Source of the DNA: a virus
Direction: 5' to 3' (one strand)
DNA length: 23,648 bases
IMG/VR virus record: IMGVR_UViG_3300015076_000011
Location: 1-23,648 of that record
Part shown: positions 1-23,648 of the stretch, one piece after another
Numbering within the stretch: position 1 is the first letter of the stretch
Layout: every line of letters starts with the position of its first letter
Position numbers and translations under genes: made by a program
The notes under the pieces: model-generated
Databases searched by the model: none
What the model was told of the DNA's origin: nothing
The model's input: the letters and a program-made list of their open reading frames with translations, nothing else

Positions 1-709
1 GCGGGTTAATGCCGATTACCGATCCGGCAGAGTCGTCATACAAAAGAATTTGGTTTCGTCCGAATACCACTAAGTTGGCGCCGTTGGCCGCGATGCCTTG
101 TACTGAGTCAGTGCCTCTAGTCCAAACGCTCGCGACGTTAAGCGAGCCTGCACCTGTAGAACCCCACGCCGTGTAATCGAGGAGGTCGCAGTACTTAATG
201 GTTTGGTTATCGCTGTCTAAGATCCACAGGCGGCCAAAAGCAGCCACCCCACAACCACCAGTAGGCAGCGTGCCGGAACTGGTAGTAATCGTAGCAAACG
301 TCCCTGAACCCGTATAACGTATCGGGCCTTGTCCGGCCTGGACACCGATACACACGTTGTTAAACGTAAGGAACTGCCAATTAGCGGACGCGGGGACTAC
401 TGCTCCGGTAATGTCTGTGAGGGTTGCGGTGCCTGAGTACAGCTTGGTACTTGCTGCGGAGATGATTTGCACTACTCCGGCAGCAGTACGGAACTCGTAT
501 AGTGATTGAACGGCAGGCGCGCCGCCGATTGCGGAGCCTGTGAGCGCTGTCCACCCGTTCCGTGCAGCCAACCGGCCAGAAGCGTCAAATATTGCATTCT
601 GTAGTTCCGTCGCGAACTGCGGGTTAATCTCCGTGCTAGCCGCTTGAGCTTTGTTCAAGCCCATAAAGCCGGGAGTTATTAACGGGACTGGCTGTAACTG
701 ATCCGCCAT
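1..709 (-). CDS. Tail nozzle / tail-tube B-like virion protein, 3' end cut off
   Basis: Partial gene: the first 236 codons from an ATG at 709 are visible and the rest lies beyond the left edge. The start falls 4 bases after the stop of the adaptor gene, so the two are probably co-transcribed. The protein is rich in Gly, Thr, Ser and aromatic residues. It has spaced repeats of the type FGRLWILDS and VVFGRNQILLY, the blade-like pattern seen in podovirus nozzle proteins (T7 gp12 or P22 gp10 type). Position right after the tail-tube A-like gene supports this. The expected role is to extend the tail below the adaptor ring and retain packaged DNA. The exact subfamily cannot be decided from the fragment. 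Confidence 0.6.
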   Translation of the reverse strand, partial: MADQLQPVPLITPGFMGLNKAQAASTEINPQFATELQNAIFDASGRLAARNGWTALTGSAIGGAPAVQSLYEFRTAAGVVQIISAASTKLYSGTATLTDITGAVVPASANWQFLTFNNVCIGVQAGQGPIRYTGSGTFATITTSSGTLPTGGCGVAAFGRLWILDSDNQTIKYCDLLDYTAWGSTGAGSLNVASVWTRGTDSVQGIAANGANLVVFGRNQILLYDDSAGSVIGINP

Positions 710-713
710 ATAG

Positions 714-1502
714 CTAGTCGTAATATCCGGCAGTCAGAGTACCTACCCCACCGCCTTCCAAGTTTTGAAGCATTGAATACGCCTCTTCGCCGCTTTCGTC
801 CCGCTCTATGGCGCGCTGCAACTCTTGGTCGTGCCTGTCTTTGTACAAGCTGGAGCGCTCTGACAGTTCCTCGCCCCTTTCTTCCATAGCAATATAAGTC
901 GCAAAGCTGACGACAGGGCGCCACGGGACAAGAAGTATTTCCGTACCGGATGTGAACTCATCTTGCGGAGCTTTCATGCGGATAGTTATCTGCCTTCCGC
1001 CGATTGGCGCACCAAGCAAATAAAAAAACGCACTGCTTCCACCTGAAGGGCCTGAATTCCCGTAGGTGTAAGCGAATGCGTTTGGCTGTACCGGAGCTTG
1101 GTTAGCTAGGTAGAGGTTGTAGGCGTAATTTGTTTCTGAAGTCTTTCTAGTAAGACGAATCAACCCGCCAGATGCGGCTGTAGTCGTGTCGTACACCGAC
1201 CAATTACCTAGCTCGTCTCGGCAAATCTCGGCTTGATCAGTGGGCCACAAGCCGCTAGATGAAGTCACAACGGGAGTAGTTGCAGTGCTTGCTATGTTGT
1301 ATGTCACTTGGCTGGTTACAGTGGTGAACTGATAAATGGTGTCCAGCACTTTCCACCGCCAAGCGGCTTCTACTTTCTCTTTCGCTTGATTGATAAATTC
1401 AAGTATTAGCTGCGAATAAACCGCAGAGAAGTCTGTGACTGGCTGCTCACGTAGGTTCGTAAGAACTTTATTGACCAACTGCAATGAGGTTTTTTGCGAC
1501 AT
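714..1502 (-). CDS. Tail tubular protein A-like head-tail adaptor
   Basis: 262 residues. The N-terminus (SLQLVNKVLTNL, then VTDFSAVYSQLILEFINQAK, then EAAWRWKVL) matches the pattern I know from T7 gp11-like adaptors: a helical start, a conserved Trp-rich turn, then beta-rich sequence. The protein would form the ring between portal and nozzle. It lies downstream of the capsid gene, after a hairpin terminator, and directly before the nozzle-like gene, which is the usual podovirus order. The RBS is weak (AGG 5 bases from the ATG). Family assignment is by pattern only. Confidence 0.7.
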   Translation of the reverse strand: MSQKTSLQLVNKVLTNLREQPVTDFSAVYSQLILEFINQAKEKVEAAWRWKVLDTIYQFTTVTSQVTYNIASTATTPVVTSSSGLWPTDQAEICRDELGNWSVYDTTTAASGGLIRLTRKTSETNYAYNLYLANQAPVQPNAFAYTYGNSGPSGGSSAFFYLLGAPIGGRQITIRMKAPQDEFTSGTEILLVPWRPVVSFATYIAMEERGEELSERSSLYKDRHDQELQRAIERDESGEEAYSMLQNLEGGGVGTLTAGYYD

Positions 1503-1534
1503 GAAAACCTAGAATTAGCGAAGCGGAGAAACCT

Positions 1535-1565
1535 AAAGACAGTCCCCTTGTTTCCAAAGGGACTG
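1535..1565 (-). terminator. Hairpin terminator after the capsid gene
   Basis: Read on the minus strand, CAGTCCC (1559-1565) pairs perfectly with GGGACTG (1540-1546) over a 12-nt loop and is followed by TCTTT. It lies between the capsid stop (1623) and the adaptor start (1502). A partial terminator here would give the capsid message more transcript than the tail genes. The U-run is short, so read-through is likely. Confidence 0.6.
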
Positions 1566-1622
1566 CACTCTTAGGTCACTTACACGCCACCCGAATAGGT
1601 GTCTGCAAGCGAATCAAATGGA

Positions 1623-2579
1623 TTACGCCGGGACGTAGAGCAAACGACCACGGTCAAGGGCTAACGTGTTTTCCGTACGGACCACAGCCGCGCCGAAAGC
1701 GCAGTCAGCAACCAGAACGTCAGACAAAAATTCCAACTTGTACTGCGACTGAACGCGCGGCATGATTTGGTTCACCAGGATCATGGAATCCTTGTGAGCG
1801 ATCATCACAGCTCGATAAGCAGTCGTAGCGTTGGTCGCAAGCACAGTCGGGCTGTTACTGGAAACAAACACGGGCATGCCGTACATGTCACCAATCTTGC
1901 CATTCCGGATGCTGTTACCCATCCCAACCTCACCGACAAAGCTTTGCTCAGTGAACCGGCCGTTACCGAGAATGCGATTCTTTTCAACCGGAGGCAGAAC
2001 CACAAAACGCTCAGTCCCAGGAACATCGTTATCGTCAAGCGACTGAATGACGCGGCGGATGCCTTGGTCCGTCAGTGCCGTGCCGTTGCCCGCGTTGGTG
2101 TTAGCCGATGGATTCCACAACGTAGTACCGTCTCCGCCGATCACAACGCCCGCATCCTGAGACGCGCCCGCGAACAAACGCGCAGTCGTCCACAGATACG
2201 AATCGATCGCAAGCGCTAGACTGTAGCCGATATCGTCCGTAATGAACTTACGATAGCTTGTGAGAAACTGCTTTTCGGCAATGTCTGGGATCTGCTTTGG
2301 CGTTGCCCAGTGCTGATTAATCGTAATCGTGAAAATGTTTTCGGTCGGAGCCGTGAACGTCAGCGCAGCACCCTGCGAACCGTAAATGTTCGTAGCGCTG
2401 GAGCGCGTCGGTGCCGGAACGTTGACAACCGAGCCCGGCTTGTCCGAGTGGTCCCACTGCGTCACATTCGACGCCACGACCACGTTCTTTTTGTAGCGAG
2501 CCGCTACGTCATCCGACCACAGCTGCGGAACAAAAGTCGCCGCAGTCGTAGTAGTAACTTGACCTGTACCAAGTGCCAT
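1623..2579 (-). CDS. Major capsid protein
   Basis: 318 residues. It starts MALGTGQVTTTTAATFVPQL and continues with WSDDVAARYKKNVVVAS and a stretch on DKPGSVVNVPAPTRSSA. This is typical of HK97-fold coat proteins in podoviruses and related environmental phages: an N-arm, a leading helix, then the P-domain. The gene follows the scaffold gene and precedes the adaptor, as expected. The SD-like AGGA lies 11 bases before the ATG, which is long, and the 98-nt leader upstream can fold (see 2603-2662). Alternative capsid families with similar N-termini exist, so the subfamily is open; capsid function itself is well supported by order, length and composition. Confidence 0.85.
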   Translation of the reverse strand: MALGTGQVTTTTAATFVPQLWSDDVAARYKKNVVVASNVTQWDHSDKPGSVVNVPAPTRSSATNIYGSQGAALTFTAPTENIFTITINQHWATPKQIPDIAEKQFLTSYRKFITDDIGYSLALAIDSYLWTTARLFAGASQDAGVVIGGDGTTLWNPSANTNAGNGTALTDQGIRRVIQSLDDNDVPGTERFVVLPPVEKNRILGNGRFTEQSFVGEVGMGNSIRNGKIGDMYGMPVFVSSNSPTVLATNATTAYRAVMIAHKDSMILVNQIMPRVQSQYKLEFLSDVLVADCAFGAAVVRTENTLALDRGRLLYVPA

Positions 2580-2602
2580 TTAATTTAAATTCCTGTAAAA
2601 GA

Positions 2603-2662
2603 GATTAGTAGATATGTATTGTTTGTAAACTGTCTTTCGCGTTCATGCGAACGCTACTAATC
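2603..2662 (-). promoter_or_regulatory. Foldable leader upstream of the capsid gene
   Basis: In the scaffold-capsid gap, GATTAGTAG (2603-2611) and CTACTAATC (2654-2662) form a perfect 9-bp inverted repeat. Inside it lies a second hairpin, GCGTTC-ATGC-GAACGC (2639-2654). In the minus-strand RNA the outer stem ends 23 nt before the capsid ATG, just upstream of the SD-like AGGA. There is no U-run on its 3' side, so it is not a simple terminator. It could be a processing site or a control of capsid translation. Confidence 0.4.
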
Positions 2663-2677
2663 CCAAAAAAGGCTGCT

Positions 2678-3472
2678 CTATTTGACTCGTCCTTCGGCAT
2701 ACGCTTTATTCATCTCTTCTTGGAATTTTGGATCATTCCATCTAGCTTGCGCGGCTTGGTCGTAGTCAATCTTCATTCGTAGTTCCATCAACTTGGCGCG
2801 GCTCCAAACCTTTTCAGTTGCCTGTGTAGCAGGAGTAGAACGTACAGAACTTGCAACTTTTTTCTGCACTTTCTTCTCTCCCTTTGGTTCTGCTAACTCT
2901 TTATGCTCAGTCCACATATCCCAAAGGGATGCTGCGGCACGAAAGTCATTGTTAGCTGCCAAGTTACCTAGCCCTGCGCGGACTTCATTCTTTTTAACCC
3001 ACTCAGTAAAAGCAGGGTCTTGCATGTCGTCAGCGTAAGTTGGGTAACGAGACACAAAGTCGCGCTGTGTGATGGATCGCTCAAGATTCTCTGCTCGCTG
3101 TTCAGCGGCTTTAGCACGTTGGACGGCTTCACTAGAATCTACTGCGCTCCGAATAGCCTTTTCGGGATCGTTAAGCAGAGATTCAACCGTTACCGGCTGG
3201 CGCTCTACTTTTTGGTGTTGTGTCGTTTCTTGCTTTCCGGACTTCAAATTCAGTATTTCATCAGCCATGCGGCGAAGTGTTCCCACTTCCCGGCCTTGCT
3301 CAGTAATCTTTCTTTCACTGTGCTGATGCATCTGAATCAAATCTTCAATGCTCTTACCGGCATATTTAGCCGGAACATTGGAGGCGGTCTCCGTAGAGGT
3401 GCCCGAAGGTTCTACGAACAAGTCCAAATCGTCAGACGTGGCGCTACCAGCGCCGCTCATTTCAACAGACAT
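2678..3472 (-). CDS. Capsid assembly scaffolding protein
   Basis: 264 residues, highly charged, without Cys, and helical in character. A Gly/Ser/Asp-rich N-terminus is followed by YAGKSIEDLIQMHQHSERKI, a pattern frequent in podovirus scaffolds. Then comes a long Glu/Gln/Lys/Arg-rich middle likely to be coiled coil, and a basic C-terminus (NKAYAEGRVK) of the sort that contacts coat protein. A good RBS (AAAGGA, 9 bases from the ATG) supports the start. It sits directly upstream of the major capsid gene, the usual place. No protease gene is visible next to it. Confidence 0.7.
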   Translation of the reverse strand: MSVEMSGAGSATSDDLDLFVEPSGTSTETASNVPAKYAGKSIEDLIQMHQHSERKITEQGREVGTLRRMADEILNLKSGKQETTQHQKVERQPVTVESLLNDPEKAIRSAVDSSEAVQRAKAAEQRAENLERSITQRDFVSRYPTYADDMQDPAFTEWVKKNEVRAGLGNLAANNDFRAAASLWDMWTEHKELAEPKGEKKVQKKVASSVRSTPATQATEKVWSRAKLMELRMKIDYDQAAQARWNDPKFQEEMNKAYAEGRVK

Positions 3473-3520
3473 GTATTAATTTCCTTTTAACCGAGAGACG
3501 TTTAGCCCGAGCGGGCGCGT

Positions 3521-3751
3521 CTATTTGCCGGTTTTGTGATATGCGGTCTGAACATTCGCCCATCGGTCGTAAGACGTCGGGAAGCTTGGGTCTAACCCCA
3601 TCTTGCGCCAGTCAATACGTGGCGCTGCGATGAGTTTCACTGCGTTACCCTTGCAAGCTTCACAAGGCGTAGTGTTTTTTTCTGCTTGAACCATCGCTTC
3701 AAATACAAGCGAACAGTTCCGGCATTCAAAATCAAATAAACGGAGTGACAT
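3521..3751 (-). CDS. Small zinc-ribbon protein (FmdB-like)
   Basis: 76 residues with two CxxC knuckles, C10-C13 and C30-C33, which could bind one zinc ion. The start MSLRLFDFECRNC resembles the FmdB/CxxC_CxxC_SSSS zinc-ribbon group. The C-terminal half (DWRKMGLDPSFPTSYDRWA) is the phage-type extension. Genes of this kind occur between portal and scaffold in several podoviruses; their job is not known to me. The start directly abuts the stop of the previous gene. Confidence 0.7.
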   Translation of the reverse strand: MSLRLFDFECRNCSLVFEAMVQAEKNTTPCEACKGNAVKLIAAPRIDWRKMGLDPSFPTSYDRWANVQTAYHKTGK

Positions 3752-4030
3752 CTAGTAGTGGTCCTCTAACGGGTTGCCTTCTTCTACTTCTGGGGCTTCT
3801 AACATTTCGCGCCACTGGGCCACGAACGTGGGGAAGTCGGCTATTTGCTTAATGCCGTCGTAACGGCCTTGATGAAATCCCAACTTGTCTGGTGAGACGG
3901 TGACTAATCCAGAAAGTATTCTGGTAGTCCACCCGGCCATCTCGTCCGTTAGGAGCTTCCACCCTAAAGTTCCGAACAACGCTTCGTATGCTTCAATCTC
4001 TTGAAACTGAGCTCCTTTGCTTACTGTCAT
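3752..4030 (-). CDS. Small protein of unknown function between portal and zinc-ribbon genes
   Basis: 92 residues, not recognised. The ATG at 4030 overlaps the portal stop by 4 bases (ATGA), so translation is probably coupled to portal. The sequence is acidic towards the end (APEVEEGNPLEDHY) and helical in the middle, with several Trp. Position alone suggests a role in head assembly or a virion-associated accessory. No domain can be named. Confidence 0.6.
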   Translation of the reverse strand: MTVSKGAQFQEIEAYEALFGTLGWKLLTDEMAGWTTRILSGLVTVSPDKLGFHQGRYDGIKQIADFPTFVAQWREMLEAPEVEEGNPLEDHY

Positions 4031-6093
4031 TCTTGCGGGGCGCTAGCTACGGGCTGCATTGCTTTTTTGTGCGCGATATAGTTTTTAACTACTTCGTGCA
4101 TATGCCCTCGCTCTCTGTGATAGTGATCTATGTGCGCTTTAGCTGCCTCGACTTCTATTTGCCGAGCTTGATTGTCAGCCGTCTTGTGCGACGCTTGGAC
4201 TTGGGCCGCTTGAATCTGTGCAGTGATAGGAACCACTTGCGCCTTAGCTTGCGTCTCTTGTGCCTTGGCTTGGTTGACGCCAACGCGCGAACTGACTTCG
4301 TCGGCTTCTGCTTTGGTTTTAGCTACGCCTGCCTCAAGTCCGGCCATTTGCAGTTCTTGTTGCTTTTGAGCAGCAGCTTGCGCGGCCGGATCAGGCTTCA
4401 TGGACTTGTCAATAGCCGCAATGATTTGATCTTTCTGCGGGCCGCTGTAGTTGTCTATGATTCCCTTCAATATGATGGGGAAGGCTGGTGATTGCTGCGG
4501 AACAACGGCCAGCAAGTTGGTCATCTGCATCTGCTCAAATTCACGAGCGACGATCGACATAGTACTGTTGACAGTGAAATACGGTATTCGCGGGTATCTT
4601 TGCGGGTTCATTTTCGAATACCGCAAAATAGACTTGCGAACTAGTTGATCTAAAAAAACGTCAACAGATTGCATGGTTAGCTTGGAGCGCTTTATAAAGC
4701 TGCTAGAAGCCATGGATTGACCGGAGGCGGTGCTGTTCGCGTTAATCGGGCTAGCGGGGTCTGAGGCGCCCGTAGCCATCTGCGCGTAGCGTTCCAAGTC
4801 CGCCGACTGTTGGAAACTAGCGCCGTTCATTGTGCCGAACTGGATAGCCTGAATAATTTCATTTGGCGGTCCGTTCGTTCTGTAAATCTTGCCGGGCGTC
4901 ACGTACGGATCAAACTTAGACGGCATCCGAGTAGAGTCTATGCCGACAGTCGGGTACGTAATTAACGCTAATGCGTCCATACGTGCCCGGACTTCTCCGT
5001 CTAACGCTACTTGGGAGTTAAACGCTTTTTCTACTACGCCAATACCGAAGAAACTATCGGGCGATTCGTGATGCTGGTAGGCAATAAACCCACGATCTTT
5101 AAGATCATTCTCTTGCGCGGAAAGCAGCCCTGTACCGTTGCCGATACACACGATTGCCTCTACATAATCAAACTCGTCATCTTCGTCCGAATCATCGTCC
5201 GAATCTTCCATCAAATCTTGGTTATCGTCTTTTGGCGTTTTGCCTTTCAGAAGATACTTAGGGACTTTGCCGTGATACTCAGTAAAGTAAATCCCGTCTT
5301 CAGCGTCTACCGTCTCAAGGTCCGTAGACATGGATTTGTTGAGAATGTCAGTAGCTCCATATCCGGCTACAGAACTTAAACTTTCATCGTCCCAATACTC
5401 ACCAGAAGCTTGCTTTTCTTTAACAATGTGAATTGGCAGCACGGTTTCGTGTGCGCAGCCAAGAGCTTCATCTATCGTCATAGCGGCCGTGTCCATGACA
5501 AAGCTGTTAGGGGCTACAGGCTCCCAGCACAAGTACCGCGTACCGTCTAACTGAGTCGTTTCTACGGCTTTAGCGATGCCCGTTCCGTAGATACCTCCGT
5601 TATAGAACACACGCTTTAGGTCGCGTTTAATTCCGCCCGTATGAAGGTCAGCAAGCAAATTGTCTCTAACTTCTTCTTCAAGCTGCGAGTAATCAACCGG
5701 AGGTGGCTGAGGTGCGGCCGGGGGTTGTCTTTGCTGGGGTGCCGCTTGGGGAGGTGCTTGCGGGTTTGGTGGCGGATCGGACAGGACTACCCAATCCCCT
5801 CGGCCAAAAACAGCGTCCATCATCTCCGCCACAGTTTGGTCAACTGCCGACTGCGAAACTGGTGTTATGATCTTAGACCGCTCTGCCTGCTTTCCTTTGA
5901 GGCTAGGGTCCCAACGTCCACGCCATATACGGTAATAGCGAATCCAATCAGACGAATAAGTGCTATCACGCTGCGTTCGCCAGCGGTTTACTTTAGACAT
6001 GATCCACGTAACTAGTTCCGGGCCTGGCTTGAAGCCTTCCCCTTCGTTACTTGAATCTGTTTTTAGTGCTTGTAAGTCTATGGTATCTGACAT
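4027..6093 (-). CDS. Portal protein
   Basis: 688 residues, a normal length for large podovirus portals. It starts with an acidic tail, then WIMSKVNRWRTQRDSTYSSD. A Pro/Gln-rich insertion lies near residues 108-132, an acidic stretch (DDDSDEDDE) near residue 300, and a long Ala/Gln/Lys helical C-terminus from about 570, as in barrel-forming portals. It lies directly downstream of large terminase and upstream of scaffold and capsid. The dodecameric portal would sit at one capsid vertex and be the docking site for terminase. The RBS is weak, so translation may depend on the terminase gene 20 bases upstream. Confidence 0.87.
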   Translation of the reverse strand: MSDTIDLQALKTDSSNEGEGFKPGPELVTWIMSKVNRWRTQRDSTYSSDWIRYYRIWRGRWDPSLKGKQAERSKIITPVSQSAVDQTVAEMMDAVFGRGDWVVLSDPPPNPQAPPQAAPQQRQPPAAPQPPPVDYSQLEEEVRDNLLADLHTGGIKRDLKRVFYNGGIYGTGIAKAVETTQLDGTRYLCWEPVAPNSFVMDTAAMTIDEALGCAHETVLPIHIVKEKQASGEYWDDESLSSVAGYGATDILNKSMSTDLETVDAEDGIYFTEYHGKVPKYLLKGKTPKDDNQDLMEDSDDDSDEDDEFDYVEAIVCIGNGTGLLSAQENDLKDRGFIAYQHHESPDSFFGIGVVEKAFNSQVALDGEVRARMDALALITYPTVGIDSTRMPSKFDPYVTPGKIYRTNGPPNEIIQAIQFGTMNGASFQQSADLERYAQMATGASDPASPINANSTASGQSMASSSFIKRSKLTMQSVDVFLDQLVRKSILRYSKMNPQRYPRIPYFTVNSTMSIVAREFEQMQMTNLLAVVPQQSPAFPIILKGIIDNYSGPQKDQIIAAIDKSMKPDPAAQAAAQKQQELQMAGLEAGVAKTKAEADEVSSRVGVNQAKAQETQAKAQVVPITAQIQAAQVQASHKTADNQARQIEVEAAKAHIDHYHRERGHMHEVVKNYIAHKKAMQPVASAPQE

Positions 6094-6113
6094 GTCTAGT
6101 TTATAAAGTGGAC

Positions 6114-7427
6114 TCAGATACCCGAGATAAGATCCATCGGTTCGAACGTAGCTATCTCGCCAATGTCGTTATAATTTTGGTCGTCTAGCTGATCGATATA
6201 GGCCAGAGAATCGAGCATGTCGTCATGGGAAAGCGGGGACGGAAAGTCGTTTGCTTGCTCAATCAGCCTGCGCTGCCACGAATTGTAATCGTCTGCGTTT
6301 TCGGTGTTTAGTACTAGCCGTCCTTTCTCTAGGCGCCCTTGCAGTGCCCACCTAATGCGGTCTGCTTTGTTCTTTCCGCCGTGAGATAAATCCCACACTA
6401 GAAAGTAACGATTCATCCGTTTCATTTCGTCCGTTAGATACGGACCTACTGCGTTTTTTAAAGCGCCTTTTTCGATTCCAAGCTTGATCGGACGATACTG
6501 AGCGTAGGCACGGATGATCTGAAGCGCCGTCTCTCTAACGTCCCACTGGCCGGTAATGATTCGTTCGACGAACCATCCGCCTGGGGAACAATTCGCAACC
6601 GTGATTGCGTGCTCGTCTCTGACTTTGAGGTGCCCTTTTTTGAATCCGCCCGCGTCAGTGAATCCAGCAAGGTCAACTGAGATATAGCAGGAACCGTCAC
6701 CAGGATTAGTTCCGAATTTCCACCACTCTTCCCGAAGATGCTCACCGCCTCCGCCATTGAAAGATGCGCCGTACTCTTGCCGTGCAGCAGCAGCAGACAT
6801 GTTAGCGATAGCGCCTGCAACTTCTGACGCATCCAACGTTGGGTTAGCAAGAGACTCATAGTTGAACGCGGACCAATCTTTGTATGCAGCTTTGTCAGAA
6901 AGCGCATTTTGGTACAAGTCGTAAAAGTGATTTTTACCATCCGGCGTACCTATGAACAGTGCTCCGCCTTTAACGTCAGACAGCGCAGGCCGAATAATCT
7001 TTTCCCAGACATCCGGTTTCATCATGGCGTATTCGTCAAGGACGCAGTACGACAAGCCTACGCCGCGAAGAGAGTCAGGACGATCCGAGCCTTTGATAGA
7101 TATTCGGCGCCCGTTCACTAGTGTGACTGTTGCCGTGTTCTCGTGGGCAGAGGCGATTAACCCGCCTTCTTTCTCGGTTTTGGCGAGAGACTTTAGAAGG
7201 TTCCACATGATCTCCTTTCCTTGGGTGAAGGTCGGAGCCACATAGTAGATTTCTTTGTCAAGAAGGCTGCGCCCAAGCGGCGTTTCTTCTTTGAGCGCTT
7301 CTAATATCAAGGTTATCGCAGCGAGGTACGTTTTCCCGAACCTTCGGCCGCAAACGGCTACTTTGAACCTAGCCGGATCGTTAAAAACTTCTTCTTGTGC
7401 GGCGTGCAGATTAAACTGCAACGCCAT
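6114..7427 (-). CDS. terL: Terminase large subunit
   Basis: 437 residues with both enzymatic parts. ATPase: Walker A GRRFGKT (27-33), Walker B CVLDE (128-132, catalytic E132) and the coupling motif GTP (160-162). RNase H-like nuclease: acidic residues D252 (SVDLAG), E319 (GIEKGA) and D402/D403/D406 (HDDMLD). It cuts concatemeric DNA and pumps it into the procapsid through the portal. The start is 3 bases after the stop of the preceding small gene. The 2000-base gene order terminase-portal is standard. Packaging type (cos, pac or terminal repeats) cannot be inferred here. Confidence 0.93.
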   Translation of the reverse strand: MALQFNLHAAQEEVFNDPARFKVAVCGRRFGKTYLAAITLILEALKEETPLGRSLLDKEIYYVAPTFTQGKEIMWNLLKSLAKTEKEGGLIASAHENTATVTLVNGRRISIKGSDRPDSLRGVGLSYCVLDEYAMMKPDVWEKIIRPALSDVKGGALFIGTPDGKNHFYDLYQNALSDKAAYKDWSAFNYESLANPTLDASEVAGAIANMSAAAARQEYGASFNGGGGEHLREEWWKFGTNPGDGSCYISVDLAGFTDAGGFKKGHLKVRDEHAITVANCSPGGWFVERIITGQWDVRETALQIIRAYAQYRPIKLGIEKGALKNAVGPYLTDEMKRMNRYFLVWDLSHGGKNKADRIRWALQGRLEKGRLVLNTENADDYNSWQRRLIEQANDFPSPLSHDDMLDSLAYIDQLDDQNYNDIGEIATFEPMDLISGI

Positions 7428-7430
7428 TAA

Positions 7431-7751
7431 TCACGCAACGTCAGTAGTAAACGGGTATGTGGCGACTTTGTACAAGCCTGCGACACCCGTAAGACTGCCT
7501 GCAGTCGGATTCAAGAAATAGATTGTGACAACGCCCGCAGCAGTAACAACGCCAAACACTAACAAGCCAACGGGCTGCACAGCCGGGGACGACACGTCCA
7601 CAATGTCACCGATCGAGGCGCCGGGGATATTGGCAAGCGTTCCGCCAGCGGTAGCTGCCGCCGCAACAGCGGTGGTGGCCGTAAGCGTAACCGAGCCGGT
7701 ATTCGCTTGCTGAAAAATTCTTTGCCACTCAGTACGTGAAAGAATAGGCAT
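7431..7751 (-). CDS. Small beta-rich protein of unknown function
   Basis: 106 residues, not recognised. After an N-terminal helix (SRTEWQRIFQQAN) it is almost entirely Ala, Thr, Gly and Val with alternating hydrophobics, suggesting a small beta domain. There is no signal peptide or clear membrane segment. It stands between small proteins and large terminase and ends 3 bases before the terminase ATG. A minor virion component is the simplest guess. Confidence 0.6.
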   Translation of the reverse strand: MPILSRTEWQRIFQQANTGSVTLTATTAVAAAATAGGTLANIPGASIGDIVDVSSPAVQPVGLLVFGVVTAAGVVTIYFLNPTAGSLTGVAGLYKVATYPFTTDVA

Positions 7752-7752
7752 T

Positions 7753-8013
7753 TTATTTATTCCCGCCGCTGCCGCGATTTTGCGACATTCCGGTCATGAG
7801 GTTAGAGGTAGCTGCCTTAAGAACTCGGGCGTTACCTGGAAGCTGGTTCATGGATAGGTTCTTGCTGCCAGAATCAATACCAGGTGCCTGGCCTGCAGGG
7901 ATTCCGATGCTGTTAGTCTTGCTCAAGTTGTAGTAATTGACTTTGCCGTTATCGCCGCCGTCAACTCCCATACCTTCGGTAGATTTGCCTTTCGGCACGC
8001 CTGCAGTAGCCAT
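7753..8013 (-). CDS. Small Gly/Asn/Ser-rich protein of unknown function
   Basis: 86 residues, low complexity, probably disordered (Gly, Asn, Ser, Lys; NRGSGGNK at the end). The RBS is good (GAGG 11 bases from the ATG). It is packed between its neighbours with one base after it and 5 bases before it, so it belongs to the virion operon. No family recognised. Confidence 0.6.
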   Translation of the reverse strand: MATAGVPKGKSTEGMGVDGGDNGKVNYYNLSKTNSIGIPAGQAPGIDSGSKNLSMNQLPGNARVLKAATSNLMTGMSQNRGSGGNK

Positions 8014-8018
8014 CGTAT

Positions 8019-8381
8019 TTATTCGTCCTCTGATTGAATTGTTCGGCCTTTGACTGCCGGAATTTGATCTAACTTACCAATGATGATTTGAATTTTATCT
8101 TTTTGAGGTTCGTCATCTTTCGCTACGCTCTTAGTGACCCAAGAACCGTAAAGCATCTTTATCATTTCTTTGTCGCCTTCTAGCGCAAGCTCAATAGCTT
8201 TGTCTAGCAGTGCGGGCATGTGGTCCTTCATCTGAGCGCGCAATTCGCTCTCGATTTGGACCTTTAGCAAAGAAACTTGGTTTTTCGAGCCTGGGGGGCG
8301 CCCTTTAGGGTTACCGCTCTGCCCTTTCTTAAAAAGGTGTTTAGGCTTACTGCTTTCAGCCGGTAATGATTCGTCGGTCAT
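8019..8381 (-). CDS. DUF5681-like protein in the small-terminase position
   Basis: 120 residues from the ATG at 8381. The N-terminal FKKGQSGNPKGRPPGSKN is the signature of the DUF5681 family, common in phages next to terminase. A helical, Glu/Lys-rich segment follows (residues 30-75). It may be the small terminase subunit or a terminase helper; DNA-binding HTH features are not obvious. An in-frame GTG at 8414 with AGGA 4 bases before it is an alternative start. I prefer 8381 because its upstream CGAATTAAACACG closely matches CGAATAAATACG before the next gene. Confidence 0.65.
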   Translation of the reverse strand: MTDESLPAESSKPKHLFKKGQSGNPKGRPPGSKNQVSLLKVQIESELRAQMKDHMPALLDKAIELALEGDKEMIKMLYGSWVTKSVAKDDEPQKDKIQIIIGKLDQIPAVKGRTIQSEDE

Positions 8382-8436
8382 CGTGTTTAATTCGCTTCGT
8401 CTCAGAAGCGTCACTTTATCCTGTAAGGGAGTGAGG

Positions 8437-8511
8437 AAAAGCCGATCCGGACGTTATCCCGGCATAGTCCGCTTTGTATCGCGGGGCCTTACACTTAGGC
8501 TATCGGCTTTT
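8437..8511. ncRNA. Four-way-junction (cloverleaf-like) RNA element
   Basis: The gap between two virion genes holds a perfect 10-bp closing stem, AAAAGCCGAT (8437-8446) with ATCGGCTTTT (8502-8511). Inside it are three perfect 4-bp hairpins: CCGG-8 nt-CCGG (8447-8462), CCGC-8 nt-GCGG (8469-8484) and GCCT-7 nt-AGGC (8486-8500). The whole is a tRNA-shaped cloverleaf. It is not a tRNA: there is no T-loop consensus on either strand, and two loops are 8 nt. The A4/T4 ends make it a possible bidirectional terminator; it could also be an RNase III processing site or an independent RNA. It splits the virion operon between small virion genes and the terminase block. Confidence 0.55.
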
Positions 8512-8546
8512 AAACTTGCCTGTGCGTCACAAAGTGTGTCTGGCAT

Positions 8547-8867
8547 TTACGCTTCCGCAACTTTTGCGTAACTAAGGATGCCGGTGGCGCCCGCGTCTTG
8601 AATTACCGAAAGAGTGTATGCCGTGTTTCCGGCAGGAAGCTTGACAACAATCGGCCCGAACTGCGCGCCGATTAGCGGATCGGTAATTACCGCGCTGGCA
8701 GGGCCTATAGAAAATCTAAAGTGACAATTGCCCGTGGCCGCTAAAATTACGTTTTCAATGCCGACCGGGAGCGTTACCGAAACGCTGGACGCGCCGAGCG
8801 TAAGCGCCCCGGAAATACACGAGCCATCGGGAAAAAAGTTGTATATGTAACCGTTTTGAATTGACAT
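8547..8867 (-). CDS. Small beta-sandwich-like presumed virion protein
   Basis: 106 residues, mostly short beta strands with Gly/Ala/Thr turns (SVSVTLPVGIENVILAATGN). The composition resembles phage decoration or fibre-associated domains, but I cannot name a family. The start follows the previous stop by 3 bases, so it forms a pair with the next gene upstream. The RNA element at 8437-8511 lies directly after it. Confidence 0.55.
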   Translation of the reverse strand: MSIQNGYIYNFFPDGSCISGALTLGASSVSVTLPVGIENVILAATGNCHFRFSIGPASAVITDPLIGAQFGPIVVKLPAGNTAYTLSVIQDAGATGILSYAKVAEA

Positions 8868-8870
8868 AGT

Positions 8871-9362
8871 TTATTTGAACCACTGACCCGAACTAAAACA
8901 GACGTAGATTCCCATCGAATTACCAGCTTGGGAGATTCCGGTAGCTGCAGGCGATCCGTTAATGGTATCCGTGCCGTTTCCAAACACTTGCATAGCGTTT
9001 GCGGAACCGTTGTAAAGAATTGCAAGAGACCCAGCAACGGCAGGACCAAGCTTTACGGAGTCGTTTGCGGTGGCTACAGTCGCCACTCGGTTAAACTGAG
9101 ATGCGCTAGTCGGAGTGGCGAGGGCTTGTCCGCCACCGGCCTTAGCGGTAAGGTTGTCCAAGGCCGTCACACTAAACCCAAGGCACTGCAAGCCTGACAC
9201 TTTGAGCACTGGGAACCATTGCACCCCGTCCCACACGCACGGGCCTTGGTCCGAAGTTGTCAGAACGTCATTTATGGCGTGCCCCGTAAGAGGCAACGTG
9301 GCGAACGTCCAAGTACCCGTAGGAGCATTTGGGAAAATTGGCGCTTCGTTTGTCTGTGACAT
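8871..9362 (-). CDS. Beta-rich phage surface or tail-associated protein
   Basis: 163 residues. The C-terminal half contains motifs I know from many phage virion proteins: AKAGGGQALATP, then NDSVKLG, then NAMQVFGNGTDTINGSPAAT and GIYVCFSSGQWFK. This recurrent domain is usually found in tail, fibre or capsid-associated proteins and ends in an aromatic strand, as here. The N-terminal part (GPCVWDGVQWFPVL) is Trp-rich. Its exact role is unknown; binding to the virion surface or to the host surface is a reasonable inference from the fold type. Confidence 0.6.
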   Translation of the reverse strand: MSQTNEAPIFPNAPTGTWTFATLPLTGHAINDVLTTSDQGPCVWDGVQWFPVLKVSGLQCLGFSVTALDNLTAKAGGGQALATPTSASQFNRVATVATANDSVKLGPAVAGSLAILYNGSANAMQVFGNGTDTINGSPAATGISQAGNSMGIYVCFSSGQWFK

Positions 9363-9560
9363 TTATGTCGGACTTTTAGAAGGGGAGTAATCGTTAGCTA
9401 GCACAGCTTTTGCGCGCGAGGCTAACGCTTTCTGCCCAGCAGGACTAATCGCCCCTGAAACCGGGAGCTTTGAATACGCGGCTTTAGCAGCCGGGGCCGT
9501 AGGCCCACCATCGCTAGGCACTTTAGACATGGTTGTCTTGTGGTGCAAATGGTCATTCAT
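9363..9560 (-). CDS. Small Ala/Ser/Lys-rich protein of unknown function
   Basis: 65 residues from the ATG at 9560, which overlaps the previous gene by 8 bases. An in-frame ATG at 9530 (MSKVPSDGG) would give 55 residues and is equally possible; neither has a strong RBS. The sequence is Ala-rich with many Ser, Pro and Lys and ends SPSKSPT, so it is probably disordered. No family recognised. Confidence 0.5.
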   Translation of the reverse strand: MNDHLHHKTTMSKVPSDGGPTAPAAKAAYSKLPVSGAISPAGQKALASRAKAVLANDYSPSKSPT

Positions 9561-9756
9561 TATCCGAAATCTGTTTGTCGATGGTGCTGTTGCGGTCGTT
9601 CTGCGACGACGCTTTAGCCCGGTTGAGCCAATCGCCGGTTACAGGAGTTTCGCTAGAAGCCGGTTTATCAGGCGCAGAAGGCGCAGATAGCTTGCCAGTA
9701 ATAGAATCGTAAGCGTGTTTAACAAGATCCCCTACCGTGTCTTTAAAGTCCGCCAC
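9553..9756 (-). CDS. Small hydrophilic protein of unknown function
   Basis: 67 residues. The N-terminal 20 residues (ADFKDTVGDLVKHAYDSI) could form an amphipathic helix; the rest is polar and disordered. It overlaps the following gene by 8 bases and lies 5 bases after the preceding one. No domain recognised; translational coupling in the virion operon is the main evidence that it is a gene. Confidence 0.55.
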   Translation of the reverse strand: MADFKDTVGDLVKHAYDSITGKLSAPSAPDKPASSETPVTGDWLNRAKASSQNDRNSTIDKQISDNE

Positions 9757-9761
9757 AGTGT

Positions 9762-10004
9762 TTACGGACCTTTCCGCTTGCCGTCGGTAAACATACCCTT
9801 TTCGGTGCTATCTTCGTCCATGCTGTCCCCTGCAGGACTTTGCTTGTTCTGGTATTGGCGAGTCCAGCGAGCTGTGACCGGGTGTCGCACCGAATCATCG
9901 CGGACCATAACCGTAGTTTCTTTTTGAGACTGCGAGTTAGTGTCTTGCTTCAAAAGCTGTTTGTCTACGTGATCGGGCGTGATCTTAGGGCGGGAGAGAT
10001 ACAT
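9762..10004 (-). CDS. Small polar protein of unknown function
   Basis: 80 residues from the ATG at 10004 (MYLSRPKITPDHV). The frame stays open further upstream, but that part lies inside the preceding gene and has different, Arg/Cys/Pro-rich composition. The ATG 13 bases after the preceding stop is therefore the natural start. The C-terminus is charged (STEKGMFTDGKRKGP). No family recognised. Several neighbours share this short, polar, low-complexity character. Confidence 0.55.
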   Translation of the reverse strand: MYLSRPKITPDHVDKQLLKQDTNSQSQKETTVMVRDDSVRHPVTARWTRQYQNKQSPAGDSMDEDSTEKGMFTDGKRKGP

Positions 10005-10017
10005 AGTGGTTTTTGTT

Positions 10018-10482
10018 TTACTGACCTTTGCCGAAATGCCGCATAGGCGGTGGCGAAATGGACGAACCTGCGTGAATACCAGGCTGCACCTGGCTTTGAA
10101 TTGGAGACGGGGCAATGTGCTTGCCCCACAGACGGGCTGGGGGCTGAATCGGGCTGGCCGCCCTTTCCCCGGCAGGCGGGAGGCTAGACTTGTCTGCAAT
10201 CAAGTGACGCGGGATATCGCCCGTAGGCAAATCCATAGTCGGATCGGTAATCAGGCGGCTGTTAGCATTTTCAATGCTGGTAGGCTGTGCCGCCTTCACC
10301 GCATCCGCAATCATGGCCTGAAGCTGTTCCATGCTTACCGTGATTAAGGCTGGCGAATCAACATTTTGGCTTTGCTTGCCTGGTGTGGTTTCGTCGTCCT
10401 CCACAAGTCCCACTACATCCGGCGTACCTGTAATAGGAATAGTGTCAACGATCTTTTTAAGTGAAATAGTACTTTTGCGCAT
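10018..10482 (-). CDS. Proline-rich protein of unknown function
   Basis: 154 residues. A basic start (MRKSTISLKKI) is followed by an acidic linker, a short helix around MEQLQAMIADAVKAA (residues 51-65), and a Pro/Ser/Gln-rich tail (SISPPPMRHFGKGQ). Probably mostly disordered. No domain recognised. It heads the run of four small polar genes before the two beta-rich presumed virion genes. Confidence 0.55.
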   Translation of the reverse strand: MRKSTISLKKIVDTIPITGTPDVVGLVEDDETTPGKQSQNVDSPALITVSMEQLQAMIADAVKAAQPTSIENANSRLITDPTMDLPTGDIPRHLIADKSSLPPAGERAASPIQPPARLWGKHIAPSPIQSQVQPGIHAGSSISPPPMRHFGKGQ

Positions 10483-10497
10483 AGTTTGCCCGTAGGT

Positions 10498-10647
10498 CTA
10501 TGTTGATGAGTCCGTTACCCCGCCACCTAGATTACGTCCGGTAGCCGCGACCGGATACGCCGGACGCTTGGGGATATTGGGTGCCTCGATCCGTCCTTTC
10601 GGCAGCGGCACTCCTGGGCGCGGCAATGTGATCCGCCTTTTAACCAA
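10498..10647 (-). CDS. Possible 49-residue basic, proline-rich peptide (TTG start)
   Basis: A frame opening at TTG 10647 and ending at TAG 10498 encodes a Pro-, Arg- and Gly-rich peptide (LVKRRITLPRPGVPLPKGRI at the start). It has no ATG. The region upstream (10648-10773) is noncoding and foldable. It fills the gap between two genes and shares the Pro-rich style of the neighbour downstream, which is why I list it. The lack of an ATG and of a clear RBS keeps this weak. Confidence 0.3.
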   Translation of the reverse strand: MVKRRITLPRPGVPLPKGRIEAPNIPKRPAYPVAATGRNLGGGVTDSST

Positions 10648-10697
10648 CTTTCATGACACCCGGATATACCTAGTCCCGTCTAGTTGGAAACACAAAA

Positions 10698-10785
10698 CCC
10701 AAGCCCTATACGACAAGCCCGAGCTTCTGTTGCTCTCGTGTGGTAGTAACTTGGGGTCCCAGTTATCGGGCTATTAGCCCTTTTT
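10698..10785 (+). ncRNA. Possible pseudoknotted RNA ending in a terminator hairpin
   Basis: On the plus strand four segments alternate as a pseudoknot: CCCAAG (10698-10703) with CTTGGG (10750-10755), and AGCCCGA (10716-10722) with TCGGGCT (10766-10772). An extra hairpin GAGC-TTCTGTT-GCTC lies at 10721-10735. The end, GGGCT-ATT-AGCCC followed by T5 (10768-10785), looks like an intrinsic terminator on the plus strand, antisense to the end of the 56-residue gene. No convincing plus-strand promoter was found upstream. The same pairings could also act in the minus-strand message. Confidence 0.35.
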
Positions 10786-10944
10786 GCTTTCTTCTGGGGA
10801 AACAAGAGAATCGACTGGAGTAAACATGTCCGCTAGTTCGTCTGGCTGGCGGTACGGCAACTTGAAGCGCAAGGCACGGGAAAAGTCTAAGCGGCTGTGT
10901 TCGCCGAACTTAAAGCCCTCTTCGGTTCTGTCTATTACTTCCAT
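10774..10944 (-). CDS. Small 56-residue protein of unknown function, first behind the promoter
   Basis: ATG at 10944, stop TAA at 10774, 56 residues: it starts MEVIDRTEEGFKFGEHSRLD and ends SPEESKKG. Charged, no Cys, no membrane segment. It lies about 18 nt downstream of the predicted start site of the strong minus-strand promoter at 10969-10998, so it is the first gene of the long virion transcript. AAGAG close to the ATG is a weak RBS. Clean start-promoter spacing and codon-like composition make it likely real. Confidence 0.68.
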   Translation of the reverse strand: MEVIDRTEEGFKFGEHSRLDFSRALRFKLPYRQPDELADMFTPVDSLVSPEESKKG

Positions 10945-10968
10945 AACTCTTTACTACCAACAGGGAGA

Positions 10969-10998
10969 ATTGTACCACATTATGTATACTCAAGTCAA
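10969..10998 (-). promoter_or_regulatory. Sigma70-type promoter for the virion operon
   Basis: On the minus strand TTGACT (10993-10998), an 18-bp spacer and TACAAT (10969-10974): five of six and five of six consensus positions. The transcript would start near 10962 and run into the 56-residue gene and the virion genes. Its -10 context GTGGTACAATTC is shared with the promoter at 11717-11746 (GTGGTACACTTC) and with a -10-like site at 11841-11850 (GTGGTACAAA). Confidence 0.72.
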
Positions 10999-11005
10999 GT
11001 AATTA

Positions 11006-11281
11006 TTAAAGTTTGTTTACTTGACGCATTTCTGCAATGGCTTGTGCCGCAACTTTGACAGGCATTCCCCTGTGCTTTCGTTCGTGCAAGAACCTGTGAA
11101 CACGGCCAAGCTCTCGTCGCTTGCGGTCAAACTCGGCTTTGGCAGACGCAGCTTTAGCCGGATTCTCTGCCCTCCATTTACGCAAAGCTATCCTGTTGCA
11201 TTCAACACAGGCTTTAGACGCAAAGTAACGGGTATTGCCGTGTCCGTGAATACACGGCTTTCCTTCATACACTTTAGACAT
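11006..11281 (-). CDS. Small zinc-finger-like protein
   Basis: 91 residues with an N-terminal metal-site pattern C10-x-H12-x-H14 and C25-x2-C28 (KPCIHGHGNTRYFASKACVE). This arrangement is frequent in short phage and HNH/endonuclease VII-like proteins. The rest is basic and helical (RKWRAENPAKAASAKAEF), without visible HNH catalytic residues. It may bind nucleic acid. The RBS is good (AAAGGA, 5 bases from the ATG). Its 3' end lies 8 bases before the -35 of the virion promoter, so it is a separate unit fed by promoters upstream, with the structured RNA region as a possible long leader. Confidence 0.65.
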   Translation of the reverse strand: MSKVYEGKPCIHGHGNTRYFASKACVECNRIALRKWRAENPAKAASAKAEFDRKRRELGRVHRFLHERKHRGMPVKVAAQAIAEMRQVNKL

Positions 11282-11323
11282 AGCTATCCTTTAATCTTAT
11301 TTAAAAACAATCTAATAGCTGTT

Positions 11324-11345
11324 TTCAAGTTGCTTAGGACTTGAA
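11324..11345. promoter_or_regulatory. Operator-like inverted repeat upstream of the zinc-finger gene
   Basis: TTCAAGT (11324-11330) and ACTTGAA (11339-11345) form a perfect 7-bp inverted repeat with an 8-bp spacer, 43 bases upstream of the gene start at 11281. It overlaps a weak minus-strand promoter (TTGAAA, 17 bp, TTTAAA). Symmetry and position suit a repressor site; in RNA it could instead be a 3'-end hairpin of the structured RNA. Confidence 0.4.
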
Positions 11346-11710
11346 TATACTTGCACTCTTCTGACCGACCCCTAAAGGGAGGGAAGTTATTACGGACATG
11401 TCTTAACCTCTCTTACGAGATAGTTGCGTTTTTAAGGATGCTTTCCACCGAAGTGTTTTCCCAGTCATCCGGCCGCTTGTGCGGCTCGCACTGACCTAGC
11501 CTTGGGACCTCTTGCTAGGTTATTTCTCTCACGGTTAGGCCCTCGAGCAGTGTTATCCGACAAAGGGCTTGCTGAACCGACAAAACTTTTATCAAGTCCG
11601 GGGAAGTGGCAACTACTCTCGTCCGCCCACCGCACCCGCTATTGCGGAACCCTTCTTTTATCCCGCTGGGCTAGCTGGCGGGGTACACAATATTCTATAT
11701 TCACACTAGA
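11346..11710 (-). ncRNA. Candidate large structured noncoding RNA (or very long leader)
   Basis: About 365 nt downstream of a near-consensus promoter hold seven hairpins and no convincing gene. On the minus strand: CCCGC/GCGGG (11662-11682), CCGC-AATA-GCGG (11636-11647), GCCCT/AGGGC (11539-11568), ACCTAGC/GCTAGGT with a 13-nt loop (11494-11520), a nested stem CAGT/ACTG around GCCGC-ACAA-GCGGC (11462-11493), CAC-UUCG-GUG (11446-11455), and TCTC-GUAA-GAGA (11409-11420). The UUCG and GNRA loops are canonical only on the minus strand, matching the promoter direction. GGATG/CATCC may close two of the hairpins into one domain. No known class (RNase P, tmRNA, group I/II intron) is recognised. It could extend into the leader of the gene at 11281. 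Confidence 0.5.
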
Positions 11711-11716
11711 CCGAGA

Positions 11717-11746
11717 AGTGTACCACGCTTAGGGTGTCTGTGTCAA
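11717..11746 (-). promoter_or_regulatory. Strong sigma70-type promoter for the structured RNA
   Basis: On the minus strand a perfect TTGACA (11741-11746), 18 bp, then TACACT (11717-11722). Transcription would start near 11710. It is the best -35 match on this strand, yet the next credible start codon is over 400 bases away at 11281, which is the reason to expect a functional RNA in between. Confidence 0.72.
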
Positions 11747-11840
11747 GTTATTGTAGTGTACAATCTGTATTACATAGGATACTTATTTTCACCTGTAAAG
11801 TTTGTTAGCTAAGCACGTTGAAATTCTTAGTATTGTTGTA

Positions 11841-11956
11841 TTTGTACCACACCTGATACTGCCCTTCCTGCCCTGTAAAATTCAGGGGATGCCTAATTCG
11901 TACCCCCCGTTAGCGGATGCGTGTACCGCCGCCGCTGCGGGATCTCCTAGGGGGGT
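11841..11956. other. Third GTGGTACA motif and two GC-rich stems, no gene
   Basis: The minus-strand motif GTGGTACAAA (11841-11850) repeats the -10 context of the two promoters nearby but has no good -35. Next to it are CCCTG-TAAAATT-CAGGG (11871-11887) and a strong nested stem: ACCCCCC (11902-11908) with GGGGGGT (11950-11956), enclosing AGCGG/CCGCT (11912-11936). The outer stem is too short-spaced for a tRNA. From 11957 to 12119 the sequence is AT-rich with small palindromes only (for example TATGC-N7-GCATA near 12025). Confidence 0.4.
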
Positions 11957-12119
11957 CCGGTGGTTCAATCGCAATTCAAATTGTTAAATCGTATTATGTA
12001 AACCGAATCGATTACCATAATAACTATGCACACTTTGCATAATAAACATTCACACTAATCTAAACTGATACACTCGAACTACATCATGTACTTGCGTGCA
12101 CTGTGTGTAAATACTGGGC

Positions 12120-12152
12120 GCACAGCCAGCGATAGCCCTGGCTGTGCTTTGT
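12120..12152 (+). terminator. Strong hairpin terminator, plus strand
   Basis: GCACAGCCAG (12120-12129) pairs perfectly over 10 bp with CTGGCTGTGC (12138-12147), with an 8-nt loop, followed by TTTGT. It reads as an intrinsic terminator on the plus strand only. No gene precedes it on that strand, so it may end an unseen small RNA or block plus-strand transcription coming from the virion side. Confidence 0.6.
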
Positions 12153-12273
12153 CATAGCTGGACATAGAGCACTCTTCTTATGTCTCGTGTGGGCGCAGCG
12201 TGAATAGAGGTTTGCGGTTCACCATTCGTTGTCTCTCACTACCCCACACACTGCACTGCTACTGATCTAGTAC

Positions 12274-12334
12274 AGATACGTCCGTATCTATAGACAGATA
12301 CTCGGACCTCAACTAACAGAGCTAGTCTAGGTCC
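12274..12334. repeat. Clustered short palindromes, possible operator or origin
   Basis: AGATACG-TC-CGTATCT (12274-12289) is followed by another GATAC (12297-12301), giving alternating GATAC/GTATC half-sites. GGACCT (12304-12309) and AGGTCC (12329-12334) form a further inverted repeat. The stretch from 12153 to 12379 has no gene and lies directly downstream of the HTH regulator gene. Protein binding sites are plausible; nothing proves an origin. Confidence 0.3.
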
Positions 12335-12379
12335 TCGTATCACAGCCTGTTATCCTTATAAAGCAGAGCTAGACAACCT

Positions 12380-12727
12380 CTATATCTCTTTTAGCTTTAT
12401 CATTTTAGATAGCAGCATTTCCCGCAGCTCTCTGACTTGGAGCCGCAACGATGCGTTCTCTTCTTTAAGCTCAATTAAATCAGAACTAGGCCCTGTACCG
12501 ATCCTAGCTCGCTTCTCTGCGTTCTTCTTGTAATTCTTTGCCCACAAGTAGAATCCTGCTCGACTGACCTTGTAGTACTTGCACAGCACGTTCACATTCT
12601 CACCGGCTAGATACCGCTTAACAGCTTCTTCTATTTGGTCAGGCGGATGCACGATCCTCCCTTTTGTCGTACGGGCATGCGCCTCGACGGCAGTATGCTC
12701 AACGGGGGGTTTGCTCTGCTTAACCAT
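12380..12727 (-). CDS. HTH plus coiled-coil regulator (transposase OrfA-like fold)
   Basis: 115 residues. A basic N-terminus is followed by a helix-turn-helix at about 31-66 (QIEEAVKRYLAGENVNVLCK, then YYKVSRAGFYLW) of the type found in IS3-family OrfA and in some phage regulators. A C-terminal coiled coil follows at 83-115 (LIELKEENASLRLQVRELRE), probably for dimerisation. There is no catalytic domain and no IS ends. The RBS is good (GGAG, 9 bases from the ATG). It is transcribed away from the early plus-strand genes, the usual layout for a lysogeny repressor, so that is my leading guess. A small terminase-like role is less likely given the distance from terL. Confidence 0.7.
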   Translation of the reverse strand: MVKQSKPPVEHTAVEAHARTTKGRIVHPPDQIEEAVKRYLAGENVNVLCKYYKVSRAGFYLWAKNYKKNAEKRARIGTGPSSDLIELKEENASLRLQVRELREMLLSKMIKLKEI

Positions 12728-12962
12728 GTCAATTAACTCCGGTTTGGTTACAAACTTAAAAATAGCAACACTTCTGTCTATGAATAAACAATTAGAACCC
12801 TAACTATGAACAGTCTATTCGGTTGCAGGGCAAAACTGGATTCAACCATTCAAAGAAAGAGAGTGCTAATACTGCATTACCTGTCTAGTTGTTCTCTGTG
12901 CGCTACCGTACATACAAGATACACGAACTGTACTTTTAGTGAGAACTAATTCACATTTCTTT

Positions 12963-12999
12963 AAACTGTCTTGTTTGTGCAGTTTATTCACTGTACTAT
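12963..12999 (+). promoter_or_regulatory. Early promoter with overlapping inverted repeat
   Basis: TTGTTT (12971-12976), a 17-bp spacer and TACTAT (12994-12999) drive the first early gene at 13039. AAACTG (12963-12968) and CAGTTT (12980-12985) form an inverted repeat with 11-bp spacer straddling the -35, well placed for a repressor. The -10 context CTGTACTATCT is shared with the promoter at 15492. The remainder of the gap, 12728-12962, shows only AT-rich sequence and a half-site ACAGTCTATTC at 12810-12820. Confidence 0.62.
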
Positions 13000-13038
13000 C
13001 TGTCCATCGACCACTAACAACTGATCGGAGACACGAAA

Positions 13039-13173
13039 ATGAGCTACAAAATGAGCTACACGAAACTAAAAGCGATTTACTTAGCTGCGGCGCAAGTGGC
13101 CCCGACACAAGCCGAATACCAGCAGTGCATGAACTTGGTAATGTTTTACCAGCGCAAGGTGGACGCGTCATGA
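13039..13173 (+). CDS. Small early protein, 44 residues
   Basis: ATG at 13039 with GGAG 8 bases before it; 44 residues, first gene after the early promoter. It begins MSYKMSYTKLKAIYLAAAQV; the start MSYT is repeated inside it and again in the next gene. A helical, polar peptide with one Cys and no recognised domain. Its stop overlaps the next ATG (ATGA). Confidence 0.6.
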   Translation: MSYKMSYTKLKAIYLAAAQVAPTQAEYQQCMNLVMFYQRKVDAS

Positions 13174-13346
13174 GCTACACGGACGCACTGGAGATTGCAC
13201 TCAGCCACGCTGAAGCGCTCCAAGCGCAGCGCGACGAATTGGTCGCGGCGTTGCGCGATTGCCGGGACGCGTTAAGCCGCAACGAATTCGAGCGTGAATC
13301 GGCGCGCCGTCGCGCGGAAACCGCGCTCGCCAAGGTGACGAAATGA
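13170..13346 (+). CDS. Small coiled-coil early protein, 58 residues
   Basis: 58 residues from the ATG at 13170. The frame is open far upstream, but the ATGA overlap with the preceding gene and the change to much higher GC fix this start. It is almost wholly helical with heptads (SHAEALQAQRDELVAALRDC), likely a dimeric coiled coil. Very similar small proteins are common in phages of GC-rich betaproteobacteria (from memory). Function unknown. High third-position GC compared with the neighbours suggests recent acquisition. Confidence 0.65.
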   Translation: MSYTDALEIALSHAEALQAQRDELVAALRDCRDALSRNEFERESARRRAETALAKVTK

Positions 13347-13549
13347 GCAACCCAAACGACACGCCGATTTTTGAGATCCATAGTTTGGACGGCAAAGTTT
13401 GGGTTCGCCCTTACTTGGGACAGGAAGAATTCAACGGATCGACGTATGAAACGGTGGCGGAAGCGATCACGGACCTTCCGACGCTTGCGGCCGAACTTGG
13501 GTGGACCGAGTACCGCATCACTGGCGTCGGCGACCAGGTGACGAAATGA
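13343..13549 (+). CDS. Small early protein, 68 residues, unknown function
   Basis: 68 residues, coupled by ATGA overlap on both sides. The sequence (IFEIHSLDGKVWVRPYLGQE, then TYETVAEAITDLPTLAAELG) looks like a small alpha/beta fold. It ends with VTK, the same last residues and same DNA as the gene before it. No family recognised. Confidence 0.65.
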   Translation: MSNPNDTPIFEIHSLDGKVWVRPYLGQEEFNGSTYETVAEAITDLPTLAAELGWTEYRITGVGDQVTK

Positions 13550-13632
13550 GCAACGCGAGCTTGCGCGATTATCTGGCCGAGACGATATCCCGCGTTTATC
13601 CCCTTGAGACGATATCCGAGGTGCAATCATGA
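13546..13632 (+). CDS. Tiny early peptide, 28 residues
   Basis: ATG at 13546 overlaps the preceding stop, and the stop at 13630 overlaps the next ATG. The peptide contains a repeat ETIS...ETIS encoded by a 12-bp direct repeat GAGACGATATCC at 13579-13590 and 13606-13617. Couplings on both sides argue for translation, but it may only be a linker that keeps ribosomes moving between larger genes. Confidence 0.4.
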   Translation: MSNASLRDYLAETISRVYPLETISEVQS

Positions 13633-13754
13633 AAGGGGCGATGAAGCCCGTACTGCGCTTTATTCGGGGTTACTGGACGCTTAAAACCGACCACGGATAC
13701 ACGCTCTCTTTTGCTTCTCTTGAATCAGCACTGGAGGCTTTTTACCCATCATGA
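13629..13754 (+). CDS. Small early protein, 41 residues
   Basis: 41 residues, basic, beginning MKGAMKPVLRFIRGYWTLKT. Coupled by ATGA overlaps on both sides. The GG-rich stretch of the previous gene end (CCGAGG) can act as RBS. Aromatic and small, with no Cys; no domain recognised. Confidence 0.55.
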   Translation: MKGAMKPVLRFIRGYWTLKTDHGYTLSFASLESALEAFYPS

Positions 13755-13912
13755 TGATTACCAGCTACCCAAGACACGATGACAGCAAGTACCAAGTAAC
13801 GGAGCACAACATAGTTACTTGCCCACCAGACTTGTGGCCGTTTATACGGCAGTGGGCTGAAAGCAAAAAACAGCAATCTAGTTACGTCCCTGCAGTACAG
13901 TTGACTAACTAG
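13751..13912 (+). CDS. Small early protein, 53 residues
   Basis: 53 residues, beginning MMITSYPRHDDSKYQVTEHN. The central CPPDLWPFIRQWAESKKQQS suggests a short helix after a Pro-rich turn. ATGA overlap with the preceding gene; its TAG directly abuts the next ATG. Lower GC than the preceding three genes, matching the integrase side. Unknown function. Confidence 0.6.
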   Translation: MMITSYPRHDDSKYQVTEHNIVTCPPDLWPFIRQWAESKKQQSSYVPAVQLTN

Positions 13913-14266
13913 ATGCGTATACACGACAAGCGGACAGTCGCATCCCTTGAGGCATGGGAAAGGGAAATAGAAGCCGAAAGGCGTGACAGTCAAGGTAAAA
14001 ACGAATTAACTTTTGTACCTCCACCACCCTGCGACGGTAATCACATCAAAGACGAATCTACGGGTTTAACTTCGGACAAATGTCGCCACTATGATAAATG
14101 CCAAAATCAGATGCGGGCGTGCCGAAGCTTCTTTTTGTACGTGTCTGAAGTTGGCAGAATTTCGGATTTTTCAACGGACGAAGATACGGAGCTTGAAACA
14201 TGGTACAACTCAGAAAGACTACCGACGAAGAAGTGGTACATAAGAACGTACAAACAGAAGGATTGA
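13913..14266 (+). CDS. Early protein with four spaced cysteines, unknown function
   Basis: 117 residues starting right after the preceding stop. The N-terminal helix is charged (SLEAWEREIEAERRDSQGKN). Cysteines at 40, 57, 63 and 70 (CRHYDKC around 57-63) could bind a metal. The C-terminus is acidic and then basic. It overlaps the next gene by 67 bases in another frame. No family recognised. Confidence 0.62.
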   Translation: MRIHDKRTVASLEAWEREIEAERRDSQGKNELTFVPPPPCDGNHIKDESTGLTSDKCRHYDKCQNQMRACRSFFLYVSEVGRISDFSTDEDTELETWYNSERLPTKKWYIRTYKQKD

Positions 14267-14490
14267 ATCAATCTGTCGTAGGAATGGATTTCAACCCAAA
14301 TGACACGCAATCTTTACGGTTAGTTAACTCAAGTCTTGTCAAGAATATAGGAGCTTTCCAAGCTGCTATAAACGAGATAGACAAGCTGCAAGCTAAAGTC
14401 AAAAATCTTGAGAATGACTTAGCCAATACAGTTAGAACGAACTTGGATTTGTTGGCTAAATTGCGGTATTACGAGAACGGGAACACCTAA
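14200..14490 (+). CDS. Small coiled-coil protein upstream of the integrase
   Basis: 96 residues. The start at 14200 has GGAG 8 bases before it; an internal ATG at 14284 is a weaker alternative. The C-terminal half (NEIDKLQAKVKNLENDLANT, residues 59-78, and onwards) is a clear coiled coil. It ends 4 bases before the integrase ATG. A role as integrase partner (excisionase) cannot be excluded, but there is no wHTH pattern. Confidence 0.6.
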   Translation: MVQLRKTTDEEVVHKNVQTEGLNQSVVGMDFNPNDTQSLRLVNSSLVKNIGAFQAAINEIDKLQAKVKNLENDLANTVRTNLDLLAKLRYYENGNT

Positions 14491-14494
14491 CTTT

Positions 14495-15481
14495 ATGAGA
14501 ATTGTTTACAGGCGTGCTGACTCTCCTATGTGGTACTGCGTAGGCTCTAGAAAGTCGTGTAAAACGACCGACAAAAAGCAAGCAGAGAAGTTCGCTAAAG
14601 CAGAGCTTAATAAAGCTTGGGAGCAAAAACAGTTAGGCCAGGTGGATTACACCTGGTCAGACCTTGTACACGCATACACAGTCGCTAAAGGCGACAAGAA
14701 ATCTTTCTCAGAGGACGAACAAAAGTTTACGGTATTTGGTGAATTTCTTGGACGCAGGGATATCACCAAACTCTCGGAAATTACTACGTCGTTAGTGGCT
14801 GATTTTTCGTCACAACTCGCAACAAAGCTTGCTGGGCAAACCGTGAACGGCTATTTGATGGTAATCAACTTAATGCTCAAAGTTGGTGCACAGCGCTCTA
14901 TGTTGGTGCACAAGCCTGTAATTACTCGTATGAAATGCGTTCCAAAGCACAAAGTAGGAGAAATCCCTAAAACCGCATTAGATGCGATTATAAAGGCGTT
15001 GCCCGCTGTGATGCAGGACATAGCCACCCTTGGGGCTAACACAGGTCTACGGATCTCTAATGCGTGCGGATTGCGGTGGGAATGGATCAACAAAGATAGA
15101 ACCGTGATCGTTATTCCATCCAACTACACAAAGACGCAACGCGTGTACACAATTCCTCTTAACTCCGTTTCCCAAGCTGTGATATCGAAGAATGAGGGCA
15201 AAGACAAAGAACTTGTGTTTGTGAATGAGTGGGGGCGCGCTGTGACGCGCAACGCATTCCGTAATTGCTGGCAAAAAGCACGGGAAGCTGCAGGATACTC
15301 CGATTTTAGGCCGCACGACCTTCGGCACACGTTCGCATCCATTCACGTTCGTAACGGTACTCCTGATCGAATCCTAGCCGCCCTAGGTGGATGGTCAGGC
15401 ACTAAGATGTTAGACAGGTACGCACATTTACGTACTGAGCATTTAGCGGAGTTCGCGGAAAACTCAAACATTAAGAGTTGA
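14495..15481 (+). CDS. int: Tyrosine recombinase (phage integrase)
   Basis: 328 residues. N-terminal arm-type region at 1-50 (WYCVGSRKSCKTTDKKQAEK), SAM-like core-binding domain at about 50-150, catalytic domain from about 155. The full catalytic set is visible: R186 (TGLRISN), K213 in the beta hairpin, H274 and R277 (HDLRHTF), W300 (LGGWSG) and nucleophile Y309 (DRYAHL). It would recombine phage attP with a chromosomal attB, so the phage can lysogenise. No attachment core can be assigned without the host junction; the noncoding stretch just after it (15482-15671) is the first place to look. Confidence 0.94.
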   Translation: MRIVYRRADSPMWYCVGSRKSCKTTDKKQAEKFAKAELNKAWEQKQLGQVDYTWSDLVHAYTVAKGDKKSFSEDEQKFTVFGEFLGRRDITKLSEITTSLVADFSSQLATKLAGQTVNGYLMVINLMLKVGAQRSMLVHKPVITRMKCVPKHKVGEIPKTALDAIIKALPAVMQDIATLGANTGLRISNACGLRWEWINKDRTVIVIPSNYTKTQRVYTIPLNSVSQAVISKNEGKDKELVFVNEWGRAVTRNAFRNCWQKAREAAGYSDFRPHDLRHTFASIHVRNGTPDRILAALGGWSGTKMLDRYAHLRTEHLAEFAENSNIKS

Positions 15482-15491
15482 TTAAAACCAC

Positions 15492-15520
15492 TTGACAGTC
15501 TACTTCAAAAACTGTACTAT
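15492..15520 (+). promoter_or_regulatory. Consensus promoter with operator-like inverted repeat
   Basis: TTGACA (15492-15497), 17 bp, TACTAT (15515-15520). Most of the promoter is an inverted repeat ACAGT-N11-ACTGT (15495-15515). The 23-bp sequence 15495-15517 recurs with one mismatch inside the polymerase gene at 22772-22794, which suggests a specific binding protein. Confidence 0.77.
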
Positions 15521-15533
15521 CTTTCATCTCTGA

Positions 15534-15622
15534 GCCGCTGCTGCGGCGAAGTAAAAGTACATGCACAAAGAACCCCGGTTGGGCCGGGGTGTACAGCGGA
15601 TATAACGGCGCCCCAAGGCGCC
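15534..15622 (+). promoter_or_regulatory. Three-hairpin leader RNA
   Basis: Directly downstream of the promoter's start site come three clean hairpins: GCCGC-TGCT-GCGGC (15534-15547), ACCCCGG-TTGGG-CCGGGGT (15572-15590) and GGCGCC-CCAA-GGCGCC (15607-15622). None is followed by a T-run. A leader of this kind could serve antitermination (put-like), RNA stability or an RNA-based control; the sequence does not say which. Confidence 0.5.
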
Positions 15623-15707
15623 TAGATATGTATATAAATTACAGTGTACTAACTAAACAGAGGTAAAACGAATGACTTATAATGCTCAACAGCAAGGAGC
15701 CTGCGCC

Positions 15708-16007
15708 ATGACCTACAACCCTGACACCGTGAGGTGGTACGTGTGGGATGAGGAAGGTAACCAAGAAGACGGCATGGAACTTGTGTCTGCCTCCGACTAT
15801 GACGCCGTGCGCGCCGAGCGCGACGCCATCGACGCGGACCACGCGAAGCTGCTCAGGAAGTATCGGGAGCTTGAGGCAGATAACGAGCGCCTTCTGTCGC
15901 TGGTTTGCCAGTGGTCGGAAAGTTGCACCGGGCGGCACGGGTCGCAAATGCAGTGCGTCGAAACGCCGTTTGCGGAGGGTGGCTCGCAGTCGGGAAAAAT
16001 AGTGTGA
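15708..16007 (+). CDS. Small coiled-coil protein before the methyltransferase
   Basis: 99 residues from the ATG at 15708, which has AAGGAG 8 bases before it. An in-frame ATG at 15672 with GAGG also has a good RBS; it adds 12 residues and repeats the start MTYN, as if a start region had been duplicated. Middle part coiled coil (RAERDAIDADHAKLLRKYRE). Its end lies in a 20-bp direct repeat and overlaps the GTG of the methyltransferase (GTGA), so the last residues (SGKIV) were probably created when the cassette came in. Function unknown. Confidence 0.6.
   Translation: MTYNPDTVRWYVWDEEGNQEDGMELVSASDYDAVRAERDAIDADHAKLLRKYRELEADNERLLSLVCQWSESCTGRHGSQMQCVETPFAEGGSQSGKIV
15979..15998 (+). repeat. Left copy of 20-bp direct repeat flanking the methyltransferase
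   Basis: GTGGCTCGCAGTCGGGAAAA, identical to 17002-17021, exactly 1023 bp apart. The left copy is the last coding part of the coiled-coil gene. The pair brackets the methyltransferase gene precisely. Confidence 0.85.
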
Positions 16008-16969
16008 GTAAAGCGTACTACAACGAGAACGATCCGAAAGCTGCCGCATGGCTACGCGAATTGATCAAAGTCGGCGCCATTGCATCCGGCACTGTAGACG
16101 AACGAAGCATAGAGGACGTGACACCAAATGACCTGCGAGACTTTACCCAACACCATTTCTTCGCCGGTATCGGAGGATGGAGTTACGCCTTACGATTGGC
16201 TGGATGGCCCGACGACCGCGCCGTCTGGACCGGAAGCTGCCCATGCCAACCTTTCAGCGCGGCAGGCAAAGGCGGCGGGGTCACTGATGAGCGGCATCTA
16301 TGGCCCGCGCTCCACCATCTTATCCGACTCTGCCGCCCTAGCGTCGTCTTTGGAGAGCAGGTTGCGAGCAAGGACGGCCTCGGCTGGCTCGACACTGTTC
16401 AAGCTGACTTGGAAGGTGCGGGTTACGCCTGCGGGGCGTTCGATCTGTGCGCTGCGGGCGTCGGGGCACCGCACATCCGGCAGCGGCTTTACTTCGTGGC
16501 CCACGACAACCGCAGTGGACGGCAAGCGCGGAGACAAGCCGGCGCGGCCTTGGGACACGGGGAAGCCGTTGCCGCAGATAGCTGCGCTATCTGTGTGGCC
16601 GATTCCTCGAGCCAACAACCACACCGGGATCGGGACGCGAGGCGAAGGCGGGGAGAACCTGCAGACGGCAGCGTCATGGGCCACGCCCACGGTACGGGAT
16701 CACAAGCACGGGCCGAGCATCGGGACGGTGCCGACGAATGGCTTGCTGGGCCGTCACGTGTGGGCCACTGGGCCAATGCCGAATTCATCCCTTGCACAGA
16801 CGGGAAAGCCCGGCCAATTGAACCCGGCACATTCCCGCTGGCTCATGGGATACCCCACCGTGTGGGACTCCTGCGGGGCTACGGGAATGCAATCGTGCCG
16901 CAAGTCGCCGCGCAGTTCGTGAGCGCCTACTTGGATTGTTCAACTGCCACAAAAAAGGCCAAGCCATGA
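16004..16969 (+). CDS. DNA (cytosine-5) methyltransferase
   Basis: 321 residues from GTG 16004, chosen because it overlaps the preceding stop; the N-terminus SKAYYNENDPKAAAWLREL is the usual one for this phage group. Motif I FFAGIGG (52-58) binds AdoMet; motif IV PCQ (80-82) carries catalytic C81; motif VI is EQV (118-120) instead of the common ENV; motif VIII RQRL (159-162); motif X GYGNAIVPQVAAQF (292-305). The variable target-recognition part lies at about 168-260. No endonuclease partner is seen, so it probably protects phage DNA from host restriction. GC is far above that of the integrase and replication genes, and direct repeats flank it, both signs of transfer. A second long frame overlaps it (16287-16922). 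Confidence 0.93.
   Translation: MSKAYYNENDPKAAAWLRELIKVGAIASGTVDERSIEDVTPNDLRDFTQHHFFAGIGGWSYALRLAGWPDDRAVWTGSCPCQPFSAAGKGGGVTDERHLWPALHHLIRLCRPSVVFGEQVASKDGLGWLDTVQADLEGAGYACGAFDLCAAGVGAPHIRQRLYFVAHDNRSGRQARRQAGAALGHGEAVAADSCAICVADSSSQQPHRDRDARRRRGEPADGSVMGHAHGTGSQARAEHRDGADEWLAGPSRVGHWANAEFIPCTDGKARPIEPGTFPLAHGIPHRVGLLRGYGNAIVPQVAAQFVSAYLDCSTATKKAKP
16287..16922 (+). CDS. Overlapping frame inside the methyltransferase gene, family-like
   Basis: In the +1 frame of the methyltransferase, 211 codons run from ATG 16287 (open back to an ATG at 16128) to TGA 16922. The product has motifs I know from proteins annotated in other phages and prophages: LTWKVRVTPAGRSICALRAS, SWPTTTA, WATPTVRDHKHG, NGLLGRHVW and QLNPAHSRWLMGYPTVWDSC. 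ICALRAS...TSGSGF is read from the DNA of methyltransferase motif VIII, and the C-terminal SCRKSPRSS from motif X. So either a real overprinted gene exists or the similarity is a by-product of methyltransferase conservation. GGCGGGG 6 bases before the ATG is a fair RBS. Function unknown. Confidence 0.35.
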   Translation: MSGIYGPRSTILSDSAALASSLESRLRARTASAGSTLFKLTWKVRVTPAGRSICALRASGHRTSGSGFTSWPTTTAVDGKRGDKPARPWDTGKPLPQIAALSVWPIPRANNHTGIGTRGEGGENLQTAASWATPTVRDHKHGPSIGTVPTNGLLGRHVWATGPMPNSSLAQTGKPGQLNPAHSRWLMGYPTVWDSCGATGMQSCRKSPRSS

Positions 16970-17115
16970 GAGCACCCTGGATCATTCTTGCGATGCTGCT
17001 TGTGGCTCGCAGTCGGGAAAAGATTGATATGCACAGACTTACTCGAAGTGACGGGCGAGTAACCGGCTGGTCGCGCCAGGTCAGCTGCCCACGGGCGGAA
17101 CTCGTCTCCTTATGA
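16966..17115 (+). CDS. Possible 49-residue peptide over the right direct repeat
   Basis: The ATG overlaps the methyltransferase stop and the stop overlaps the ATG of the next gene, so it bridges the two. It begins MRAPWIILAMLLVARSREKI: a short hydrophobic segment (PWIILAMLLVA) then basic residues. It crosses the right copy of the direct repeat, in a different frame from the left copy, so it may be a chance product of the cassette junction. Confidence 0.42.
   Translation: MRAPWIILAMLLVARSREKIDMHRLTRSDGRVTGWSRQVSCPRAELVSL
17002..17021 (+). repeat. Right copy of 20-bp direct repeat
   Basis: Identical to 15979-15998. Recombination between the copies would remove exactly the methyltransferase unit and leave the coiled-coil gene ending ...SGKD instead of ...SGKIV. 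Confidence 0.85.
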
Positions 17116-17465
17116 CTAAAAAGACTTTACAAGAAATGGGCGTACCACTTGAGGTCGCTTCATACATTCTAAAACTCGAAACAAACCTCAGGGAAGTGCG
17201 CCGAGAAGGCCAGCACGGAAAAGCACGCCGGATCATCGACGAGGCTCTTGGGGATACTTGGGAACAAGAAAATGGTTATACGCGCATGAAAGGCGGCTAT
17301 TTAAAAGTATTGGCATTAGAAAGTCGGTTGGATTATTTATTAAACAGGCTAATTGCGTCAGTTCGTGTTGATGAAAGGGCGCATACGCAATACACCATTG
17401 AGGAAGTTGTCGAGATCAAGCAGTCAATTCTTAATACTGTGGAAAAGATCACATATAGGGCTTGA
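17112..17465 (+). CDS. Helical protein of unknown function
   Basis: 117 residues, starting at an ATGA overlap with the preceding peptide. Mostly helical and charged (LETNLREVRREGQHGKARRI), no Cys and no recognised domain. GC falls again here relative to the methyltransferase, so it belongs to the older backbone. Its stop lies inside the palindromic promoter region of the next transcript. Confidence 0.65.
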   Translation: MTKKTLQEMGVPLEVASYILKLETNLREVRREGQHGKARRIIDEALGDTWEQENGYTRMKGGYLKVLALESRLDYLLNRLIASVRVDERAHTQYTIEEVVEIKQSILNTVEKITYRA

Positions 17466-17491
17466 CACCCTATAGGGTTATATGGCCTAAT
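17454..17491 (+). promoter_or_regulatory. Promoter within tandem palindromes, operator candidate
   Basis: TTGACA (17462-17467) is bracketed by the inverted repeat TATAGGG (17454-17460) and CCCTATA (17468-17474). The right arm is also part of a second palindrome CCCTATAGGG (17468-17477). The -10 is poor: CCTAAT at 18 bp. It precedes a two-gene unit that ends with an HTH protein, so autoregulation is a natural reading. Confidence 0.6.
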
Positions 17492-17516
17492 AGCCTCACT
17501 AACCAAGGAGATCGAG

Positions 17517-17657
17517 ATGAGCAAATACACCGTTGAACACTTCCCGCAATATCGTCACCCTTTCGTGGTGTGTGACAGCACCACCGGCAAGCGCCTTGAG
17601 GCGTTCAACACTCGGCAAGCCGCCGACGCCAGGGCGAAAGCCCTGGAAGCGGTATGA
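17517..17657 (+). CDS. Small protein co-transcribed with the HTH gene, 46 residues
   Basis: ATG 17517 with AAGGAG 6 bases before it, an excellent RBS. 46 residues: a beta-like start (KYTVEHFPQYRHPFVVCDST) and a helical Ala-rich end (RQAADARAKALEAV). High GC. ATGA overlap with the following HTH gene. Unknown function. Confidence 0.65.
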   Translation: MSKYTVEHFPQYRHPFVVCDSTTGKRLEAFNTRQAADARAKALEAV

Positions 17658-17890
17658 CCGCCTTACAACTGCAACGCCTGTTAGACCGCGCTGGACTCTC
17701 ACAGCGCGGCGCAGCCAAGTCTCTAGAGATCAACGAGAGGACCATGCGTAAGTACGTCTCTGGCGATTTACCAATACCCCGAACCGTGGAGTACGCCATT
17801 CAGTGGGTATGCTCTCAATCGATCACCGAAGCCAACCCCGTCACGCTGGCCGACGCCAGCAAGGGGGAATCAAATAGGCAAAAACCTTGA
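17654..17890 (+). CDS. Cro/XRE-like HTH transcriptional regulator
   Basis: 78 residues. A helix-turn-helix at about 15-36 (LSQRGAAKSLEINERTMRKY) is followed by VSGDLPIPRTV, as in small Cro-like and phage XRE proteins. It probably binds DNA as a dimer. The nearest palindromic sites are TATAGGG-N7-CCCTATA at the start of its own transcript. It may repress early transcription or act against the regulator at 12380-12727; which of the two is the lysogeny repressor cannot be told from sequence. Confidence 0.8.
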   Translation: MTALQLQRLLDRAGLSQRGAAKSLEINERTMRKYVSGDLPIPRTVEYAIQWVCSQSITEANPVTLADASKGESNRQKP

Positions 17891-17914
17891 CGAGTGCCGT
17901 ACAAAAACTATACT
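17887..17914 (+). promoter_or_regulatory. Sigma70-type promoter
   Basis: TTGACG (17887-17892), 16 bp, TATACT (17909-17914), with AAAAACTATACTA resembling AAAAACTGTACTA of the promoter at 15492. It overlaps the stop of the HTH gene and drives the gene at 17945. Confidence 0.66.
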
Positions 17915-17944
17915 AGACAAACTGAACAAAACACAAGGAAAAAC

Positions 17945-18121
17945 ATGGACAGGGAAATGACAGCAGCCGAAATTACAGGCACCTACAAAAATGTGACGAA
18001 GATTAAAAACCACGACGAACGTATTTCCGAAGCTATTACCGAGTGTGAAAAAGCATTTGCGGCGTACCGAGCTGCGAAGGGCATCACAGTTAAAAACGTA
18101 CACGATTTGCACAGTACTTGA
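17945..18121 (+). CDS. Small early protein, 58 residues
   Basis: 58 residues from ATG 17945, which has AAGGA 5 bases before it and lies about 24 bases after the expected transcript start; an upstream in-frame ATG at 17894 lies inside the promoter and is excluded. Helical and charged (TAAEITGTYKNVTKIKNHDE; ECEKAFAAYRAAKG). Unknown function. The gap 18122-18275 shows only a weak promoter-like TTGATA (18129) with TTTAGA 17 bp on. Confidence 0.62.
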   Translation: MDREMTAAEITGTYKNVTKIKNHDERISEAITECEKAFAAYRAAKGITVKNVHDLHST

Positions 18122-18275
18122 TAAGTACTTGATACTAATAAGGCACACCAGTTTAGACAGTATTGCATGTGTACACAAGAGCAGGTTTTTCTAGTGAAAC
18201 AGGCTTCTGGTTTAGCGTTTTCCACAACATAACTCTAGTTCGCTCAGTAAATTAACTAAACAAGGCACTTCCTTG

Positions 18276-18482
18276 ATGTACAAAATCCTCACAGGAGACA
18301 CGGCGAATATGGACCCTAACGACGACACAGAAGAGAACGAAGACATGCTTTCACTCGATGATTACGACTCAGGTGCAGAGCTTGATTTTGACCGCATGTC
18401 GGTCAGAAACTGGCTACTAGACAACGTGAACGATGACCTGAGCTTGGAAGAATTGATTGATTCACTCGGCGAGGATTACTAA
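18276..18482 (+). CDS. Very acidic small protein, possible DNA mimic
   Basis: 68 residues from ATG 18276 (57 if the in-frame ATG at 18309, with AGGAG 11 bases upstream, is used). 22 of 68 residues are Asp or Glu against 3 Lys/Arg, spread along the chain (LSLDDYDSGAELDFDRMSVR; NVNDDLSLEELIDSLGEDY). This composition, size and early position recall DNA-mimic anti-defence proteins such as T7 Ocr, but there is no sequence similarity I can point to. Next to a solitary methyltransferase this would be a second anti-restriction layer. Confidence 0.65.
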   Translation: MYKILTGDTANMDPNDDTEENEDMLSLDDYDSGAELDFDRMSVRNWLLDNVNDDLSLEELIDSLGEDY

Positions 18483-18599
18483 GTGGAACCGTCCCGCTTG
18501 TTTAACTTATTTGAGTCATTAGCGCTTATCCTAGGGTGCGCCTTTATTGGCTTTGCGATCGTTAGTTTGATGGCTGTCGCCGTGTTGGGCTTAGCCTAA
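18483..18599 (+). CDS. Small single-pass membrane peptide
   Basis: GTG 18483 immediately after the preceding stop, with GAGG 8 bases before it; 38 residues. After a short start (VEPSRLFNLFESLA) residues 15-38 are one long hydrophobic segment (LILGCAFIGFAIVSLMAVAV). No charged C-terminus, so not a typical holin. Probably an inner-membrane peptide with a role in host takeover or exclusion; unknown. Confidence 0.55.
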   Translation: MEPSRLFNLFESLALILGCAFIGFAIVSLMAVAVLGLA

Positions 18600-18820
18600 T
18601 GGCCGCTAAAACAGAGCTACGCAAGTCTGCCGTCTTGCCTGTCCACATGGCTAACTTCCCGGCTGGAAGGATGCTGGCTAATCCTGGCGGGGCGCCGCAA
18701 GTGGTTTCAGGCGGATTCTTTGGGACGCCTCCTACCGATTTTGGGCTGTATTTTGGTTCAAACGGAGTTAATACGGCATATCCGTTTGCTAGCTTCGATT
18801 TCTTTAGGCTCACACTGTGA
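18599..18820 (+). CDS. Small protein upstream of primase, unknown function
   Basis: 73 residues; the ATG overlaps the preceding stop (TAATG) and the stop overlaps the GTG of primase. Gly/Pro/Phe-rich C-terminal half (GGFFGTPPTDFGLYFGSNG), no recognised domain. Coupling on both sides supports expression with the replication genes. Confidence 0.58.
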   Translation: MAAKTELRKSAVLPVHMANFPAGRMLANPGGAPQVVSGGFFGTPPTDFGLYFGSNGVNTAYPFASFDFFRLTL

Positions 18821-19644
18821 GCTATCCAAACGCAATTGAGTTGCTTGCAATACACACGCCTAACGGGACTACGGAGCGGCATGTATGCCCTAAATGCCTT
18901 GGCGGTATTACTAAAGAAAGTTCTTTGTCTTTGACTCGGGACGATGCTGGCGTCCTACATTGGATATGTTTTCGTGCGTCGTGCGGCTATAAAGGAGGCC
19001 CACGGGCTACGCGCCCTTTACACGCTGTAAAGCGGGTTAACGAGCCTAGAGTCTACACGCACCAGCTAGCGTCTTTGGGGCCATTCCAAGAGCGAATCAT
19101 AAGTGAGAGGTTCCCGGCCATAAACACAGGGCACATTTTTTACAATACCGCGACGTATCGGTTTGTATTACCTATCCTTGGGCCTAAAATTGGGCAAATG
19201 CGGGGCTATATCGCTAAATCCCTTTCCGGGGAAACGCCTAAATCTCTTACGTATAACGAGCGACCGGCCGAGCCGTTTATTCACTTCGCGTATCCTAAAG
19301 AGAAAGCGTGTGTAGCCGTAATTGTAGAAGATTGGTTTTCGGCAGAAGCGTGCGCTAGCGCGGGCTATGTAGGTGTGTGCATAAACGGGACAAATATCAA
19401 TCAATTCATTATTGACGAAGTAAAAGAATTAAATAAGTTTGTTGTGTTCGCACTAGATTCAGATGCGTTTGGAAAAGCGGTTTCTTACAAGAACAGATTC
19501 GCAGAACAATTCCAAGTCGGGTGTGCAGTAGTTAAACTAGACCGGGACTTGAAGTTTGAGACCGCCGAAAAGATTAAGGAAATAATAAATGGTGTCAGAA
19601 AAATTGCTGCTGGCTGCGATCATAAAGGACAGAAAAGCGCATGA
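18817..19644 (+). CDS. DNA primase, zinc-finger and TOPRIM
   Basis: 275 residues from GTG 18817, overlapping the preceding stop. An N-terminal zinc site C24-x2-C27 and C51-x4-C56 reads template. The TOPRIM fold follows, with catalytic E171 (VIVEDWFSAEA) and the acidic pair D214/D216 (ALDSDAFG). It has no helicase part, so it is a stand-alone primase, working with the DnaB-like helicase encoded next. The region 60-160 matches the RNA-polymerase-like domain of T7-type primases only loosely. Its last 56 bases overlap the helicase gene. Confidence 0.86.
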   Translation: MSYPNAIELLAIHTPNGTTERHVCPKCLGGITKESSLSLTRDDAGVLHWICFRASCGYKGGPRATRPLHAVKRVNEPRVYTHQLASLGPFQERIISERFPAINTGHIFYNTATYRFVLPILGPKIGQMRGYIAKSLSGETPKSLTYNERPAEPFIHFAYPKEKACVAVIVEDWFSAEACASAGYVGVCINGTNINQFIIDEVKELNKFVVFALDSDAFGKAVSYKNRFAEQFQVGCAVVKLDRDLKFETAEKIKEIINGVRKIAAGCDHKGQKSA

Positions 19645-20617
19645 AACAATTAGATCAATCGGAACAGAACTTAGTTTTGGCCCGATCGGTAATTCTATAT
19701 ACAGAACTGTTGAGAAATATTACGACACTGACCCGGACGTTAACTGTGTTGCGCGAGAATTTCTCGAAAGCTGGATTGACACAGAATTTAAGGATAACGG
19801 AAAACCTGCTAGCGCACATAGACAGTATCTCGCAGAGTTGCCGAGCGATGTATCCGCAAGATCAATTACAGAGCTTGCGCGACAAGTCCGTCAACACGTT
19901 GTCGGCACCGAACTTTCCCTCGCTCTGGCCAACGGATCAGACGAAGAAGTCACGCAAAAGCTTATCCAAGAATACCAAGCAATCAGAAACGGAGAGACCG
20001 CAACTCGAAATGTCCGAAGCGAACTGATTGACGTTCTTGATACGGCGGACTTGCTAGAGGAAAACTCAGATGTCGAATACATCAAACTTTGGCCCAAACC
20101 ACTTAACGATCGTTTGGACGGCGGATGCCTAAGAGGTCACCATATCCTTTGCTTCGCGCGTCCTGAAACTGGGAAAACACTGTTTTCAATTAACCTCGTC
20201 GCCGGATTCATCGCACAAGGATTGCAAGTCCTGTATGTCGGAAACGAAGAACCCGCAGCCGATATCCGGGACAGAATCCGGGGACGGTTGCTCAAAACTT
20301 CGCGACAAAGTATTCGAAGTAACAGGGCGGGCTTTGCATCTAGGCTTGCTAGCGGACTTGCTGGCGGAGCGCGGATACTAGGAAGCTCCAGTTTCACCGA
20401 AATGCGAGCATGTCTGGCAAGCTCTGCCGAAGTTAATCCACGTAAAATGGACGTAGTAGTCATTGATCAAGTGCGGAATATGCGGCTTAGGTCAGAGGGT
20501 AGAACAGCGGAACTAGAAGCGGCTGGCATTGAAGCTAGGGCCATAGCAAAAGAGTTTAACGTTTTGGTAATCAGCATCACGCAACATCTGACTCGGCTAC
20601 AGGGAAAGTCTATTTAG
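19589..20617 (+). CDS. DnaB-like replicative helicase, main part
   Basis: 342 residues, AAGGA 8 bases before ATG 19589. N-terminal helical domain (1-160), then a RecA-type motor: Walker A ARPETGKT (190-197, first Gly replaced by Ala), a conserved GNEEP (218-222), Walker B VVVIDQ (289-294), and SITQ (329-332, sensor-like). It ends early at TAG 20615, before the C-terminal core strands, which are encoded in the -1 frame (20620-20805). A GGGAAAG heptamer in the right phase lies at 20601-20607. A second doubtful stretch is residues 237-262: in the +1 frame after the AAAA run at 20294-20297 the DNA reads KLRDKVFEVTG and LADLLAERGY, more helicase-like than the main frame. Indels may therefore be present. 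Confidence 0.85.
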   Translation: MVSEKLLLAAIIKDRKAHETIRSIGTELSFGPIGNSIYRTVEKYYDTDPDVNCVAREFLESWIDTEFKDNGKPASAHRQYLAELPSDVSARSITELARQVRQHVVGTELSLALANGSDEEVTQKLIQEYQAIRNGETATRNVRSELIDVLDTADLLEENSDVEYIKLWPKPLNDRLDGGCLRGHHILCFARPETGKTLFSINLVAGFIAQGLQVLYVGNEEPAADIRDRIRGRLLKTSRQSIRSNRAGFASRLASGLAGGARILGSSSFTEMRACLASSAEVNPRKMDVVVIDQVRNMRLRSEGRTAELEAAGIEARAIAKEFNVLVISITQHLTRLQGKSI

Positions 20618-20619
20618 AA

Positions 20620-20805
20620 ATGTCCGATGTAGACAGTAGCAAAACTGGATTACCGGCTAGCGCCGATCTAATGATAGGGCTTGGTATGGATCACACCATG
20701 CAAGCTAACGGAATGTTGGGAATTAGTCTTTGTAAAAACAAGCTTTCCGGCGATCACGCTAAATTTACTGTGTCCGTAAATTACCAGACAGGGGTTATAT
20801 CGTGA
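20620..20805 (+). CDS. Helicase C-terminal part in a shifted frame
   Basis: 61 codons from ATG 20620; the frame is open back to 20560. The upstream codons read SDSATGKVYLEM and continue SDVDSSKTGLPASADLMIGL and KNKLSGDH, a typical end of DnaB/RecA-type phage helicases (DxDxSKTG, then NKxSG). It clearly belongs to the same protein as the preceding gene. Either a -1 shift on the ribosome joins them or one base is wrong or inserted. As a free 61-residue protein it would not fold into a motor. Its stop overlaps the GTG of the next gene. Confidence 0.75.
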   Translation: MSDVDSSKTGLPASADLMIGLGMDHTMQANGMLGISLCKNKLSGDHAKFTVSVNYQTGVIS

Positions 20806-21029
20806 GTTTGATTAAAGAGATAACCGATTTACGCTCGCGAATAGGCGATTTAAAAAAGCAGCTCACCCTACTTGAAAAGCAATGTAAGCATCCTGTGGAG
20901 GCCGTTTGTTCTGTTAAATCTAGTCACTTTCCATACAAAGACCCGCTACAGGTTTTACGTGAATGGGAAACGCACATCTGCGCCATTTGCGGAAAGCAAT
21001 GGGAAACAGCGAGAGCAACTAATGTATGA
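20802..21029 (+). CDS. Small coiled-coil / zinc-knuckle protein
   Basis: 75 residues from GTG 20802. Residues 1-27 form a coiled coil (LIKEITDLRSRIGDLKKQLT). Then comes a likely metal site made of C28, H30 and C60-x2-C63 (CKHP ... CAICGKQW). It overlaps the polymerase start by 8 bases. Proteins of this size and pattern lie beside polymerase in other phages; the role is unknown, perhaps a replication accessory. Confidence 0.65.
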   Translation: MSLIKEITDLRSRIGDLKKQLTLLEKQCKHPVEAVCSVKSSHFPYKDPLQVLREWETHICAICGKQWETARATNV

Positions 21030-22899
21030 GCTACCAAACGAATTGCCCCAATTCGCCGGAAGGTTACCGGCCTTTGTCAGTGACCCTAACCCTGATATTT
21101 ACTTAAGTGACAATTATCTTGTCCTTGACTTTGAAACAACTTCCATCGAACACGGCACGGCTCTTGCTGGACGCAACGACTTGTTGCTTGTTTGCTGGAG
21201 TGAGCTGGACGTACGAGTACGACGGAGAGCACGAGCTGTTTGGGGAAATGAATTTAACCAGTCTGAGCTTATTGCAGCTATCGCACGTGCTAGCTTTGTT
21301 GTCGCACACAACGCAAAATTTGAATTGCAATGGCTGAGGCGATGCGGAATCGACTTAAGGAAAGTGCTTGTATATGACACCTTACTTGCGGAAAAAGTTC
21401 TTGCTGGCAATCGCAAATGGCAACTCAGTCTGGAGGCAACCTCTGCCCGGAGAGCTTTGGGCGGAAAAAGCCCAACTGCGAGCCGCCTTATTAAAGCGGG
21501 GGTATGTCCATCGGAAATACCAGTATCAATGTTGGAAGAGTACTGCGCCCAAGACGTGGCGCTTACTGAGCAAGTCTTTCTTATCCAAAGACAAGAACTT
21601 TCCTCACTCGGTTTATTGTCGGTGGCGTACTCACGGAACCTAGTGTGTCCAGTACTAGCGGATATTGAGTTTAACGGCATGTACCTTGACAGAGCCCGAG
21701 TGCCGGAAGTGTACGACGATTACGTAGGACGATACCGGGAGGCTGAAAAACGGTTTAAAGCCATCGCAGGGACAGTTAATTTCAAGTCTCCTAAGCAGCT
21801 TTCTGCATTTCTTTACGGTGACTCAGAGAATCCAGAAACTCCTAGCCTTAACTTCGCCGAGCTTACCGACAGGAAAGGCAATCCAGAGCGTACAGCGGCC
21901 GGAGGCCGGAAAACGGACAAGCACACAATACCTAAGCTGGTGGCTACTACAGACGCGCAGAAGGCTTTTAAAGCCGTTATGCACGAGATTCAAAAGCTGA
22001 AAGTGCCTGTCCAGAACTTGGAAAAGATGCAAGCAGTTATTAAGGACAACCCAAATGACCCAAGAATGTACGCCGTCTTTAATCAAGCCGTTACCGACAC
22101 AGGCCGCCTCAGTTCTTCCGCAAGAAACGGGGGCATGCAGTTCCACAATTTCGACAGAAGCTTTAAAAAACTATTTAGAGCTAGGAAAGACGGCTTCATT
22201 GTTTGCGAAGCAGACGCCCCACAGCTCGAATTCCGCGTGGCAGGTTTTCTCGGAAATGACGCTACCGCAAAGAGTGATATTCAGACAGGGCTGGATGTGC
22301 ACAAAGCGACCGCCGCTACTCTTGGGGTTTCAAGACAATCCGCAAAACCTTTCACTTTTAAGCCCCTATATGGAGGAAATAGCGGCACCAAAAGGGAGCT
22401 TAAGTATTTTGACTACTTCAGGAGGCGATATGACGGCATTTATCGAGAGCAATCTAGGTGGACAATGCGCGTTGCTTCAGACAAGTATCTCGTCACCCCG
22501 TGGGGAATGCGATTTTACTGGCCGGATACCGAAATCACGCAATCCGGGTACGTCACCAACACAACGCAGATTTTTAACTACCCCGTGCAATCCCTCGCGA
22601 CAGCCGAAATTATCCCGCTGGCCTTGGTTTGTCTTTGGCATCTTGTCGGCCGCTTTGGCGACGATTGTTTGTTGGTCAACACGATTCACGACTCCATTAT
22701 TGCAGAAATAAACCCAAAACACCTAGACGATTATACACATTGTGTAGTACACTCTTTTACGGTTGAGATATACAGTCTACTTCACAAACTGTACGGAATA
22801 AAGTTCGATTTTCCGTTAGGAGTCGGAATTAAGACGGCCCATAACTGGGGCGACACAAAAGACGAACTAAAATTCGAGCCAAGCGAGGTTCCTTTTTAA
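21022..22899 (+). CDS. DNA polymerase, family A, with 3'-5' exonuclease
   Basis: 625 residues from ATG 21022 (MYELPNELPQ); the frame is open further back but only through the previous gene. Exonuclease: D36 and E38 (VLDFET), N97 and E101 (HNAKFE, Glu in place of the usual Asp), Y174 and D178 (YCAQD). Polymerase: TDTGRLSSS (358-366), motif A D398 (ADAPQLEFR), motif B R438-K442-F446-Y450 with spacing as in Pol I, motif C H556-D557 (NTIHDSIIAE). No 5' nuclease domain. It would be the phage replicative polymerase. F446 at the position that governs sugar discrimination is like E. coli Pol I. The near copy of the 15495 operator lies in its 3' end. Confidence 0.96.
   Translation: MYELPNELPQFAGRLPAFVSDPNPDIYLSDNYLVLDFETTSIEHGTALAGRNDLLLVCWSELDVRVRRRARAVWGNEFNQSELIAAIARASFVVAHNAKFELQWLRRCGIDLRKVLVYDTLLAEKVLAGNRKWQLSLEATSARRALGGKSPTASRLIKAGVCPSEIPVSMLEEYCAQDVALTEQVFLIQRQELSSLGLLSVAYSRNLVCPVLADIEFNGMYLDRARVPEVYDDYVGRYREAEKRFKAIAGTVNFKSPKQLSAFLYGDSENPETPSLNFAELTDRKGNPERTAAGGRKTDKHTIPKLVATTDAQKAFKAVMHEIQKLKVPVQNLEKMQAVIKDNPNDPRMYAVFNQAVTDTGRLSSSARNGGMQFHNFDRSFKKLFRARKDGFIVCEADAPQLEFRVAGFLGNDATAKSDIQTGLDVHKATAATLGVSRQSAKPFTFKPLYGGNSGTKRELKYFDYFRRRYDGIYREQSRWTMRVASDKYLVTPWGMRFYWPDTEITQSGYVTNTTQIFNYPVQSLATAEIIPLALVCLWHLVGRFGDDCLLVNTIHDSIIAEINPKHLDDYTHCVVHSFTVEIYSLLHKLYGIKFDFPLGVGIKTAHNWGDTKDELKFEPSEVPF
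22772..22794 (+). repeat. Second copy of the 23-bp operator-like sequence
   Basis: 22 of 23 bases match 15495-15517, including both arms ACAGT-N11-ACTGT. The -35 and -10 hexamers of the promoter copy are not kept here (TATACA and TACGGA in their places), so this copy is a protein-binding site or a decayed promoter, not an active one. Confidence 0.65.
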
Positions 22900-22900
22900 A

Positions 22901-23074
22901 ATGCAATACAAACTAGTAATCGCACCTACACCAGACCGTCTAGAGCTTCTGGTGAATGAATTTCTAAAGTCACTCCGCGATGACTTAGGAGTGCATACGG
23001 CATTTAAATTTTTAGGCAATCCTCAAGTGTTTGGGCATGAGGAATACATCCAAGCCATAGAGGTGTATCGATAA
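22901..23074 (+). CDS. Small protein after polymerase, 57 residues
   Basis: 57 residues, beginning MQYKLVIAPTPDRLELLVNE and ending EEYIQAIEVYR. It looks like a small alpha/beta domain: a strand, helix and final strand, similar in style to small DUF1737-type phage proteins, though I cannot confirm this. Starts one base after the polymerase stop and ends one base before the next ATG. Confidence 0.62.
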   Translation: MQYKLVIAPTPDRLELLVNEFLKSLRDDLGVHTAFKFLGNPQVFGHEEYIQAIEVYR

Positions 23075-23075
23075 C

Positions 23076-23648
23076 ATGGAATTTAAACTAACAAAAGAAC
23101 TGGCGTCTAAAGTCCTTGAGACTATTGATGCTGGCTTGGTGACGGGGATGGGTAAACCCACCCCAGGGCAAATGTGCGTGGAGGCGGCAGTTTGCTACGC
23201 AATGGGTCTACCACACTCGGATCAACCCACGTGCGTATCGCCTGCTTTGCGGTCGCTTAAAATCGCGTTGAATGATAGCAGTTGGTCTACAAACGAAGCT
23301 CGCACGAAAGGTCTGCGGCGGCTTGGCGTTGCCCAGCTTGGGAGCAAAGACGCGCTTGACGATGCAGCTTTTAGTAAAGCGGTTTCTACGCTGGTTATTC
23401 AGAAATACGTACCTGTGGCCCTACTGGCGGCTGCATCAGTTCAAAAAAAGGCGGCCCACAAAGAAAAACTAGAAAAAGCAGCGTTGCTTTGTTCTACAGA
23501 CCCATCGGAGGTTGCCGCAATTTCGGCGCGCGCCGCCGCCCCCTACGCCACCGGCGCCGCCGCCTACGCCTCCTACGCCGCCGCCAGCGCCGCCAGCGCC
23601 GCCTCCTACGCCGTCAACGCCGCCTACGCCACCGCCGCCGCCTACGCC
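23076..23648 (+). CDS. Phage protein with alanine-rich repeat tail, cut at the right edge
   Basis: 191 codons visible. The N-terminal domain (residues 7-115: CVEAAVCYAMGLPHSDQPTC, then RSLKIALNDSSWSTNEAR) belongs to a family frequent in phages, function unknown to me. From about residue 151 (23526) the sequence turns into Ala repeats with Tyr every few residues (AAAYASYAAASAASAASYAV), encoded by GCC GCC TAC-type codons, and runs off the window. Such tails may form long amphipathic helices or fibres. The abrupt rise to nearly pure G+C codons suggests repeat expansion. Confidence 0.82.
   Translation, partial: MEFKLTKELASKVLETIDAGLVTGMGKPTPGQMCVEAAVCYAMGLPHSDQPTCVSPALRSLKIALNDSSWSTNEARTKGLRRLGVAQLGSKDALDDAAFSKAVSTLVIQKYVPVALLAAASVQKKAAHKEKLEKAALLCSTDPSEVAAISARAAAPYATGAAAYASYAAASAASAASYAVNAAYATAAAYA

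Follow-up and report, generated by a model that had tools for sequence, protein, structure and literature searches.

The question raised by this locus is what a 75-nt, cloverleaf-shaped RNA element is doing inside the virion operon of an uncultured phage. The window, that is, the whole 23.6-kb stretch of DNA analysed here (23,648 nt), is an IMG/VR virus record, and its closest cultured phages share ~32–41% identity with it (partial TerL alignments only). Integrase and replication genes occupy the plus strand. The minus strand is the virion operon, which runs from a gene at 10482 through a DUF5681 TerS-like gene, TerL, portal and a gene in scaffold position to the major capsid protein and a tail protein. 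Upstream of this operon, at 10969–10998 (minus), lies a sigma-70-like promoter, TTGACT-18-TACAAT, with 10/12 matches and a TG preceding the second hexamer. The cloverleaf sits in one of the operon's few gaps, flanked by two minus-strand genes, with the accessory virion genes on one side and the TerS-TerL-portal-capsid block on the other; the location of the element within the virion operon is thus as the initial annotation described. No sigma-70 promoter was found inside this gap. The features discussed below are as follows.

8547–8867, minus strand: gene upstream of the cloverleaf, 106 aa, of no family, with homologues in two relatives (L003 and L067)
8437–8511, minus strand: cloverleaf, a branched stem made of a 10-bp closing stem (8502–8511/8437–8446) and three inner arms
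8486–8500, minus strand: arm 1, GCCT/AGGC, with a 7-nt loop AAGUGUA; absent from relatives
8469–8484, minus strand: arm 2, CCGC/GCGG, with loop GATACAAA (in RNA, GAUACAAA)
8447–8462, minus strand: arm 3, CCGG(G)/(U)CCGG, with loop GATAACGT or ATAACG (AUAACG); absent from relatives
8411–8434, minus strand: hairpin B, UCACU-C-CC-UUACA-GG-AUAA-AGUGA, an RBS hairpin containing an AGGA Shine-Dalgarno and GTG 8414
8393–8410, minus strand: 6-bp hairpin CGCTTC/GAAGCG, between the candidate TerS starts GTG 8414 and ATG 8381
8019–8414 (GTG 8414) or 8019–8381 (ATG 8381), minus strand: TerS-like gene (DUF5681), downstream of the cloverleaf
1539–1566, minus strand: ordinary terminator-like hairpin 3′ of the major capsid gene, used for comparison

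TerS has two candidate starts, GTG 8414, which lies inside the RBS hairpin, and ATG 8381, which gives the N terminus MTDES in common with L067. Because this N terminus is homologous, it suggests that TerS starts at ATG 8381, leaving a gap of 165 nt to the 8547 gene.

The fold is as first described, namely a perfect 10-bp stem closing three perfect hairpins on the minus strand. The closing stem, AAAAGCCGAT/ATCGGCTTTT, is paired at 10/10 positions, each arm is a perfect helix of 4–5 bp, and all four helices reach a mean pair probability of 0.87–1.00 when folded within the whole gap; the fold is predicted on both strands. GATA does begin two loops on the minus strand, those of arms 2 and 3, if 4 bp are assigned to arm 3. 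The element is intergenic and sense-oriented, and ends 2 nt upstream of hairpin B. A possible alternative fold, with a pair probability of ~0.08, would enclose the cloverleaf by pairing CACTTTGT (8529–8536, minus, near the end of the upstream gene) with ATAAAGTG of hairpin B (8412–8419).

How improbable is such a structure? Its stem is the sole perfect 10-bp inverted repeat of span 40–110 in the window; in 400 shuffled windows, 579 such repeats of span 50–110 arose (1.45 each), of which 64 bore at least three arms on one strand or the other and nine on both. As bounded, the 75 nt have a z of −3.9, and only two of 197 evenly spaced 80-nt minus-strand windows (~1%) fall below −3.5; once 10 nt of flanking sequence are included at either end, z becomes −1.94. 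Taken by themselves, the inner 55 nt are of ordinary stability against shuffles (p 0.14 on the plus and 0.12 on the minus strand). The improbability of the cloverleaf is therefore moderate: a stem in an intergenic gap is credible, its location in one of the operon's few gaps adding some weight to the case, and the three arms are not statistically compelling.

The outline naturally recalls a tRNA, and the initial annotation had raised a tRNA mimic, to be checked by tRNA and Rfam model scans. Neither scan bears this identity out. ARAGORN in bacterial mode calls no tRNA on the cloverleaf, the Rfam tRNA model (RF00005) has no match there even at E 10, and none of 4227 Rfam models matches it, the best being BjrC68 at 9.7–12 bits against a gathering score of 39. 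Read directly, the loops AAGUGUA, GAUACAAA and AUAACG hold neither the T-loop TTCRANY nor the D-loop GG. The relaxed mitochondrial mode of ARAGORN does call the element, as one of seven such calls in the window against 0–5 in each of six shuffled windows; calls of this kind occur at chance rate, so that the cloverleaf shape alone is not above chance.

The closing stem points in two directions. When 84,980 bacterial and archaeal genomes were scanned for the 10-bp stem with a loop of 45–65, 58 places came up, none of which is the cloverleaf element. At 40 of them no long ORF runs across: 13 are tRNAs, by reading of the sequences, in which GCCGAT/ATCGGC forms the acceptor stem, and the majority of the other 27 form single stems between genes, often with T-runs longer than that of the cloverleaf. 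The remaining matches include coding sequence. Since the same stem occurs in tRNAs and in intergenic single stems, its letters alone cannot separate a terminator from a tRNA; the interior does, and the interior of the cloverleaf is not that of a tRNA. Among viral contigs the exact stem has five matches, three of them one repeated coding sequence, and none with three arms. BLASTN of the gap returned nothing from phages and only 26-nt noise in Pantoea from plasmids; single-query searches with TerS and the 8547 protein gave no matches, and neither did a TerL search of genome contigs. A degenerate or mimic tRNA on the minus strand, whether a tRNA-like domain or a decayed phage tRNA gene, is accordingly highly improbable in our view: its topology, the relaxed ARAGORN call and the acceptor stem of 13 real bacterial tRNAs speak for it, but the acceptor ends lie 67 nt apart, and the T-loop, D-loop and acceptor features that ARAGORN and Rfam accept in tRNA genes of phage operons are missing from a structure that shares with these genes its outline, similar length and operon region. 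One related contig (L009) does have a true tRNA in its terminase intercistronic gap, a tRNA-Thr (TGT) at 4920–4996, within the virion operon and directly before TerL, which is a further point in favour of this reading.

The same gap in relatives is more telling. Relatives were collected by TerL and portal searches, and have TerL identities to the window of 77% (L002), 74% (L003, the same contig as L064), 68% (L063), 64% (L067) and 64% (L005, the same as L066). A pre-TerS gap is present in four of them, with 159 nt in L002, 200 nt in L003, 155 nt in L063 and about 71–73 nt in L067, and absent from L005, L007 and L008. None of the four shows the cloverleaf or an equivalent four-helix fold, and all are too distant for the element to be aligned. 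At the corresponding spot, L063 has a plain terminator-like hairpin of eight pairs (G-T allowed), GCTGGGTGAAATGCCCGGC, followed by a U-tract, AACTTTTTCC; L067 has an 11-bp stem with one nested hairpin, no free U-tract and a z of −3.66 for the whole gap; L003/L064 has a 7–8-bp hairpin, GGCTTGTT/AACAAGCT; and L002 folds differently. What the relatives' gaps have in common upstream of hairpin B is the mere presence of a stem. Rfam found no matches in these gaps, and no compensatory changes preserving the helices of the four-way junction were seen in the four relatives. The four-way junction as a functional object, which is what the initial annotation had proposed, is thus not supported by the comparison: in the four relatives with a gap the inner arms are absent, and in L063 a plain hairpin stands in place of the whole, which for the arms is the outcome that the initial annotation had named as refuting its proposal. 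An RNA selected as a four-way junction and peculiar to this lineage, such as an attenuator or riboswitch-like element, would still account for the high pair probabilities, the intergenic position and a stability exceeding that of almost all other 80-nt windows; with no homologue in these relatives, no Rfam match and inner arms no better than shuffles, we consider it quite unlikely.

Two further observations were made in the relatives' gaps. In L064 (5602–5729), hairpin B is followed by a 39-aa ORF (MHLRIPLGKGRSLVTVFYYSHHASKYMFLCGINRQVETT) that runs on into TerS, overlapping the TerS-start region. Just after the gene upstream of TerS, L002 (2570–2664) and L063 (3503–3543) share the segment CCGCCGCCCCCAC...GTCGTCGGKTTAGGGGCAC, which could form a pseudoknot through CUAACCG/CGGUUUAG in L063 and CUACCCG/CGGGUUAG in L002, together with GCCCC/GGGGC; one change is compensatory, and the L063 copy has no Rfam match at E 10.

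We favour, at about an even chance, the reading that the cloverleaf is a variable intercistronic stem (a leaky terminator, attenuator, processing or insulating stem) with incidental arms, upstream of a conserved RBS hairpin. The cloverleaf would be this genome's version of the variable upstream stem ('hairpin A') of a leader whose conserved part is hairpin B, and on the minus-strand transcript hairpin A would stand between the accessory virion genes and the TerS-TerL-portal-capsid block. Being a GC stem flanked by A4/U4, it most probably serves as a leaky intrinsic terminator or attenuator, or else as an mRNA-processing or insulating stem; the three inner arms probably fill a long loop incidentally and form no tRNA-like functional domain. 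The stem, its position, the lack of the arms in relatives and the adjoining conserved RBS hairpin are seen directly; termination, attenuation or processing by the stem is what we infer. Across 8 sites, the stems ahead of hairpin B exceed the genome background in strength, though only mildly (Fisher p 0.008). As a four-way junction, then, the cloverleaf is probably ordinary, one lineage's form of an intercistronic stem.

The initial annotation, whose interpretation is supported in part, had counted a terminator or attenuator among its options. The A4/U4 GC stem favours termination, with which the U-tract hairpin of L063 agrees, as does the intercistronic position; like bidirectional intrinsic terminators, the element is intergenic, has A4-GCC../..GGC-T4 flanks and is symmetrical on both strands. 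Canonical intrinsic terminators are, however, limited to a stem of at least 4 bp, a loop of 3–13 nt and a stem-loop of at most 59 nt (quoted in PMC12207403), limits exceeded by the cloverleaf with its 'loop' of 55 nt holding three hairpins and its total of 75 nt. Its U-tract is only four long (UUUUCC), and these U4 pair with A4; the terminator tail score is 2.0 on the minus and 3.3 on the plus strand, compared with 1.7 for the post-capsid hairpin, and a simple terminator scan did not report the element. Unlike bidirectional terminators between convergent genes, moreover, it lies inside an operon. In L067 the stem lacks a free U-tract, which rules out termination as the function shared at that site. 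A canonical terminator is disfavoured by this tail-less stem together with the loop of 55 nt and the shortness of the U-tract. Cleavage of the branched stem by RNase III or a similar enzyme would release the TerS-capsid mRNA, its 5′ end protected and lying near the RBS hairpin, comparable to the intercistronic sites of T7, where a stable stem likewise stands just upstream of an RBS in a late operon. Processing would suit the stable stems, unlike one another in sequence, that stand ahead of hairpin B at several sites, and also the tail-less L067 stem. The helix of the cloverleaf is branched and, at 10 bp, at the short end for RNase III, and the stem contains no conserved sequence; we regard this putative cleavage as unlikely.

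The conserved RNA feature of the gap is instead hairpin B, which the initial annotation had overlooked. An early clue to it was that arm 2 with its flanks (CCCCGC..GCGGAC) matches hairpins ahead of TerS in both L063 and L003; when every hairpin of the window gap was tested, the combined mismatch came to 1, whereas 2000 shuffles reached no lower than 3. Hairpin B was assessed by a descriptor scan and a loop-stripped alignment, as MAFFT misaligns short hairpins. Its pattern, immediately before the start codon, is an outer stem, C, CC, a loop, GG, A[CU]AA and the outer stem again, and the GG is the Shine-Dalgarno core, paired with the upstream CC and ~7 nt before the ATG in L002, L064 and L067. 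The strict descriptor gave ten matches in 1.03 Mb, where 3–4 are expected from shuffles. Six of the ten belong to a five-genome clade, where they sit right at start codons (offsets −4 to +9 nt), namely at TerS (window 8411–8434, L063 and L067) and at the homologue of the 10482 gene (L002, L063 and L064); the latter three played no part in deriving the descriptor. In the loop-stripped alignment of seven copies both sides change in all four outer pairs, and pairing fills 97.6% of cells, against a shuffled mean of 62.8%, with a covariation score of 0.905 versus 0.185 that is lost on sliding the partners and is inflated because six of the seven copies were selected with pairing required; their start-codon positions are independent of this selection. 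Pair probability is 0.7–0.99 at TerS of the window, L063 and L067 (0.54 for the window's innermost pair), and low to moderate elsewhere, 0.06–0.39, which suggests that hairpin B may require a partner or be dynamic.

Like other hairpins that sequester the Shine-Dalgarno, hairpin B pairs the GG with an upstream CC in a stem that adjoins or overlaps the start codon; it differs from them in a fixed C opposite the A[CU]AA internal loop and in two fixed C-G pairs, which recur at two genes across the clade and match no Rfam family. These properties also bear on a DNA packaging signal (cos or pac) adjoining the terminase genes. Cos sites lie directly upstream of TerS in many phages, as the cloverleaf does, and the dyad CCCCGC..GCGGAY is shared with the L003 and L063 gaps. 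This dyad is better explained by the conserved RBS hairpin pattern, and the outer stem keeps its pairing although its letters vary, a sign of RNA; with the gap absent from L005, L007 and L008 in addition, we deem a packaging signal very unlikely.

Returning to the variable stem and hairpin B, it is conceivable, and we put it forward only tentatively, that the pre-TerS gap carries an RNA control element of two parts, specific to the clade. One part would be the conserved start-codon hairpin at TerS and the 10482 gene, and ahead of it would stand a variable stem, here enlarged to a four-way junction; the two would act jointly on the timing or the level of terminase-capsid expression, perhaps via a phage protein reading the internal loop. 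The hairpin in question is defined by C opposite A[CU]AA, CC..GG pairing of the Shine-Dalgarno and a freely covarying outer stem. A small RBS hairpin with compensatory changes, recurring ahead of two genes in a clade of uncultured phages, is in any case a useful by-product, and hairpin B is a concrete candidate for a device controlling the translation of packaging and early operon genes in these phages.

Within the window, two looser resemblances to hairpin B were also seen. One, which falls outside the strict descriptor and has a pair probability of ~0.2, is the following.

10481–10501, minus strand: second hairpin-B copy, AUAG-A-CC-UAC-GG-GCAAA-CUAU, overlapping the ATG of the gene at 10018–10482

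The other (GGCGCACCCTAGGATAAGCGCT), at 18521–18542 (minus), lies outside the virion operon and antisense to a plus-strand gap, and may be due to chance.

Follow-up and report, generated by a model that had tools for sequence, protein, structure and literature searches.

The gene-free stretch at 11346-11710 of the window (our term for the whole DNA analysed here, a 23,648-base IMG/VR virus record) is best explained, with a probability of about 0.7, as part of the 5' leader of the late operon, downstream of a bacterial-type promoter. The original prediction had described it as a distinct structured RNA of about 365 nt; that reading is not supported for this genome, bearing in mind the folding energy, the hairpin statistics, the Rfam searches, the comparison with relatives and the lack of a terminator. 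The more general idea of a structured RNA in the control region is not supported in the window and is borne out in three relatives (L002, L003 and L152), each of which carries two RNAs that we name RNA1 and RNA2. These two are a better lead than the window stretch: they are short, clean and easy to test.

The promoter and the probable late-operon leader

The control region (11282-12379) separates two gene arms. The minus strand encodes the late genes, including the terminase large subunit, portal and adaptor-like genes, and a 318-aa gene presumed from position and conservation to be that of the capsid; the plus strand carries integrase, DnaB-like helicase, DNA polymerase and C5 cytosine methylase genes. 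A terminator-like hairpin of 12 pairs (1566-1539, minus strand) lies directly after the presumed capsid gene and before the tail genes, and the lowest local folding z-scores of the minus strand (-4.6) are found there. The control region itself has no convincing ORF: hexamer coding scores are negative for seven of its eight ORFs of at least 30 aa, and the remaining one, located outside 11346-11710, scores +0.075 (on this scale the genuine-looking ORF 11281-11006 reaches only 0.012). Within 11346-11710 the longest minus-strand ORF is 56 aa with a negative score; a coding gene is rejected there from the hexamer scores, and the description of the stretch as gene-free stands.

In the promoter statistics, a strong site was defined by at least 10 of 12 matches to TTGACA-like and TATAAT-like boxes together with a TG before the -10 box. 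The whole window, both strands included, contains two such sites against 0.08 expected (60 shuffles): P1, which is the TTGACA-18-TACACT promoter already recognised in the original prediction, and P2 (Table 1). Both are on the late (minus) strand, and the chance of at least one strong site on the minus strand of the control region is 0.0065 (2000 shuffles). With a looser criterion (9/12), the 13-kb late half yields 8 sites against 10.8 expected; since these show no excess over shuffles, it is the strength of P1 and P2 that counts. By these statistics P1 is a real promoter of bacterial type, and its transcripts would start near 11710. A small HTH_Tnp_1 (transposase-type helix-turn-helix) protein, encoded at 12380-12727 (minus strand), adjoins the control region and is kept in L003; it is a candidate regulator of P1 and P2.

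Besides the promoter upstream, the stretch has two further properties of a late-operon 5' leader: no terminator-like site occurs on the minus strand from the stretch down to 10000, and the downstream ORF at 11281 has an AGGA ribosome site five bases 5' of its ATG. The simplest transcript would therefore extend from about 11710 across 11281 and on into the late genes, and 11346-11710 would represent the first 365 nt of its leader. The 91-aa product of that first ORF is similar to PHROG families that have no assigned function (phrog_1081, E 7.3e-9).

Table 1. Positions of promoters, leader, hairpins, C-rich elements and RNAs in the window and in relatives
Feature	Position	Strand	Evidence or remark
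Promoter P1, TTGACA-18-TACACT, extended -10 (TGG before TACACT)	11717..11746	-	promoter statistics
Promoter P2, TTGACT-18-TACAAT, extended -10	10969..10998	-	promoter statistics
Probable untranslated late-operon 5' leader, ~430 nt, putative boundaries	11282..11710	-	no terminator, ORF at 11281, non-coding scores
First late-operon ORF, 91 aa, Cys/His-rich	11006..11281	-	PHROG matches
Hairpin ACCTAGC...GCTAGGT, 7 pairs, loop 13	11494..11520	-	stem search
Hairpin GCCGC-ACAA-GCGGC	11472..11485	-	stem search
GGATG...CATCC enclosing CAC-TTCG-GTG	11436..11470	-	letters
Arms of GGATG/CATCC	11470-11466/11440-11436	-	
Tetraloop hairpin CAC-TTCG-GTG	11455-11446	-	
Hairpin TCTC-GTAA-GAGA	11420-11409	-	
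Possible long-range closing helix ACGAGA-GU-AGUUGC / GCAACU-A-UCUCGU, 12 pairs	11415..11622	-	P = 0.715
Inverted repeat ACCCCCC...GGGGGGT, upstream of P1	11902..11956		inside L003-alignable 12228-11834
C-rich element	window 11902-11956; L003 3150-3220; L005 2643-2661; L012 ~4997-5012; L014 ~6497-6512; L002 ~312-370		
RNA1, two/three-hairpin leader RNA	L002:511-625 (+); L152:8916-9031 (-); L003:3491-3583 (+)		
RNA2, ~125 nt, after P2	L002:1014-1142 (+); L152:8466-8593 (-); L003:4052-4172 (+)		

Folding and hairpins of the stretch

The stems named in the original prediction (ACCTAGC/GCTAGGT, GCCGC-ACAA-GCGGC and GGATG/CATCC) are present in the letters, the last two as neighbours one base apart; as a set, the leader hairpins are not above chance. 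Watson-Crick stems of at least 5 pairs with a loop of 3-20 number 8 against 4.5 expected (P = 0.085), and their count is identical on both strands of the stretch; the earlier figure of at least seven hairpins is thus reached, without going beyond chance. The UUCG and GUAA tetraloops do occur on the minus strand only, as had been claimed, and the number of UUCG/GNRA loops closed by 3 pairs is 2 against 0.25 expected, with a P value of 0.029 that is uncorrected. The longest long-range helix of the leader is within chance (Table 1) and competes with the TCTC-GTAA-GAGA hairpin. Folding of the minus strand gave z = -0.66 relative to shuffled sequence (-0.59 for the plus strand), that is, no more stability than the shuffles; segments of 120 nt within the region range from -1.17 to +0.85, and the mean of the whole window is -0.34. 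A functional RNA can exist without excess stability, but nothing in the window shows one. A second gene-free stretch on the minus strand (290 nt, 10483-10773), between the 56-aa ORF of P2 and the 154-aa ORF, also has no excess structure (z 0.15).

These data bear on the idea of a free-standing, trans-acting non-coding RNA of ~365 nt in the style of GOLLD or ROOL, which we consider improbable. In its favour, the stretch has its own promoter and tetraloops in that promoter's direction, and there is the precedent of the relatives' RNA2, which looks free-standing: it follows P2, one or two genes on, and has a U7-U8 end. However, the 3' end of the stretch has no terminator, an ORF with a ribosome site begins 65 nt downstream, and both excess structure and an Rfam match are absent. 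Nothing in the window reaches an Rfam gathering score; when hits with E up to 10 were admitted in 10900-12400, SraB and a CRISPR repeat model were the sole ones, on the plus strand and far below cut-off. The covariance models (and ARAGORN for tmRNA) give no match in the window to RNase P, tmRNA, introns or other Rfam families, in agreement with the original prediction, which saw no RNase P, tmRNA or intron motif. The proposed likeness to GOLLD and ROOL was based on size only and does not survive. Like those RNAs, the stretch is phage-encoded, non-coding and of unknown function, but GOLLD members are described as often exceeding 800 nt, and GOLLD and ROOL as often, though not obligatorily, near tRNA islands (PMC12286853), whereas the window has no tRNA (ARAGORN) and no Rfam match.

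Relatives and their RNAs

Terminase scans returned 56, 18 and 39 loci and a capsid scan 12; informative, comparable late control regions are those of L002, L003, L152 and L005 only. By terminase identity to the window, L002 (77%) and L003 (74%) are the nearest of the 56 loci; L152 (68%) was found through the RNA pattern, and L005 stands at 64%. L003 and the window have the same order of an HTH_Tnp_1-type gene (44%), a 154-aa gene and the integrase, and control-region DNA of L003 aligns with window 12228-11834 (E 5.1e-6), the alignment stopping before P1. In L012 and L014 the leader is short, and the two copies are 73% alike. No relatives were found via the adjacent 91-aa and 115-aa proteins, nor prophage relatives in scans of bacterial genomes. 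Against phages and plasmids, blastn with the control region or the leader produced no relevant hit (two 27-nt Listeria phage matches, E 0.9). When 118 gene-free stretches of 72 sequences were compared with one another by blastn, the leader stayed unmatched, the sole window match being 17 nt with L014, outside the leader (E 0.008).

Several members also have, upstream of the late promoter, a C-rich element (CCCCCACCCCC or the inverted repeat ACCCCCC...GGGGGGT), which is possibly an origin or a cos-like DNA site. That 11346-11710 itself is a DNA element, namely part of a replication origin or a packaging site, rather than RNA, seems very unlikely to us. The conserved inverted repeat 200 nt upstream would fit such a function, as would the DnaA-box-like TGTGGATAA repeats that flank the C-rich element in L012 and L014, just upstream of it; but the L003 homology ends before P1, and DnaA-box-like sites (one mismatch) number 5 in the window against 3.6 expected, with none in the control region.

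RNA1 lies within the leader that heads the late operon and has the architecture CAAGGC-hairpin-GCCGCA-hairpin. Its position corresponds to that of the window leader, between P1 and the first small late gene (the L152 contig starts inside RNA1, and its P1 is not visible). The RNA1 leaders fold with z of -6.5 (L002), -5.9 (L152) and -3.65 (L003). In the second stem, four of the seven pairs are changed on both sides between L002 and L003 and all seven are kept; the letters of this stem in L152 are the same as in L002. In the nine sources scanned, out of about 240, RNA1 is the sole site of the exact motif pair (CAAGGC, 10-50 nt, GCCGCAGC). At L002:481-511 and 546-605 there are two-pair helices between repeated GA/GA internal loops, which are suggestive of tandem sheared G-A pairs.

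RNA2 is placed after one or two small genes and the second promoter, and starts 9 nt (L002), 12 nt (L152) or 31 nt (L003) past the -10 box. Its ends pair (GACGRG/CYCGTC) and are followed by seven or eight T; it has the look of either a small free-standing RNA or an elaborate terminator. Folding is less evident for it than for RNA1 (z -2.9 in L002, -2.25 in L003 and -1.0 in L152). A first RNA2 pattern proved too loose and was rejected: it matched at least 120 stretches, and among the matches listed the closing stem was present only in L002, L003 (=L083) and L152; a stricter two-gap pattern recovers L002, L003 and L152 and no others. Neither RNA has an Rfam 15 match in L002 and L003 (the two relatives scanned), and a sequence search in phages found no match to either; a SAM/SAH riboswitch match at L002 4770-4817, below cut-off and inside the terminase gene, was rejected. 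Some covariation is seen in RNA1 and RNA2; it comes from no more than three genomes, and one metagenome (3300044691) supplied two of these.

Covariance models of both RNAs were built from L002 and L152, with L003 held out. The RNA1 model recovers the L003 copy with E 3.5e-4 when 2 kb are searched unfiltered, and misses it in a filtered search of 14 sources; the RNA2 model recovers its L003 copy with E 2.8e-3 (203 kb). In the equivalent 2 kb of the window, the best E values are 0.38 for RNA1 and 0.21 for RNA2, each on the wrong strand, and there is no match; nor does a U run follow 11415. The window shares with the RNA1/RNA2 phages a control region, a late-operon position and a promoter type, but unlike L002, L003 and L152 it is without RNA1 or RNA2 as judged by models that recover the held-out L003. 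Its leader is unrelated to these RNAs, has been replaced, or has diverged beyond these tools.

Of the last of these, an RNA1 homologue that has escaped both sequence and covariance tools, we are doubtful. It would occupy the same position; CAAGGC is found at 11504 with GCCGCA 13 nt on, and the fourth-best placement of the model, on the right strand, is 11504-11435 (3.0 bits). Yet this placement (E 0.93) scores below wrong-strand ones and was counted as nothing, the motif with up to two mismatches has 22 placements in the window, the spacer is unable to form the first hairpin, and GCCGCA belongs to the GCCGC-ACAA-GCGGC stem.

A possible role in late transcription

It is quite possible, if somewhat less than an even chance, that the leader is plain untranslated spacer: hairpins there by chance, no RNA function, and no effect other than to put a long distance between promoter and first gene. 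The folding z-score, the hairpin and long-range helix counts and the failure to find a recognisable relative of the window RNA all agree with this. Pointing the other way, relatives keep folded RNAs in the equivalent place, a 430-nt stretch is long for a phage whose genome is compact, and the two canonical tetraloops are confined to the transcribed strand.

We give even odds to a late-operon leader that acts in cis on polymerase, perhaps by antitermination; that antitermination in particular would be its job, a proposal made from position and by analogy, we hold to be less probable than not. Host RNA polymerase would start at P1 and transcribe the head, packaging and tail genes, from 11281 to the window edge; the leader, to judge from its position, would act in cis on the polymerase that transcribes it. 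The likeliest form is a processive antitermination or anti-pausing element, through which a single host-type promoter region would serve late genes spanning more than 11 kb. In the window as in its relatives, a promoter is followed by a non-coding leader, then by small genes, a second promoter and the late genes. In L002, L003 and L152 the U7-U8 run of RNA2, after a closed stem, lies downstream of P2 and ahead of the next late gene, a place where a P1 transcript would need readthrough. Several findings count against this reading. The window leader is no more stable than shuffles and the RNA1/RNA2 models do not find it, which means that position alone carries the functional analogy. No terminator-rich stretch is shown in the window, where the best minus-strand terminator-like site (1566-1539) comes only after the presumed capsid gene. 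Against the same P1 layout in L003, the TTGACA at 3421 has no -10 box at 15-19 nt.

Two known antiterminator RNAs are instructive here. The put RNA of HK022 (putL, putR) is likewise a non-coding RNA near a phage promoter heading a long operon; it is described as antiterminating, ~70 nt long, with two stem-loops (PMC9378689), and RNA1 of the relatives is similar in its two stem-loops, which lie side by side and are joined by a short linker. The window leader differs from put, which is far shorter, has known polymerase contacts (PMC9378689) and serves early operons; with no recognisable two-stem element above chance in the leader, the likeness would be positional. The antiterminator leader RNA canT of Tn916, for which a length of 452 nt and a number of predicted stem-loops are described (PMC11658703), is close in length to the predicted window leader; unlike the window phage, Tn916 is a Gram-positive conjugative element.

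A broader hypothesis, which we regard as unlikely, is that the group swaps cis-acting leader RNAs at a constant promoter position, all of them licensing host polymerase, for example by antitermination. The swapped set would consist of RNA1 and RNA2 (three members), the folded leaders of L005 and the unrelated ~365-430-nt RNA of the window. If such leaders do act on host RNA polymerase, they would constitute an RNA-only route to phage late-gene control, in phages whose scanned proteins include no recognised RNA polymerase or antiterminator protein. If they do not, the window provides a caution, in that a gene-free stretch with a strong promoter and several neat stems is what chance produces in a long leader of average composition.

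The ORF at 23076-23648 (plus strand), which exits the window edge, has a long, repetitive alanine/tyrosine-rich tail. L005 has two TATAAT promoters with folded non-coding sequence behind each: the late operon is headed by TTGACA-16-TATAAT and a folded leader (z -3.7), and the second promoter, TTGACG-16-TATAAT, precedes ~330 nt of gene-free, moderately folded sequence (L005:1862-2222, z -2.6) that is a candidate for a further phage RNA.

Follow-up and report, generated by a model that had tools for sequence, protein, structure and literature searches.

The window analysed here, a stretch of 23,648 nucleotides of a virus record, contains a methyltransferase gene whose +1 frame holds a second long open reading frame, raising the question of whether that frame encodes a protein and, if it does, how this protein is related to the enzyme it overlaps. 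The frame-0 gene (alpha) is a C5-cytosine DNA methyltransferase by its motifs, with I, IV (PC), VI (ENV/EQV), VIII and X all present and these residues near-invariant in the family alignment (A2); it matches phrog_363 (E=1.6e-83) and Pfam PF00145 (1.6e-12), and the alpha profile also matches M.HhaI. Motif IX and a target-recognition domain are absent from this same chain, motif IX being read in +1 and the corresponding region being unfolded in the AlphaFold2 (AF2) model. The second long frame announced by the original prediction is real and longer than first described, since the ORF proposed there has the correct stop but starts at an internal ATG, with no Shine-Dalgarno-like sequence in the 25 nt 5' of it (Table 1). 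The motifs quoted at that time were all found in the +1 frame, and the correspondences between the two frames were as described, with ICALRASGHRTSGSGF read over DLCAAGVGAPHIRQRL, LNPAHSRWLMGYP over IEPGTFPLAHGIP and RKSPR over motif X. The +1 product (beta) matched the phrog_1008 profile (3.7e-24, residues 35-249), while Pfam and NCBIfam scans of this product gave no match and none was found in a PDB profile search with the +1 alignment. The virus record also encodes integrase, DnaB-like helicase, DNA polymerase, terminase, portal and major head genes, a set consistent with a temperate tailed phage.

Table 1. Coordinates of the overlapping gene pair and its parts in the window.
Feature	Position	Strand	Description
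Alpha gene, C5-cytosine methyltransferase	16004..16969	+	frame 0; 321 aa, GTG start; motifs I-VIII and X, no IX
Beta gene, +1-frame ORF	16128..16922	+	264 aa, ATG start; lies entirely within the alpha gene
ORF of the original prediction	16287..16922	+	211 aa; its start codon is an ATG within the +1 gene
GAGG, possible Shine-Dalgarno of the +1 gene	16112..16115	+	12 nt before ATG 16128
Motif I FFAGIGGWSYAL	16157..16192	+	frame 0
Motif IV TGSCPCQPFSAAG	16229..16267	+	frame 0; catalytic Cys included
Motif VI VFGEQVAS	16346..16369	+	frame 0
Motif VIII GVGAPHIRQRLYFV	16457..16498	+	frame 0
Motif X RGYGNAIVPQVAAQF	16874..16918	+	frame 0
+1 N-terminal domain	16344..16457	+	overprinted on motifs VI-VIII; helix 63-85 and beta hairpin 91-113
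+1 W-x-T-P unit 1 (WPTTTAVDGKRG...)	16497..16592	+	
+1 unit 2 (WPIPRANNHTG...)	16596..16676	+	
+1 unit 3 (WATPTVRDHKHGPSIGTVPTNGLLGRHVW)	16677..16772	+	similar to the most frequent of the recurring module types (17 loci)
Motif IX QLNPAHSRWLMGYPTVWD	16815..16868	+	+1 frame; by motif-IX HMM and in-frame relatives
Frame-0 linker opposite the W-x-T-P units	16502..16741	+	low complexity, unfolded

The coding status of the second frame was examined in 80 IMG/VR loci fetched by the methyltransferase frame alone, so that the selection was blind to +1. Synonymous-codon shuffling of the 69 nonredundant loci predicted 220 stops in +1, against 21 observed, all of them at the edges, and 2.2 loci free of +1 stops, against 53 observed; no stop depletion was seen in frame +2 or in the antisense frames under the same shuffling. 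Across the core of the overlap (methyltransferase residues 95-285) the +1 frame was open in 67/67 loci tested, and stops clustered just 5' of the +1 start and at the +1 end. Besides, a comparison of four-fold sites in 128 nonredundant loci (saturation level 0.28) gave matches of 0.33 before the overlap and 0.30 after it (0.28 expected), against 0.39 over motifs I-IV, 0.63 over VI-VIII, 0.48 over the variable region and 0.73 over IX-X inside it, with a peak of 0.93 at LNPAHSRWLMG; synonymous variation is reduced exactly within the overlap and saturated on both sides. The +1 protein was conserved beyond codon shuffles in 395 of 400 locus pairs, a count to be read with the caveats that the loci share ancestry and that the shuffles erase all synonymous conservation, whatever its cause, the latter being met by the frame-specific depletion of stops and by the bounding of the signal by the overlap. 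Moreover, the arrangement persists in genomes with a GC of 37-45%, in which long ORFs are unlikely to arise by chance. It is near certain that the second frame is coding, and three of the checks put forward with the original prediction, namely +1 stops in homologues, synonymous variation and a search against phage proteins, came out on its side.

What the +1 frame contributes to the enzyme is best seen at motif IX, which is not recognisable in frame 0 between motifs I-VIII and motif X. In the methyltransferases of actinophages that are encoded in a single frame, motifs I-VIII are followed, sometimes after LPTPxxxD units, by PRLxPAFxEWMMGxPxGWVT and then by GNGVVPQQA, which is the canonical order, and a profile of these proteins (A5) aligns the PRLxPAFxEWMMGxPxGWVT tail with M.HhaI 271-307, with a weak score and in the right place. 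By homology, the LNPAHSRWLMGYPTVW of the window is the same element. The phrog_1008 profile matches the +1 ORF of the types carrying IX and X together at 9.8e-75 and the in-frame C-terminal part of L285 at 4.7e-58, an HMM built from +1 frames matches the in-frame region of L285 and L302 at 3.5e-8 and of L370 at 3.9e-11, and a 24-residue motif-IX HMM from +1 tails matches canonical single-frame methyltransferases at up to 2.2e-9 (10,336 ORFs), a figure that is optimistic because the loci were partly chosen by motif. The single-frame set was picked in part by a DNA pattern for motif IX, and the actinophages L285-L287, L290 and L292 were picked by motifs IV-VIII. Since the +1 profile has no PDB match, the identity of motif IX rests on these in-frame relatives. 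The base pattern by codon position at IX in loci arranged as in the window (0.71/0.81/0.80) favours +1 as the dominant frame. Single-frame C5 methyltransferases carry, in frame, a variable region and motif IX to which the C-terminal half of the +1 protein (W-x-T-P units and LNPxxxxWLMGxPxxW) is homologous, so that in this half +1 is probably the ancestral methyltransferase frame and frame 0 the newer reading. The idea of a second protein overprinted on the methyltransferase was right over motifs VI-VIII and for the last residues over motif X, but not for the C-terminal half.

Three frame architectures of the enzyme were distinguished. Motifs I-VIII and X lie in frame 0 and IX in +1 in type A, to which the window belongs; I-VIII, IX and X all lie in one frame in type B; and I-VIII lie in frame 0 with IX and X in +1 in type C. 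The +1 frame has stops inside IX in 37/37 type B loci tested (51 stops observed against 49.5 expected), and it is open over IX in loci without an in-frame IX, which indicates that +1 codes for IX only where frame 0 lacks it. Over VI-VIII, +1 is still protected in the 25 type B loci that match the +1 HMM (5 stops against 22.4 expected). Phage C5 methyltransferases from Mycobacterium, Gordonia and Rhodococcus (L285, L286, L287, L290, L292) share the same motif IX with the window, some together with LPTP units, but carry I-VIII, IX and X in one frame. In one of them, Rhodococcus phage ReT1v-2 (L290), a complete single-frame methyltransferase with motif IX in frame (1567-2766) is accompanied by a long +1 ORF (1607-2536) in which several LPTP units are present and motif IX is missing, a hint that the units may function independently of IX. 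Additionally, three loci (L209, L238, L241) have motifs I-VIII in the same ORF as LNPxFVEWLMG and motif X in another frame, and a fourth (L178) has methyltransferase pieces in different frames; these are possible natural frame-fusion intermediates or sequencing indels.

The reading that we prefer, with a probability of about 0.84, is that the +1 product is the subunit bearing motif IX in a split C5 methyltransferase, an enzyme made from two overlapping and separately translated genes. Alpha would supply the AdoMet-binding and catalytic domain (I-VIII) together with motif X, and beta would supply motif IX and the W-x-T-P array in place of the variable region, these being attached to a small, folded domain at the N terminus that overprints VI-VIII. 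By analogy, both parts would be needed and would assemble into a heterodimer like that of M.EcoHK31I, and the pair would be expected to methylate phage DNA, probably as a protection against host restriction. In the AF2 model of alpha, I-VIII and X fold, residues 194-251 and 276-292 are mostly below pLDDT 50 and no small domain is formed; the frame-0 linker opposite the units has a pairwise identity of 28% over residues 169-270 and a pLDDT <50 across much of its length. The +1 chain alone was predicted weakly (pLDDT 61), with one confident piece, formed by the N-terminal helix and hairpin listed in Table 1 (pLDDT about 80-90), and two C-terminal helices at motif IX, and a Foldseek search with this model gave no match below E=0.77.

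An enzyme of this general kind, a split C5 methyltransferase, already has biochemical precedent. M.EcoHK31I was reportedly described by Lee, Kam and Shaw in 1995 as a two-polypeptide C5 methyltransferase (YGGCCR). The small subunit of this enzyme is encoded in an alternative frame within the large gene, as the small gene of the window lies in an alternative frame overlapping the large one. Motifs I-VIII and X of M.EcoHK31I are located on the large subunit and only IX on the small one, and its predicted target-recognition domain was assigned to the large subunit (PMC3404938). The same division of motifs is found in the window, with I-VIII and X in alpha and IX in beta, but the context is a phage rather than a restriction-modification system, the +1 protein carries a variable W-x-T-P array (the two systems being compared by motif layout), and target recognition is proposed here to reside in +1 instead of the large subunit. 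M.AquI, an alpha/beta C5 methyltransferase, is naturally split after motif VIII (PMC3404938); its beta subunit carries IX and X, whereas motif X of the window stays in frame 0, and its layout resembles that of type C relatives (e.g., L293, Firecracker gp5) and not that of the window.

Translation signals of the +1 gene also bear on how the two frames are used. Among 206 distinct +1 ORFs, an ATG with a Shine-Dalgarno tetramer in front of it precedes the conserved core in 138, against 21% of control ATGs, and strong Shine-Dalgarno sites were found in 59/198, against 6% in controls; in AT-rich loci, AGGAG at 7-8 nt recurs before the +1 start. In the window the spacing of the candidate site (GAGG, 12 nt) is long and less than ideal, and the same spacing is present in L057, L081, L096 and L101. 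The own Shine-Dalgarno and start of the +1 gene, together with a constraint that reaches back over VI-VIII, favour a separate protein over a frameshift fusion, and separate translation seems the likelier mode of expression. It is nevertheless conceivable, if improbable, that programmed +1 ribosomal frameshifting joins motifs I-VIII of frame 0 to the units and motif IX of +1, and that there is no separate second protein. Such a fusion would restore the domain order, three of the loci mentioned above do have I-VIII and LNPxFVEWLMG in one ORF, and frameshifting was likewise raised for the overlapping methyltransferase frames of Corndog gp6/gp7 in the study of Cluster O mycobacteriophages, which left the choice between two products and a frameshift open (PMC4351075). 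However, a fusion needs no constraint on +1 as far upstream as VI-VIII, the +1 frame usually possesses a similarly placed Shine-Dalgarno and ATG of its own, and motif X, being in frame 0, would drop out of the product. Firecracker was examined as a relative of Corndog, and its gp5 lies in +1 relative to gp6 and matches the +1 HMM (8.1e-9). In these Corndogvirus pairs (Corndog gp6/gp7, Firecracker gp5/gp6), as in the window, one methyltransferase is shared by two overlapping frames, but they are of type C, with IX and X both in the +1 product and frame 0 stopping just after VIII.

The chances are similarly poor that +1 encodes an independent overprinted protein with an unrelated job (e.g., a regulator or an anti-restriction protein) that resembles motif IX by chance, even though its N-terminal domain over VI-VIII has no known relative and the 25 loci whose methyltransferase already has an in-frame IX retain the +1 ORF over VI-VIII. 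The homology of the +1 tail to motif IX of in-frame methyltransferases, the opening of +1 over IX only where frame 0 lacks it, and the existence of relatives with both IX and X in +1 all speak for a part of the methyltransferase instead. Decay of the gene, in which frameshift mutations have left motif IX stranded in +1, could account for the variation of the IX and X frames by lineage, as repeated indels would give, yet it is very improbable, since stops would then build up, and 67/67 nonredundant loci keep two open, conserved frames. Finally, a spurious ORF due to GC-rich codon usage and methyltransferase conservation, the database artefact that the original prediction had left as its alternative, is excluded for practical purposes, despite the high GC of the overlap (65%) and the erratic annotation (methyltransferase only, +1 only, both or neither), by the depletion of stops under codon shuffling and in no other frame, a synonymous constraint that ends with the overlap, the persistence of the arrangement at 37-45% GC, its conservation in hundreds of phages and the Shine-Dalgarno starts.

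In the probable motif IX-bearing subunit, the central region of the +1 protein carries an array of 0-9 units that begin with W/L-x-T-P, at a median spacing of 35 aa, three of which form the array of the window. Eight module types (clusters) recur, mostly at several array positions in different phages. Module identity was 0.68-0.84, against mostly 0.36-0.61 for the N-terminal core of the same proteins, except in one cluster in which part of the core was included and the two identities were equal. The units look as if they were swapped as modules, in the variable region where C5 methyltransferases keep target recognition. Multispecific C5 methyltransferases of Bacillus phages (SPR, phi3T) carry tandem short recognition modules in their variable region, which are swapped between phages. 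Tandem modules, rearranged from phage to phage, are a feature that these enzymes share with the window family, a likeness of layout, although the Bacillus phage enzymes are encoded in a single frame and without dual coding. The W-x-T-P units may perhaps act as swappable target-recognition modules. A further step, tentative and short of an even chance in our estimate, is that the +1 chain is a detachable specificity subunit, with an array of interchangeable recognition modules that recombines between phages, making the pair a dual-coded multispecific methyltransferase; if this is true, every module swap must leave both frames open.

The two-frame pairing occurs widely among phages and is in most cases misannotated. 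Matches to +1 proteins of three query kinds were found in 195, 571 and 1,186 phage records (overlapping sets), prophage-like copies occur across Proteobacteria and some other phyla, and GC in the family spans about 0.37 to more than 0.7. A search of IMG/VR with a DNA pattern for NPx(F/Y)VEWLMG(F/Y)P recovered about 80 loci, nearly all with a methyltransferase in the same relative frame, and the VEWLMG(F/Y)P loci without a methyltransferase match (L227, L240) lie at the ends of fetched stretches. A stand-alone +1 family located away from methyltransferases was rejected, since nearly all VEWLMG(F/Y)P loci overlap a methyltransferase in the same relative frame. Both ORFs are annotated in K1ind2, fTaEco03 and PhiXhv-5, the +1 ORF only in PMG1, FoX4, PhiXhv-7 and Cr-LKS3, the methyltransferase only in PVN06, BcepC6B, EBPR podovirus 2 and ESSI2_ev129, and neither in Riah. 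An annotation of one ORF of the pair alone probably describes an incomplete enzyme, and the pairing offers a possible answer to the annotation puzzle posed by hypothetical proteins, by Mte8-like proteins and by the question of two products or a frameshift in Corndog. In the literature searched, we found no account of overprinting with a methyltransferase, nor of the breadth of the pairing, of three frame architectures of one enzyme or of dual-coded module arrays. These loci form an extensive natural collection of long genes that code in two frames of the same strand. Besides, with one enzyme divided into halves over the two frames, they point to an unusual route to overlapping genes, in which an existing protein is split between frames and each half is then overprinted.

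Streptococcus phages MM1 and 5093 have been described as carrying 'totally overlapping' methyltransferases, with products in two frames of the same DNA (PMC5601072). They were considered as members of the family and rejected, their methyltransferases being complete in a single frame with RKLTPRECWRLQGFPDW in frame 0 and their +1 ORF having no match to the +1 HMM. The coordinates are 7480-8637 and 7631-8056 in L504 and 6067-7026 in L503, with a canonical methyltransferase, and the annotated +1 ORF of MM1 spans motifs IV-VIII at low GC and has no detectable relation to the +1 family of the window. In four further loci (L160, L040, L041, L024) a second methyltransferase match, partial or complete, lies near the first, an apparent tandem duplication of the gene pair. 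In the window itself, an ORF of 111 aa (15672-16007), for which family searches gave no confident match, is located directly 5' of the methyltransferase gene and overlaps its start by 4 bases. The methyltransferase gene pair is flanked by a perfect 20-bp direct repeat, GTGGCTCGCAGTCGGGAAAA, at 15979-15998 and 17002-17021; the copies are 1023 bp apart, an arrangement that would fit insertion or exchange of the pair as a cassette.
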